From the NCBI GenBank assembly GCA_019828545.1, contig JACVRA010000179.1:1-64000 (forward strand): a stretch of 64,000 nt of DNA, written 5' to 3'. The position numbers and the translations under genes were made by a program. This document shows, one piece after another, positions 1-64,000 of the stretch (within the stretch, counting starts at the first letter, position 1; each line of letters opens with the position of its first letter). This stretch comes from Paracamarosporium sp. OC-R06-R3. Taxonomy: Eukaryota > Ascomycota > Dothideomycetes > Pleosporales > Didymosphaeriaceae. The notes beneath the pieces are model-generated. The model was not told where the DNA came from. It was given only the letters and a program-made list of their open reading frames with translations, and made no database searches.

Positions 1-583
1 AGCCTCAATTGACCTCACTCCCAAGAAATCTCGTGATAGTAGCATGTTTTGGTGTATCTACAGTACAAAGTTGCTGGCTGATCGAGCTTGTTGGGGTGTG
101 GCATGAGCTGACGCGTGGCACGAGCTGCCAAGAATCGGTATATCGCGAGAAGTAGACGGCAAGAATGGAACAAGAAGAACTGTACACAAAGCCCAAATCA
201 TAATAACTCTCGTTCATTAGCACTACCCACTGCCCAGAATATTGAGTTCCGTGTCGTGGCCTTATGACTTTAGATCTTGCCACTGACCATGCATGATTAG
301 TAATTCTTAGTACCCTGTGTGATCACCCTAATATCCAATGCCAAAGGTGTGGTTTCTCTCGCGTGTTCCTTTGCACCGTAGACTGCAGCATTTCAACCTT
401 CCCAATCGGGTATCCTCACATGTAGTGTCGATTGCTGGTGAAATCCACCTGTGAAAGTCAACTGGACCCACAAAAGTTGCGCGCACGGATCGCACCACAA
501 ACGGTATGTTTAGCCGAACAACTTTGCGTCCCACAAAATTTCCATCTGCACTGCGTCCCACGTAAACACCAACATAACTCGCC
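1..583. other. Left-edge intergenic region
   Basis: No supportable gene was seen here on either strand. The last part, up to 583, should be the promoter and 5' leader of the BUD22-like gene. The reading frames present are low-information and use non-ATG starts. Confidence 0.5.
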
Positions 584-1945
584 ATGCCCAAACGCAAGCG
601 CACAGAGCCAAATGGCTCCGCCTCTCCCGAAATATCAGCCGATCGCTCCCTCGCACGCCGCAAAAAGCAATGTACCCAGCGCATAGCCGCGGCGCAAAAG
701 CCTCTCGTAGCTGCCCTCCGGCACGCCGCCAGTCTCGAACGCCAGAAACACAGTCGCAGGAAAAAGACCGCACAAGCGAACAAAGATGCAAAAGCGCTGG
801 CGCGTCTTGAAGCGGAGTATGCGCACCTCAAGGGCCTAGATTTCGAGAAGGTTGCGGAGCAGCACTTGCGCAAAACTATTGGGAAGGTGAAGAGTTTAAG
901 GGAAAGCCCGTTCATGCCGGAGACCGTAGGGCAGATTGAAAAGGGGAACAATGATCCAGAATTACTGAATGTGAAGGGACGATTGTTCAAGGTAGATGCG
1001 GTGCGCAAGGTGGTGGACGAGGTCATCGACGAACTGAAGGAAACCGTTGGGACTGGAGCGAGTGGTGCAAAGGCCGAGGGAAAGCAAGTTGGCGGACAGG
1101 CTAAGAGCAAGAAGGCGAGGATACAGGAGGATGAGGAAGCAAACGAGGAGGATTCGTTGGCGCAGGATGGCCAGGAAGATAGCGATACTTTTGCAGCTCT
1201 TGATGCACTGATCGCGGCACCGTCTTCCGCTGAAGACGATAGCGAAGATTCCTTGTCGGACGGACACAGGCCGCCGAGCATAGAAGACAGTGAAAGCGAG
1301 GATGAGGATGAAGAGGAGGACGAATTCTCGGATGCGGATTCGGTTGATGGTCAAGACGCAATGCCTGAATTCTATAACTTTAGCGACGAGGAAGACTCCG
1401 ATGATTCACGAAGTGCAGTTTCCCAAGAAGACTCAGACGCAGAATCTGACGAGCCTTCCATACCCCTTCCAAAAGCAAAGCGAAAAGCAGCAGCTGCAGA
1501 ACCCCAACCGACGACCGGCTCCTCCTTCATCCCCGCTCTTAGCCACGCTGCTTACTTTTCTGGCTCCGAATCCGAACCATCCGACATAGACACCGAGGTT
1601 GCACCCCGCAAAAACCGGCGAGGTCAGAAGGCACGCCAAAAAATATGGGAGCAGAAGTACAAGGACAAGGCGAAACATCTGGCGAAGCAAGAGCGAGATC
1701 GCGGCTGGGATCCGAAGCGTGGTGCTGTGAGTGAGCGAGGAGGAAGAGGAGGAAGGGGTGGAAGGGGAGGACCACCACGCGGTAGAGGCCCCGAGAAGAG
1801 TGGTGCAAACGAGCAGCCATTGGGCCCTAAAAAGACGAAGAGGGATGACGCAGGAGCGTTGCATCCGAGTTGGCAGGCTGCGAAGGCTGCTAAAGAGAAG
1901 AAGATGGATGTCAAACCTATGGGGAAGAAGGTCGTATTCGATTGA
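584..1945 (+). CDS. BUD22: BUD22-like ribosome biogenesis protein
   Basis: Intronless gene for a 453-aa nuclear or nucleolar protein. BUD22 family members act in 40S subunit and pre-rRNA processing (known from yeast). The N-terminal third (residues 20-110) is a basic helical region with the family-like stretch LEAEYAHLKGLDFEKVAEQH. The middle (about 185-310) is very acidic, with D/E/S runs, as in many nucleolar factors. The C-terminal part holds RRGQKARQKIWEQKYKDKAK, an RGG-type stretch (GGRGGRGGRGG, about 387-397) and the family C-terminal signature LHPSWQAAKAAKEKK. Start chosen at the ATG giving MPKRKRTEP, which follows the upstream in-frame stop. The assignment rests on overall architecture and the C-terminal signature, so it is firm at family level. 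Confidence 0.85.
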   Translation: MPKRKRTEPNGSASPEISADRSLARRKKQCTQRIAAAQKPLVAALRHAASLERQKHSRRKKTAQANKDAKALARLEAEYAHLKGLDFEKVAEQHLRKTIGKVKSLRESPFMPETVGQIEKGNNDPELLNVKGRLFKVDAVRKVVDEVIDELKETVGTGASGAKAEGKQVGGQAKSKKARIQEDEEANEEDSLAQDGQEDSDTFAALDALIAAPSSAEDDSEDSLSDGHRPPSIEDSESEDEDEEEDEFSDADSVDGQDAMPEFYNFSDEEDSDDSRSAVSQEDSDAESDEPSIPLPKAKRKAAAAEPQPTTGSSFIPALSHAAYFSGSESEPSDIDTEVAPRKNRRGQKARQKIWEQKYKDKAKHLAKQERDRGWDPKRGAVSERGGRGGRGGRGGPPRGRGPEKSGANEQPLGPKKTKRDDAGALHPSWQAAKAAKEKKMDVKPMGKKVVFD

Positions 1946-2535
1946 TGTCGACACCGCATTACGTCTATCTACGCGGATGACTTTTTTAGATATGAAAATG
2001 AAGAATACCCCTGTGTCTCTCGAGGCTTACTTCCAAAATTTCAACCTGCTTGATGCATGGGGCTACGTGTCTCGATGTCTGTCCGCTGCACCATTGAATG
2101 CGATAGAGTATGGCCTGGCACCTACAAGATGCTCTTCTGGATCATTGATATCCACTTCTCTCGGTTCCCACGTGTATCTCAGCTTGAACCTGTTCCTCGG
2201 AGTACCCGACCGTTCCAGCGCGTCATATCCGGTGTCCAGGTACGCGTCCCTGAGCTGGACCCTACACCTACACCCCACCCTCAGCACGTGTGGACGTGAA
2301 TGGCCAGCCCATATCGGACACCAGAGACTTTATCCTTGATTAGGCAACTGTATAGTGAGCCAAGATGCACGCCCAGAGACCGCCAAGGCCTTGAGCCACC
2401 TTCCGCTCGGAGGGATCCGCCACGGAGGACTCTCAGGATGCGATATAAGCTTCAGGTGCAGACGTGAATTTGGATCCCCATCCTCGAGATCTCTGATAAT
2501 CTCTTATCTTTGAGGTGTGTGCCATTGGAGTGATA

Positions 2536-4267
2536 ATGAAGAGCAACATGATAAAGGGATCCTTGCTTGCGCTCTCGGCGTTCAGCTTGGCGACGGCAAA
2601 GGAAGACGTGCTGTTTACTAGAAGGCATACGAAACGTGGATTGGACTGCGAAGGAAACTATAACATCTGTAAGTTCATGAAAGTATCTGGTTGACATTTA
2701 CTGATTGTGTCTAGCCTTCTTCCACATCAATGATGTGCATGCTCATCTCGACGAATTCAGCTCCTCAGGAACCGACTGCACCAACCCAGCTAAGGGCTGC
2801 TACGGCGGTTACTCTCGCGTGAAGCATATAATTGATACACAGCGCCCCAACTACAATGACAGCCTCTGGCTCAACGTTGGCGATGAGTTCCAAGGCACGC
2901 TATTCTACAGCTACTACCGGGGAGAGAAGATCGCGGAAACGATGAACCAGCTCGGCTTTGATGCTATGACGCTGGGTAACCATGAATTTGATGGTGGGGA
3001 TGATGAGTTGGGCGCATTCCTGCAAAATCTTACGAACATCCCTATCATCTCGGCAAACATCCACAGTACCAATGAAGTACTGAACAAAACGATCAAGCCG
3101 TACCACATTTTCTGGGACAAGGGTCTTGCGCTCATTGGCGTAACTACAGAGGATACGGCGAGCATCTCCAATCCCAGCAATGCCACTACGTTCAGCAGCG
3201 CCGTCGAAGCAGTGCAGAATGCTATCGACGAGATCAAGGCAACCACCAACATCACCCGTATTGCGGCCATTACCCACATTGGATATGACAAGGACCAGGA
3301 GCTTGCTAAGCAGACGAGTGGTTTGCAGCTTATCATGGGTGGGCATTCGCACACTCTGTTGGGCAACATGACCGGTGCCGAAGGCTCCTACCCAACGATT
3401 ACCACCAACAAAGATGGAGATGAAGTTTTTATTGTAACGGCGTACCGCTGGGGCGAGTACGTCGGCTACATCGACGTTACCTACGACGCTGCGGGCAAAA
3501 TTCTTGCATACCACGGCGCGCCGATCCACATCACCAACACGACTAAGCAAGACGAGGGATTGCAAGCACAGATCGATGCGTGGCGCGGTCCGTTCGAGGA
3601 GTTTGCGAAGGAGGTGCTCGGTGTATCAAACGTGGAACTAGACCAAACCACATGCCAACAGAAAGAGTGCTTGCTAGGCGATTTCATGGCCGATGCGATG
3701 TACACCTACCGCAAGGACGCAGGTGAGGACGTCGACTTCGCTATCATCAACGCTGGTGGCATTCGCGCGACTATAGATGTAGGCGACATCACGCGCGGCG
3801 AAGTGCTCACTTCTTTCCCGTTCGGTAACTCCATTGTCGAGCTCACCATCGACGGCGCGGCGCTTCGCCAAGTTCTCGAAGGCATCGTCTCTGGTGTCTC
3901 TGAAACCAACGGCAAGGAAGTTACATCTTTCTTGCAAATCTCCTCTAGCCTGCGCATCCAGTATGATCCATCCCAGCCCGCGGGTAGCCAACTCGTTTCC
4001 GCAAGTATCAACAACCAGACGCTCGACGACGCGGCTGAGTATCGCTATGTCACGCTTGACTTCATCGCAGGTGGAGGCGACAATTTCTTCGAGCCAAGAA
4101 ACGATTTCGTGACGCTGGACACGCAGGATGAGGTCCTCGTGCAGTACATCACAAAGACGACACCAGTGGACATCGCGCTCGATGGAAGGATCGAAGCCGT
4201 GGGTGGGAGTGCAGCAGAGGCGAGGGCCGTTGGGGTTGCGGGACGGAGATGGGCACAGCGAGAGTAA
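2536..4267 (+). CDS. Secreted 5'-nucleotidase family metallophosphoesterase
   Basis: Two exons, 2536-2668 and 2715-4267, with a 46-nt intron. The product is about 561 aa and begins with a signal peptide-like segment (KGSLLALSAFSLATA). Calcineurin-type metal motifs appear in order: NDVHAHLDEF, GDEFQGT, GNHEFDGGDD and GGHSHTLLG. The C-terminal 5'-nucleotidase substrate domain follows, with NAGGIRAT, FPFGNSIVELTIDG and DFIAGGGDNF. Enzymes of this family (UshA/CD73-like) hydrolyse nucleotides or 2',3'-cyclic nucleotides outside the cell to release nucleoside and phosphate; the exact substrate cannot be read from sequence. The C-terminus (VGVAGRRWAQRE) lacks a hydrophobic GPI signal, so a soluble secreted form is likely. 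The start gives the signal peptide, and the splice restores SFFHINDVHAH in phase. Confidence 0.9.
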
Positions 4268-5289
4268 TGCAATGCTATGGAGATATCTGTACCTAGATAC
4301 GAGGACTAAACAAAGTGTATGAGTATCTACCAACGTTTGTTCGAAGGTTTTCTTTTAGTGTTATGATTTATTGGTGATGTTACGCATCGTGGGCATTTGA
4401 ATCTAGCTTTTGAAAGAGCTTAATTCATAGCATAGGTTCTGCGTGAGCGCTCTATGTCACTCTTGTCGCAGTAGGTAGTAGCATCGAAATCATGGGTCTG
4501 TAAAATTAGGAGAGCACGTCGACGATGGATTGAAATCTGTCGACATAAAGGAACAAAGAATATGAAAGGCTGATTTGCCTTTGTACAACAGCTATGCAAT
4601 CAAAGTACATTGTTTTTGATCAAATACTGTCTTTGTTCATTCGCTACAAAAGTGGTCGCGTCATGGCCTTGTATCAGTATCTTGTATATACTAAAAATAG
4701 CCATGAGAGAAATCCAGTGTATAGAACTGGGTAGTCTTATGTAACAGCAATCTTTTCCACAGGAGTTGCATATCTCTACACTAAGTTTTCTATTGTTATT
4801 TACGAAGCAAAGGTTGGTTACTCCTTGAATGTGCGAACTAAGCAGCCACGTACTCAAGGACATAAACGATCGCACACCGCACCACAGCCGCGACTCAAAG
4901 ATTTTACAGAATCGTAGGTGAATCTTGCTTTTGGTACTAGAGGCCGACTAATTCTCATCACTTCACCGCCTGATCACCATCAGCCCCACCACAGCGTCAC
5001 TGTCATAAATGCGACTATAATTCTGAGCCACGACATTGAAGTTCAGAACCGTTGATTTCAACGCCTCACCGCTTATAAAGCCCTCATTCACCGCTATTCT
5101 CCGAGATCTCTCCACACGCACACGCACACGCACACTCAACCATCAACTTTAATACCCGCCATTGGCTCAACACCGCCACTGCCACATTGAAGCACCAGGA
5201 AGCACCTCCCTGTGCCTCATTCGGACTTGAAAGTTACCATTGACCACTGTTTTTACGACAGTCGCATTATATACTCTATCCATCTCATC
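4268..5289. other. Intergenic region
   Basis: About 1 kb without a supportable gene. It contains the 3' end of the phosphoesterase gene and the promoter/leader of the zinc-finger gene, including a short CACACG repeat near 5113-5135. A 91-codon minus-strand frame (4600-4875) shows no family features. Confidence 0.5.
5113..5135 (+). repeat. Short CACACG microsatellite in 5' leader region
   Basis: Almost four copies of a CACACG unit lie about 155 bp upstream of the ATG of the CCCH-finger protein, probably in its promoter or 5' UTR. Confidence 0.7.
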
Positions 5290-7827
5290 ATGTCTCACAA
5301 CCATGTCACCACCAGCCCTGCAGGGCACTCAATTGGGCCGCATGGTAGGTCTAACGTAGGGCTTAAGCGTAAGCACGACAGCGACGACAACCAATACCAC
5401 GGCCTCACAAAAAGACCATATTTGGTGAGTTGAAAATGTTGATATGCTTTAGTATATGGAAGATGCTGATGATTGTAGGCTGATCAAGAGTTTCTTGGCC
5501 ATGGTCGTCAAACAAATACGGTGTTAGTCGCATCCACCACTCCTCGCGAGAAGTCCGTTGCTGAGCTCAGTGAAATCCCAAGTCCGTCGAAAGGTCTTAA
5601 AGTGATCAACATCTTTGCTCCGAACACGCCTCCAAAGGAACTTGATACAATTTCAAAAGCCCGGCCTAGCGAGGCGTTCTCGGAGTTTCAGCGAGTGCGG
5701 GACGAGAAAGAAAATTTGAAGAAAAGCTGCACAGAGCAGAAGGAGAGACTTCAGTACGAATATGACTCTATGATACAAGAGCCAAGCAAGAGGCTTGTAG
5801 TTACTCAGGGAATATTAATTTCTGAAAGAGAAGCCAAGGAGGGGGTGCATAAGCAGCTTTCCTCAGATCAAAAGGCCATAAGGGATCTTAAAAAGAAGCT
5901 CGCTATTGCTCAACAAGAAAAGGAAGAGCAGAACGAAAATCGCACCCATGAAGTACAACACTTTTCCAACAGATGCATTACGCTTCAACAAGAGAATCAA
6001 GACCTGTTGAAGAAGCTCGATGCTGAGAGCAAGAAGCAAAGGAAGCTTGAACGGAGCAATGACTGGTATGTCAGGCGAATGAAAGAAATCAACCGGGACA
6101 GGAAAGAGCGAGAGCAAGTCCGAGAAGAAACTATGGGATTTGCTCGACGCGCGCTTATAATCGGCCTCCTTCGTGTTCTTGCAGAAGTCTACGGTGGTCA
6201 TCCTTTCACAGTGGACAATATCGCTCCAACGTTGCACTCGAGGTTCTCTCTTCTCATAGATGGCGACATCACCTTGAAGGAGCTCAAGTACCGGATCGAC
6301 AGGTACTATGAAGAACATCCTCGAGAGTATGCCAAATTCATTGGGGATGAAAAGAGCGCTCCCTCTGTTGGTGATACACCGCCGCCATCACCTCTTTTCG
6401 TACCAGTGAACGAGATTCCAGAAGAGAATTTAAGCGAGTTTGAACTTGAAGACACTCAAGAAGCTCAGGAAGCTCAGGAAGCTCAGGAAATTCAAGAAAC
6501 TCTGCGTGTGACCCCAACTGCTCAAGCTTCACCAACCCGCGTAAAGTTTGAAGCCCAGGCTCCCCAGCAAGATACAGACGCCCAAAATCAATCTGATCAA
6601 GGTAATACATACCTCTCTAGAAATTCTGATGGTGTGGCATCTGGAGCTCAAGCTCCTAGCTTGCAGCAGCTGTTCCAAACCGTTCCTATTGGGTTTCAGT
6701 CGGGTGACATAGAACTCGAAATCCCTAAGGTTTCACAAGGTCAAGTTACCCAAACTCAAAACTCCGATTCATTTTCGACTCTCAAACCATTTATAAACTC
6801 TTTCTCGGGCCAGTCATTCGCAGCTCAACAGCCTTTCCAGTCAACGATCCCTACAGTACGAGAGGTTGTAACAGAGGAACCTATGGAGGAGGTGGATGTC
6901 CCAAACCAGAAAAAGATTTGTATATACGACCTGCGTTTTGATGGCTGCACGAAGGCGGACTGTACCTTTTATCATTGCGGCAGTCCCGGTTATCCTCTTG
7001 AGCAGGAGGCAGTCGATCGCCTGAGACAGGGCTTATCTCGTGATTACCCTGGAACGGTTCAGCACATCCGTGACCATCATGAATTCGTCATTCGCACAAT
7101 AGAGAGTGCAATTCAGTCTCACCTGAGCCGGGAGAACAGAATTGCCTTTCTCGAAATCATGAGACATTTTATCCAGAAGGTCACGAAAACCATACAAAGC
7201 GCCTCATCCGATTCGCTCAGTCGCGCACGACTGCCTAAGGATGTGCTGTTTACCATGACCCAGCGCCTAAGTCCTTGGTTTGAACCGAAGTTAAGGATGC
7301 CAAATACTGCTCATGAAGTTCTGATGATGTTGTGCGGCATTGATGAAACTATCAACAGCAAGCTTGATCCTGATTCAAAAGACGGCACGGACCACATTGA
7401 ACGATCTTTTTCGACGCAAACGACACCTCCATCTGCTCCACGCCTGGATCTTGATAGACAGCTGGATGCAATCCTCAGTAACAAGAACGTGGCTCACTCT
7501 TCCCGCCGCCGGCAGAACGCAACGCAGCTTCCAGAAACCTCTAGCTCTGGTAATTTCGATACTAAACGCCAACTCTAATCATTGTTGAACCGCATTTCAG
7601 GCTCTGAGAATCGAAATAGTACGCGATATTTGCGTCCCGAACGTCAACAGAATCGGAACGAGCGCCACATTCTCAGTAAAGACTCTGGCGGACATCTTGA
7701 CCAAGAAAACTCTAGAAAGACAATGCGCAACCATCCTTCGTTCACGACCAATAACACAAAATCGTCCGCAGCCAGGCCGCAGCAAACACATGGTCGATTC
7801 AAACACTCAAGTCCACCACCAAAATGA
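5290..7827 (+). CDS. Coiled-coil protein with single CCCH zinc finger
   Basis: Three exons: 5290-5424, 5479-7549 and 7601-7827, joined in phase (introns of 54 and 51 nt), giving about 810 aa. Residues about 100-230 are a long charged coiled coil (for example EENQDLLKKLDAESKKQ-type heptads). The middle is Q/S/T-rich and contains a small QEAQEAQEAQE repeat. Near residue 525 lies CIYDLRFDGCTKADCTFYH, with spacing C-x8-C-x4-C-x3-H, closest in style to the zf-C3H1 finger known from Red1/ZFC3H1-type RNA surveillance proteins. The last exon is basic and polar. Exon 1 encodes a KRKHDSDDN-like basic stretch that could act as a nuclear signal. The finger is seen directly; a role in RNA metabolism is inference, and orthology to Red1 is not shown. 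Confidence 0.7.
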
Positions 7828-9197
7828 GGAAGACTGCAAATTCAGGTATGTTCATGATTGACGGTAGTTCTGTTTCCGAGATAGACTGACAACAGGGTCA
7901 GCTACGAGAACATAGGATGAAATTCATTCCTCACAGCCTTCGAAACCCACAGGGAGAATATTTTCTGAGCGGTGACTTCAAATGGTAAAGGTTTCTGTTT
8001 CCTTTATTTAATTATTTTGCTTTTCCGCTTTTTCGAGTCAATTTCCAGACTCATCGCTTAGGACGATCGCCAGAGATCACTGAGAGGATAATCATCCAAA
8101 ATATCAGACCATGACACTAAACTACGACACAAAGGAAGAATAAAGTAGGAACTTCAGATTACTGTGATTTCTTTTCGAAGTGAGTAACGATGAACCACCA
8201 AAATCTAAGCGATGCTTCAAAGCTAGGAGGAAACGACTGGCTTGAGGGTTGCTGCTGGGTGGGCTTTGTGCTCCATGTATCGGTTTCCACTTTCGTGAGA
8301 CCCTGTCTCTCAGTCAAGCAATTTTTCCTGTCGTGTTTGGAAGTGTCTCACTCAGCTATAATCGGTCTGTATTTTGGTTGGTTAGCTTACAAAGATACTG
8401 TAATGGTTCCAGTCAATGAAAAATTCAATGGCCCTTCACGAAAAATAATGGATCAAATCACGTGAAGCTGATTAAATGGTTTTTCTTTTGTGTATTCTGG
8501 CTATTTATTCGCATTGAGAGGTCGTTTTCATTGTAATTGCAAATTGACTGACCACGAAGATCTTAGGGATCCTGGAAATCTGTTGTTTTTAGAGTTTACA
8601 CACACATGTTTGCACGCGGTGTTCTTGCGCTGGTCTCGGAGCTAAGAGCCCTAAAGCCAGAACGAAAGCTATAAGAGTAAAACAATATTCGAACTTGTGG
8701 GGATATATGAATAATCTATTACAAATACTCAAGAGTCGTGGGTAGAGAGAGCTCTATAGATCTCGTCATTACGATTGTTCAGTCCCTCGTGCCTGTCTCC
8801 AGGGAGAAGCCCCTCACTATCAATGCAGAGCGCCTTTCACAGAACGGTAGATGATCCGAAGAAAGCTGAGCCATTACAACTCGGATGGGGACATGATTCG
8901 GCGAGTTTAAATCACAACTCCGACCTGTAGAGTTTTGAGCAACGCTATGTCAAGCCGTAGGGGAACGAGTGGGGCCATCGGACAAAATTCTCAAAAGCGA
9001 TCGGTGAACATTACCCTTTCGCCGAACACAAATGTTTAATAGTCTGCAATCCCAATGAGTCGTATACGGCATACAGATCGACTAAATCTCTTCATTGTGC
9101 CGCATTTTGAGCCAGAATTTGCACCATATGTTAGCACACCAAGTGCGCAAATACGTCCACTCGTTCGTTTTCATCCTACGCCATCGTCATCACCACC
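7828..9197. other. Intergenic region
   Basis: About 1.4 kb with no supportable gene. A 91-codon frame at 8190-8465 starts with ATG but has no recognisable domain, signal peptide or splice context. The right part is the promoter of the MFS gene. Confidence 0.5.
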
Positions 9198-10944
9198 ATG
9201 ACCGAAAAGGATCTCGAAGCTAATGTTTTTGATGAACCTATGGCACCTGAGGCTGCGGTAGTACAGCCTCAGATTGCGTCAGATCTTCCCGCTACTTTAC
9301 CTCCTGCATCGAACACGCTCTCGAAACTTGATACCAACGCTTCGGCCTTGTATGATAGTCTTCCTATGTGGCGAAAATGCATGATCGTCTTCGTCACAAG
9401 TTGGGCCACACTTGCAGCTTGTTTCTCTTCGACTTCGTTGCTAAGCGCTGGTAGTGAGATTGCAACAGATCTGGGAGGAACAGAAGAAGCCGTTAGTCTG
9501 TCAACAGCGGGAGTCCTGCTTGCGTTGGGAAGCAGTCCATTAATTTGGAGCCCTATCGCTGCGGTAGGATGATTCACATCAATACGTATTGATCCAACAC
9601 ACTGACGCAGTATAGATCATCGGACGTCGACTCACGTACAATATCTGTCTCCTGGTCCTGTTCGGCTTCACCATCGGCGCCGCACTCGCCCCGAATATGC
9701 GCATCTTCATAGCAATGCGAGTAATCTCCGGTCTCCAAGGCTGCTATTTCCATGTATCGGGGCAGACTATCCTTGCTGAATACTTTCCGCCCGTTCAGCG
9801 TGGCACTGCTACAGGATTTTTCCTCGCAGGCACGGTGCTTGGCCCACCTCTTGGGCCTCTTGTTGCGGGCATCATGATGACATATTCAAGTTGGAGGAGC
9901 GTATTATGGCTACAAGTTGCGATGATTGGGCTTGCATTTGTACTTGCACTGGTGTTCGTACCACCTAGTAGACTGGACAAGCCAGGCACTTTTGCGCTGA
10001 ATACGAAGGGAATGGATGCTTTGAAGCAGTTCAATCCACTACCTGTGTTTCAACAAATGAGACATCGAGATATAATTTTCACAGTAAGTTTTATATATGC
10101 TTGAGCAGGGAAGGTCCCCGAAAGGACTGTGCTGACCCTGACAACAGCATCTGAGCTGCGGTTTCTTGAGTTGGTCGCAATACTCCATCCTCGCGTCCCC
10201 TCGACATGTTCTTAGCGAGCGTTTCGGGTTGACATCACCACTCTCTTCAGGCCTCTTTTATATTGCACCTGCGACCGGCTTCCTCGTTGGGACAGTAATC
10301 GGGGGACGCTATTCCGATATGACAGTACGGAAATTCATCAAGCTACGTGGTGAGCGGTTGCCTCAAGATCGCTTGAACAGTGGCATGTGGTCTTTCTTTC
10401 TCGTGATACCCGCAGCTTCGCTCATATACGGATGGGGATTGCAATACTGCAACAGCTGTACAGCAGTCAAAGGAGGCCTAGCGTTGCCAATCGTAACAGC
10501 CTTCCTCGCGGCTGCGGGATTACTTGCTGCATTTGCAAGCTTGAACACATATTGTGCTGGTACGTTGAACTCGCTGAACCATAATACAATAGGACTGATG
10601 ATTATCACAGAGGCGATACCTAAGAAGAGAAGGGAAGTGATAGCTGGAAAGTATCTTATACAGTACACATGTTCTGCGTGCGCGAGCGCTGGAACTGTTC
10701 CGCTAATGGAGGTGATCGGTATTGGTCCCACAGCGACGATAGGTACGATATAGATTACATTGGCTCCTCATACAAAATCTAACAAACGCTAGGTGCTGTC
10801 CTGTCTGTCATCGCTGGATGCCTGACATATGCAACGGCGCGACACAACGTTGAGAGCGATGAGAAAAAGGGAGTGAAGGAAGCGAATAGTTGGCTAAAAA
10901 GGAGGAAGCTGCTTCCAACAAGCAAGGTATTTCCAATTGCGTAG
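9198..10944 (+). CDS. MFS transporter (DHA-type drug/metabolite exporter)
   Basis: Four exons: 9198-9563, 9616-10083, 10148-10742 and 10793-10944, all phase-consistent, giving 526 aa. The product is a major facilitator with roughly 12 hydrophobic helices. Visible signatures are a conserved-loop remnant (IGRRLTYNICL), ISGLQGCYFHVSGQTI, and the antiporter-type motif C stretch GPPLGPLVAGIM followed by WRSVLWLQ. This pattern is typical of drug:H+ antiporter family 1 (FLR1/DTR1-like) exporters in fungi. The N-terminal 55 residues are polar and cytosolic. The gene ends 43 bp from the convergent regulator and lies 3.6 kb from the NRPS-like gene, which suggests export of, or self-protection from, the product of that enzyme. 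The substrate is unknown. Confidence 0.88.
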
Positions 10945-10987
10945 CTCTAATTATCGAAAATATTTGAATTGACTATTACTTCTATTT

Positions 10988-12968
10988 TTAGACGCTTGGG
11001 GGAGCTACCCAGTCCTCACCCCAGATTTCAGGCCAGTAAGGTGTTTGCAGTCCATAAAATGCCGGGTTGTCCAAGGCTTGCATATCCAAGTTCGTCTCGG
11101 CGAGGAAACCTTGGAATGATGGGTCGGCGAGCGCCATACCCGCAGTCATGCCCGAACTGGCGATTGCATTTATTGGCGGTTGCTGTACTTCTGATGGCGT
11201 GCTCAAAGTAGATTGTGGCAGAGCTCCGCTACGGGCGGCAGCCATGCTCTGTTTCATCGCATCAATGTGCTCGCAGAACTCTTTTGCCCCGAAACTGCCG
11301 CTTTGCGCTAGTTGTCTTAATAGCTCTACAGCATTGTCGAAGTTTTCCCCATCACTTTTACTTTGTGGGGTATGCAGTAGGCTAGAAACTGCCAGGATGG
11401 TAGCTGCAGAGAAGAGATATTGCGTATTGAAGTAATCGAATGTGGCAAAGGTGCCATGTATCCAAGCATCTGTGATGATTCGATAAGAATGTCGAGCACA
11501 CTGTGTACACGTCTCTGACAGCGTCCGGGCGCTTTCAGATAAACTTGTTGCAGGATTGGGAGCGGGGTCTATGTGAGATTGGGATTGCTGGTGAACGCGG
11601 AGCGCGTGGAGGAGGATTGGACGAGTAGCAAGAATCACACCCTATTGATGTAAGTAAGAACTTCAAGCAGCTCGTTATTAATATACCTGATTGAGCCGGA
11701 GATGTAGATAAACGATGTGATGTCGCTGTAGTGAAGAAGAGCCATCGTTCTTCAAATGAAACTTGGTCGGTAAAGTATCCATCCACCTTGTGAACTCCTT
11801 CAAGACGGACTGTACCCTCTGTGAGAAGGGACTATGGAATTTTCTTCTACCGTAGATTTCTCTCGTACATCTTGCCGCAACTCGGGATATTTCGATACTG
11901 CGCAGCTGATAATCGACATCGTCAAAGTCTTCATCTGTGTCGTCAATGCCGTCGCTACTTGGAGCATCAACAAAGATGTCATCATCAGCGATAGACACCG
12001 GAAGGCCGAGCTTAGATGCGCATGATCGATCCAGCACGTAAGCCGACCACCACAATCGTATGCGATGCTCCCTTGCTCGACGGTTATGGTATTGGTGCTC
12101 TGGGACATTTAACTGCATACCCATAACCAAGCCGTTTCGTACAGCAGAACTAGCGAGCACGTAGGCTGAATGGCGTCGGTTGAGAATAAATGAATACAGT
12201 GTCTGGATTGGTGACTTAGTCCATATTTTGTTCCCAAAATTAAGAAAAGACTTACGAGAAGGAGAGAAATTTCTACAGAATCAACTTGAGGACGTTCAGC
12301 GGGGATGCTGACCATCTTTCTTGACTGCACAAAGTAAATCAGCCCAGGGAACGTCGACTGTTGATCTGCACTCCGAGCAGAGTATGCCTCGCCCAAGGCA
12401 AAGAGAGCCAGGAGCTTAGATACTTTTAGCCTTTTCCCTTTGCCTTCTAGTTTAATGGCTTCTTCTAGGCTTTCGAGAACTTCAGTCTTGCGGACTATGT
12501 GATAGTAGCGACAAATAGTATTCAGGGCAACCTTGACTAAAAATCGCGCACGTGCTGGAGTCGGCCACTGACGATCAGTCTCCGAAAGTAGCGTCAATGG
12601 CTCATCTTTGATGAAGCTTGTTCTCGGTAGATGATTTGTGCAAACTGTAGCTACTGTCTGGCGGAATCTAGTGGAGAATGCGGCGTCAGAAGCTTCGCCC
12701 ACATGGATAGGTGACTCCAATGCAGATACGGAGTGGAACCTTTTGCGTGGACACGTGGTATTAGTAAAAAATATTCACCTTAAACTTGGGAAATACAGAC
12801 CATGCTCGCTCTTCTATTAATGGGTTCTGCGTTGTCTCTTGGTTTTCTGCACTCTGTTCAACCACGTTTGGCGGCGACGTAGGACGAGGAGGTTCTGGTG
12901 TGGACGCAGTGCTTGCTCTAACATTACTTCGAAGTAGTTCGTTCTCTCGCAAGAGATCTTCAACGTAT
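10988..12968 (-). CDS. Fungal-specific transcription factor (fungal_trans domain), 5' end unresolved
   Basis: Exons read on the minus strand: 12968-12779 (or to 12786), 12714 (or 12739)-12256, 12202-11687 and 11641-10988, about 605 aa in total. The first exon begins YVEDLLRENELL, the coiled-coil linker that normally follows a Zn2Cys6 cluster. Then come FSTRFRQT, the fungal_trans core with AVRNGLVMGMQLNVP and RIRLWWSAYVLDR, and an acidic loop DDTDEDFDDVD. The second intron has two alternative phase-consistent junctions, giving FPKF-K-SPIHVGE or FPKF-HSVSALESPIHVGE. No Zn2Cys6 cluster was found upstream, so the start codon is not assigned. A candidate small exon lies at 13466-13542 (see findings). 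Its position suggests it regulates the adjacent MFS and NRPS-like genes (inference). Confidence 0.78.
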
Positions 12969-14591
12969 CTGCAGGCATGAGATCGACATTTACTAATGAA
13001 TAAGCCATAGTGGGTGACATAAGAATCATCAAGTCCTTAAAGACGCCGCTTCAATAGGTGAAAAGCTTCGTAGCGTATTTGTACGAAGGTCTCTGCTGCC
13101 TGCCTTGCAAAGTATATTTGAAGACTAGAAGGTGTATGATGTATTTGAAAGAATTCCAGATACCTTAAGCACCCACCATGGATCATACAAACTTACTGTT
13201 GACTCAACTTCACCTTGCGATCTCGCGACGGGTAGACACACTCAGCAGGGGGGCTGGTTTCACCGCATCTTGAGCAAGGATGCCCTCCTGAACATTTCTG
13301 CCTCCGTGAATGACATCGCTCGCAGCTACCACGACATGTATCAGCATTTTACAACCAACGCGTTAGCATGTTAGGCGAGCTATATCATGCATCTGAGGTG
13401 AGACGGGCTGCAAGGTGTTCACCAATGCTTGTCGTTCTAATGGACTTACGCGATAGATCTCGTACTCTTTTTCTGGATCTTCGCATGATCCGACATCAAA
13501 AGGGGAGCGGACATAGGTGTGGGCATGTCGCACAATGTTGACTCAGACGGCCGAAGAGAAGCGAAGCGAAGCGTTCGGCGAAATCTTTGCAATGCCGATC
13601 GATGATGTCATCAAACCTCACGTGCCAGCGTTTTCGTACTAACCGTCGTATCGTCTCGCCCAATGTTTCTATAACTTGCGTCTGATTTTTTTATTTGCTT
13701 GACAAAAATTAGGCATAGGCCTGAGTATAGAGACTAGTAACGATAATTTCTGTAAGTTTGTACGACTCCTGGCTTTGTGCTGTGTTACACGTGGATACGT
13801 CACGCGTACCAAATAATCAACACGGCAACTGATTGACCATAAAACGCTCAATTTCATTGCGCGTTATCCCAAACATTTCTTACAGGATCGAGATGGATGT
13901 ATTTTTAAGGCCAGCTTAGTGTATGCCTTTCTATATTACCTGTGATATGCTCTCATTTGGCTGAAAGCTCCTTAGGTTGTGAATGCGTTTCCCTGATGAA
14001 GAACAGTCTATCAAGTTCTCACAACTCACGTCAGAAGACAGCACAGCAAGGCCTTGCAGACCCACAAATCCCATGGCCGCCGCATTCGGCACGCTAACAC
14101 CATACATGTCAATGCTCACGGCTCACGCAACGAATCTGAATCAGCAATCCCATGGTCGTCATGACCAGCACATGAAAGTGGCGTTATTCATCATACCTTT
14201 ACTCGCTCAGAATTTGTCCTTTTTAGATTTCAGAGATGGTAACGCTTCGTCGATCACTGCTATATGTGAAGGGTACACGGCATATGGAAATCGACATTGA
14301 GTTGTTTCGGTTAATCAAATATATTTGCAGTGCCCTTCGAGGCCAGTAGGACTTTCCAGCTGGGGAACCGACCATTCCGAAGAAAGTGTTCGTACCACAA
14401 CAGCGCGGTTTAGCCAAGCGCTTACTGGCGTTTGACTGTCGTTGGAACCGTCTAGTGCTAGTTCTGTAGTGGAATATGCGGGCGAACGGGCCTAAAAAGT
14501 AAGACCACATAATATGAAGTCCCCGCCGCGAGGGTATGCAATAGTATTTCCTTGAGCATTTATCTCCCGTTGACGTTCAATAACGCTTATA
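12969..14591. other. Region between regulator and NRPS-like gene
   Basis: About 1.6 kb. It holds the unresolved 5' end of the minus-strand regulator, a candidate coding exon at 13542-13466 (minus), and the promoter of the plus-strand NRPS-like gene. No other gene is supportable. The arrangement is divergent, so it may serve as a shared control region. Confidence 0.5.
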
Positions 14592-17500
14592 ATGACAATC
14601 ACAGACCCTTCACTCAGTTACGTGGTAGGAGGAGAGCTACCTGGACCGTACAGGAGTTGCATCCGACGTTTAGAAGATTGTGCTTCGAAATACCCTAATG
14701 AAGCTGCCTTGGTTTGCGCACATCAACCTTCAGATCTATACAACATTCGGAGCCTACCACTGGAAAGCCACGAATACAACAAATCGCCCTATCTTCGATG
14801 GACGTATCAGGGCTTTTACGCGATGGTGGAGCGGCTAGCTCGCTCCCTTGCTGCTACTGGCGTGGGTCCAGGCACACCTATCTTCACTTTTCTTCCTAAT
14901 GGAGCTGAATACCTCGTGGTCTTGTTTGCTTCCATGCGGCTAGGAAGCACAATGGTACCTATCAACATTCGAAACTTAGCCAACAAACAAGAGGTCACAC
15001 ACATGATAAGAACTGCGTTTATCGAATGTCCTTTAAATAATGCTGTCGTCCTTGCAGATTCGTTGGAGACGGCTGCTAAATTGGAAGAGATCGAGAGTCT
15101 TGCCAACGCCCAACGGATCCTCATTAGCAATGATGCATGGAAGCGATGGACTACATTGTCATCTGTTTTGCAGCTTTCGAAATCCGACCAGCCTCTTCCC
15201 GAACACCAGACACTTGAAAACAAAAACACAGACAGCATCATTTTATTCACAAGCGGCACAACAAGCTTACCAAAAGGCTGTCACTGGCACTACCCTTCCT
15301 TAGCTTACTTCGTCCATTGCCGAGATCAGCTAGGGGATAGATTCACAACAAAGAATGGAGATGCTTATATTGCATCTGCACCCAACAACCATGCCATGGG
15401 TTGCGTCCTTGCAGTCATGGCTCTCACTACAGGCGCCAGACAGGTCTATCCTTCAGCGACCTTTGACCCAGCGACGCTGCTAAGCGTTGCTCAGGCGGAG
15501 CGGTGTACTCATACTGTTGTCGTTCCCACTATGGTTCATGCGATAGTGTTCACAAAAGTGACCCGGAAGCTGCAGCTTGATTATTTGAGGACTGTGCTTC
15601 TAGGTGGTGCGGCAGTCACACCCGAAGTGCTCACCCTTTGTGAAACTGAGCTGGGTGCTGATGGGTGCGAGATTACCTTTGGAATGACGGAAGGACCTCT
15701 CGTCTTCTCCGGAAGAGGTTCCGTGATGGAACTGACGAATGCCGATGGAGAAACGACTTGTGGCACAGCTTTACCTGGGTCTAGAATCAAGATCTGCGCT
15801 CCAGGATCTCGTAAACCTCTTACTCGAGGCAAAGCTGGAGAGCTACATAGTACAGGACCGACAATATGCGCCGGTTACATCGGCATGGACAGCGAAGAAT
15901 ACTACATGGAAGATGGTTCTAGATGGTGTGCATCTGGAGATATGGCGCGCATTGACGAGCAAGGACGAGTTTTTATTGTGGGTCGTTTTAAGGAGATGAT
16001 TATCCGAGGCGGAGAAAATATCTCACCTGTAGCCATCGAAACAGTGATTGGCCAACAACTACCACATCTCAGGGACTTAACCGTACAGATTGTTGGAACC
16101 ACGGATAAAATCGCTGGTGAAGTACCAGTCGCCGTCGTTTCTCAGAAAGCTGATTCTGAAACGGTGAAAGAGATGAAGAACACTGTAGTGGTGAACATGG
16201 GTCGGATGTATGCTATCGATGATATCGTCTACTTAGGTGATCTTGGCCTGCAAGATTTCCCACGAACAATGGCGGGGAAAATACAAAAGACAAAGCTGAA
16301 AGAAATCATAAATAATTACCGCAAGCAAAACGAGGATAGGAATGGTTTTTCAAATGGGTTCACTGACTCACGTTTAACAAAAAAGATTACGTCCATTTGG
16401 GCACGTATTGTCGGAGTATCTCTTTCAGACGTCTCGTCAGAAACGTCTCTCGAAGACATGGGCGATAGTATCACGATGATGCGCGCAAAAGATAGGCTAT
16501 TCAAACTCACTGGTGTTGATCTCACAGTGCGAGAGATGCTAGATGCTCACACTCTAGGTGGGCTGCTTCGAATTTTGGAGAGCCGAATTTCATTGACAGC
16601 TTCGCACGACACTGCAATTTTCAAGCCCACGAACCACCCACCTACAATAGATTGCATGGCTCATACTTTGGAGGATGAAGATACCTTCAACGCTACCAAA
16701 GGTGTTATTACAAAAGCTATCATACCTTTTGGGCTGCAGTGGGAGGACGTTCGCGATGTGATGCCTGCGCTTGACTTTGAGGAGGTGGCAGCTAAGAAGG
16801 GCATCTTTTCTAGATTTACTCTGAAGGCCACCATGCTAGCAAGAAATACATCAGTAAAGGTACGTCTATCGTATGCATTTTGTAGACGATTTATTAACAC
16901 TCACACTTAGACATTAAGAGCGGCAGTGATGAAAGCTCTAGCAAATAACCCGATGCAGTCTTCTTTCATCGTCTGGAACGATACGGTGCTTGGTGATGAT
17001 GTTGCACTGCAATTCACTGTTGAGCAAAAAGCGGATTTCGTGGAAAAACTGATCGAAGACAAAGGAACCCTTAGGACGGTGGCTGATTTGAAGAAGCTTA
17101 CAATCGATATGATGCAGGAGCAAGGTGCAGAATATCCTGGTCCATTGTTTCGCGCTTGGATCGTTTACGTTGAAGAGGCGCAGTGTGCGGCTCTTGTTCA
17201 TAACGGTAAGAATACTTCTTCTAGACTACTTTGAGCTTTCCTGACTTTTTGTTAGTCGAACATACCGCGACTGACGCTACTTTCGGCTATTTGTTCTGGG
17301 AAGACATTGACCTCGCATTGAGTGGTGCTCCTCTGAAACCTCACGTGCCTTACAAAGTTTACTGCGATCACTTCTATAACATGCGCACCTCGCCTGCGGC
17401 GCGTGTGGCTACCAAATACCATGTGCAAAGGCTCAAAGATCTGCCAAAGCACAGAGAACACTTCTTCCCATCACTCGACAAGCCTATGCTTCTTGAAGAA

Positions 17501-18205
17501 GGCAAGCCCGATGGTTATGTTCATACCTTCTCTGCTAGCGGTCTGAACGCTCTCATCCGCCAATACCCACACCTTAAGCCATCGTTGGTCCTCAAAGCAG
17601 CCACTGCACTCTTTCTGCTCCACACCACTGATTATTCACACGCAATCTTTGCTCACTGGGAGTCAAGCCGCGACAAGTTTCCATTCACCACGAATTCTTC
17701 TTCCCTTCCTACCAACGTTAAAGCTAGTGACGTCGGTGGCCAACTCATCAATCCTGTCCTCAACCTCATTTCTCTCGACCCAAATGAGTCTAAGCTCGCG
17801 TTTCTGGAACGCCTTCAAGACGAGCAGGCTTTGCAGACTAAGCACGCTGCCGCGCCGTTGAAAGAGATCATGCGCAACATAGACTCTGAGACCGCAGAGC
17901 TGTTTCCAAAACTCAGCACGGAGTGCGTATTCAATTGGCTAGGCACAAATGTCAAGGGTGCAAATGCGTACGAAAACCTGGAATTTGTGGAGGCGGTTAA
18001 TCGGCGCGATGTGCATCGTTTTTATAATGGCGCCAGTTTGGTGCGCGACGGCAAGGGCAACGATTCGGTTTTGTTGCAGATTAAAGGAAGTGTTTTCAGT
18101 ATTACGGAAATGGAAGTTTTTGCGAAGAAGATTGAGAAGGTCGCATGCTGGCTGATGGAGGACTTGGATAAGTCCATTGAGACGTTCAGGGAGTCTTTGC
18201 AGTAG
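14592..18205 (+). CDS. NRPS-like enzyme: adenylation, carrier, condensation-like domains
   Basis: Three exons: 14592-16859, 16911-17205 and 17256-18205, all in phase, 1170 aa. The adenylation domain spans about residues 20-570, with the P-loop LFTSGTTSLPKG (about 217-228), FGMTEG (about 360), ASGDMARIDEQGRVFIVGRF and IRGGENISP (about 470) and the terminal lysine in MAGKIQK (about 560). A carrier domain follows, with DMGDSITMM and the phosphopantetheine serine at about S626. Residues about 690-1165 resemble a condensation/acyltransferase fold; the HHxxxDG site reads EHTATDA, with H857 and D861 kept. The enzyme should activate a carboxylic or amino acid as AMP ester, load it on the carrier and transfer it to an acceptor. 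The substrate is unknown. MFS and regulator genes beside it support a secondary-metabolite role. Confidence 0.88.
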
Positions 18206-19997
18206 GGAGTAATTATTCAGTCTCCTAACTAGCGTTTTGCGGTGGGAAAATATACGTAGATGCAATGTGCAGTAGGGTTTGTCTTATATAAACCCATTCA
18301 CTTATGGTATTGTGAAATTGGTGTATCACTCTCTTGCCAGTGATCCTAAACGAGATTGATGTGGGTGGCCTCCACTGTCGCCCACGCTATCATCCGAAAA
18401 CCACGCCATGCTCACCTACGATTACCTCATGCGGAAATCTAGGCGCTAATTGGAAAGATAGATATGGCAACAGTTCGATGCGCAAGAGTCTTTACTGTAA
18501 ACTCGTGCGAGATCGTTTATCACACAAGTTTAAATCAGCTCTCACATCAATATCTGCCCTCAAGAGCTTCGATTTAGTCGACAAAGATCGATATTGGCGA
18601 CGTAAGTCACCATGATGTGCCCTGATGTCCAATGCGGGACTGGAATGGTACTTAGACATCAACTGAAATCTGAAATTTGCGTAGAAAAAATGAACTCGCC
18701 ACAGCGCAGATGTTGGGCAAAGTTGAATTGTCATGTGGGCAGCTCCACTTTGCTAGTTGCCCTTCATTCGTACGATAATCAAGGCAACAGAATCACTGCT
18801 TCAGATGATCGGGATTTCATTCGCGAAATGAGACGGAGTTCTCGTGGATGCGGTAGATGACGGAAGAGGAAGGTTGCATAAGCTTACCGATCACGTGTAG
18901 GGCTGAACGCTGTGCACACCATCCGTAGGGTTGAGGATCGTTCGGGCTTGACAAGGATTAGTTTCATTGTCGGCCCCCGCTAGAAAGACATGCACGTCCG
19001 AATTTCTCAGGAACGCACGATTTTATCATGCCATTGAAGAACACATGTTCGATAAGTGGAGAATTTAAGATTTTTTTGACATCTGTAGGCTTTTTAGTGA
19101 GCGCTAGCTTTTGCATGGGTACGAGTGTTAAATGCATCTCAAGACGGACTTCGGTAGTCATTGCAGGGGTACAACAACCAATCCTGCAAACGCTTTAGCT
19201 GGATTTTCGAACTTCGTCCAAATTTCCTAGTTAAAGTGCCGTCATTCGTTGGCTAACTGCCGCAAGGTTGCCACCGTGCATGATCCTGCAGTACGTCACA
19301 GTAAACGGTTGCGATGCTACCGGGCTCGACGAAGTCCTCAGTTACGCCCGACGGATCTTAGCGAACGCCCTCCGACAAGGGGTCGGGATCGCTGGGTTTT
19401 GGTATACTCCTTGTAGGACCTCAACTCGAATAACAGGACAGATGTGCATATACTATGCAATGAATGAATATACACCACAGTTTCCATTGTAATAGCAAAG
19501 ATATAGAAGCACTCGATCGACTTTGTTAGACATTGAATGTCTTCGCTTAGACCTGGAAGTGCCTACTCTGGTTCGTTTAGTTCGGACTCTGGACTCTCCC
19601 CTGTGCGGCCTACAAGTGCGCGTCTCGTGCGAATTAGTAACAGTTTACTGGATAAGACGGAAGTGTCAGACTATTTGCTAGGTCTTTGCGCAAAATCACT
19701 CCCTGAAACGGACCTCATCGGAGACGAGAAGGTAGGCACCCAATGAGAATGCCGTCTCTACGCAGGCAGGCGCTTTACGCCCGGGGCCTTTGGACGAGGA
19801 TTCGAAAGGACGAAGTGTTTCCTCGATTCCGCCCAACGCGTCTTACTTAGATTTTGGTATCCACCTAGCTTGCCTGATGGGACACCATTCATACAAATAT
19901 GACTGTTAAAGAACACTTTTCTGCCATCCCAGCTGCTTAGCATCCTCTATTCCTGCATCACTCCCAGATTTCGAGCACTCGCTAAATATTCCCTACG
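18206..19997. other. Intergenic region
   Basis: About 1.8 kb. Both strands were examined and only short, unsupported frames were found (none over 95 codons, no domain features). The right end is the promoter of the GH16 gene. Confidence 0.5.
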
Positions 19998-21119
19998 ATG
20001 TATACCTCAACCCTTCTCACTTCTTTGGCGCTTGCGTCCTCTTCTCTCGCACAATACCAACTTCATTGGGATTATAGCGGCGCTAGCTTTTTTGACAACT
20101 TTCAATTCGTCAACGTAAGAACACACATTCCTGACACCAATGATTAACAACTTGTATTGACGATCCATTGCTATCCAGGCACCTGATACCAGCTTCACAC
20201 AAGGTTTCGCACAATACGTCGATCAAGACGAGGCCACTGCGTCAGGACTTGCGAAAATTGTAGACAACAAGGCATACATCGGCGTTGACACAAACAACAC
20301 GTACGACTTGAGCAGCACTGGACGAAACAGCGTACGTCTTCAGAGCTGGGGCTATTTCGATCAAGGCCTCCTCGTAGCAGATTTTGCCCACGTGCCAGTA
20401 GCGGGATGTGGACAGTGGCCGGCTTTGTACGATTTTCCTCCTTTTGCTTGTCCAGCCGCACGACTAATAACTTACAGCTGGGTCTATCGCGGTGAAACAG
20501 CCGAAGGCTACTCCGAGATCGATATCCTCGAGAACGTGGACAAGACGACTGCCAACACTCATTCTTTCTACACCTCCGAGCAATGCAGCGTCAACTTTGA
20601 CGTTGGAGACCCATTGAAGACGGACAACTGCCACTACGATCCCCAAGGGGCGGGCCAGCAGGGCTGCAGCTTCATGGCCGAGGAGGGAACCTTCAACCAA
20701 CCTTTCAATGATAACTACAAGATTATTGCTCTGCAGGTCGAGACTGATACCATGAGAATCTGGCACTTCAAGAAGGATGAGGTCCCGGCTGACCTGACTT
20801 CCGGCAACCCTAACCCTGATACCTGGAAGACACCAACCGTTTCCCTTTCGCCCAAGAGCTGCGACTTCCAAAAGGCATTCAGTCAGTTCCACATTGTAAG
20901 TGCATGGATCCAAAGGGATGTATGGTAAAGCAAGAATTAACAAAGATATAGATCATCAACATTACCTTCTGTGGTAGCTGGGCTGGCGGTGACGACTGGA
21001 ACGCTCAGTGTGCCGCAGAGACTGGTACTGACTGCAAGAACTGGGTTGCGAACAACCCGGATGACTTCAAGGATACCTACTTTGAGTTCAACTCTATTAA
21101 GCTTTACCAGAGGGCTTAA
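19998..21119 (+). CDS. Secreted GH16 endo-beta-glucanase
   Basis: Four exons: 19998-20114, 20179-20426, 20478-20895 and 20952-21119 (introns 64, 51, 51 and 56 nt), giving 316 aa. An N-terminal signal peptide is visible (STLLTSLALASSSLA). Removing the second intron restores GQWPAFWVYRG, the tryptophan-rich strand before the active site. The GH16 catalytic motif SEIDILE is at about residues 134-140, with E135 as nucleophile and E140 as acid/base by family precedent. The C-terminal part INITFCGSWAG and the paired cysteines match fungal mixed-linkage beta-1,3(4)-glucanase-like GH16 enzymes, which act on beta-glucans of plant or fungal walls. The unspliced frame also stays open through the 51-nt second intron, so that intron is easily missed in annotation. 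Confidence 0.9.
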
Positions 21120-21788
21120 GTATGATGAAGATATGATTTGCGACGCGATGATCGAGTGGAGAGCGCAAAACGATTTCAACTGTACATAGCGGTGCGTCCG
21201 CCATTGAATATTTTGTATATACAACATGCATGTTCCTATCGATCTTTCAAGCAACTCTAAACGCATAAAAATACTTGATTCCATCTAATGAGCTTGGTAT
21301 GTGCTGGATAAATTTGCATGCAGCCTCACAAAATATGTATACATAGAATAGCTTATTCGGCTCTATTACTCTAACTAGCTATATATCCGCTCTATTGAAC
21401 CATTCACCTATTCTATCTTGTTTCTGCCCCCAACTTCGTCAGACGTTCCATAAAAGCAATGATGCAGATTGCATGTACTCGAAAAATGACTACCTCTCGT
21501 GCAATATTCAAGGGAAGTTCATCTCTGGTTATATGATTATAGGGTCACTGAGGCGTATACATTTATAAGCTCTACAAAACTCAGGAACGCGTGGAGTTGC
21601 TGGATGAATTATCTAACAGACAAACACCAGAAAAGAAGACCCCAAACAACGTAGTGAAGTATAGAGACAGCGTTGTTACATGGATACATACAGGTCAAGA
21701 CCCGCTATGGGCGACGCCACTGTCTTTTCACATCGCTCAAGTCAATGCGCTGTTTCACTGCTTGCCAACCTCTCTACGCATGTGAGAC
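21120..21788. other. Convergent intergenic region
   Basis: The 3' flanks of two convergent genes meet here. AT-rich, with no supportable gene. Confidence 0.5.
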
Positions 21789-23256
21789 TCAAATCTCATC
21801 GTCGAAATCCACCTCCCTCAAGGCTGCACTGATTGCGTGTACAGCAGCTCCAAAGACCATTGCTATCAGCTTCGCGCCATATCCCTTCACTTTGGTACCA
21901 AGCTCCTCGGCTGATGCAAGCAGCACGTCGCTTGATCCATCCTCGTTCCAATCCATGAGTTGCCGTACGCCACTATAAGTGAGAAGCAAGACGATGATCC
22001 TCCATACCATCATCAGAAGCTCATACGGACCTTGCATTCCCTTGACGAAGAAAAGAACAAGAAGCGTGGAAGGCAGAAGTATTTTTTGGAGAGTCCCCGC
22101 AGTGGATGCCTCTAGCTTACATGGGCCAATCTTGGAAGTTCTGGACATGGGTGATCTTGCTCTAGGAACCTTCACAAGCTCGGCGCGAATCTTTGAGCGA
22201 ATGCGGTCAGCGGCACTGTTTCCAAGGCCAGACGCATACGCGCTACTCATATCGGCAAGGCCAAAGCGATGGAAGCGGAACTCGTGCAGGTCGATGGCGT
22301 CAGTAATCTGTTGAGTGGGTGATGCAGACGTATTTGCGCGAGGCTGGTTTCCGAGTTGACCTTCGATGCTCGAAATAGAGTCGTCCTGTTGCAACTGATT
22401 CTGAGCGCTAGTGCGAAGATCCTCCACTAACCGGACATGTTAGCTACTGGTAAGGATTAACCATAATGCAGGCCTGTAATTACATGGAGGGCTATGACGA
22501 AGAGCGGGACGCGAACTTGCGGCTGCGCTTGTGTCGATGGCGAGATTTGGGGTATCAATCTTCGGACTCACTATTGTCGATGTTAATCTCACTGGGGGGT
22601 ATGATCGAGTTAGCTAGACAAAATTCACCTTGACCGACAACTGGCCGCGCGGCTGTATCTAAGCTTGCGTCGCTGAAATTACTGCTTGGAATACTGTTGA
22701 TAGAACCAGACACAGTGTACTCAAAGAGCTCGTGAATCGTATCTGTCTTCCGGTCTTTGACGTCCTTCTCGTGGAGTTCTTGATGGTATTTCCTAGCCAC
22801 ATCGCCAGCAGATGCAGGATTCTGATCTTCAGAAGTATTAGCATCTGTGTTGTTGGTAGCTCGATTTTCTCTTATCGCACCGCCGTCTACTCCTTGGGTC
22901 TTCGTAGCCTTCTCATGCTTAACCTTCCACGACCCATCCGTTGGATTATCCACCTCTTTTTTCCCTTCCCGCTCCTTGTTTTTCCCCTTCAAGTTCTCCC
23001 GCTCCTCAAAGTCCAATACATGCGACCGCTCAGACGGGTGCAGCCCAACCTTCTCAAACCCAGGCTTAAGGTTCTCGACGCCACCATGTTGAGATGCGCT
23101 GGGCGGCGAAGCATTGGAACTGTTGCTTAGACTAGAGCGCGAGTGACTACCTCTAAAAAAATCCTTGAACCGGCTGGATTTAATAGGCGTATTTGAGTCA
23201 GGCGATTTGAGCGCGGCGATGTGCTCGGCGCTGTTTTCGGCGCTGAGTCGAGCCAT
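21789..23256 (-). CDS. Unrecognised protein with C-terminal membrane segments
   Basis: Proposed minus-strand exons: 23256-22629, 22591-22484 and 22426-21789, giving 457 aa in one phase-consistent frame. I do not recognise the family. The N-terminal 300 residues are polar, S/N/K/E-rich and probably disordered, opening with MARLSAENSAEHIAALKSPD. The C-terminal third has two hydrophobic stretches (LLPSTLLVLFFVKGM and MMVWRIIVLLLTYSGV), consistent with a membrane hairpin or tail anchor. A final hydrophobic helix (AKLIAMVFGAAVHAISAAL) precedes an acidic end. The first intron would be only 37 nt but has GT..AG ends and a CTAAC branch site. Without splicing, the first frame ends at 22555 and the second has no ATG start, so one gene is the better reading. 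Confidence 0.6.
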
Positions 23257-24219
23257 GGTGTTGCGATTTCGATAGTATAGGTGGTATGGTAAAAGTTGAG
23301 TGGGTGCGCGCTTAAAACTTTTGGAAACAGGTGCGAAGGCAAGTGTTTGGTGCCAAGATATGTTCGTTTGTGGTACCGATAGAGGCCGATGCAATAAATC
23401 GAATATTTTAGGCAGGACCCGGTGCCAAGCACTCCGGTCCATGGTTTGGGTTGCTGATGACGACTAAGTGAGATGAATGTCAATGTCATCTGTGTAGCAT
23501 CATTGTTTCACAACATGTAAATGTCCGCTTATGAATATGATGGCAAATGTGTTCAGTGAGTTGTTCCATTTAGCATAATACCATTGATCTCGCTCGAGGA
23601 TGATTTTAGTTGGATGTCAAATCTCATCATCCTCGTGCTACCATAAACGCATTGTCGTAGATCGGTACTATGAAGAACCATAATACACGAACGTAAATGG
23701 GTTCCTTATAAGGAAAGATATCTTAAAGAGCAAGCTCTAGTGTTGCAGGGCAGTTAGTGAACAAAAGAAATACCAAATTGTTTGACACGAGTTTTGCTCG
23801 TTCTATGAGTGGTTGCGGTATGATGGAAATGTTTCGGGTCGGTTTTGACGAAGTGGTAGCTCTGATTCTGCGAGCAATCGATGGCCCAGAGAGTGACAGC
23901 TGGGCAGCATTGAATGATTCCGCAGAATGGTGAAATCCTGTACATTCGCTCACACGGTAGGTGATTCTCTCGATGAGCGGGGCTGAAGTGAAAAAATCAT
24001 CCGATCAACATGAACATGTCGCCAGCATGCACAATGTTGGGCAACCCATATCAAGCACCAATTCTTTCCCACTGTTCCTCGCACAGCGTGGCTCAAGCAA
24101 ACCCCTCCCACAATGTGCTATGTGAACCTGCAGCATGAACGCTTCTTTCTTTATTGCGTTCACACCTGCACCTATCAACCCACCACTCGAAATCTACTAC
24201 AAAACACAACCTCTCAACT
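23257..24219. other. Divergent intergenic region
   Basis: Just under 1 kb between two divergent genes. The minus-strand frame extends upstream of 23256 to 23442, but the ATG at 23256 is preferred. Nothing else is supportable. Confidence 0.5.
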
Positions 24220-24705
24220 ATGATCGGAGCCTTCTTTCGCATGGTGCATACCGCCATCATCATCGTCTTTCTCGTCACCATCTTCATCCACAAGCCGACC
24301 TTCGAAGTGGTCCATCAAACAATGTTCTACGTGCATATCGCTGTGCGTGCGGTGTTCCTCTACATGCGTGCCATGTTTGCAAACGACTATTCCACTGACC
24401 TAGCCACATGGGTGATGACATACCTTCACAAGATCCTCACCATCCTCGCGCCTGTCCTTCGGCCTGTCCTTCGGCCTATCTTGCCCTGGGTAATCCTCTT
24501 CACCGCCGAGATCGTGCGCTTCAGCCCGCGGTTCTCATGTCATGTGTACCGTGGGGTGGTGGAAGAGGCAGGAAATTACGTGGTGGATGTCGTTATGGGG
24601 GATGATTATAGGGAGTTGAAGGAGCTGTGGAAGATTACAGGGAAAGAGCTTGCAGGGTTCTGCGAGACGGAGGCGAAAAATGGGGGCGGATTGAAGTTTT
24701 GGTAG
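24220..24705 (+). CDS. Small unrecognised membrane-associated protein
   Basis: Single-exon frame of 161 aa starting MIGAFFRM. Three hydrophobic stretches are visible: TAIIIVFLVTIFIH (residues about 11-24), a VRAVFLYMRAMF helix, and ILTILAPVLRPVLRPILPWVILF, which contains a short internal duplication (PVLRPVLRPIL). The C-terminal 55 residues are soluble and charged (DDYRELKELWKITGKEL). I recognise no family. The protein is probably lineage-specific; codon use and helix periodicity suggest it is real, but there is no homology support. The start at the internal ATG is preferred over the upstream non-ATG extension. Confidence 0.5.
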   Translation: MIGAFFRMVHTAIIIVFLVTIFIHKPTFEVVHQTMFYVHIAVRAVFLYMRAMFANDYSTDLATWVMTYLHKILTILAPVLRPVLRPILPWVILFTAEIVRFSPRFSCHVYRGVVEEAGNYVVDVVMGDDYRELKELWKITGKELAGFCETEAKNGGGLKFW

Positions 24706-27536
24706 ATGGTGGAGAATGTATTGTTTTAGGACATGGCTGGTATGGTGTCTCGGATTGGTGAATGCTTGGTTCATGGAACGATAGTGGATGATGGATATGG
24801 TATACGGGATGCAGGTATTCAAGATTGCGGCATAGACGACGACTGCGTGGTGCATGAATCAACTTCTGATAATTCGGAACGTCAGGAAGTAGCACATGGC
24901 GTATTGAATATGGAATATACAAGTTTCAGTCAGTAAAATCGATCAAGACAGATTGTGGGTGGCAAACCTGTGTCTTTGTTTCCATTGAGGACCGGACGTG
25001 CGCCGTAACATATGCAGTTACCCAAGGCGGTGCAGAGCGATTCGAGATAGCCGCGATGCACTACAATAATTATTTGTGGCGTCCAAAGATCTCGCGCTCC
25101 TAGCAGGCTGTGGTACAGCTGGGGGATATTGTGCCTTACCGTGGGCTCTTGGCGGCTACCCTCAATGACGACACTGGTCGCACCTTCCGTTCAGAGCATG
25201 TGCACTTGTTCCTCTGTTATACTCCTTTGGACTCTTTGAATAGTCCTGACAACCCAACATCTACTTACCTCCGCCTTAACTTATTGATTTGCCATCAAAC
25301 AGTCCACTCCAACATTCGTGATAGTGGTGAAGACGTCCCATTCAAAATGCGCGTGGCACTTACGAGCATCAGATCCCAACGAGCATAGCCTCCTACTCTA
25401 GCAGTGTACAGGTCGCTATTATTGCAACAAGATTCGTTTAGAGGTATTTGCGGACACTTATGGCCCCCGATAGCAAGACGATTCAGCCTAGCGCAGCCCG
25501 GGAGCATGGTCATCGCCCCCAATATGACCGAGTCGTATAACAGAGATTTAAGAGATCGAGAAGCACGGAGACATCATCTATCGTTCTGTCCTCTCTACAC
25601 ACAAAACGGGACAGTCGAAGCGCGAAAGATACGTATCACCGTGCGCCAAGCTTGGTAGCCTAGAGCAAGATTACTTCCACGAGACGGATCGATATTCCCG
25701 AACCGTGCTATCGAGCGGTGCCACGTCGACCAGTGCCTTAACCATATCGAGAAGACAGAAATTCCCCATCCGGTGCTTGTATGCTCCAGTTGTTGGAGCG
25801 TGGGTCGATGGAAGCAGAGCGCGAGGCTGACAATTTGCATTTGCCATGACGTAACGTTGTCCTCGCCTAGAGGCTGGATCGTGACTGGATGATGCAACGT
25901 CGCAATCTAGCCTTTTCTCCACTCACCGCCCCTCTACCCAACGCTGCCTCCAGCCTCGCCGGCTTTTCCACGTTACCTGCACGTTGCTGCGCGTACGTTT
26001 TGTCCTGCATGAACTGCATATTTGGTTCCACGAGCGGTCTGCATGCACGTCCTCGTAACTTGCCTCGCTCCCCGAACCGCTCGATAATATCGCAATTGCT
26101 AAGCATCCAAGGACCCACGCGCCTTTTCGAGACATACAAGCAGATGTGCGGTCTAAGCGGCGCACCCTACATCGACGACGGTGAGCTGTGGAGCTCAAGG
26201 GCCATCCTACGGAGTGTCATAGGGCTGAGTACTAAGGCTTAGAACCTTGTGATCCCACGCGCAACGGGTCAGCGCTGCGTTACGTCCTTGAGTCAGTTCG
26301 CAGATCGAATCGGACACGTTCGCTGGCGTGGTGGTCAGCTCAAATGCTTCGTACCCACGCGCATCCTAACCGATGATGTCGACTCATGCAGGGACGAAAT
26401 CGGCTCAGACCGTTTTCCTAGAGACCCGACTGTAGGGGACGGGTGAGACTTTTTCCAATTACAGAACAAAGTATACGCCAAGGCGATCGGTTTCGTCGCC
26501 TTGAGGGAGTTCCACTGCTCTCGCTACCAACGATATCACAGAGTCGTGCGATCGATGTCAGATTTGAGGCAGCCACACTGCAAGATTTTGCACTCATCGA
26601 CCTCTTCCATGTTCGAGAACAGCCTTTGTTATGCCTTACCGCATGTGATGACGGCGCACTGTCAACCCAAACTTTTACTGCGTCATTCTTGATCCACAGC
26701 GCTTCCCTTAATTCGGTGGGCAAATGCCTTGTAGACAAACTTGATGCAAGCGCGACGATGCAATTTGATCTTCGTAAAACCGTCTGGAAGTCCTCCAAAC
26801 ATGAATATCCAGCCCTCTCTCACGGTGGGGTAGTACGAGGATCACAGGAGTGTCTCGTTGCATTCGAGCGTTTCCATCAAATCACTGCATTGCAGTCGTG
26901 CTTTGCTGCACTCCTTCGATCTGCATCAGGAAATTTCTTCACCTCCATCACCTCCAATGATCGTTCAACTGTCACTACACGAAAGCAACAGAAGTCGGTC
27001 AGGCTGTCAGTTGGCTCAACCAGATGGGGTTTAGCTCACCGCCCCCAGCCCACGCCCATATGGAGCCCAGCGAACGGGCGCTCCGCCCGTGGCTCGGCTA
27101 CCCTCTGCCGCTGAACGCTACTGGCACGACTCACTCCTATTGATGGACATGCAGCAGCGTACAGCTGGCATGGTTCGGTGCCTTGTCTGCCTGTCCGCCT
27201 TTTTGGAATGTGCCTGCTAGCGTTGCATGCCCGTTTAACGGGTCCCAGCCACTGTTGGATGCTGATTTGCTGCGAATCAATCTGGGCGGAGATTTTGGCG
27301 GCAGAACCGAGGAGGACCCCCGTGTCTGACCGCCCCACTTAACTCTCACAGGGAGCGGGCTGTTGCTGAAAATACACCACTCGAAAGTCTGAGCTCGTGC
27401 CGTCACTGCTGCGGCTGAGTGCCTTCATCGCAACGTGCAACCATTTATTAACATGCTTTGAGCCCCCAATGGACGCCATCCGATCTCCACCATCTTCTCT
27501 ACCCCTAGGCACTTTTAGCCGGGCGGAAGACTAACC
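24706..27536. other. Gene-poor stretch, possible decayed sequence
   Basis: About 2.8 kb without an intact gene. Frames of 90-220 codons exist on both strands, but the longest (plus, 26443-27114) starts with GTG and has no domain. On the minus strand, 26798-26418 resembles a degraded HET-like segment (annotated separately). The last 300 bp form the calpain gene promoter. Confidence 0.45.
26418..26798 (-). pseudogene. Possible HET-domain fragment (weak)
   Basis: On the minus strand a frame reads HLPTELREAL, then VWVDSAPSS, and later CSVAASNLTS. The order and rough spacing recall the HET incompatibility domain pattern (LP-T-LRDA, LWIDALCI, then TIAAS), with the key cysteine/isoleucine part altered. 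The frame has no proper start and the flanks do not continue as a HET protein. This is pattern resemblance only and may be chance. Confidence 0.22.
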
Positions 27537-30500
27537 ATGATGGACTCGCAGATTTCGCACATCGACATGGTAAACATCACCAGACCTCAATCCAAAGCTC
27601 CCAGCATGGCCAACGAAGCCCCGGTTGTGCCCCGGCCCCGGCTCCGAGTAAAGAAACAGCCGCCCCAGAAAAGCATCGATCAATTTTGGGACAAGTTCAC
27701 GACCAAACATCCGGGCAAAGTATTTACTGTCTTGCCGGACAACCTCTATGCGAAGCGCGCCGCAGCGTATGCGCCTCGAGGTTCCATTCCCGGCCAGAAT
27801 GCGCTTGCATCGTACCAGGAAGCAGCTGATGCCTGCATGAAGAAGGTATCCAAGATTGTGAAAGAGTGTCGTCGACTCAACCAGAAGTACCGCGATCCAC
27901 ACTTCGACATCGAAGCCGACTTCAAGCGATCACAACAATTCCCAGACATACCACCGGATTGTCTGGCAGCGCTGACCGAGGATACGACCACTTTTCAGCC
28001 CATGTCTGTCAAGAGAATTGAGGTACGACACTTGTTCGAGAGCTGCGCCGCAAGTGCCCCGCTAATGGCTTCTGTGTACTACAGGACATTTTCGACCGAC
28101 CACAGTTTTTTATCGAGGGCGCGACCGCAAACGATGTTAGACAAGGAAACGATGGCGATTGTTGGTTCATGTCAGCGTTGGCTACTATAAGTAATAAAGA
28201 GGAATTGATCCAGAGGGTCTGCGTTGCGCGCGACGAGCAAGTTGGTGTATACGGATTCGTGTTCCACAGAGGTAGGCACCCGAGGGCTGCGCGAGCTGAA
28301 CAGCGCGCTGACGTCGCACAGATGGAGAGTGGATCTCCGAAGTCATCGACGATAAGCTTTACCTGATCAAGGAAGACTTCGATGAAGCCACGCTTGGCCG
28401 ACACCAATGGCTGGAACTGCAGAACCGGAAAAGCCCGGAGGACGAATATCGCACAGTTATGCAGACAGGTTCCCGAGCCTTGTACTTCGCACAGTGTAGC
28501 GATCCCAATGAGACGTGGCTGCCGCTCCTCGAAAAAGCATACGCTAAGGCGCACGGTGACTATTCCGCCATCGATGGAGGCTTTGTGGGCGAGGGCATTG
28601 AGGACCTTACCGGAGGTGTTACCTCGGAAGTGTTCGCCACGGACATTCTCGACAAAGAGAAGTTCTGGCGCGAAGAGTTGCTTAACGTCAACAAGACGTT
28701 CCTCTTCGGATGCGGCCAAATGGGCGGCATATATGGCCAAAGAAAAGGTATCCAAGAGAAGCATGCATACTCCATAATGGAGGCCCGCGAGATCGACGGA
28801 CAACGGCTCCTCAAGCTTCGCAACCCTTGGGGCCGGACCGAGTGGACTGGACGCTGGAGCGATGGTTCCGAAGAATGGACGCCTGAGTGGATGCAGAAGC
28901 TCGACCACAAGTTTGGCGACGACGGTGTCTTTTGGATCTCTTACCAAGACCTCCTGCGGCACTATCAGCATTTCGATCGAACACGACTCTTTGGGCCAGA
29001 GTGGACTGTTTCGCAGCAATGGACTAGCGTCAACGTTCCCTGGTCGGTCGATTATCTGGACACGAAGTTCAAAGTTCATCTCTCAAAGCCTAGTCCTGTT
29101 GTCATCGTGCTTAGCCAATTGGACGATCGGTACTTCGAAGGTCTTCAAGGCCAGTACGAGTTCAACTTGCAGTTCCGTCTTCACAAAGACGACGAAGAGG
29201 ACTACATTGTGCGTAGCAACACAGCTTATTTCATGAAACGATCTGTCTCGATGGAGTTGGATCTCGAAGCGGGTAATTACACTGTACTGTTGAAGGTCAA
29301 GGCTACAAGACTTGATAATCCGACACCCGAGGAGATTGTTCGCTTCAATTGCAACAAGCGACGTGAGAAACTTCTCTCCATCGGCCTTTCATACGATCTT
29401 GCACATGCTAAGGGACATTTCCGAGAGCAAGAAAAGGACAAGCTCATCCGTGAACGTGAGCAGAAGATTGAACGCAAGAAAGCGCAGATGAAACAGTCCT
29501 ACGAGCAGCGCCAGAAGCTTCGCAGAAAGGCTAAATTGCGGCAGCAGAAGAAGGCTGCGAAGCAATCACACAAGAAACCGAAAGCTAGCGAGCTCAAAGA
29601 AGTTGAGAAGAAGCTCGAAGACCTCGCTGGACTGGGTATCAACGTTGACGATGAAACCCGTATTTCTGAAGCTGAACCAGAGATCAAACCAATGCACCAG
29701 AACGTCACGCGCCATACACGAGCTGCTAGCGCTGGCGGTGTTGATATGGCCCGTAAGCGTTCCTCGAGTCCTAGCGGCGGATATGGCGGTCGAGGCGGAT
29801 ATAACCGCGGTCGCGACGGGTATAATGCGGCTCTTCCCGGAGCTCTGCAAGGTCGCGGAGGCTGTAAGTTTAGTTATTAAACATGCCTATCCTTCGACGA
29901 GTGAATGTACTGACCCATCTCTAGACAATCAAGGATCGAGCATGGCTGAGGCTTTAGCACAATCTACGCAGACTGTTTCGAGCCAGCGGTCATCAAGCCC
30001 TAGTCGTGGCTACGGCGGCCGTGGCGGATACAACCAAAATGCAGGGTTTGAGGGTAGAGGTGGTTACAACCAGAACGCTGCTGGCTTTGAAGGCCGCGGT
30101 GGCTACAATGCCGAAGCGTATCAGGGCCGTGATGGCTACAATGGCCGTGACGGTTATAATGGTCGAGATGGTTACAACGGCCGTGATGGCTACAACGGCC
30201 GTGATGGGTATAACGGGCGCGACGGCTACAACGGACGTGACGGCTACAACGAGGGGGGTCAGACTGAATCACCAGTTCCCACTCCTATGACAGAAGAATT
30301 CCAGCCTGGAACACCATCACAGCGGCCCTATAGCCCTCGCCTCGATCGTCGTCCCACTCAACCTTCTCCCGCCGCGTCGCGCCGAGCAACTCTCTCACCC
30401 ATTCCCGGCATCCGTCCTGGAATCTCAGTTCCCCGCAGCCGAGGCGCAAGCATTGTCTCCCATCGCGCCCGCCACGGTGTATACTCACCGTCCGAGATGT

Positions 30501-30952
30501 CTGACTATTCATCCTGGGACTCTGAGCTGGATGGTCCTGACTCGTGCGATTCCGATCTCGACCCCTCCGATAACGAAGAGCTTCCGCGCTTCTACGAGCA
30601 AACTCGCTACCGGAGCAGGTACGTATACGAGGAGGAAGAAGACGAGTTCGAGCGCGACCCCTGGAACGCTGTGTGCGTGCTCGGACTGCGCGTGTTCTCC
30701 CAGGATACCGAGGTCACCATCGAAGTCCACAATGGCGAGGGCGAGCGCAAGAAAAGCGATGGCGATGATCGCTCTTCGATCATCAGCGTGCCGCGCAAGG
30801 AGAAGGAGCTCGATGTTGACGACAGCGCAGCGGACGCCACTAGCCCGTTGAGAACGAGAGGAACCCTGGATTCGGCGCTTGCTCAGAGGGTGCAGCATAT
30901 TGGGAGCGCACCAGCTGGGATGGAGAGGGATCGTCAAGGGACGCTGTCGTAA
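27537..30952 (+). CDS. Calpain-type cysteine protease with repetitive C-terminal tail
   Basis: Four exons: 27537-28022, 28085-28271, 28322-29863 and 29925-30952, all in phase, 1080 aa. The calpain (C2) catalytic core is complete: QGNDGDCWFMSAL with C188, EKHAYSIMEA with H372 and RNPWGRTEW with N392. After the core comes a beta-sandwich-like region (about 430-560) comparable to the calpain C2L/domain III. A basic coiled coil follows (about 560-660, rich in KRREKL and REREQKIERKK). The tail is low-complexity, with SPSRGYGGRGGYN motifs, seven perfect GRDGYN units and an acidic end. Calpains make regulatory cuts in the cytoplasm. No PalB/RIM13-specific MIT domain is visible, so a pH-signalling role is not supported. 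The alternative start three bases downstream (ATGGAC) is equally possible. Confidence 0.92.
30125..30250 (+). repeat. Coding 18-bp minisatellite (7 x GRDGYN)
   Basis: Seven consecutive 18-bp units encode GRDGYN in the last exon of the calpain gene. The units differ only at synonymous third positions (for example GAT/GAC and AAT/AAC), so the peptide repeat is perfect while the DNA repeat is not. Related GRGGYN units precede it. Confidence 0.95.
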
Positions 30953-31440
30953 GGTTTCATCCTTTCCACGTTCACAGAAAGGTCCGATGCTTTTGGTTGT
31001 TTACTGTATGGGTGCTTTAATGTCTATTGGTGAGCGTTTTAGCGAGCAAGGTGTTTAGACTTCTTCACTCGGGTTTGCAGGGACTTTGGGCTAAATTGTT
31101 TAATTGTGTGCATGGTTGGTTGCGTGGGTTTGGGCGGTCGGTTTTGGCGTTTGTGGGCGTTGAGGTTGTCGGTTTTAATACACGTGGGCACCGGGTTGTC
31201 GTAATGCTATATAGACGGTATTGCTAATTATCTTTTACGTTGTAGAGATGAAGATATTACGATACCGTGCTGGAGGCGATGTCTTCCCTGGCTTCGAACG
31301 GAACCCCGCCACACGTTTGAAACCTCAGGCAACAAATCGATGCACGCCCGGGCCCAAGTGCATGCTGCGGGGAAACGAGATACAGCATCTCCTTTCCTTC
31401 TCCTTGCACTGAATTGGCCTTCTGTCTAGCACTTAAAGTC
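30953..31440. other. Intergenic region
   Basis: About 490 bp holding the 3' end of the calpain gene and the promoter of the next gene. The 60-66-codon frames here lack support. Confidence 0.5.
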
Positions 31441-32959
31441 ATGTCTACTACCTCAATCTCACTTCAGCCTCTTTCGCCGCAGTCCACAATACTTCCTCAG
31501 ACCCCACTGTCACAGCCACAATCCGTAGACCCGCTATCGTCGGCCCCACCACACGCACCCTCGTCACGGCCCTCTTCGCCAACGCAGTCCACGGGCGAAC
31601 TATCCTCTGCTCCGCTGCCGCAAAGTCCATCACAGACTTCATCGTCACCATCGGCCGCCGCGGCCCTACCTACAGCCTCGTCATCACCCACCGACACAGC
31701 ACCCGTCGCACCTACAAATGCCGCACCTACAAACGCCAAATTCTGGAAATGGCCCTTCTCAAAGACATGGCAGAACATGGCTGCACTGTTCGGGATGATA
31801 GGAGTGCCGCTCGCGAGTGCTGGACTATACCTAGCTAAGGAAGCTAACGATGTTGGCGCTAAAAGCTATAGCTTGGCTGCGTGGACCGCGCACAAGGAGT
31901 ATTGTGAGTTCCAGAGAACACATGGGGTAAGCTTTTCATAGTTTATGGGTTCAAGTCGCTGACGGTGATGTCTGTTAGAACCAGACGAACTGTACGATTG
32001 AGTACCCGCCGATATTGCGCCGGGTATATAAGAGGTGGAGTGAAGCTGCTGATGATTTGTCGAAAGGAAATAGCGTCAAAGAAGGTGCTAACTACAATAA
32101 TTTGGTGGTCGCTGTGGCCTTTGTCGTTTTCAAGGCATTGGATAAGCTAGTGTGTTGTCTATGCTATCTTCTGTGGCAATCTCTTCGACATTGGCATTCC
32201 TCACTTTATTCGGAAGATCTAAACTTACCAACCTCGAACTCCTCATCTGCAGCTCGTGGCTCTGCTACTGGAACGAACGCCAGTGCATCGGTGCCCATCA
32301 CAATTATTCTCACTCGAGATGGAACAAATCTCGGTTATCGGCATCCTAATGACCCACACAACTTCGAGCTGGACTTCGACTACTACTCCGTCTTCCGTCC
32401 CGGCGACTTCGTTTTCGGCCCCTATGACTTCATTATCCGCCCCGACAACGTCTTTGAAGTGTTTGACGATCTAGTTGATGCCGTTGTCGACATACTTTCG
32501 AAAGATGCATATATCACTCCCGTATCAATTTCAAGATTTGAACACAATCAACTACAGCTGAAATTTGCGGAGTTCCTTTTATTATGCCATCTAGAATTGA
32601 GGCTGTCATCAGTCTTTCGTTCCGAAAAGCGTATCGCGCACTTCATGCAACAAAGAAGTAAACAGATCGCCCAAAAGATACATTACCAATTAAATCAATC
32701 CTGCTTAGGGAAAGAAATTGCGGCAGAGGTTCAAAGGCAGCAGAAGGGATGGGAGGCTATGTGGGAGGATCGCTTGTCGAGGGGACTACAGGACGCTCGG
32801 ATGCAGGAAGCAGGGTATACGGGATACAAGGCCTACTTTTTTTATATGCATCCGCTTCAAAAGGGTCCTAGCCTGCTTGAACAATGGAGGGAGGATTTTA
32901 GGGTACTTGTTTCCCGATTCCGGTTTGCGGAGTGGAATGGAGAAGTTTTACAGTCATGA
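31441..32959 (+). CDS. Unrecognised protein, P/S/T-rich N-terminus, membrane segments
   Basis: Two exons, 31441-31926 and 31979-32959 (52-nt intron), 488 aa. The ATG at 31441 (MSTTSISLQPLSPQ) is preferred over an upstream in-frame start. Residues 1-105 are almost entirely P, S, T, A and Q and likely disordered. A hydrophobic stretch follows (MAALFGMIGVPLASAGLYLA, about 120-140), and a second one after the splice site (VVAVAFVVFKALDKLVCCLCYLLW). The rest is soluble, with acidic and aromatic segments such as FELDFDYYSVFRPGDF. No family is recognised. In general plan it resembles lineage-specific fungal proteins with one or two membrane passes and a large soluble domain. Confidence 0.65.
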
Positions 32960-33834
32960 GATCGTATTGGCACAATTAGTAGGTACTCTATGTAGCAATT
33001 ATGGTTCGGGCTTTCGTTATTTAAGCTTTCTTTCTAGAACTTTCTTAAGTGCCCGCATGGAAAGTGAAGAGGTTAGGATATCTATGGTGTTCACGTGCAC
33101 TTTCAAGATCGTTACTCTCGGCCTAGTCGCGACAAATGCTTGATACAAGTAATACTATCCCGGCTCGCATCGAAAACTTCAGGTACAACGCAGATCATGG
33201 TTTCGATTTCTTGTCGTTCCTGTTAAGACAAGAAACAATCAAATCAGCTCCAGCTAATTTGATTCGTTGTTGTTCGTGAAGTCTCATTTAACTGTTCATT
33301 GATTGGGATCATCAGAGTATCGTTTTAGACCAACAGGTCAAGTTCTAAGCTTATTATCATACCACTATTCCATTGAGACGAGGGTAGCGACACGACGGCG
33401 TCGAAACTTCATAGTCAAGATCGTAACAACAGACTGATATACCGTGGAGATTACATGGCAACATATGCACTTTAGGCTTTTCTGCGGTCGAGGTTAAAGG
33501 CTAAGCTCTTCGAGAGACTACGAATGCATCTTTTGACGAACTGTCAAATCGTCCCACCATGGAAGATTTGAACAATACTCACATGTCCCTGTTGTTAAAA
33601 TATGAAATCGTGTTTCTTTCTTCAAAACATACAAGCTCAGTCTGTTCAAACGGAATGAGATACAAACAATTGTGATAGGAAAGGTTGGATTCGACGATTG
33701 CTCTACAATAACTGTGGACTTTCTTCGAGGCGAGGACTCGAACTATATAGGTATGCTCGTCTCTGACAGTACTTTAATCACTCGGCATTCTGCATTCACT
33801 CCGTGCACCACCTCTACAGTTGAGTAGCCATCAC
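32960..33834. other. Convergent intergenic region
   Basis: AT-rich 3' flanks of two convergent genes. An isolated B-box-like string lies at 33734-33744 (minus) without a tRNA fold. No gene is supported. Confidence 0.5.
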
Positions 33835-34569
33835 TCACTCCACAAGAAACTTGCCTTCAATACTGACTTCCAGGCTCACATCCTCGGGCTGAAAAGCAAA
33901 CTCCTCATCGTTCAACTCATAAGTGTATGTCATGACTGTCTTTTGTCTGTGCAAGCGTGCCCTCGTGCTCTTCGAGTAATGCTGATGCTCTTTGAGCCAC
34001 ACGGCTTTGACTCTACTTTCCAGTTCGGATTCAGGCACGCCCGCGATAGCGACTGCATAATCGTGGGCGCGCTTTTTCAGATCTCTTGCGGCTTTTTGGC
34101 GAGTCTCCGAATGAATAGATAGCTCACTTTCCTCCGTAAGATTCCAGTTGGTCTGCTGGATACTAACGTTCTCGAGGGTAGAAAACTGGGTGGCAAGTTT
34201 TCCCAGCACGGCGAAATCGCTGAATTTGATGGTGTACGCGGCCCTCGCAAAATATGATGTTTCGAATACCGTGGGGCTTAACCTGACGCCATCGTATGCA
34301 TTGCGCTGAGGTGCCGTTTGGCTGTCTGTTTGGAGCGCACTCACGGAGTAATGTGCGATGGCAGCGTTGTTGCGTGCTTCGATGGAGTTATCGCTTGGGC
34401 AAAAAGGCGTGATGATTTCGCGTATAGCTTTTGTGGCTGTTGTAACGAGCACTGAAGCCTCTTTTGCACTGGGAAGCTTTGTGGCTGAGGCTTCTACCGT
34501 GAGGACGGCGCGCTCAGCAGGCCGGTACGTGGTGCCTTTACCAGTCACGTGAATCTCGAGTGGTGCCAT
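33835..34569 (-). CDS. SIMPL (DUF541) domain protein
   Basis: Single exon, 244 aa, starting MAPLEIHVTGKGT. The opening IHVTGKG..Y.PAERAVLTVEASA followed by alternating strands and helices matches the SIMPL/DUF541 fold. Later elements such as NAYDGVRLSPTVFETSYFA and the KRAHDYAVAIAG helix fit the bacterial and fungal members. The role of this family in fungi is unclear; in bacteria, members are linked to periplasmic or oxidative-stress functions. There is no signal peptide, so the product is probably cytosolic. An in-frame upstream extension to 34701 exists, but the ATG at 34569 fits the domain start. Confidence 0.8.
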   Translation of the reverse strand: MAPLEIHVTGKGTTYRPAERAVLTVEASATKLPSAKEASVLVTTATKAIREIITPFCPSDNSIEARNNAAIAHYSVSALQTDSQTAPQRNAYDGVRLSPTVFETSYFARAAYTIKFSDFAVLGKLATQFSTLENVSIQQTNWNLTEESELSIHSETRQKAARDLKKRAHDYAVAIAGVPESELESRVKAVWLKEHQHYSKSTRARLHRQKTVMTYTYELNDEEFAFQPEDVSLEVSIEGKFLVE

Positions 34570-35640
34570 GTCTAAAAATGAGGAAGGATTTTCAAAGGTA
34601 TAGTAGAGTGGCGACGTCGGAAATGGCCGAAGTATTTGTAGAATGTAGGAACATGACGTACGATTGTTACACCCTTGTCTATCACACGCCGCGCTAGTCA
34701 ATCAGACTATCTGTTGTCGGAAGCGAGGCCTGTACAAGGAGCCCCAATTCTAGAAGGAGGATAGTATGAGCGCGTAAATCTCAACGACGCATTACTTTGC
34801 GAGCGGTCCTATGAGAGAATTAGTGCAAGGATGAATTTTGTAGGCACAAGCCCGGTTAGCGCACGAAGATATATATGCTTGGTTTGCTTTCTCTGCCAAT
34901 CTTTTTCTTGTACGTGCAGAGTTAACAATTACTAGCCTAGCTATCGCCTTAGGGGCCTGAGTCTGAATGTTTTCAAAAGCATCCAAGCTCAATTCGAATA
35001 GCTAGCCAGAATACCTCCGTTTCACGTAAGATTAATTCGCTAACTATACTCTGCGTAATGCAGCTTCAAGACTGTTTATACATGATCATGATAGGAAACT
35101 CGAGGTAGTATGCTATGATCAGTGCAGAATCCGAATCATACGATGCCATGTAAACTTTAGTAGAGAGGCACCTCGCGTTGGCTGAATAGACTGTGAAGCT
35201 CCAAGAACAATTAGCGTTATGGAAGACCATCATTTCGCAAAAGGAATCTCGAGTCTGAGATACTCAGGATGAATGCCTCCCTGCTACTACGCCATTCTAC
35301 TACGCCATCTGGCTAGTTTCGTTTCAATATAAACCATCTCCACACTATCCTCAACTACGGTCCTGAACACCCTCTGCTGTCACAGTCAACCACGTACTCC
35401 AGTCAATTCACTTTACATTGACCATTTCACTATACTTCTCGGACTCAGACGTATACTAGGTGGCCTGTGCAACCACGATCTGCCTTGATAAAGACCCAGT
35501 TCTAAAGTTTTCCGAGTCGCTCAAGCAATCGCCTTCATAAACTACAACTCAATACATCAACTCACCACGGCATCTCCAAATACGGTCCACCGAGCCCACA
35601 TCTGCTTGTCCAGTCTATTCTCGATCGTCTAGAATTTGCG
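34570..35640. other. Divergent intergenic region
   Basis: Promoter regions of two divergent genes. No supportable gene was seen. Confidence 0.5.
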
Positions 35641-36966
35641 ATGGCCCGCATCAAGAGGAAGCAGACTATGCTCGGGGAAAACCACCAGAACGGCTTCAAA
35701 CGACCCAAGGCCAATTCTCCCTCCCCCCAACAGGCCGAGCCCAAACGTCGCGCTAATTTTCTCGATCTCCCGTCTGAGATTAGAAATTTCATCTATGAAC
35801 TCTGCGTTGTTGTCCCTGAGATAGAAATAGTATCCAGGGCCGAGCATGCAGCCCCGCCATTCGGAGATCCTAATGCCATCGGTCCCCCCGAGTTAAACCC
35901 TAACGGAGTCTCGTTTACGGACTATTGGGGGACTCTCGAGGATGATGAGATACCCGCACAGCGTCGAAGCTCCTGGGTCATCGAGCCAATGGAGATCTAC
36001 CGAAAGTTTATCGTCAATCCGTGTTCTAACTGGGACGTTGGTGCTATGAAGACGAAGAGGTTTCCTGTACCTGGCGGCTTTCATCCTTTCGAAGTAAGCT
36101 ATGTCAAGAGCACCCGAACGAGTTATTTGAACGTGAATTTATTCCTCGCAAGCAAGCAAGTCTGCCAGGAGGCTTCAACCTTGTTTTTCGAGCGAAACCA
36201 CTTCGTCTTCAAAACTCGCTGGGAGGACCTAAATTATGCACCTCTGGCATTCTTATGGGACCATCCTTGCACGTACATGTGGATACGGTCACTTCACATA
36301 CACATGCATGACCCACCGAACTTTGTCCATCAGGGACGTATACCCAAGGTAGAAAACGCAACTCCCTCGAACGGAATGTGGAAAGATCTCATTGTTCAGA
36401 TTCGGAAGCTGAAACTGCGACACTTCGGCCTCACCGTCTCAGTCGACCCTACTGACCGCTTCTGGCGCGCCAACCCTAACTTCGGATTCTCTGCAGTTGT
36501 AAACTGCCAATGGTTCCACGAATTGCGCCACATCGAAGGCCTCCAGTCAATGCGACTGATGTTCGACGTTAACTTCCAGTATACCAACCCCAACGTGCTC
36601 TCTGTTACAGATGATGCGCCGTCGGATATACCTGCTCTTATGACCTGGATCCAACAATTGAAAGAGGATTGGCTCGGAGAGGAAGAAAACTACGAGAATG
36701 CGTTGGTCGCTCTATGCAATTCCAAGAGCGGCCAGGGGGCCACAGGCCAGAGGTTGGAATTCCTCTCTTGGAAGCCGGATGTCTCGATGAATCAATTGCC
36801 ACCGCTCCTTTGCGAGGATTCCGATGACTGGTTTGTACGCGAGGATCTTACGAGGCAGTATAAAGAAGGGCAATACTCTTTTCGAGGGCTTGGGCGTCTG
36901 CTGGGACTAAACATCCTGGAGGTCCTGGAACTTATCGTTGGTTACAAGGTGGTTGCCTTGATGTAA
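35641..36966 (+). CDS. 2EXR-like fungal protein
   Basis: Single exon, 441 aa. After a basic start (MARIKRKQTML) the segment FLDLPSEIRNFIYELC opens an F-box/2EXR-like domain common in large expanded families of Pezizomycotina. ASKQVCQEASTLFFERNHF further on matches the second conserved block of such proteins (residues about 170-190). The remainder is a mixed alpha/beta region without known motifs. The function is unknown; F-box similarity suggests protein-protein interaction, but no Skp1-binding role is shown. A similar protein lies at 52932-53987 in this window. Confidence 0.7.
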   Translation: MARIKRKQTMLGENHQNGFKRPKANSPSPQQAEPKRRANFLDLPSEIRNFIYELCVVVPEIEIVSRAEHAAPPFGDPNAIGPPELNPNGVSFTDYWGTLEDDEIPAQRRSSWVIEPMEIYRKFIVNPCSNWDVGAMKTKRFPVPGGFHPFEVSYVKSTRTSYLNVNLFLASKQVCQEASTLFFERNHFVFKTRWEDLNYAPLAFLWDHPCTYMWIRSLHIHMHDPPNFVHQGRIPKVENATPSNGMWKDLIVQIRKLKLRHFGLTVSVDPTDRFWRANPNFGFSAVVNCQWFHELRHIEGLQSMRLMFDVNFQYTNPNVLSVTDDAPSDIPALMTWIQQLKEDWLGEEENYENALVALCNSKSGQGATGQRLEFLSWKPDVSMNQLPPLLCEDSDDWFVREDLTRQYKEGQYSFRGLGRLLGLNILEVLELIVGYKVVALM

Positions 36967-37431
36967 GAGTATGGAACGACATACTGCTTAGGAATCACAC
37001 TCTCAATATCCAGGTATTTGTTTGATCGACGTGTGCTTTACCTTGCAGTGCTTAATACAGGAAAGCATGCTCGGATAAATTCACGTAGAAGTTCTGGAGG
37101 CTTTATCGCAGGCCAACATGCAGTGCAAGGGGCTGCAGTGGCTTTTTTTTTCTTAACCACGTATCTGCTTGTTCATACAGCCCCTTCTGGGCAGGATGTT
37201 TCTCTTGGTTGATTTCGTCGGTACTGCATACCCGGGTACGGTTGGGTCTTTATTCAGCGTGGTCAAGTTGATTAATCTCTGGTACTGGCATTGATATCAA
37301 TTGCACAAAGAATGGAAAACAACGTTGACAATCCTTCGGCGCATTGTGACACGTTGCTGTGACACGTTGGTGCCTAGTGGCGATACCAAAAGTGGTTAGC
37401 GCATTTTGCAGTTTGAAACGGATGACCCTAC
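36967..37431. other. Intergenic region
   Basis: About 460 bp holding the 3' end of the 2EXR-like gene and the promoter of the F-box-like gene. Nothing else is visible. Confidence 0.5.
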
Positions 37432-39211
37432 ATGATGCCCCTCAATCATGCCAGCCCAGGTCATCTCCTTGACTTCATCCCATCGCGCATTCCACGGTCA
37501 CTAACGTGCTCAATGGAACCATCTTTGTTGAGTGATCATGCGAAGCTTGATCTGCTTCCTATCGAGATACTTCATCGTGTTGCCTCTTTTTTGCCATGTA
37601 GCTCAATCCTGAATCTTTGTTTTTCGAATCGACGCCTGTACACAAAGTGCTATGATAGTATCGTGTTTAAGCAAACGTGTATCAAAGCCATTCATGAGAC
37701 CAGATATACTCATCTACCGGGGCTAGATACATGTGATTGTGAAGACTGTGTTTGGCGAAAGATTGACTTATGGGATCAAGAGTCCTGGGGTTCTGAAACA
37801 ACAACGGATATCGACACCGAAGATGAATGGTATCCGGAATTGGAAGAGGATCTGGAAGAAGAGGATAGTTGGGACCATGATGATTGGGGTCCTGATCGGG
37901 TTCAAGATCTGGTTCAACTGAGAGCCGTGCCACATAAAGAGTGGCTAATGCGGTGGCCGGGATCCGATGTGTTTCGTAATATACCACCATCCGATGGTGC
38001 TCGTATTGCATACGCAGTAGAGAAAGCGCAGGCGTACTTCAACGTGAGCTTTGATCATCAATCCCAGGACCTGTCACAACAATGGAGAGAGGGCCATTGG
38101 ATTGAATGTAAGTACGGCCGAAGCACAATTCAACCATTTTGATTCAATTCATGAAGTTGAAACCTTCCTGCTAGGTTGTAGGGTCAGGCTGTATTTTATA
38201 TCCGCATGGTTTGAAACAGACTGACCGTTCCAAATCTTAGGGCTTCCACAGCTTATGGCGCTAGGGCATATTTCGGCCCTCGATTTGAAGCCATGGAGAT
38301 TTCAACGCTTGCTATTTGAGCCTTTACTTGACCAGGACGATGGCGAAAGTCGCCCGGAGCGAAACCTGTCATCTACAGAATACATTACTGTCGGATTCTG
38401 TATGCTCACGTTGTTGTTGATACGAATGGAGGCATCACCTAGACTAGAATCAGATTCGGCAAATTACTCGGATAACTTGCTTATGCAATTTTCTTCGCCT
38501 GGACCGGATCTTGCGTACGGCTGGTGGCGGATGGATAGACTGCTTATGGATACTGACAATATCCGAGACTTTGATCTTGGCGACCGATATTCTATAGCTT
38601 ACCGCTTCATTATGCTTCTCTGGATGGAACACCGATCAGAGCGCACTCATTTTCCGTCGGTACATCGCCTTCCTATGGCTATCTTCCTAGACTCACCAAT
38701 ACCTTTCCGAATACCTGCGACAGTTTTTGCCAGATCTCACTTGAACAGCTCGCAGCTTGTTGCTTATATTTCTGGCGAATGGTATGGATGGTGTTGGTTT
38801 CCAGACGGCACCGGAGATCTAGAGGTGTCACCTCCTCTCAAAGACATTCATTTCACGGTTAGGACTCCGCACCCGCCATTTGCAGCGGACATCGTGGCGT
38901 TGATTTCCAGTTCTTCTGGAAAAGATGCATGGGGCTCATTCACATTTGAGGGCACTGTATCGGTAGGCGGCGAAGTTTGGCTGAGAAGAGTATACGCTGA
39001 ACACCTGCGTGGCAATGGAAATACGTTCACAGCAGCAACTTGGAGATACAGAGGAACTATCACGCCTTTTGGGATTTTGGGAGCTTTTGAAGCGGATAGG
39101 GGCATTCATCCTCCCAGTGGCCAGTTGATGCGAAACCGTGAAGGCTTTTTCTGGCTCTGGAAGACAGATTGGTGCCATGACTGGGACTATGAATGGCCAT
39201 TAGATACGTAG
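37432..39211 (+). CDS. F-box-like protein
   Basis: Two exons, 37432-38107 and 38241-39211 (133-nt intron), 548 aa if started at the first ATG. A downstream ATG at 37513 (MEPSLL) places the F-box-like segment LDLLPIEILHRVASFLP closer to the N-terminus and may be the true start. This segment and the following LNLCFSNRRLY match the F-box helix pattern (LP-E-L--I-SFL, then L---C---R). An acidic, W-rich stretch precedes the splice site, which restores HWIEWLPQLM in phase. The C-terminal half has beta-rich blocks (VAYISGEWYGWCWFPDG, WRYRGTITPFGILGAF). The role is probably substrate recognition in ubiquitin ligation, but this is inference from the motif. Confidence 0.75.
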
Positions 39212-40007
39212 CTATAGGTAGCCACAGATGCCTTTTTCCAAGGATCTATCTGCTCAATGAGCTCCCACATGGGTGGAGAGTGATACCGTACACATAAGAC
39301 TGAATGAAAAATCCTCAATGCAGATGATCAATGACTCTGGCCCAATAACAAGCTGACGGCGACGTCCGATCGAACATCGAATGCGCCCAAGCTATCCGGA
39401 ATAGATCTATTAGAGTTCTTTTCGCATTACAGGTTTCCATAGTGTGTTTATGTCATCCTTGATTATGCATATCCTACTTTGGCTGGTGTGGCACACTACC
39501 TATCTCTAACTCTTGTCGTTTCGAAACGTAGCGCCACCATTTTGTGGCGCAACACCACACTGGAAAGATGGGTGCCGGTTTCAGCTGCGGAGCCTCACCT
39601 GCAACAGCCCAGGACTCAACTTTCCAGAAATATGCATTACCCTGGTCTAGAACCAGTACTGTAGGCAACGTTTCCACAAAATTTGGCGGCGATTCACTAG
39701 ACAAACCAATCGGACCCTAAGCCACCCGAGAAAGCTTAAGGGCGATAAGCATGTCACTACAACACTCCGACAGTCTTGGTACAAGGTCTTCCAAATACAT
39801 TGGTTCGCAAAGCTTCCTTAATTCAATCTACCGTAGCATATAAAGTCTCGCAGAACAAGTGTGTTTTCCTATTTCTTCAAGGAGGCATACTGCCTTCCGT
39901 ACAGAGTGCATAATAAGTGCTTTGAGAGCACTTCAATAACATCTGTCTTTTCTACAATTTTATACCGCGTTGCTTTTTCTTTTACAATTTAATATCTAAT
40001 AATCATC
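39212..40007. other. Intergenic region
   Basis: About 800 bp with no supportable gene. T-rich just before the ATG at 40008, as expected for a fungal 5' leader. Confidence 0.5.
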
Positions 40008-41036
40008 ATGAACGCCTCCGCAACAATACGCAGCGCGTACGTTCGCGCATCCGTGATGAATATGCGACCACCTGGCATGCAGCCTACCCGCACCCTTCAG
40101 CGCCGACCCATCAATTCTGAGAAGCTGCGTGAATTTAAGAAGGTGGATCATCTACGACATCGCGAGGAATGCGAGAAAGAGCGCGCTACTGTTTTGACGG
40201 AAAATCCCGGATTCGATCGCGATGCAAATGATAGCCAATCGTTCATGGACTTCGACGATGAGCAAACTGCAAGCGCTCGGGTACGCAAGATGATCACCAG
40301 GTTTCCATGCCGAGATCCTATCTATCTAGTTGCTATTGGTTTTGTCCTTGGAAGCCTCGATCTCGTCATCAACGCCTTCTTCGACCTACTCCCTCGCACT
40401 GCACCGGAAACTGAATTTGCAACAGAAGAGACCATTGCTGTCCCTGCTACAGTGCTGATCGGTTCGATACTTTTCTTCGCAGCTGGAATCTTTGACATTT
40501 TCGGTGCTCTCAATGCTGACCGCGGGACGCTCGAAACTTCCAAGGAAGATCTCGGTGCGGTGACCTATAAGCCTGCAATGCTCGGCTCACCAGAATTCAA
40601 ATGGATACCATCTAAAACGAAAGTCATTGAATTATCTACGAAAAGTCTCGCATTTCAAGCAGGACTTCTGGTTCTTTTCGGCGGGGTGATCTTTATGTTC
40701 GCCGGTATTGTTGATTTTCCAGGCGTCGTCCCCGAAGAATCGCCTCTGTTCGCTTCTATCGTCTTCGGTCCCCAAGTCATTCATGGTTTCTTGTTTCTCG
40801 TCGCGAATATGATGCTTGCTTTGAGCGAACAAGAAAAGTGGTATGTTCCTAAGGTACGAGACCCAGATTGGCAGGGAGCGTTCCTGAACGCTACGGGTGG
40901 CTTTTGGTTTATGATGGTGGGGTTCTTTTTCTTTCAAAAGGATGAATTAGCCGCAGCTGCTTCTGCTATGGCTGGGAGCTGGGCATTTTTAATCGGGAGT
41001 GTGGTGAGGTTGTATGTGGTAATGGAATTTTGTTGA
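40008..41036 (+). CDS. Multi-pass membrane protein, unknown family
   Basis: Single exon, 342 aa. The N-terminal 100 residues are polar and charged (KKVDHLRHREECEKERA) and presumably cytosolic. From residue about 105 there are about six hydrophobic helices, for example DPIYLVAIGFVLGSLDLVIN, TVLIGSILFFAAGIFDIFGAL, AGLLVLFGGVIFMFAGIVDF and FGPQVIHGFLFLVANMMLAL. The pattern resembles unannotated fungal integral membrane proteins (YidC-unlike, with no transporter motif). I recognise no catalytic residues. Confidence 0.65.
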   Translation: MNASATIRSAYVRASVMNMRPPGMQPTRTLQRRPINSEKLREFKKVDHLRHREECEKERATVLTENPGFDRDANDSQSFMDFDDEQTASARVRKMITRFPCRDPIYLVAIGFVLGSLDLVINAFFDLLPRTAPETEFATEETIAVPATVLIGSILFFAAGIFDIFGALNADRGTLETSKEDLGAVTYKPAMLGSPEFKWIPSKTKVIELSTKSLAFQAGLLVLFGGVIFMFAGIVDFPGVVPEESPLFASIVFGPQVIHGFLFLVANMMLALSEQEKWYVPKVRDPDWQGAFLNATGGFWFMMVGFFFFQKDELAAAASAMAGSWAFLIGSVVRLYVVMEFC

Positions 41037-41509
41037 AAGCCTTCAATGCTCGGGACCATGACCCTGGAAAGACTGTAATGTAACATGAGTGTACGGATCA
41101 GCGAGTCGGGCATAGATTATTATACTACGCTTGTCCTGCAATTTCTAAATATGAAGAGCCATTTTATACATAGAATAATTCTGAAGCTGTTGCAACAGCT
41201 TTCAGGCCATGCCTTGGGAGGGTTTGGGTGGGCTGGTCCCGGTCGGTTCGGTTCGAGAGCCGGTAAAGGAGTGAGTGGAAGATGGTGAACTGGTTTTTTG
41301 TGTATAACGTGGCTCTGGAGAGCTGTATACTTTGCGACTTGAGTTGATTTATGATCGAGCAAAGTGGTTTTTTTCTTACGGTCTTGAAGAGGAGTGAGTA
41401 CTGAGCTTAATTGACGGTGTTGCTGGTGCATTCTGGATGCACATTTAGTCGTTCGAGCTGCCAAATGAAATACAGATCATTATATCATCTGAACATTCTA
41501 TCAGATAGG
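41037..41509. other. Convergent intergenic region
   Basis: 3' flanks of two convergent genes, no gene visible. Confidence 0.5.
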
Positions 41510-43136
41510 TTATTTCATCGCCGGGGTAAGCGACACAAGGCACCCGTGCGCGCTCTTTGCTGTTAGAGCTACCTGTGCCTGATAGGGTTTCTCTTCTTCG
41601 CTCTTAATGCCACTGTACTGTTGCAGTATCCGTGCTATTATGTAAGAGGCTTCCATAGTTGCCTTTTGCTGTGCCAAGCACTGCCGAGGGCCAGCTCCAA
41701 AGGGCATGAATGTGAACGGCGGAGGGGAGTAGTTGTTCTCCCAGCGGGAGGGGCGGAATTCATCGGCATCAGAACCCCAAATTTTCGGATCACGGTGCAG
41801 CGTGGCGAAGCAAGTGTCGAACAAGGTACCGGCTGGCACAAACACTGGAGCAGAGCCATCAGAGCCTCCTCCAGCAGGTAGAGTAGTATCTTTCAAAGCA
41901 ACGCGATTATTTTGTGGAAAGACAGGGTATAAACGTAAAGCTGATCGCCAGGTTAGTAACCGCCTTGGGTAATCAAATCTATAAGTGGCAGGCCTACTTT
42001 CAGTGATGACATTCTGCAGAGATGTGATCCGCGGCAGCTGGTCAAAATCCAGTGGTTTGTCGCCCAATGCCAGGATTTCAGTTCGCACCTGGGTAAGCAC
42101 TGAGGGGTCTCGCGCCAAATTCCGAACGACGTGGCTGATTAGAGAAGCAGTTGTTTCGGTTGCTGCCATCATGGCTTGAATGATCTGGTTTCGCAGAACG
42201 ATCCTGTTACCTGTCTTTTGAGCCATGTTCAAAAGCAGAGTGCGTTGCTTAGTTTTGCCTTCTCCGTTTCCGGTGGAGTTAAAGTTTCTACGATATTCAA
42301 TGGCTCTGTCGACATACACATCCGCAAATTTATGAACTTTGTCACACGCCTTGATCCAGGCACCCTTGGGCATCAAGAAGCCTAGAGGTCCTAATGCGAT
42401 GCGCATTCCGCAGCCATTGAAGCCAGCCTGGAATGCATCCAAAAAACCTTCCGCATGGGATGGAGAAGTACCTGAAAGCATTCCAATGGACTCTCCGAAT
42501 AGAAAGAGCGTGTTCATATCAAGATACTAGAACGTATATGTAAGCATGGAGAGCGTTAGTGCGGTCAGCAAGACATACTAGCTTTAGTATGTAGGGCTGC
42601 AAATCGAATTTAGAGCCGTCCTTTGGGAGCTGACTTAGCATGATGCGCAGGTGCTCTTCAAGGGGACCGAAGTCAGAAATATTGGACCGGTGGAAACCGG
42701 GTTTCAGCAGGTCGTGGGAGGCCTTCCACTCAGAGCCATCGGTCGTAATGAATCCCACACCGCAGAACGGACTCATATTGTGTAGTCGCAGAGGCTGAAT
42801 GCCCCAGTCAGCAGTATTTCTGGAAAATATCGCCCTCAGGTTGTCTGGATGGACAGAGTATATAGCACGTGAACCGAAGTTTAGGGCTTCGAACGTGTGA
42901 CCGTACGTGTCGTATCGCCGCTGGTGCTCCGCCAGGAATTGGTTTTTGGTCATGGCATCTCCGGTTCTCAAGAATATGTCCAGACCAAATATGGGGTCTT
43001 TGTGTTTGTAGCGCGTTGGGGGCTGGCATCCATGCTGTCGGACCTTGTTTCGCAGCGTGTAGGTTAGGTAGAAACGGTAAGCAGCAAACGCGACGATAGA
43101 AGACGCTAACAGTGACAGCATTGACATAAAAGCCAT
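41510..43136 (-). CDS. Cytochrome P450, CYP52-like
   Basis: Minus-strand exons: 43136-42579, 42526-41998 and 41940-41510, all in phase, 505 aa. The N-terminal membrane anchor is LLASSIVAFAAYRFYL. The I-helix motif reads MMAATETTASL. Splicing out the 57-nt second intron creates ETLRLYP, the ExxR motif. The heme-binding loop is FGAGPRQCLAQQKA with the cysteine ligand, followed by EASYIIARILQ. These features match the CYP52 clan, whose members hydroxylate n-alkanes and fatty acids at the ER; the substrate here is not shown. The glycine usually two positions after the heme cysteine (CLG) is alanine (CLA). The gene is divergent from the short-chain dehydrogenase at 44300, a possible functional partner. 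Confidence 0.9.
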
Positions 43137-44299
43137 GGTGGCTGTGGTGGTAAGAATGGTATCCTGTGGGCTTGTGGGGAAATGTATGTGCGGCACGGTC
43201 TAACAAAGTGGGTATGATATGATTTGATTGGTAGACATTCTGCCTTATGTAAGAACACGCCACTAAGACCATACGTGCAGAGCTACTATACTATGTAACC
43301 TATAAATATGCAGGATGCTACATAGCTAAGATAACGGCAAGACCGCCAGATTGATCGGGATGACTAGGATATGGGATTCGGGGGAGAGGCTCCCGCTAGG
43401 TAGCCACCGTGGGAGTTTTACCGAGGGCTCTTTTTGCTCGCAGATGCACCACCCAGGTTTCGCCCCTATGTGAGACCAAGAACTAGGGCATTATTGAGAT
43501 GGCCTAGCTGTAGAATTGCTTGTTGAAAAGAAAGTCAAGATAACAGGTCCACTAGTTCCATCTTAGTCATAAACCCAACCTTATTTGGTGAGCAAGTTCA
43601 ACATTGTTTAGGAGAGAGAACTCACGACGAGAAACCTATAGCTAATGGAATAGTCTGCAGAATGTCACATGTATGCGTTGCATACATTCCAGCAGTGACA
43701 GCCATATAACGTAAGCATTGATCTTGGTATGTGATAAAAGACAATTGCCAATTGCCACATAATGTAATACCCAATAGTACCAACTGACTCGCTATTTAGC
43801 TATCACTGAATTCATCAGGTTATGAGCTTGGGATAATCGAGTGCGCAGGATTTAAACTGCGTAACAGAGGTCGGGGGTCTGACGAATCATGGCCATTATG
43901 ACCCATACAGCTCACTGCCAGCTCAATATTGCTTACTTACATGCTCCAATATGGCAAGGGCAGGCCAAACCAAACTGTCGTGCACCAGGGCCAGTTACAG
44001 ATCTCACACGAGTAGCCACTAATATCTGCACGATAAATTAAGTCCTGTGCGCTCTCACCGAGTTCGGCAAATCGTACCAAGGGGCGTCATCCAATCCTAC
44101 ACTAGCTTCGGGGGCACGGCAAGTGATTCGGTCACGTGATGATCCGAATCTTATTGATTGGTGAATTTGCGTTGCGCCAAAAACGTAACACTCGAGCCTG
44201 CTTCGTACACTGAACCAGTCTGTCTCCAATATTTACCCTGCGTTTTGTGGGCTTGCGTTTCGGTCTGTTTTCTAAGCAACTTCTATTGACTTCACTACG
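43137..44299. other. Bidirectional region between P450 and dehydrogenase
   Basis: 1.16 kb between two divergently transcribed oxidoreductase genes. No coding sequence is supported. It probably contains both promoters. Confidence 0.5.
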
Positions 44300-45270
44300 A
44301 TGCCTTCGGAGAGCGTCCTCATCACTGGCTGCAGCGATGGGGGAATTGGGTCTGCCTTGGCGCTCACTTTCCAGAAGCGAGGTTTCCGAGTTTTTGCGAC
44401 TGCTCGTGATATCGCCAAAATGTCGAAACTCAAATGCCTCGGGAATGTCACTTTGTTGACCCTTGACATCACTAACTTCGAACAAATAAAAGAGGCGGTC
44501 AATGTTGTGGCAAGAGAAACAGGCGGGGCCCTTGACTATCTTATCAACAATGCTGCACACAACCACTTCAAGCCAATTCTCGATGAAAATATCGAGGAGA
44601 CTAAAGATCTTTTCAACACCAACGTTTGGGGCCCACTAGCAGTTACCCAGGCATTTTCACCGTTGATCATCCAAGCCAGGGGCAGCTTTGTGTTCATCAC
44701 ATCGATAGCGGGATACAGCAATACTCCCTGGATGGGTAAGTCATCATAAACACTTGATAGAAAGGTTACATGCAAATGGTTACGTACCATAGATATATAT
44801 GCTAAAGAGGCCAAGGAACTTATTCAGCTTCGAAGAGATCAATCGAAATTATTGCAGACACTCTACGCCATGAGGTACAGCCTTTCAGTGTGAGTGTCAA
44901 GATGATAGTAACTGGGGCGGTAATCTCCAAAGGCCAAACGTACTTCAACGATTTTGCGCTACCAGAGAACTCTCTGTATAAGCGTATCGAAGGGACCATT
45001 GCAGCTCGGGCTCGTGGAGAAGATGGAATTACCAGAATGCCCACAGCAGATTATGCAACAGCTGTGGTAGATGAAATTACGAAACGGACAAGTGGAAAGT
45101 TCTGGTATGGGGATTATGCAGAGGATGTCAAATATGTGTGGACACCCCAGGTACCCCAGGAAATGCTGGTAAGTCTACATGATCTGATGATGAAGAACCA
45201 CCAACACTGTTGTTAACCTATATAGGATGCCGGTGCTATTCAAGGAACCGGTGTAGATTCCTTGAAGTGA
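44300..45270 (+). CDS. Short-chain dehydrogenase/reductase (AYR1-like)
   Basis: Three exons: 44300-44735, 44816-45168 and 45226-45270, all phase-consistent, 277 aa. The cofactor loop reads ITGCSDGGIGSALAL, the arginine in ATARD suggests NADP(H), NNAA is in INNAAHN, the catalytic serine is in FITSIAGYS, and splicing yields MGTYSASKRS with the YxxxK pair. The sequence is closest in style to the 1-acyl-dihydroxyacetone phosphate reductase (AYR1) group, which reduces ketones in lipid metabolism; the actual substrate is unknown. The first acceptor at 44815 is needed to restore the Tyr-x3-Lys motif; using the earlier AG would put a different frame in place. The gene lies opposite a CYP52-like P450. 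Confidence 0.88.
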
Positions 45271-46168
45271 GCGGTTAGAGAAGTGTGAAAGGGCTAGATT
45301 CGTGTCGTTTGTAGGGATGAGATGAAATCAGGTAGCAGAGTGGATAGTGTATGTGATGTGCCAAGCAGCATTTATAGATCCAAGGGTCCCTTGTCTGCGT
45401 TTTCAGAATCTAGTGATCCATTGCTAAATTACAAATCGATGCCAGAATATATCCCAGTAACCATAACAACTGAGATATCAAACTAGAAAAGAATGCATAC
45501 CAGTTTCCTAATGAGAAGTCTTCAAAGCAAATGTCAGTCACAGGTTATCGAGGCAATTACTATTCACTCTCAACAGCTTAGTAAAGGTATAGCATTCAGT
45601 GCGCAGCTCTGCTGTGTTACCGACTCACTAGGGTCCCACGCTGGGCCAACACCAACTCGATCAATTACTATTCGCTCAAGTGCGTTTTGTGTTACAAGTT
45701 TTCAGTATCTTTAGAAGCTTGAAAATTCATGTCCCGTCTTGCTTTTTGGAAAATCAAAGGCTTCGAAGTATAGCAGGGATGAGATTGGTCCGTAGATGAG
45801 CATCGTTGTTTGTCTTCCCTCACATGCTGTCGTCAAAACAACAACTTAGGCATCCCTTCCGACACGGAATTAAAGAGCGCGATACTTACTCTTACCCTTG
45901 CAGACATTGTCCTTGCTCTATGTCAAGATATCGATCTCGGTGCGATGATCACCCGATTGCCTAAAATGATCGCACGGGTCATTTACAGCCCTGTCAGTGA
46001 ATACGGAAAGACTACCTTGCGCGCGCGCGAACTCGGGTAATCGATCCCCGCACCCCAGATTCCCCACAACTACGCCTGTGCTTGAGGTTAGAAATAAATT
46101 GGAGGAAGACCCTTCGCACTACAGGTCGAATAAAGTGACAAACATTACTGCATATCTTACAGCTTGCG
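45271..46168. other. Intergenic region
   Basis: About 900 bp without supportable genes. The end of it is the promoter of the GH28 gene. Confidence 0.5.
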
Positions 46169-47544
46169 ATGCGGTTCAGTACATTCCTACCATTATCGAT
46201 TTTCACAGCTACTGGTACTGCGGCACCAGGAGACAGAAATAAAATATGCACAGTTACTACAAGCGGTACGAATGGAACAGATGATGCGCCTGCGATACGG
46301 TCTGCCTTTTCGAAATGTAATCGTGGTGGAAAAGTAATCTTCAACGCGACTACCTACTACGTAAACTCTGTCTTGAATATTACCGGCCTTGATGATATCG
46401 AGGTAGATATTGAAGGGAAGCTTTTAGTACGACAAGTCCTTAACGGAAGAAGGACCTCATTAACCATTTTTACAGTGGAGTACAGATATCCCGTATTGGC
46501 TTAATCATTCGTTGCCAGTAGGTTATCAGAATCAATCTACTGCATTTGTTCTATCTGGCAACAATATACGCATCAATGGCCACGGTGTTGGAGCATTTGA
46601 TGGCAACGGCGACTACTGGTATCAGTGGATTAAGAAACAACCAAATACGTCCAACTACCCAGGCCGACCTCACCAAATTACTTTCAACGGTGTGACCAAC
46701 TCAGTCATTAAAGGATTGAGTTTCTTCCGAAGTCAGATGTGGACGATGTCCATCATCAATTCGCACAACACTGTTCTAGAAAATATCTTGGTCAACAACA
46801 CAGGAAATGTGGTTTCGAGCTGTAAGTTACTTCTTTCTTTCCAGTGCATACGTGCTAATAAATATTGAAGCAAACACTGATGGCGCAAACACCATGTTTT
46901 CGTCCAACATAACAATGAGAAACTGGACCGTTTATAATGGCGACGACAGCATTGCTATCAAAGCCAACAGTACAAATATCTCCATTTCAAACAGCAAGTT
47001 CTACAACGGTCTAGGCATCGCGATCGGCTCCATCGGTCAATATTTCGGTCACTTTGAAACTATCGAGAACCTCCGTGTAGAAAATATCCAATATTTCAAC
47101 ACGCTGCATGCGTTTTATATGAAGACATGGACGGCCGATCAAAACGGGTACCCACCGAACGGTGGTGGTGGTGGCCTTGGATTCGCAGAGGATATGCGCT
47201 TAAAAAACCTAACGGTGACAGGTCTGAGAGGCGCTGCATTCTCCATCAGTCAATGCACACGTTTTAGTGGCGCACCTGGAGTTGGTAATTGCACCAATTC
47301 TCAGTTCCAGATCAGAGATGTTGAGATTGACGGTATGGTGGGCACGAGCAAGTCGAGCAGGGTTACGAGCTTGCAATGCAGTGCCGAAAAGCCGTGTACA
47401 GACATTAGTCTAGAGAATATCGACCTGAAGTTATCAAATGGATCCACAGCCGGAGACTATTTATGTGGGAATGTGGTCGACGCGAGGGGCTGGCAATGTA
47501 CTGGCAAGGTGTGTGAAGGAGGAAGTGCAACAGGTGAGTGTTAA
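46169..47544 (+). CDS. Secreted GH28 glycoside hydrolase (pectinase-type)
   Basis: Three exons, 46169-46426, 46476-46821 and 46871-47544, giving 425 aa. There is a signal peptide (STFLPLSIFTATGTAA). Splicing creates LLWSTDIPYWLNHSLPVG, typical of fungal exo-acting GH28 proteins. The right-handed beta-helix motifs follow: NTDGAN, then GDDSIAIK. The usual GHG motif reads GLGIAIGSIGQY, so its histidine is replaced by leucine, and the RIK site reads YMKTW. This variant is seen in exo-type or rhamnogalacturonan-acting subgroups rather than classic endopolygalacturonase (family knowledge, assignment inferred). A gtgagt donor lies just before the stop (47535), so a further short exon ending near 47650 is possible. 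GH78 rhamnosidase nearby supports a pectin side-chain role. Confidence 0.85.
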
Positions 47545-47986
47545 GCATGCAAGGATATCGACTTGCTAGCAGGAATACCTCAAAGGCCTTGCCTTCCGAA
47601 GGCTTGTGTAGGACCAATCGTTTTTACCTCCAGGGCAGTTACATTAGTATGAAATTGTAGCTTTGTTCTATACGAAAGATTCAATTTGTATGAGAAAAGA
47701 CATATTGAGAAGAAGATATACAACGGTAGTTCCATTCGAACTCGCGCCTCGTGGACTCATGGCATGGAAAGATGATGTCATCATATGTATGCTGATCTCA
47801 AGCGACACTATTAGCATTGCTTCTCCGGTGTCCACTGATTGATGTATTGAGCCACAGCCCCACCAAATGTTCTTAGACATTAAAGTTTACCTCTAAAACG
47901 TATCTATTATGGAAATCTCCCAATTCCAGATGAATAACGACGGCGCAAGCGCAAATCATTCCATCACCATATAACGCACTGATTGA
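47545..47986. other. Short intergenic region
   Basis: Between the GH28 gene and the hydrolase relic. It should contain the missing start of the hydrolase, but no phase-consistent first exon with ATG was found. Confidence 0.4.
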
Positions 47987-48002
47987 CAAATATACCATCC
48001 AG

Positions 48003-49098
48003 ATTCTCACATTTCGTATCTCGATCAAGAACACGATTACTACAACATACCCGAAACATTTGACCATAACCAAAAGGCCGTCACTCATGCTCTGGCCCGC
48101 GTGAACGGCATCCGCTTGCACGATATAACCGCAGGATCAGGCCCGGCACTACTCCTCCTCCACGGCACCCCTAAAACCCACTACTACTGGTACAAGATAA
48201 TGCCTTATCTCACACCACATTTCACCATCGTAGCCCCTGATCTCCGCAGTTTTGGTGCGACCGACAAGCCACCTGCCCCAGACGGTTACGACGGCGCCAC
48301 CAACGCCAAAGACATGATTTCTCTCATGAACCAACTCGGTCACACCAAGTTCGCCGTCCATAGCGAAGACCGCGGTGCCACATTTGGATTCTGCCTCGCG
48401 GGGTTGTATCCGGACCGCGTCACGCATCTGAGTTTCTGCGAGATGGTGCTGAGTGACCGGCTTACGCGGCAGTCGTTCTTTACGCGGGAGAATATCGCAG
48501 GCCAGTATAACCTGAGTGGCGTGTGGAACTGGCACATTCCGTTTTTCTGGATGCCGCATGTACCTGAGATGCTGATCCAGGGCCGGGAAAAGGAGTTTTA
48601 GACACATTTTATGAAGGCCGAGTGCTATAATCCGAATTGTCTAGAACAAGAAGCTATCGATGAATGGGTAAGATGTTCGAAGGCGCCAGGTGGGTTGAGG
48701 GGTATTTTGGAGACGTATAGGGCGCATTGGGCGAACGTGGACGTTGAGGAGGGAACTATCAAGAAGGGGAAGCTGAAGTGTCCAGTGATGACTGTGGGTG
48801 CACCTGAGTACGTATATGCTCTCGTTCCTGCTCTGTGAAGTTAGGGTTCCTTCGATGTGCAATGGCCCCAAAAGCACGTGGTAGATTACGCTCCAGGAAG
48901 AAAGATCCTGTTTCATCTCACAATGGCATACTCGACTAATCACAACATAGATTCTTCGGACCTATTGTCAAGGAACAAATGCAGACAGTTTCAGATAACG
49001 TTATTGTTTCGGAAATATTCGATGGCTGCGGTCATAGCTTGGCGCTTGAACAGCCAGAGAAGCTTGCTGGATGCCTCAAGAAGCTCGTACTCTCGTAG
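48003..49098 (+). pseudogene. Alpha/beta-hydrolase (epoxide hydrolase/haloacetate dehalogenase type), in-frame stop
   Basis: The sequence reads as an alpha/beta-hydrolase from about 48003 (DYYNIPETFDHNQKAVTHAL.., then VNGIRLHDITAGSGP). It has the oxyanion motif LLHGTPKTHYYW, the nucleophile elbow HSEDRGATFGF and cap-domain sequence. At 48599-48601 a TAG stop interrupts the frame, after which the same frame continues with THFMKAECYNPN and GGLRGILETYRAHWANV. An intron at 48808-48950 joins GAPE to FFGPIVKEQMQ, and the catalytic histidine segment CGHSLALEQPE ends at 49098. No start codon fits upstream. One nonsense change plus a missing first exon suggests a relic; a sequencing error or stop readthrough is the alternative. 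The intact family hydrolyses epoxides or halogenated acids. Confidence 0.75.
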
Positions 49099-49343
49099 TC
49101 ACAGTATGGATAATTGGAAAGAAGAAACGCCGTGTCTAATTTCTACATAGTATTTGCTGAATAATGTTCAGGTTCTTAAGACAAGACTTCTCTTGTGAAT
49201 ATGAGTGGGTAATGAAGCCAGGTTAGAATTTGCAAACAATAACCAGCCGCATGTGCCCAGGGACAAGTAAAACAAAGCCCCTATGAAGCTATGAACTGTG
49301 CATTTCAATTCGTACATATATTTCAAAAGCCTATATACGGCTC

Positions 49344-51590
49344 TTACTCACTAACGACTATCTGCCAATTTCCACCCTCCAGCGTGAACGCGACGCGGTT
49401 GCCGTTCTCTAGACGAGCAGATGCCGGATTCGTGCCATTTACTTGCACCTTCGGTACATGCCCCTTCTTGAGAACCGGCAAGCTTACCGCACCTGTTGTC
49501 CCGCTTGGAGTGTTAACGCTCACCCGGTAACCGTCCGCATATCTCGAGCGTTTGGCGACGAATTTGCCTAGGTCTGTCACAAACCCAGCCTCAGCATTCT
49601 TCACATCACCGAACTGCGGCCTCAATGTCCACGTGCTACCCGCTGGGCTGGTAACCGCGAGACCCACGACGTACTCTGTCAATGCACTGGTGGGTCCAGC
49701 ACTCCAGCCATGAGCGTGTGATACGTAAGATGCATCGTAACCGTAGCCGCGGCTGGATCGATATCCAAATGTGCCGTTGACCAGATAGCCTTCGATAACA
49801 GTGGAGCCAGTACCGTTCGGGTGATTGGCATACCAGCCCCAGCTTCGCCGAATGAGGTCAAGAGCTCGATCTGTCTCGTCAATGGTGAAATGAGCTTGGA
49901 TCTCAAAACTTGAAATGAAGGGTGATATGTTCTCTGGAAGTTCGGGAGCCACTGCTCCGATGTCAGACCAGTTCTCTGTGAGTCTTGAGGAAATGCTAGA
50001 TGCTGTAGAGGAGGAGGCATTAACAACACCGAAGAGAATGGCCATGCTGTTTGCGTCTTGAGGGTGTAACTTGGTACTTGTGGCATTGTCTTTGAAGGCG
50101 CCGTATGCATCGTCGAAACAATAAGCTTGGATGCTAGTTCGCAACGCATCGGCCTGCTGCAGCCACTTCTCACTCAGCCCAGTCGTGTCCTTCAGCCAGG
50201 TAGCCAACGAAGCTCCGGTCCGAAGAGTGTGGTACAAGATGACGTTGGCTTCGGTGAGATTGCCACCGGTTTGCCAGCGAGCCCAATCACGCGTCCCTAA
50301 GCACAAATCAGCATGACTACTTTCCATGACGCACGATTTTCAGACATTCTCTGTAGGCTTATTCCACAAAGAATGATTTGAATCGTCAACGTCGCTCTGT
50401 AATTAGAAATGGCATACCCGTAGAATTCAAGAGGCCACTAGGCTGCACCTTGCCATAAATATACGCCATCGCTTTCAAGTACTTGGCCCAGTTCTGCTGT
50501 ACAAAAGCCGTATCATTTTTGTAAAGCATGTAGTTGTAAGTCCCAATCATAGTCCACATATGGTAAGTGTCGCTGTTCTGCTGGAGCAGCGGAGGGCCTG
50601 CTTCTGGAAAGGAACCATCTTTGTTCTATTACTCGTCAGATTTGTATTTGAACAAGACGGGAAGCATTACCTGATAGTTGTACATAACCTGCAGCGCATT
50701 TTTCACACTGTCTAGATCCCCAATGCTTACAAAACCGGACGGCACAGCGATTCCCATGTCTCCTGGCCAGACAGCGCGGTCCCTCTTGGCGCCATCTACA
50801 ATGATAGTATCACCGGGTCCGAGAGTGCCGTTATTTGCCCAACCGTTTGCGAGCATTGGTACCCACCGTCCAGTGTTGGAAGGGACCGAGTTCGTTTGTA
50901 ATGTGTATGCACCTGCGTACCAAATCCGGTTCAATAGCTCGTCATCGCTATGGAAATAGCCTTGGTACGCTCGGAGGTTGGCCCATGTAGGTTGGAAGCT
51001 GATCTCCAATTGAACATCAGATATACTGACGGTGGTGGCAGCATTGGTGATGAGAAAAACGGTCAGATAGCGAAAGCCACCACGCATGACTTTGTCTGGC
51101 ATGACATATGTCCCATTTCCGGCTGTAGAGAAATTTGCATACAGTGCTCCGTCTCTGCCAGAAAATTTACCGTTGGAAGCATCGGACCACTCGCCAATCC
51201 AAGTGCTGGCTTCCGTAAATGCCAGGCCTAAGCTGCCGGAACCAGATGATGAGTAAGACAAGGACACAATTCCGCCTACTTCTCGTCCAAAATCAAGAAC
51301 GATATTCGAGCCATTACCATGGAGGCTAGTAGAACCGGTCCATGGACGAGAAGTTCTATTTCCAGATGTAAAGACTTTTTCCGGAGAAACAGTTCTGGAA
51401 GACGGTGCATATATACTGTTCTCCCATTCTCCTAATATTGATGAGCATTGTTATAGTAGGCTCACTATTGCAGCATACCTGGGAAGGCAGTCTCGTCAGG
51501 ACCGCTGCAAGATGTGTCTCGCCAGCATTGCGCTGCCTGTGTCGTAAGAAACAAAGCCGACAGCAGTCCGAAATATGCCGTCTTGATCAT
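49344..51590 (-). CDS. Secreted GH78 alpha-L-rhamnosidase
   Basis: Minus-strand exons: 51590-51479, 51431-50671, 50625-50418 and 50296-49344, all in phase, 677 aa. The signal peptide is AYFGLLSALFLTTQAA. After splicing the N-terminal beta-sandwich region reads FPGEWENSIYAPSSRTVSP. The (alpha/alpha)6 catalytic barrel holds the GH78 hallmark DGAKRDRAVWPGDMG with the general acid region, followed by NSDTYHMWTMIGTYNYML, GTRDWARWQTGG and the C-terminal block SHAHGWSAGPTSALTEYV. The enzyme releases terminal alpha-L-rhamnose from rhamnogalacturonan, plant flavonoid glycosides or saponins; the preference is unknown. It is transcribed toward the hydrolase relic and GH28 gene. Most of the length is visible only after joining four frames. 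Confidence 0.9.
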
Positions 51591-52931
51591 CGTTGTGAAA
51601 ATGCGTGACTTCTCAAAGACGAGCAACAAACGACGCTGACCGTGGACCGTAAATCTGGGGATGCCGAGCAATTTTAGCGGCCATATCCCAACCAAGTGGT
51701 CAATCAAGAAAGCTTCGGTATTGGATGCACCGAGATCGAGTTTCTCCGGATGCGCAGAGGCTAAAGCTTAACCCAACCCCCATATTGATCGACAATGCGG
51801 GGAAATATCAGTACGTCACCAGTTCACAGCGAAAGGTACATTAGAGCAGGCTTAGCAGCAACGGCTTCAGGAGGTGCCAAAGCGAAGTGAACCGTGTAAT
51901 GATGGCCGAGTAGCATCTGTTACAGTTTCAAGGTCAAAGGTTGTTTACACTTCACGATTGGAGACAGGGTTTATAACGAAGCCAAATGGAACGATAAAAC
52001 CGGGCACACTCCTCGGAAGGTGAATTTGGACTCTTTTAGTGAGGTAGGTCCGAGTCTGTTCTTCGAGGGAGACACAAAGGGCTGAGCGCAGCCGAGGCAC
52101 AGGGAGCGCGCTAAACCCGACGCTGTACGCCACAACCTTTCACCGCACGACTGCTTTCCTAAAGACTAGGATTTCTTCTAACGGCTTTGTGTATTCTAAT
52201 AGACCCAACTCATTGCCCATGGCCAATATATGCATTCAGGATGTTTAAATATGTAAAGCGTATATGATGCTTTAGTTGGCGCGTTACATCCCACATTACC
52301 GCCCTACCTACCCGCGCCACGGCTGCCTCAGCGTAGCCTCATGACTCAACATGACCCGTGGCTCTCCGAGAAGATATGGCAGCATGACCTTCATTATCTA
52401 GTAACAGTCATCGTAGCTTTCAACCAATAATGTCGTAAGCTTACTACTCGCTACTTCATGTTATTCAGTCGTTATAGTTCTGCGAATAATTCTTGTTATG
52501 CTGTCTGTGGGATGTTCACAACTCATTTGAAATGCCTTGAGCCTAATGATCGTTATCCACTCAATTGCCTGCCCGCCCTGCTATCACCATAGGACTCGCT
52601 TCCTAGGTCGCGCTAAGACGGTTGCAACAAAAGGTTTGTATGGCGAGGCGAAACCACGGGTGAACGCGCTAGCGGCCGCATCACGCGGGTCTGCTTCGCC
52701 CTGTGCGCATGAAAGTGACTAACTTGCGGCTCTATCATCTACATGCCTTCTATATCATCCGACATGCAGCATAACTTTAAGACTCACGACCCCCACTATC
52801 AGCGCCGCACATGCCGATAGCTCGCACGCACCAGCCAAACGTAGTTGCCTGCTTATAGCTCGTTGTATCTTGTTGCCTTTTTCATTGTCCTTCAAAACGC
52901 AAGGCATCCAGAAACATCGACGAGGATTAAT
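51591..52931. other. Divergent intergenic region
   Basis: About 1.3 kb between the rhamnosidase and the 2EXR-like gene. Promoters are expected at both ends. No supportable gene. Confidence 0.5.
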
Positions 52932-53987
52932 ATGTCTTTACCTCTCTCATCAGAGATGGAGCTGCCTAACCGTACTCCGCCAAACATCCTTTGCCGTCTT
53001 ACTCCTGAAGTTCGAAACATCATCTACAACCAAGTCTTCAACAGCGATCTATCTAATTCAGACTCACTCGCACTGATGAGGGCATCCAAACAACTTCACC
53101 TCGAAGCAGGCTCCCACTTCTACGCCAACAACACCTTCATAATCAGCGCTCCCTATACTAAAGTACCAGGTGCTACAATCCTGCCGCCTATCAACGATCG
53201 ATACCTCCCTTTCCTCAAAGATATTGGTATGGAGTTCGATGCAGGCTGCGCCGCTCGACCACGAGTGCAAGAGATAGCTCAGGCGATACAAAATCTGACA
53301 ACTATCGGCGCCATCTTCGAGAGAATCTCTTTCTTGATACAATTTCCGTCTGAACTCTCCTCTTTTCTTCAAGCTAGATTTGATGACGGAATTCTGGACA
53401 AGAATCACCCGATCACTACTGCTCTTTATAGCCTCCTCCATTCTGGCGTGTCCAAAGTGGTAAATATCATGATGAACGGAGCTTGGTTTGCTCCGGGAGT
53501 CGCCACCGAGATGAAGACCCGGTTTGGTTCGCGCCTCAAGTTCGTATATCCCAACGAGGAGCGTAGGTTAATCGAACTGGGCGACCCAGCATGGTACGAG
53601 AAGGCCTTGGTGGGCTGCTGCTCTTGCACGCCTTGCAAAGTATTCGACACGCACGATGGAGATGACAGTGAAGATTTAAGTACCGCGATTGGTCTCGACC
53701 TCCACTTCATCGACCCTGTCTTGGACTTACAGACTGTCGACTGTGAACCTTTGTTGGAAGCGGACGAAGACGTAGAAGTGAAGATCGAGGAAGAGCTTAG
53801 CGATGAAGACGATGTCGACATGGATGAGGCCTTGATCTGTCTTGATGACGGAGAGGCCGACGCAATCGCGAAGAACTGGGAATACACATCAGACTTACTT
53901 ACCGACGAGACTCAGATGGCTCATGAGATCGAGTTCCTTGTAGCCATGGCTCCTCACCTATTGTTTCCATCGTCTGCCCGGAGCTGA
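52932..53987 (+). CDS. 2EXR-like fungal protein
   Basis: Single exon, 351 aa from the ATG at 52932 (MSLPLSSEMELPNR). The open frame extends to 52845 upstream, but the domain begins soon after 52932. ILCRLTPEVRNIIYNQVF is the family opening helix, and LMRASKQLHLEAGSHFYANNTF is the second conserved block. The C-terminal third is acidic (EADEDVEVKIEEELSDEDDVD) and contains a CCSCTPC cysteine cluster (about residue 235). The function is unknown; the protein shares the general plan of the protein at 35641-36966, although direct similarity beyond the motif is low by eye. Confidence 0.7.
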   Translation: MSLPLSSEMELPNRTPPNILCRLTPEVRNIIYNQVFNSDLSNSDSLALMRASKQLHLEAGSHFYANNTFIISAPYTKVPGATILPPINDRYLPFLKDIGMEFDAGCAARPRVQEIAQAIQNLTTIGAIFERISFLIQFPSELSSFLQARFDDGILDKNHPITTALYSLLHSGVSKVVNIMMNGAWFAPGVATEMKTRFGSRLKFVYPNEERRLIELGDPAWYEKALVGCCSCTPCKVFDTHDGDDSEDLSTAIGLDLHFIDPVLDLQTVDCEPLLEADEDVEVKIEEELSDEDDVDMDEALICLDDGEADAIAKNWEYTSDLLTDETQMAHEIEFLVAMAPHLLFPSSARS

Positions 53988-55573
53988 AACGGATACACCA
54001 TGATCCACTCTCATGTAGAGCTGCACTTCCATCACAAGCCCGCATCAAAGGAACTCACCGGCATTCTTGCCAGCTCTCTGCACTGCCTCAACAGCGTCCA
54101 GTATTCTGGTATAATTTTTCAAGATCAAGCATGGTCAACACGCAAATGTAAAGTAGTAAAGTAGTACACGAACCTTATACTTAAACGTCCTGCACCAAAG
54201 GAGCACAATCTCGCGAAAACCGCATTGCTCCAGTTCGGCCACCAACACCATACACACCTAAAGCCTCCATTCACCCAACACGAGCTCATCCAGACCCAAG
54301 AAATCCCACACCAAGCGTCACAAACGCAAAGGCTACGCCTCACAGACAGCGATACATCAAGAGCATCAACCAGCAGCAAGACTAACCTACTACCATCCTA
54401 CCCAACCACAAACCACCCAATCCCAATACTATCCCTAAACCCACACCACACCAAAACCATGACGTCACCCCTCCCACCCATCCCATCCCCAGCCCAGCCC
54501 AACCCAACCAACCAACACAGCCACCCGCCACCAAAAACGTGGCAGTACAACCCTCCCACCTGTCACCCACACACCCACCCAATCACACCCGCCCTGCGTA
54601 GCACACACGCACAAGGCAGCTGCAGCTGCAGCTGACTGTGTCTCGTCCACCCGTGGCACAGCAGGGCGCTATGTTTCAGGCTACCGCGGAGTAAGCAGTC
54701 AGCAAGGCGGGGAATTATTTTTGGGTCTTTGTTTTGTTTTTTTGTTTTTTCGCCGAGGGGTGGTTGGGTGGATGGTATTCTGTGCGATGTGGAGTGAAGG
54801 TGGTGTGTGATGTGCGGGGTGCGGGGATGAGAGGGGATGGGATGGGAGGAAGGACATGCGGACCGGCGTGCGTGCGCCTTGAGGACGCGTGGACGAGGTC
54901 GTGTGCTGTGGGATCGACGGGGTGCATGCGGGTGGAGAGGCTGGGGAACGATGGGTAGAGCGGAGTGGAGTGGAGGGAGGGGGGCGTAGATCAGTGCGGG
55001 AGTACCGGATTCTAATGACTGGGTCACCATTGGAAGAGAGAGCGAGAGAGAAAGTGTGTATGAGTGCATGCAATTATTCTTTAACATTTTTATTTCGTCG
55101 TCTATGTTTGGTATTTCTCCGTTTCTTCTACCATCACCATCAGTCAGACCCGTCTCGTCGATTCGATTCGATAATTGGGGGGTATCATCTCGCACGGTAC
55201 TCGCTCAAAGGCAACTCAGTAAGCAAGAGGAGCTCCTCATCCAATCCAGACCAGGGTAAAAAGCAAAGCAAAAAAACAACGCGCCATCACATCTCCCATC
55301 AGCCAATGCAAAAGCCAGACCAGAAACAGCCGTAGCAATGGACCCCCGTTGTGCGCAAAATAAAAACGAAAGTGCGATGCGAGTCGAAAAATCCTCTCTT
55401 TGGAAAAACGCCGTACAATGCAACGCTATGCGTAAAATGTCATGCTGAAACCGTCTCTCGCGGAGACTCTCTTTCGTCTTCGTCCGTCTTATTAAATATC
55501 GTACTCGAACGCGATAATATACTACAATTACTTCTACTCTTTCAAGCGAAATGTGGCGAAGCGAAGCCAGCGA
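53988..55573. other. Intergenic region with strong strand asymmetry
   Basis: About 1.6 kb between convergent genes. The plus strand is A/C-rich from about 54225 to 54610 and G/T-rich from about 54716 to 55020. Minus-strand frames up to 210 codons here are low-complexity (H, P, S, R) and lack support. A short GA-rich stretch lies near 55036-55055. Confidence 0.6.
54617..54634. repeat. Perfect palindrome, three CAGCTG units
   Basis: Three tandem CAGCTG hexamers form an 18-bp perfect inverted repeat, located where the local base skew changes from A/C-rich to G/T-rich. Confidence 0.85.
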
Positions 55574-56746
55574 TTAGTTGGGAATGGCATTTTGTTTCTG
55601 TTCCATGATGACGTTGCCGATGTTTTCGGCGAAGATGCGTTGTATGGGGAGCGTGATGGCGTTCATAATGTTCTGCTGCAGATCCTCTTTTATCTTTTCT
55701 TTCTCGAACCAGTAGTGTCGGACGAACTTGCCCTGGCAGTTGGACACCTCGACGCCGGGGAAGCCGTTTGCCTCGGCGCAAGGCAGCTCCTTGATGTAGT
55801 CTTCGTAATCGTAGCGGATGTATTCGCCAAAGGCGGATTGCTCGTGGAATTTGGGCATCTTCCATTCGGAGCAGCCCTTGTAGCGCGTGTCATCCGGGCA
55901 CTCGTGCCAGTCCTTCAATATCTCCATCGTGTGGCGGTTGTTCTGGACTACCATGAAGCCAGTGTTGGTGTAGGTGCGGTTGAAGCGATCGGAATTGTAA
56001 TCTGGAGCTTCTGCCTCCCAGGGGTCGAGAGCCATGGTGAAACTGTCCTTTGGTTCGATTTTCCAGTAATTAAACATCCACTCGAGCGGAAGGTGCTGGA
56101 AGCGAAACGTGGCGTCTGCGTCGAGAAAAACAATGAATTTGTAGTCTTTGATGTGCTGAGCGAGGGCCGAGGGCTTGATCCAGGTTGCGTGGCGATCTTC
56201 AAACTCGTGCGCGCGGACAAATTTGTAGTCGTAGCCGTGGATCAGCGAATAGACGTAGTGGCTGAAGACGCCGCCCGAGACGTGGTTGAGCTTGCGCCAG
56301 TCAAAAATGCCAGCGTTGAAGTCGTCGGTCGACTGCAGCGGACGCGTCTCCAGATCCAAAATCAAGATGTCCTTGCCCATCTTCTGCTTGTAGCGGGGTC
56401 TCAGCGGCAGCGAAAGCGACGTCAGGTTGAGGTCTTCACCGATGAAGCGGAAGGTGGACTCGTCGGGCGCGATCTTGAGGGGCTGGTAGAGCTGGCGGAT
56501 GATTTCGTGGATGCCGAGCTTGGTATTGGGCTCGTTGGTGACGGTCCTGCAGGGCGGGGATTAGCGGCGAAACGGGGTCTCTTGTAGGATCAAAACACAC
56601 ATCTCGACGTGGGTGGTGCTCTTGGGCAGCGAGGGCATGCGCGGCGGGCTCTGCCAGGCCAGAAAGCCAAAGACGAAGAGCAGCACGCAGCCGGCGGAGA
56701 CGGCGAGGCCGAACAGGGGCCCCCGCGGGCCGGACGTGGGCAGCAT
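55574..56746 (-). CDS. Golgi-type II glycosyltransferase with DxD motif (GT34-like)
   Basis: Minus-strand exons 56746-56601 and 56546-55574 (54-nt intron), 372 aa. A short N-terminal tail is followed by a single transmembrane anchor (GLAVSAGCVLLFVFGFLAW, about 12-30), giving type II topology. The catalytic domain has HVSGGVFSHYVYSLIHGYDY, then FIVFLDADATFRF with the metal-binding D191xD193. NTGFMVVQNNRHTMEILKDW follows, and FHEQSAFGEYIRYDY comes later. This layout matches fungal nucleotide-diphospho-sugar transferases near the GMA12/MNN10 (GT34) fold, which add galactose or mannose in the Golgi. Donor and acceptor are not deducible. The splice turns the end of exon 1 into HVEMTVTNEPNTKLG in phase. 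The exon 1 region is very GC-rich compared with exon 2. Confidence 0.8.
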
Positions 56747-58989
56747 GGTGACGGCCGGCGCGCGTTGAGAGAGGCAGCGGAAGGGGAGACTTTTGGCGGA
56801 GGGCGGCGGGCGTCGAACAGGAGGCACGGGGCCTCCACATGCTTTAAAGCAAGCAGCGCGCAAGAGATTAGGCTTGGCATCTGACGAGCCGGGGGGACTC
56901 AGCCCCTGGGCCTCGTAGAGACGTTGTTAGCACCGCGGGAGGCGAATCACGGGCGGCCCAGCAGCCAAGCGCCGCCAGAGACAAGCAGAGCAGGGCCCGC
57001 TGTGGCGCCTCGAGCCTGCCGCACGGAACCCGGCACGCTGAGAAGAGGCGCCCTCGCTCCGCCGTTCACCAGCGAGGACGCCCGGTGGCGACGCTGCAGG
57101 GCCTGCGCGGGCGTCGCTAGCCGTGGCCCAGAAGCAGCCGTTGCGCGACGCTCTAATGCTGTTGGGGCTGGTAGGCGGCGAGGCCTTCTGGTCGCGGAAC
57201 AACGTGCCTCCGCCCGCTGCCCGCTGCCCGCTGCCAACCCCCACCGACACACAAGCTTTCACTCTGCGGCTGGCCGGCACCTACCCTCTACCCCGCGCCC
57301 GCTGACGGCTGCCCGCAAGCAGTGTTTCCTGCATCAAGAAGCTCGCATCGTGCCATCCGCGCGTTTCCGTCCTGCTCCGTCAGCCGCTCCCTCCAGTGCC
57401 CTTGCCATGGCTCCCCCGTACTCGGCTCCAAGGCGTTCTCCAGGCGCAAATCGCTTCTACCCATCCCGCCGGGGAGCCGAACACGGCGCTGGGACAATCG
57501 TGAGACCTCGCACCGATTCCCTCAACTAGTGCCCCTGTCACTCGACACAGGTACCCTAGCGCGGAGCCCAATCCTTAACAAGACGTCACCTCTCAAGAAG
57601 AGACTACCATGTTATGAGTACCCGAGAGGGTTCGACAGTGACGCCGTGACGTGGCATACTTCAATCCAAACCCATGCACTATCCATACTCGGCGTAATAT
57701 GCTGTGGCAAGTCACTGCAATTGCCTCTCGTCACCACGTCCTTGGGACAATATCTGCCAAGCTCAAGGCAACACTTTGCGAAATTCGGCAGAACTCCAAC
57801 GCGTATACGCGAGGTTTCGTTTCTAGGCATGAACGAGTCTTCGTAACCATCGCGGACTGTCTCTTTCCAGATGGTCACACGATTAATCCCGACTCGCAAG
57901 GTACTGCATATCTCTTTGAGCAAAGAAGGTCTTGGTCAATGTCATTCTTTGAAGCGATCGGCTCATGAGCAAACACCATCTAACCGTTCTTCAAGCAGCC
58001 CGATGTTGAGCCGTGTCGAGGCAGATACAAGGCATCTTTTGTGGCCAAATCTAGCCTCACGACAGTTACTTCAGGTCTTCCCCCTATAAACATTATCTAA
58101 TTGGTCAGACACTAGCAGCGACCACTGTTATCGTAATTAACATTCGAAAAGTGTGTTCAGTTCATAACCCAATACACAAGCATAAAGGTAGTCTATTGTA
58201 TCAAGTGAGAGTACCCTCCATTGACGAAGAATTTCGAAGCTGGCTGGAGATAGTTCTCGCTTAAGGCCGACAATCTCCTTAGCTGCTAACCTAACAGAAC
58301 ATATCATTTATTAGATACCTCTTTCCACTTCCGGAATGGTTTTTGCTTGGAAGTGCAAAGAAAATGTAGCACACTATGCCTTGCGTTCAGCCTGCCACAA
58401 TGGATGGACCCCTTGCACCTTTACAGACGACATCCCATGTTGGTTGAAGAATTGCACAGCCGACGCCGGCCCATCTGCAAGGTCGGAGAAACTTGCCATC
58501 AAAGTTCTTGAATCATATGACATGTTCGAGATTGAGTTCGCGGTTCGGCAGACGCAATAGGACGAAAGCCTGTTCAGGTTGGGTCTCATTACATGTAACA
58601 ACATTGGGAACAACTGATTAGAAATGGTGGACACTAATGAATGAACTATGCGAGAGGCACATGTACTGCGAAAAAGAGAATTCGTTGCTCGTAGTTTGGA
58701 TATACGTGACGATGCTAGTTCACATAGTCATTGCAAACATGTGCAGCTACGCTGTTGTCATTATCCTGCTCTTCCTTGACTATCACGATGTATTCGGTTA
58801 TGGCCACTGACGAGACTCGCGGAGAATGTGCACTCACTCGTGGAATCACCTTCCGCAAGCATCAAAACAATGCAGGAAACCCAATCTCGGGTATGATGGT
58901 CCCAAACGTTGCTGTCCAGTAGACGACACTGATGCACTCGGGTCCAGACAGTTTCACGGGGTGATTACCCCTATCAGCGCACACCATGA
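56747..58989. other. Upstream of glycosyltransferase; GC-rich block
   Basis: About 2.2 kb with no supportable gene. The first 750 bp are markedly GC-rich and then composition returns to normal. A 201-codon plus-strand frame (56924-57529) begins with a non-ATG codon and looks like a by-product of GC richness. A 74-codon ATG frame at 58336-58560 contains several cysteines but has no signal peptide or known motif. Confidence 0.5.
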
Positions 58990-60165
58990 TCAAGCCCCCT
59001 CCTTCCGCTCCTGTCCCTTCGTCTTCCCATATGCTCCACCAGCCAGCTTCCTCATCTCCAACGCACGCTTATACGGCGGCGCAGTCGGCGGCTGCACCGG
59101 ATCCAGACTGACTCTGTCTTTCGGCAGAGCATACGTCGCATCTGAATCATACGCTGACAGATCACCGCAGGCCAGGAACGGCGCTATCCATCTTGCACCG
59201 CCCTCCTCAATACCCCCTTCGTCACTCTCATCACCAAGGTCAATCTCCACGGCACCGTCTGGCCTGACTATCCTCGACACCCCCTCAGCTGCTGGCTTCT
59301 CGTCAGGAATGGGCAGGGTGGTGCCGGCACCCAGCGGTTGCTCCAGTGAAGGTTTGAAGCCTTCCGGTGGACAGAAGCCCTCGCACACGACGAACGCCTC
59401 GATGCTGGAAGCGCGGGAGCTTCGCGGTTTGGCGACCCTTACTCTCGAGAACACTAGCTTTAACTGTGCGAACAACAGGTCTACATCTTTTCCGCGGAAG
59501 ATCTTAGCCACGAACTTGCCGCCGGGCTTGAGCACGCAGAGCGCGAGGTTGAGAGCTGCCCAGAGGAGCTGCGATTGCACGTAGATATCGAGATCGTGTA
59601 GGCCAGTCACGTCGGGGGCGCCGTCCGAGATGACGAGATCTACTGGTGCCGAGAGAGACGATGTGCTGGAGGTAGAGTCGTATGTGTCCGGGTCTAGTGC
59701 TTTGAGCATCAGTGGGATGGTGGAGGGGTGCGTGATATCTGCTCGGAGGGTCGTGACACCCTCTAGGGGTGACATGGGCTGGAGATCGATAGCTACGATG
59801 CGGACGCCTTCTCTCCTCCCCTGCATCTCGACTCCCTTCTCCTTGACTTCCTGCACAGGTCCTCCCTCCTCGCTAGTTGTCGCAGCATCTCCCTTCTTGC
59901 TAAGACCCAAAACATACTCCCGCGTTTCCTTCTGCTTCTGCTCCCAGCCTGCTCTCCCGAACTTCTCGCCTTTGATCAGAACTCGTGATAGTACTTGACT
60001 CCAGCTCCCGGGCGCAGCGCACAGATCCACGACGCGTGTGACATTCTCGAAAAGGTTGAATTCTTCGTCTAGTTGCAGCAGCTTGTAGGCTGAGCGGGCG
60101 CGCCAGCCTTCTTCTTTGGCGAGCCGGTAGTAGGCGTCGCGTTTGTCTTTTGAGGATTTGCCCAT
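58990..60165 (-). CDS. TRM7: tRNA 2'-O-ribose methyltransferase TRM7 (FtsJ family)
   Basis: Single exon, 391 aa. The RrmJ/FtsJ Rossmann methyltransferase fold is complete: [13 protein letters not shown] with K28, the SAM-binding [36 protein letters not shown] with the catalytic Asp, [11 protein letters not shown] with Lys, and SSIEAFVVC with Glu, giving the K-D-K-E tetrad. TRM7 methylates riboses 32 and 34 in the anticodon loop of tRNA-Phe, -Trp and -Leu with partner subunits (yeast knowledge). An insert of about 35 residues ([12 protein letters not shown]..) between the second and third strands and a C-terminal extension are typical of fungal versions. The gene is divergent from MAK5, 345 bp apart. 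Confidence 0.93.
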
Positions 60166-60510
60166 GTCGATTTAACAGTTGCGGTTGTCCTTCGAAATAC
60201 ACAAATATTGCAGCAGTAGCAACGTAGCCTTGTCACTCGTCCTAATCTCCTATCTCTTTCCAAATATACTAAATCCAGCTGCCAGAGCACCCCACGTGTC
60301 ACGCAAAGCAGTCAAAAACCCACACCAGACCTAGTCAGGACGTTCCTGTGAATTCTCTCGCTTCCCGCACACGGCAATTTTACGCGAGCGCCAGCGCGGG
60401 GCATGCCTTGCCGACCACCGACCGACCGCCGACATGCATCCCAAAAATTTCCCAGACTGCCATCTTGCGACCAAACGCGCGCAAGCCAACACCGCGCCCA
60501 ACCCCTCACC
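60166..60510. promoter_or_regulatory. Bidirectional promoter, TRM7-MAK5
   Basis: 345 bp between two divergent start codons, both for translation/ribosome biogenesis genes. It contains a CACGTG core near 60293. No coding sequence of its own is supported; the long frame that reaches back to 60403 is an open extension of MAK5. Confidence 0.6.
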
Positions 60511-62892
60511 ATGAAGCGTCCGCGCTCCATCCAGAAACCAGCGCACCCCACGCACAAGCGGCAGAAACTCGAAAAACCCCCCACGACTACCGCTCGTGCG
60601 CCTAAATCTTCGTCTGCTGCTCCCCGGCGCAAAATCCGCCTCGATGACTTGCAATGGAAGGCTGTGTCTATGCCTGACAGGCTGGAGGATTTCGAGGGGT
60701 TCTACGGGCTCGAGGAGATTGATGATGTGGATGTTGTGCGGGATGGGGAGGTGCTGAGCTTTCAGACGAGGAAGACGGAGGAGCAGATTGAGAGGGAGAA
60801 GGAGGAGGGGAGGAAGAGGGATGAGGTGGTTCAGAGGGAGTTTGAGGAGATGAGGGATAAGCAGGGGGAGGAGGATTTGGGGGTTGAGGAGGAGGCTGAG
60901 GCGGAGGAGGAGGAGTGGGAGGGGTTTAGTGATGGGGTGGATGGGGAGGGTGAGGATGAGGATGAGGGTGGGGTTGAAGTGGATGAGGAGGTAGAGACTG
61001 AGCCGAAAGGGAAGAAGGGGAAGGCGGGAAAAACTGAAGCCAAAGACAATGCTTCTTCGAAAGAGGCTAAGAGCAAGAAGGAGAAGGCACAGAATGGAGG
61101 CAACGACCAGGAGTCAATAGGCAATGGAGCCTTTGATATTCTAGCCGACAGGTCTTCAGATGATGACGAGAGCGATGTCGACGTGTCAGCTTGGGGAGAC
61201 CTCGGATTGTCCAAGGAAACACTTGCCTCATTGTCCAAGCTGAAGTTTTCCCAACCGACAAATATCCAATCCTTCGCGATTCCAGAGATCCTGGCCGGGC
61301 GCGATGTGATTGGAAAAGCTTCTACCGGGTCCGGAAAAACGCTCGCCTTTGGCATACCCATCCTTGAATCCTACCTTAAGTCACCGACCGACTCGAAAAA
61401 GCATGCTCCTGTCGCCTTGATCATCTCGCCTACACGTGAGCTTGCGCATCAGCTTTCTGCCCATCTGACTGCTCTATGCTCTGACGGCGACTTCAAAGCG
61501 CCGTATATAGCGACTGTCACGGGTGGATTGGCCGTACAGAAACAACGACGGCAGTTGGAGAAAGCAGATATTGTTGTTGGAACCCCAGGGCGTCTGTGGG
61601 AGGTCATCAGCAGCGGTCAAGGTCTCCTGGCCTCGTTTAAGAAGATCCGTTTCCTGGTCGTAGACGAGGCTGACCGTCTTCTGAGTCAAGGGCACTACAA
61701 GGAGCTTGGCGAGATTCTCAAGATCCTCGACCGCGACGATGAGGCTGACGAGGGCGCTGAACCCGCTCCTTCTACGGACGTGCAGCGACAAACACTCGTT
61801 TTCTCCGCTACGTTCCACAAGGGTTTGCAGCAGAAGCTAGCAGGCAAAACCAGTAAAGCCGGCGGCGACCTTATGAACAAGCAGGAATCCATGGAATATC
61901 TGCTGAAAAAGCTTAACTTCAGAGAAGAGAAGCCAAAGTTCATCGACGCAAACCCCACGTCACAGATGGCAACCGGCCTCAAAGAAGGTCTCATCGAATG
62001 CGCGGGTACGGAAAAGGACCTCTACCTCTACGCCCTACTCCTCTACCACCCTAAGAAGCGCGCCCTCATTTTCACAAATTCTGTTTCTGCCGTCCGCCGC
62101 GTCACGCCCTTCCTGCAGAACCTCGACCTCCCTGCGCTTCCCCTTCACTCTGGCATGGCGCAAAAGGCTCGTCTCCGTTCCGTGGAGCGGTTTACGCAGC
62201 GCCCTGGCTCGATCCTCGTCGCCACAGATGTCGCAGCCCGAGGTCTAGACATTCCGGGCGTTGAACTAATCGTGCACTATCACCTCCCCCGCGCAGCTGA
62301 CACGTACGTGCACCGCTCCGGACGAACCGCCCGCGCCGAAGCCTCCGGATCCAGCATCCTCATTTGCGGGCCCGAAGAAGTCGCCGGCGTCCGACGCCTC
62401 GTCGCAAAAGTACACTCCCGCGCCGACCAAGCACCCACCGCTCCAGGCAAGAAGAAGCCCGCCTTCTTTATCCGCACACTCGACATTGACCGCCGCATCG
62501 TTTCGCGCCTCAAGCCGCGCGCCACGCTCTCCAAACAGCTCGCCGACGCAACCATCGCGAAAGAAAAGAAACACAGCGAGGACGACTGGATGCGCGAGGC
62601 TGCGGAGGAGCTGGGTGTTGACTACGACAGCGAGACGTTCGAGACGGAAGCTAAGGGGCGCAAGGGGCGCGGCAGCGGACGCAAGAAGAAGGAAAAGGAG
62701 GCGCGGCAGTTGACGAAGGGTGAGATGGGGGCTTTGAGAGCGGAACTGAAGGGGTTACTGAGCCAGAGGGTTAATGTGGGTGTTAGCGAGAGGTATTTGA
62801 CTAGTGGGGGGATTGATGTCGAGGCTTTGATGAGGGGGGAGGGCAATCTAGAGTTCTTGGGTGATGCCGGGGCGTTGGGGTTTGATGAGTAG
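60511..62892 (+). CDS. MAK5: DEAD-box ATP-dependent RNA helicase MAK5
   Basis: Single exon, 793 aa from the ATG at 60511 (MKRPRSIQKP); an upstream in-frame ATG at 60403 is rejected because the extension is uninformative. After a basic N-terminus and LDDLQWKAVSMPDRLEDFEGF comes a long acidic region (about 115-210). The helicase core then shows the Q-motif (FSQPTNIQSFAIP), ASTGSGKT (about 270-277), PTRELAHQ, TPGRLWE, VDEADR (about 384-389), SAT, ALIFTNS, LHSGMAQKAR, VATDVAARGLDIPGV and HRSGRTAR. MAK5 (DDX24 group) acts in the nucleolus in 60S subunit assembly. The extended spacing between SAT and motif IV, with the KTSKAGG insert, is characteristic of the group. Confidence 0.95.
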   Translation: MKRPRSIQKPAHPTHKRQKLEKPPTTTARAPKSSSAAPRRKIRLDDLQWKAVSMPDRLEDFEGFYGLEEIDDVDVVRDGEVLSFQTRKTEEQIEREKEEGRKRDEVVQREFEEMRDKQGEEDLGVEEEAEAEEEEWEGFSDGVDGEGEDEDEGGVEVDEEVETEPKGKKGKAGKTEAKDNASSKEAKSKKEKAQNGGNDQESIGNGAFDILADRSSDDDESDVDVSAWGDLGLSKETLASLSKLKFSQPTNIQSFAIPEILAGRDVIGKASTGSGKTLAFGIPILESYLKSPTDSKKHAPVALIISPTRELAHQLSAHLTALCSDGDFKAPYIATVTGGLAVQKQRRQLEKADIVVGTPGRLWEVISSGQGLLASFKKIRFLVVDEADRLLSQGHYKELGEILKILDRDDEADEGAEPAPSTDVQRQTLVFSATFHKGLQQKLAGKTSKAGGDLMNKQESMEYLLKKLNFREEKPKFIDANPTSQMATGLKEGLIECAGTEKDLYLYALLLYHPKKRALIFTNSVSAVRRVTPFLQNLDLPALPLHSGMAQKARLRSVERFTQRPGSILVATDVAARGLDIPGVELIVHYHLPRAADTYVHRSGRTARAEASGSSILICGPEEVAGVRRLVAKVHSRADQAPTAPGKKKPAFFIRTLDIDRRIVSRLKPRATLSKQLADATIAKEKKHSEDDWMREAAEELGVDYDSETFETEAKGRKGRGSGRKKKEKEARQLTKGEMGALRAELKGLLSQRVNVGVSERYLTSGGIDVEALMRGEGNLEFLGDAGALGFDE

Positions 62893-63849
62893 GGTGGATG
62901 GAGGGTGGTGTAGATGTGGAAGTTGTGTCACTGAGTTGGGGAGTGATATGTAAATATTCGCATAATAGTGCACGCAGCGATGTGCGAGAATACTTAGCAT
63001 GAATAGACAATGGTCGAGATGTAATGTCTACCTATAGCGCTCGATATATCGCGGTATAACGTGTAATGTGATAACGACATGTTGCTAATCATACGCATGT
63101 AAACTGGAGTACGTCCATCTATAACCTCGGAGAACCGTTAACTATTAATGCACATATTTCTAGACGGGGTTCATACATGTAGAACCGATAGAAACGAACG
63201 CAACTTGTTGCTAACACTACCTCCTTTTTAGTGACCTTGTATGGAAGAATAGAACTTACCGAGATAAAAAGTATGTTCGGCAGATCAGGCAAACATGTCA
63301 AGCGTTACAGTAGTTGTAGTGTTTTAAACTTATGCGGATATGATGCTGGAGCGATAGAGTGCTGCTGTTCTACTTAATCATGTGTCTTGAAATTATAATG
63401 GTGTTTTCAAGGTGTTTGGCGTCGCGAGGTTAACAGGCTGTTTAATCAATTTGCGTGTAGGGTTGGAGACGGTGAACTACCTTGTTAGACAAACTCGTCC
63501 AAGTGCGCTATTGCGCAGTGCAAAGTTTCTTTTATCATATCAAAAAGTCAGGAAGAGTTATAATTCTGCTTACCTTTTGGAACATATGATTCACTAATTA
63601 TCTACGGAGAGTTACGATGCTTTCCTAAAGAGTCATTATGCCAAGTTAGGAAGAGTGAATGTCCGCCCGTCCCGCCCCGCCCCACCTTTCAACTCACCTT
63701 CACCCCAATACTGCCTTGAATGCACGGGTCACGTGAATCTAAACCATAGCAGACCCTCACTCGGTTACTATATAAATCCGCCAACTTCTGACTCTTGCCC
63801 ACCACCTGTCCACCCAACCGCGACTCAACCTACTGATTCGCAGAAAATC
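62893..63849. other. Intergenic region
   Basis: About 960 bp, AT-rich, with no supportable gene. The right end is the promoter of the edge gene. Confidence 0.5.
63730..63777 (+). promoter_or_regulatory. E-box (CACGTG) and TATA box of the edge gene
   Basis: CACGTG lies at 63730-63735 and TATATAAAT at 63769-63777, the latter about 73 bp upstream of the ATG at 63850. A C/T- and A-rich leader with CAACC-type start contexts follows. This is one of the clearest core promoters in the window. Confidence 0.65.
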
Positions 63850-64000
63850 ATGGACAACCAAACCTTTATCAGCGCATCTTCCGATGCTTCTAACACTGGC
63901 GGCTTCATCCTCCAGATCCTGAGCTACAAGCTGTTTGGCATGCCTTTCCAGCGACGTGAGCTGACGGAGGTGACGCACACTACTCCCGAGCCCGCCATCG
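63850..64000 (+). CDS. 5' part of an unidentified gene, cut by window edge
   Basis: An ATG at 63850 opens a frame that runs without a stop to the last base (50 codons). The peptide begins MDNQTFISASSDASNTGGF and contains FILQILSYKLFGMPFQRRE. It is too short to identify. The strong TATA box upstream and the clean open frame support a real gene. Confidence 0.55.
   Translation, partial: MDNQTFISASSDASNTGGFILQILSYKLFGMPFQRRELTEVTHTTPEPAI

What the first reader, a model, noticed from the sequence alone, without database searches (positions are those of the whole stretch)
9198..18205. Compact candidate secondary-metabolite cluster built on an A-T-C-like enzyme
An MFS exporter, a fungal_trans regulator and a 1170-aa adenylation-carrier-condensation-like enzyme sit together in 9 kb with no unrelated gene between them. 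This small set (activate, tether, transfer, export, regulate) could make an ester, amide or small acyl conjugate without a multimodular NRPS. I cannot match the enzyme to a characterised product.
Basis: partly seen in the sequence, partly recalled or inferred. Interest (0 to 1): 0.75.

Follow-up and report, generated by a model that had tools for sequence, protein, structure and literature searches.

The report
Fungal acyl-conjugating enzyme beside exporter, regulator
A fungus carries an intact one-module enzyme that probably activates a small acid and joins it to another molecule, next to an exporter and a gene switch; enzymes of this type are known, the exporter and switch look like an older pair that occurs without it, and the product is unknown.

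Summary
Three intact, spliced fungal genes fill 9198-18205: an MFS transporter (526 aa), a Zn2Cys6/Fungal_trans regulator (674 aa, minus strand) and a 1170-aa adenylation-thiolation-condensation (A-T-C) enzyme, with no further gene seen between them. The catalytic residues checked are present (A-domain Lys563, T-domain Ser626, C-domain His857 and Asp861). The A domain lacks the Asp of amino-acid-binding A domains. The enzyme most likely loads a non-amino carboxylic acid and transfers it to a hydroxyl, less likely an amine, as characterised fungal single-module enzymes do (AstA, AneB).

The cluster reading is only partly supported. Consecutive locus tags in Didymosphaeria variabile show the same MFS-regulator-enzyme order. 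But the MFS-regulator pair shares a contig in 13 of 19 species compared, and only for D. variabile is this enzyme listed on that contig. Karstenula and Paraphaeosphaeria minitans have close homologues of both partner genes, yet their named A-T-C hits correspond to a different gene of this genome. The pair looks older, the enzyme a patchy local neighbour. No scaffold-making gene was seen nearby, so acceptor and product are unknown. New member of a known kind; modest interest.

The parts
9198..10944 (+). MFS_1 transporter gene, 4 exons, 526 aa
   Evidence: Gene model; Pfam; N0V89_008004 82% over 100% of the query
10945..10987 (.). 43-bp tail-to-tail gap between transporter and regulator
   Evidence: Coordinates; length printed
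10988..13526 (-). Zn2Cys6 / Fungal_trans transcription factor gene, 6 exons, 674 aa
   Evidence: Gene model; Pfam Zn_clus and Fungal_trans; P0241 86% over 100%, N0V89_008005 89% over 76%
13527..14591 (.). 1065-bp divergent region between regulator and enzyme; no excess of paired CGG triplets
14592..18205 (+). A-T-C single-module enzyme gene, exons 14592-16859, 16911-17205, 17256-18205, 1170 aa
14592..16361 (+). Adenylation region, about residues 1-590; catalytic Lys563; the site equivalent to Asp235 is Ala268
   Evidence: Pfam AMP-binding 57-429; conservation; ANL fold in the model of orthologue P0001
16383..16571 (+). Thiolation (carrier) domain, residues 598-660, phosphopantetheine Ser626
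   Evidence: Pfam PP-binding; Ser in 80 of 80 rows with a letter
16659..18202 (+). Condensation domain, about residues 690-1170, crossing both introns; His857 and Asp861 in EHTATDA
   Evidence: relatives carry PF00668

Best explanation
The 1170-aa protein is a stand-alone single-module A-T-C acyl-conjugating enzyme. The A domain adenylates a carboxylic acid that is probably not an alpha-amino acid (aryl or hydrophobic aliphatic). The acid is passed to the pantetheine arm on Ser626 of the T domain. His857 of the C domain, held by Asp861, acts as general base so that a hydroxyl (less likely an amine) of a free acceptor attacks the thioester and releases an ester (or amide). The acceptor is made elsewhere in the genome. 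The neighbouring MFS transporter and Zn2Cys6 regulator are an older co-inherited pair with a life of their own; in this lineage the enzyme gene lies beside them and may or may not use them. Shown: domain order, intact catalytic residues, absence of the amino-acid Asp, conserved order in D. variabile, the pair listed without this enzyme elsewhere. Inferred: acid class, ester product, free acceptor, independence of the pair's function.
For: Domains. In an 81-row family alignment, A-domain Lys563, T Ser626, C His857 and C Asp861 are each identical in 80 of 80 rows with a letter. The site equivalent to Asp235 of amino-acid A domains is Ala268: Ala in 58 of 81 rows, Asp in none (site assigned by hand from the A4 motif). 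By single sequence the nearest solved structures are luciferases and acyl-CoA, 4-coumarate and aryl-acid ligases; by family profile LgrA (an NRPS) comes first, then 4-coumarate:CoA ligases. The AlphaFold model of the 75%-identical orthologue P0001 (mean pLDDT 85.3) matches the DhbF cross-module fragment 5u89 (E 1.9e-50, 1211 columns with gaps, TM by query 0.37) and LgrA. Published parallels: AstA, A-T-C, esterifies a drimane with benzoic or 4-hydroxybenzoic acid in vitro (PMC5024094, passages). AneB, A-T-C with QHxxxD, needs His794 and Asp798 but not the residue before the His (PMC10720950, parts 1, 3 and 4 of 6); here Glu856 precedes His857. For an older pair. For a separate paralogue in relatives.
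Confidence: 0.6

Rival explanations
1. A true three-gene biosynthetic cluster: the regulator switches on the enzyme and the MFS exports its conjugate.
For: Tight packing and a divergent regulator-enzyme region; same order in D. variabile by consecutive locus tags; no other gene seen between.
Against: The MFS-regulator pair shares a contig in 13 of 19 species compared, with this enzyme listed on that contig only in D. variabile. Rhizodiscina has a 53% enzyme, but no Rhizodiscina MFS or regulator is among the listed hits (lists cut at 120 of 140 and 120 of 172). The divergent region has no excess of paired CGG triplets. General collinearity with D. variabile could not be excluded.
Confidence: 0.25
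2. An in-trans loading module, as LpsB is for LpsA: the C domain passes the acid to an amino acid held on another NRPS.
For: LpsB is also described as A-T-C (PMC8902786, passage); the genome holds many other condensation domains (43 matches).
Against: Those 43 matches all lie on other contigs (the search scores only the best candidates and did not detect this enzyme's own C domain, so a partner of the same divergent kind could be missed). AstA and AneB need no partner.
Confidence: 0.12
3. A primary-metabolism enzyme (acyl-CoA ligase or alpha-aminoadipate reductase type).
For: The A domain resembles acyl-CoA and 4-coumarate ligases.
Against: Carrier domain plus condensation domain instead of a reductase; patchy listing among relatives and several divergent paralogues.
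Confidence: 0.03

Closest known systems
AstA of Aspergillus oryzae (astellolide pathway; PMC5024094, passages)
   Same: Single A-T-C protein; acts on an aryl carboxylic acid; makes an ester with a free acceptor
   Different: AstA has 1338 aa and sits in a terpenoid cluster with a cyclase, P450s and a dehydrogenase; here no scaffold gene was seen nearby. Sequence kinship not measured
AneB of Aspergillus aculeatus (aculenes; PMC10720950, parts 1, 3, 4 of 6)
   Same: A-T-C; essential His-x-x-x-Asp with a non-His residue before the His (Gln there, Glu here)
   Different: AneB loads L-proline; this A domain lacks the Asp of amino-acid-binding A domains
Fum10 plus Fum14 (fumonisin tricarballylic esters; PMC8902786, passage)
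   Same: Acid-activating A domain plus T-C protein making esters
   Different: Two separate proteins there, one polypeptide here
LpsB (ergot alkaloids; PMC8902786, passage)
   Same: A-T-C single module activating a carboxylic acid
   Different: LpsB hands the acid to another NRPS; no partner found on this contig
N0V89_008006 of Didymosphaeria variabile (P0001) and the NRPS-like protein of Paraconiothyrium brasiliense (P0002)
   Same: 75% identical over the full length; sister rows in the tree
   Different: No characterisation found; four hand-assigned A-pocket positions differ

Membership tests
Fungal single-module A-T-C acyl-conjugating NRPS (AstA/AneB type) | A, T and C domains in that order in one polypeptide with no further module | tested here: met
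   Pfam A and T; C by PF00668 in homologues, the HxxxD motif and the model of P0001
Fungal single-module A-T-C acyl-conjugating NRPS (AstA/AneB type) | Phosphopantetheine Ser in T | tested here: met
   Ser626; 80 of 80 rows with a letter
Fungal single-module A-T-C acyl-conjugating NRPS (AstA/AneB type) | C-domain His and Asp of HxxxD | tested here: met
   His857 and Asp861, 80 of 80 rows with a letter each
Fungal single-module A-T-C acyl-conjugating NRPS (AstA/AneB type) | Sequence kinship to AstA, AneB, ThmA or FlvI | not testable with these tools
   Their sequences were not held
Fungal single-module A-T-C acyl-conjugating NRPS (AstA/AneB type) | Makes an ester from a free acceptor | not testable with these tools
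   Needs an enzyme assay
Amino-acid-activating NRPS | Asp at the site equivalent to GrsA Asp235 | tested here: not met
   Ala268; no Asp in 81 rows (site assigned by hand, GrsA numbering recalled)
Alpha-aminoadipate / carboxylic acid reductase (A-T-R) | C-terminal NAD-binding reductase domain | tested here: not met
   No such Pfam match at E<=1; the whole model aligns best with A-T-C-containing NRPS fragments DhbF and LgrA
Functional gene cluster of all three genes | The three genes stay together in relatives | tested here: inconclusive
   Together in D. variabile; the pair shares a contig in 13 of 19 species, with this enzyme listed on it only in D. variabile
Functional gene cluster of all three genes | Co-expression | not testable with these tools
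   No expression data held

The most novel reading that the evidence does not exclude
In one group of Didymosphaeriaceae an old transporter-regulator pair was joined by a divergently transcribed A-T-C enzyme, giving a minimal conjugate-and-export unit without any scaffold gene. It would acylate a hydroxylated compound made elsewhere, perhaps a host or competitor molecule, so the unit would be a detoxification or tagging device and not a biosynthetic pathway.
Probability: 0.1. Interest if true: 0.55.

Novelty: new member of a known kind. Interest (0 to 1): 0.3.

Why it matters
The enzyme adds an intact, testable member to the acyl-conjugating A-T-C enzymes, from a group of fungi for which the eight paper searches made (listings, with passages of some papers) showed no characterised member. 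The comparison also warns that a regulator and an exporter next to such an enzyme need not belong to it: here they look like a pair found in many fungi without it.

Tried and rejected
Primary-metabolism enzyme: rejected because of the T and C domains and the patchy listing. Amino-acid NRPS module: disfavoured because the Asp235 site is Ala. Shared Zn2Cys6 sites: the regulator-enzyme gap has 2 inverted, 2 everted and 4 direct CGG pairs against 2.39, 2.51 and 5.03 expected; upstream of the MFS 3, 0 and 3 against 1.41, 1.45 and 2.82, so no signal. Foreign island: GC of the enzyme exons 0.481 against 0.500 (MFS), 0.496 (regulator) and 0.477-0.571 for six other genes measured, so no signal. Wider cluster: one search lists 53 ORFs of at least 150 aa, 6 of them in the three genes; of the other 47 I scanned 30. 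Matches over Pfam's cut-off were BUD22, 5'-nucleotidase with a metallophosphatase domain, calpain, SIMPL, F-box-like, a P450 at 41510-42517 (23 kb away), GH28, a rhamnosidase C-terminal domain, FtsJ, and a DEAD/helicase protein (with ResIII); no PKS, terpene cyclase or NRPS. Genes were not spliced for this scan and 17 ORFs were not scanned, so small or many-exon genes can be missed. Plasmid search of the region: no match, uninformative for a fungus. NCBIfam on three homologues (P0001, P0121, P0242): the 25 shown of 105 models for the enzyme and the 25 shown of 44 for the MFS are all under their cut-offs, mostly acyl-CoA ligases and efflux MFS; none for the regulator. The VIA-align rows were filled by the A domain, so that list says nothing about the C domain. 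Nanangenine paper (PMC6880815, passages) and P. brasiliense genome paper (PMC10351199, passages): no characterised relative seen in those passages.
Full report
What is there. The window is bases 1-64000 of contig C65 of a 43.1-Mb assembly of 337 contigs. The nearest homologues are from Didymosphaeria, Paraconiothyrium, Paraphaeosphaeria, Karstenula and Bimuria, so the host is probably a fungus of the Didymosphaeriaceae (family placement recalled). Splicing gives three intact genes at exactly the reported place: MFS transporter 9198-10944, 526 aa; regulator 13526-10988 on the minus strand, 674 aa, with a complete Zn2Cys6 cluster once a short first exon is recognised; and the enzyme 14592-18205, 1170 aa. 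End-to-end homologues support each model.

Enzyme anatomy. Pfam finds AMP-binding at 57-429 and PP-binding at 598-660; the last ~480 residues have no Pfam hit in this copy, and this gene is not among the 43 Condensation-family matches found in its genome. The region is nevertheless read as a condensation domain. 34 of 120 listed homologues carry PF00668 (hand count), including P0003, whose C region is 57% identical. The motif EHTATDA keeps the catalytic His and Asp, each in 80 of 80 rows with a letter in an 81-row alignment (the window plus 80 homologues of at least 1000 aa that match the C region over more than 250 residues, out of 120 listed). The model of the orthologue P0001 (mean pLDDT 85.3, pTM 0.53) aligns over about 1200 columns, gaps included, with the DhbF cross-module fragment 5u89 and with LgrA; TM by query is only 0.31-0.39 for those matches. 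I take that to reflect different domain orientation; the C domain was not folded alone. The residue before the His is Glu here and in both close orthologues, His in 42 of 81 rows. In AneB this residue is Gln; the Q793A and Q793H variants stay active while H794A and D798A abolish the product (PMC10720950, part 4 of 6). So the change does not argue against activity.

Family history. In a tree of 36 of the 81 rows (named ones plus some unnamed) the window enzyme groups with D. variabile, P. brasiliense and Rhizodiscina at 100/100, apart from the enzymes of Bimuria, Karstenula, P. minitans, Kalmusia and Curvularia; four long branches elsewhere were flagged as unsure. The genome holds at least two further A-T-C proteins. 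One on C59 is 67-72% identical to the Bimuria, P. minitans and Karstenula proteins; the other, on C60, is 23-29% identical to the 12 queries tried. So the named A-T-C hits of those three species correspond to C59, and no counterpart of the window enzyme is listed for them. The listing shows the best 120 of 245 hits, many unnamed.

Is it a cluster? In D. variabile the MFS, regulator and enzyme are N0V89_008004, 008005 and 008006, all on a 3,813,450-base contig: same order. Against this, of 19 species that I found in both the MFS and regulator listings, 13 have both on a contig of the same length (table typed by hand). In Boeremia exigua and Diplodia seriata they are neighbours by tag number; in the two Didymella species the tags are 13 and 74 apart; for the other eight besides D. 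variabile only the shared contig is known. In 6 of 19 they were not on a contig of the same length, which may reflect different strains or a real separation. Of the 13, only D. variabile has this enzyme listed on that contig. For P. brasiliense, which has the enzyme, the place of its MFS and regulator could not be seen. The pair therefore looks like an older unit, and the enzyme a local neighbour. Promoter motifs gave no signal.

Surroundings. No PKS, NRPS, terpene cyclase or prenyltransferase was seen in the 30 of 47 further ORFs of at least 150 aa that were scanned. The next gene downstream reads like a secreted GH16-type glucanase (by eye; its ORF had no Pfam hit). A P450 lies 23 kb away beyond unrelated genes. 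If the enzyme conjugates, its acceptor probably comes from elsewhere.

Known kinds. AstA is an A-T-C protein shown in vitro to esterify a drimane with benzoic or 4-hydroxybenzoic acid (PMC5024094, passages); AneB, ThmA and FlvI do the like with amino acids (PMC10720950, parts 1, 3, 4 of 6); Fum10 and Fum14 split the job (PMC8902786, passages). The window enzyme works like these by anatomy. Direct kinship was not measured because their sequences were not held. No characterised product for its own subfamily was seen in the eight searches of the paper library, which holds open-licence papers only.

Verdict. The three-gene cluster is possible but not the best reading of the comparison.

Noticed in passing
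L007:1390-8827 and G000:C60:7505-10296: A second A-T-C paralogue near the start of contig C60 lies beside ORFs with KR and ACP of a highly reducing PKS, a zinc dehydrogenase with an FSH1 hydrolase part, and a P450: a possible polyketide-conjugate cluster.
   Followed up: partly
G000:C59:34310-37840: Another A-T-C protein, 67-72% identical to proteins of Bimuria, Karstenula and Paraphaeosphaeria minitans.
   Followed up: partly
window 19998-21119: Downstream neighbour reads like a secreted GH16-type glucanase (EIDILE motif, by eye); the ORF 20308-20928 alone has no Pfam hit.
   Followed up: no
window 9198-13526: The MFS and Zn2Cys6 genes share a contig in 13 of 19 species compared, an apparently old pair of unknown function.
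   Followed up: partly
window 41510-42517: P450 ORF on the minus strand, 23 kb from the enzyme.
   Followed up: no
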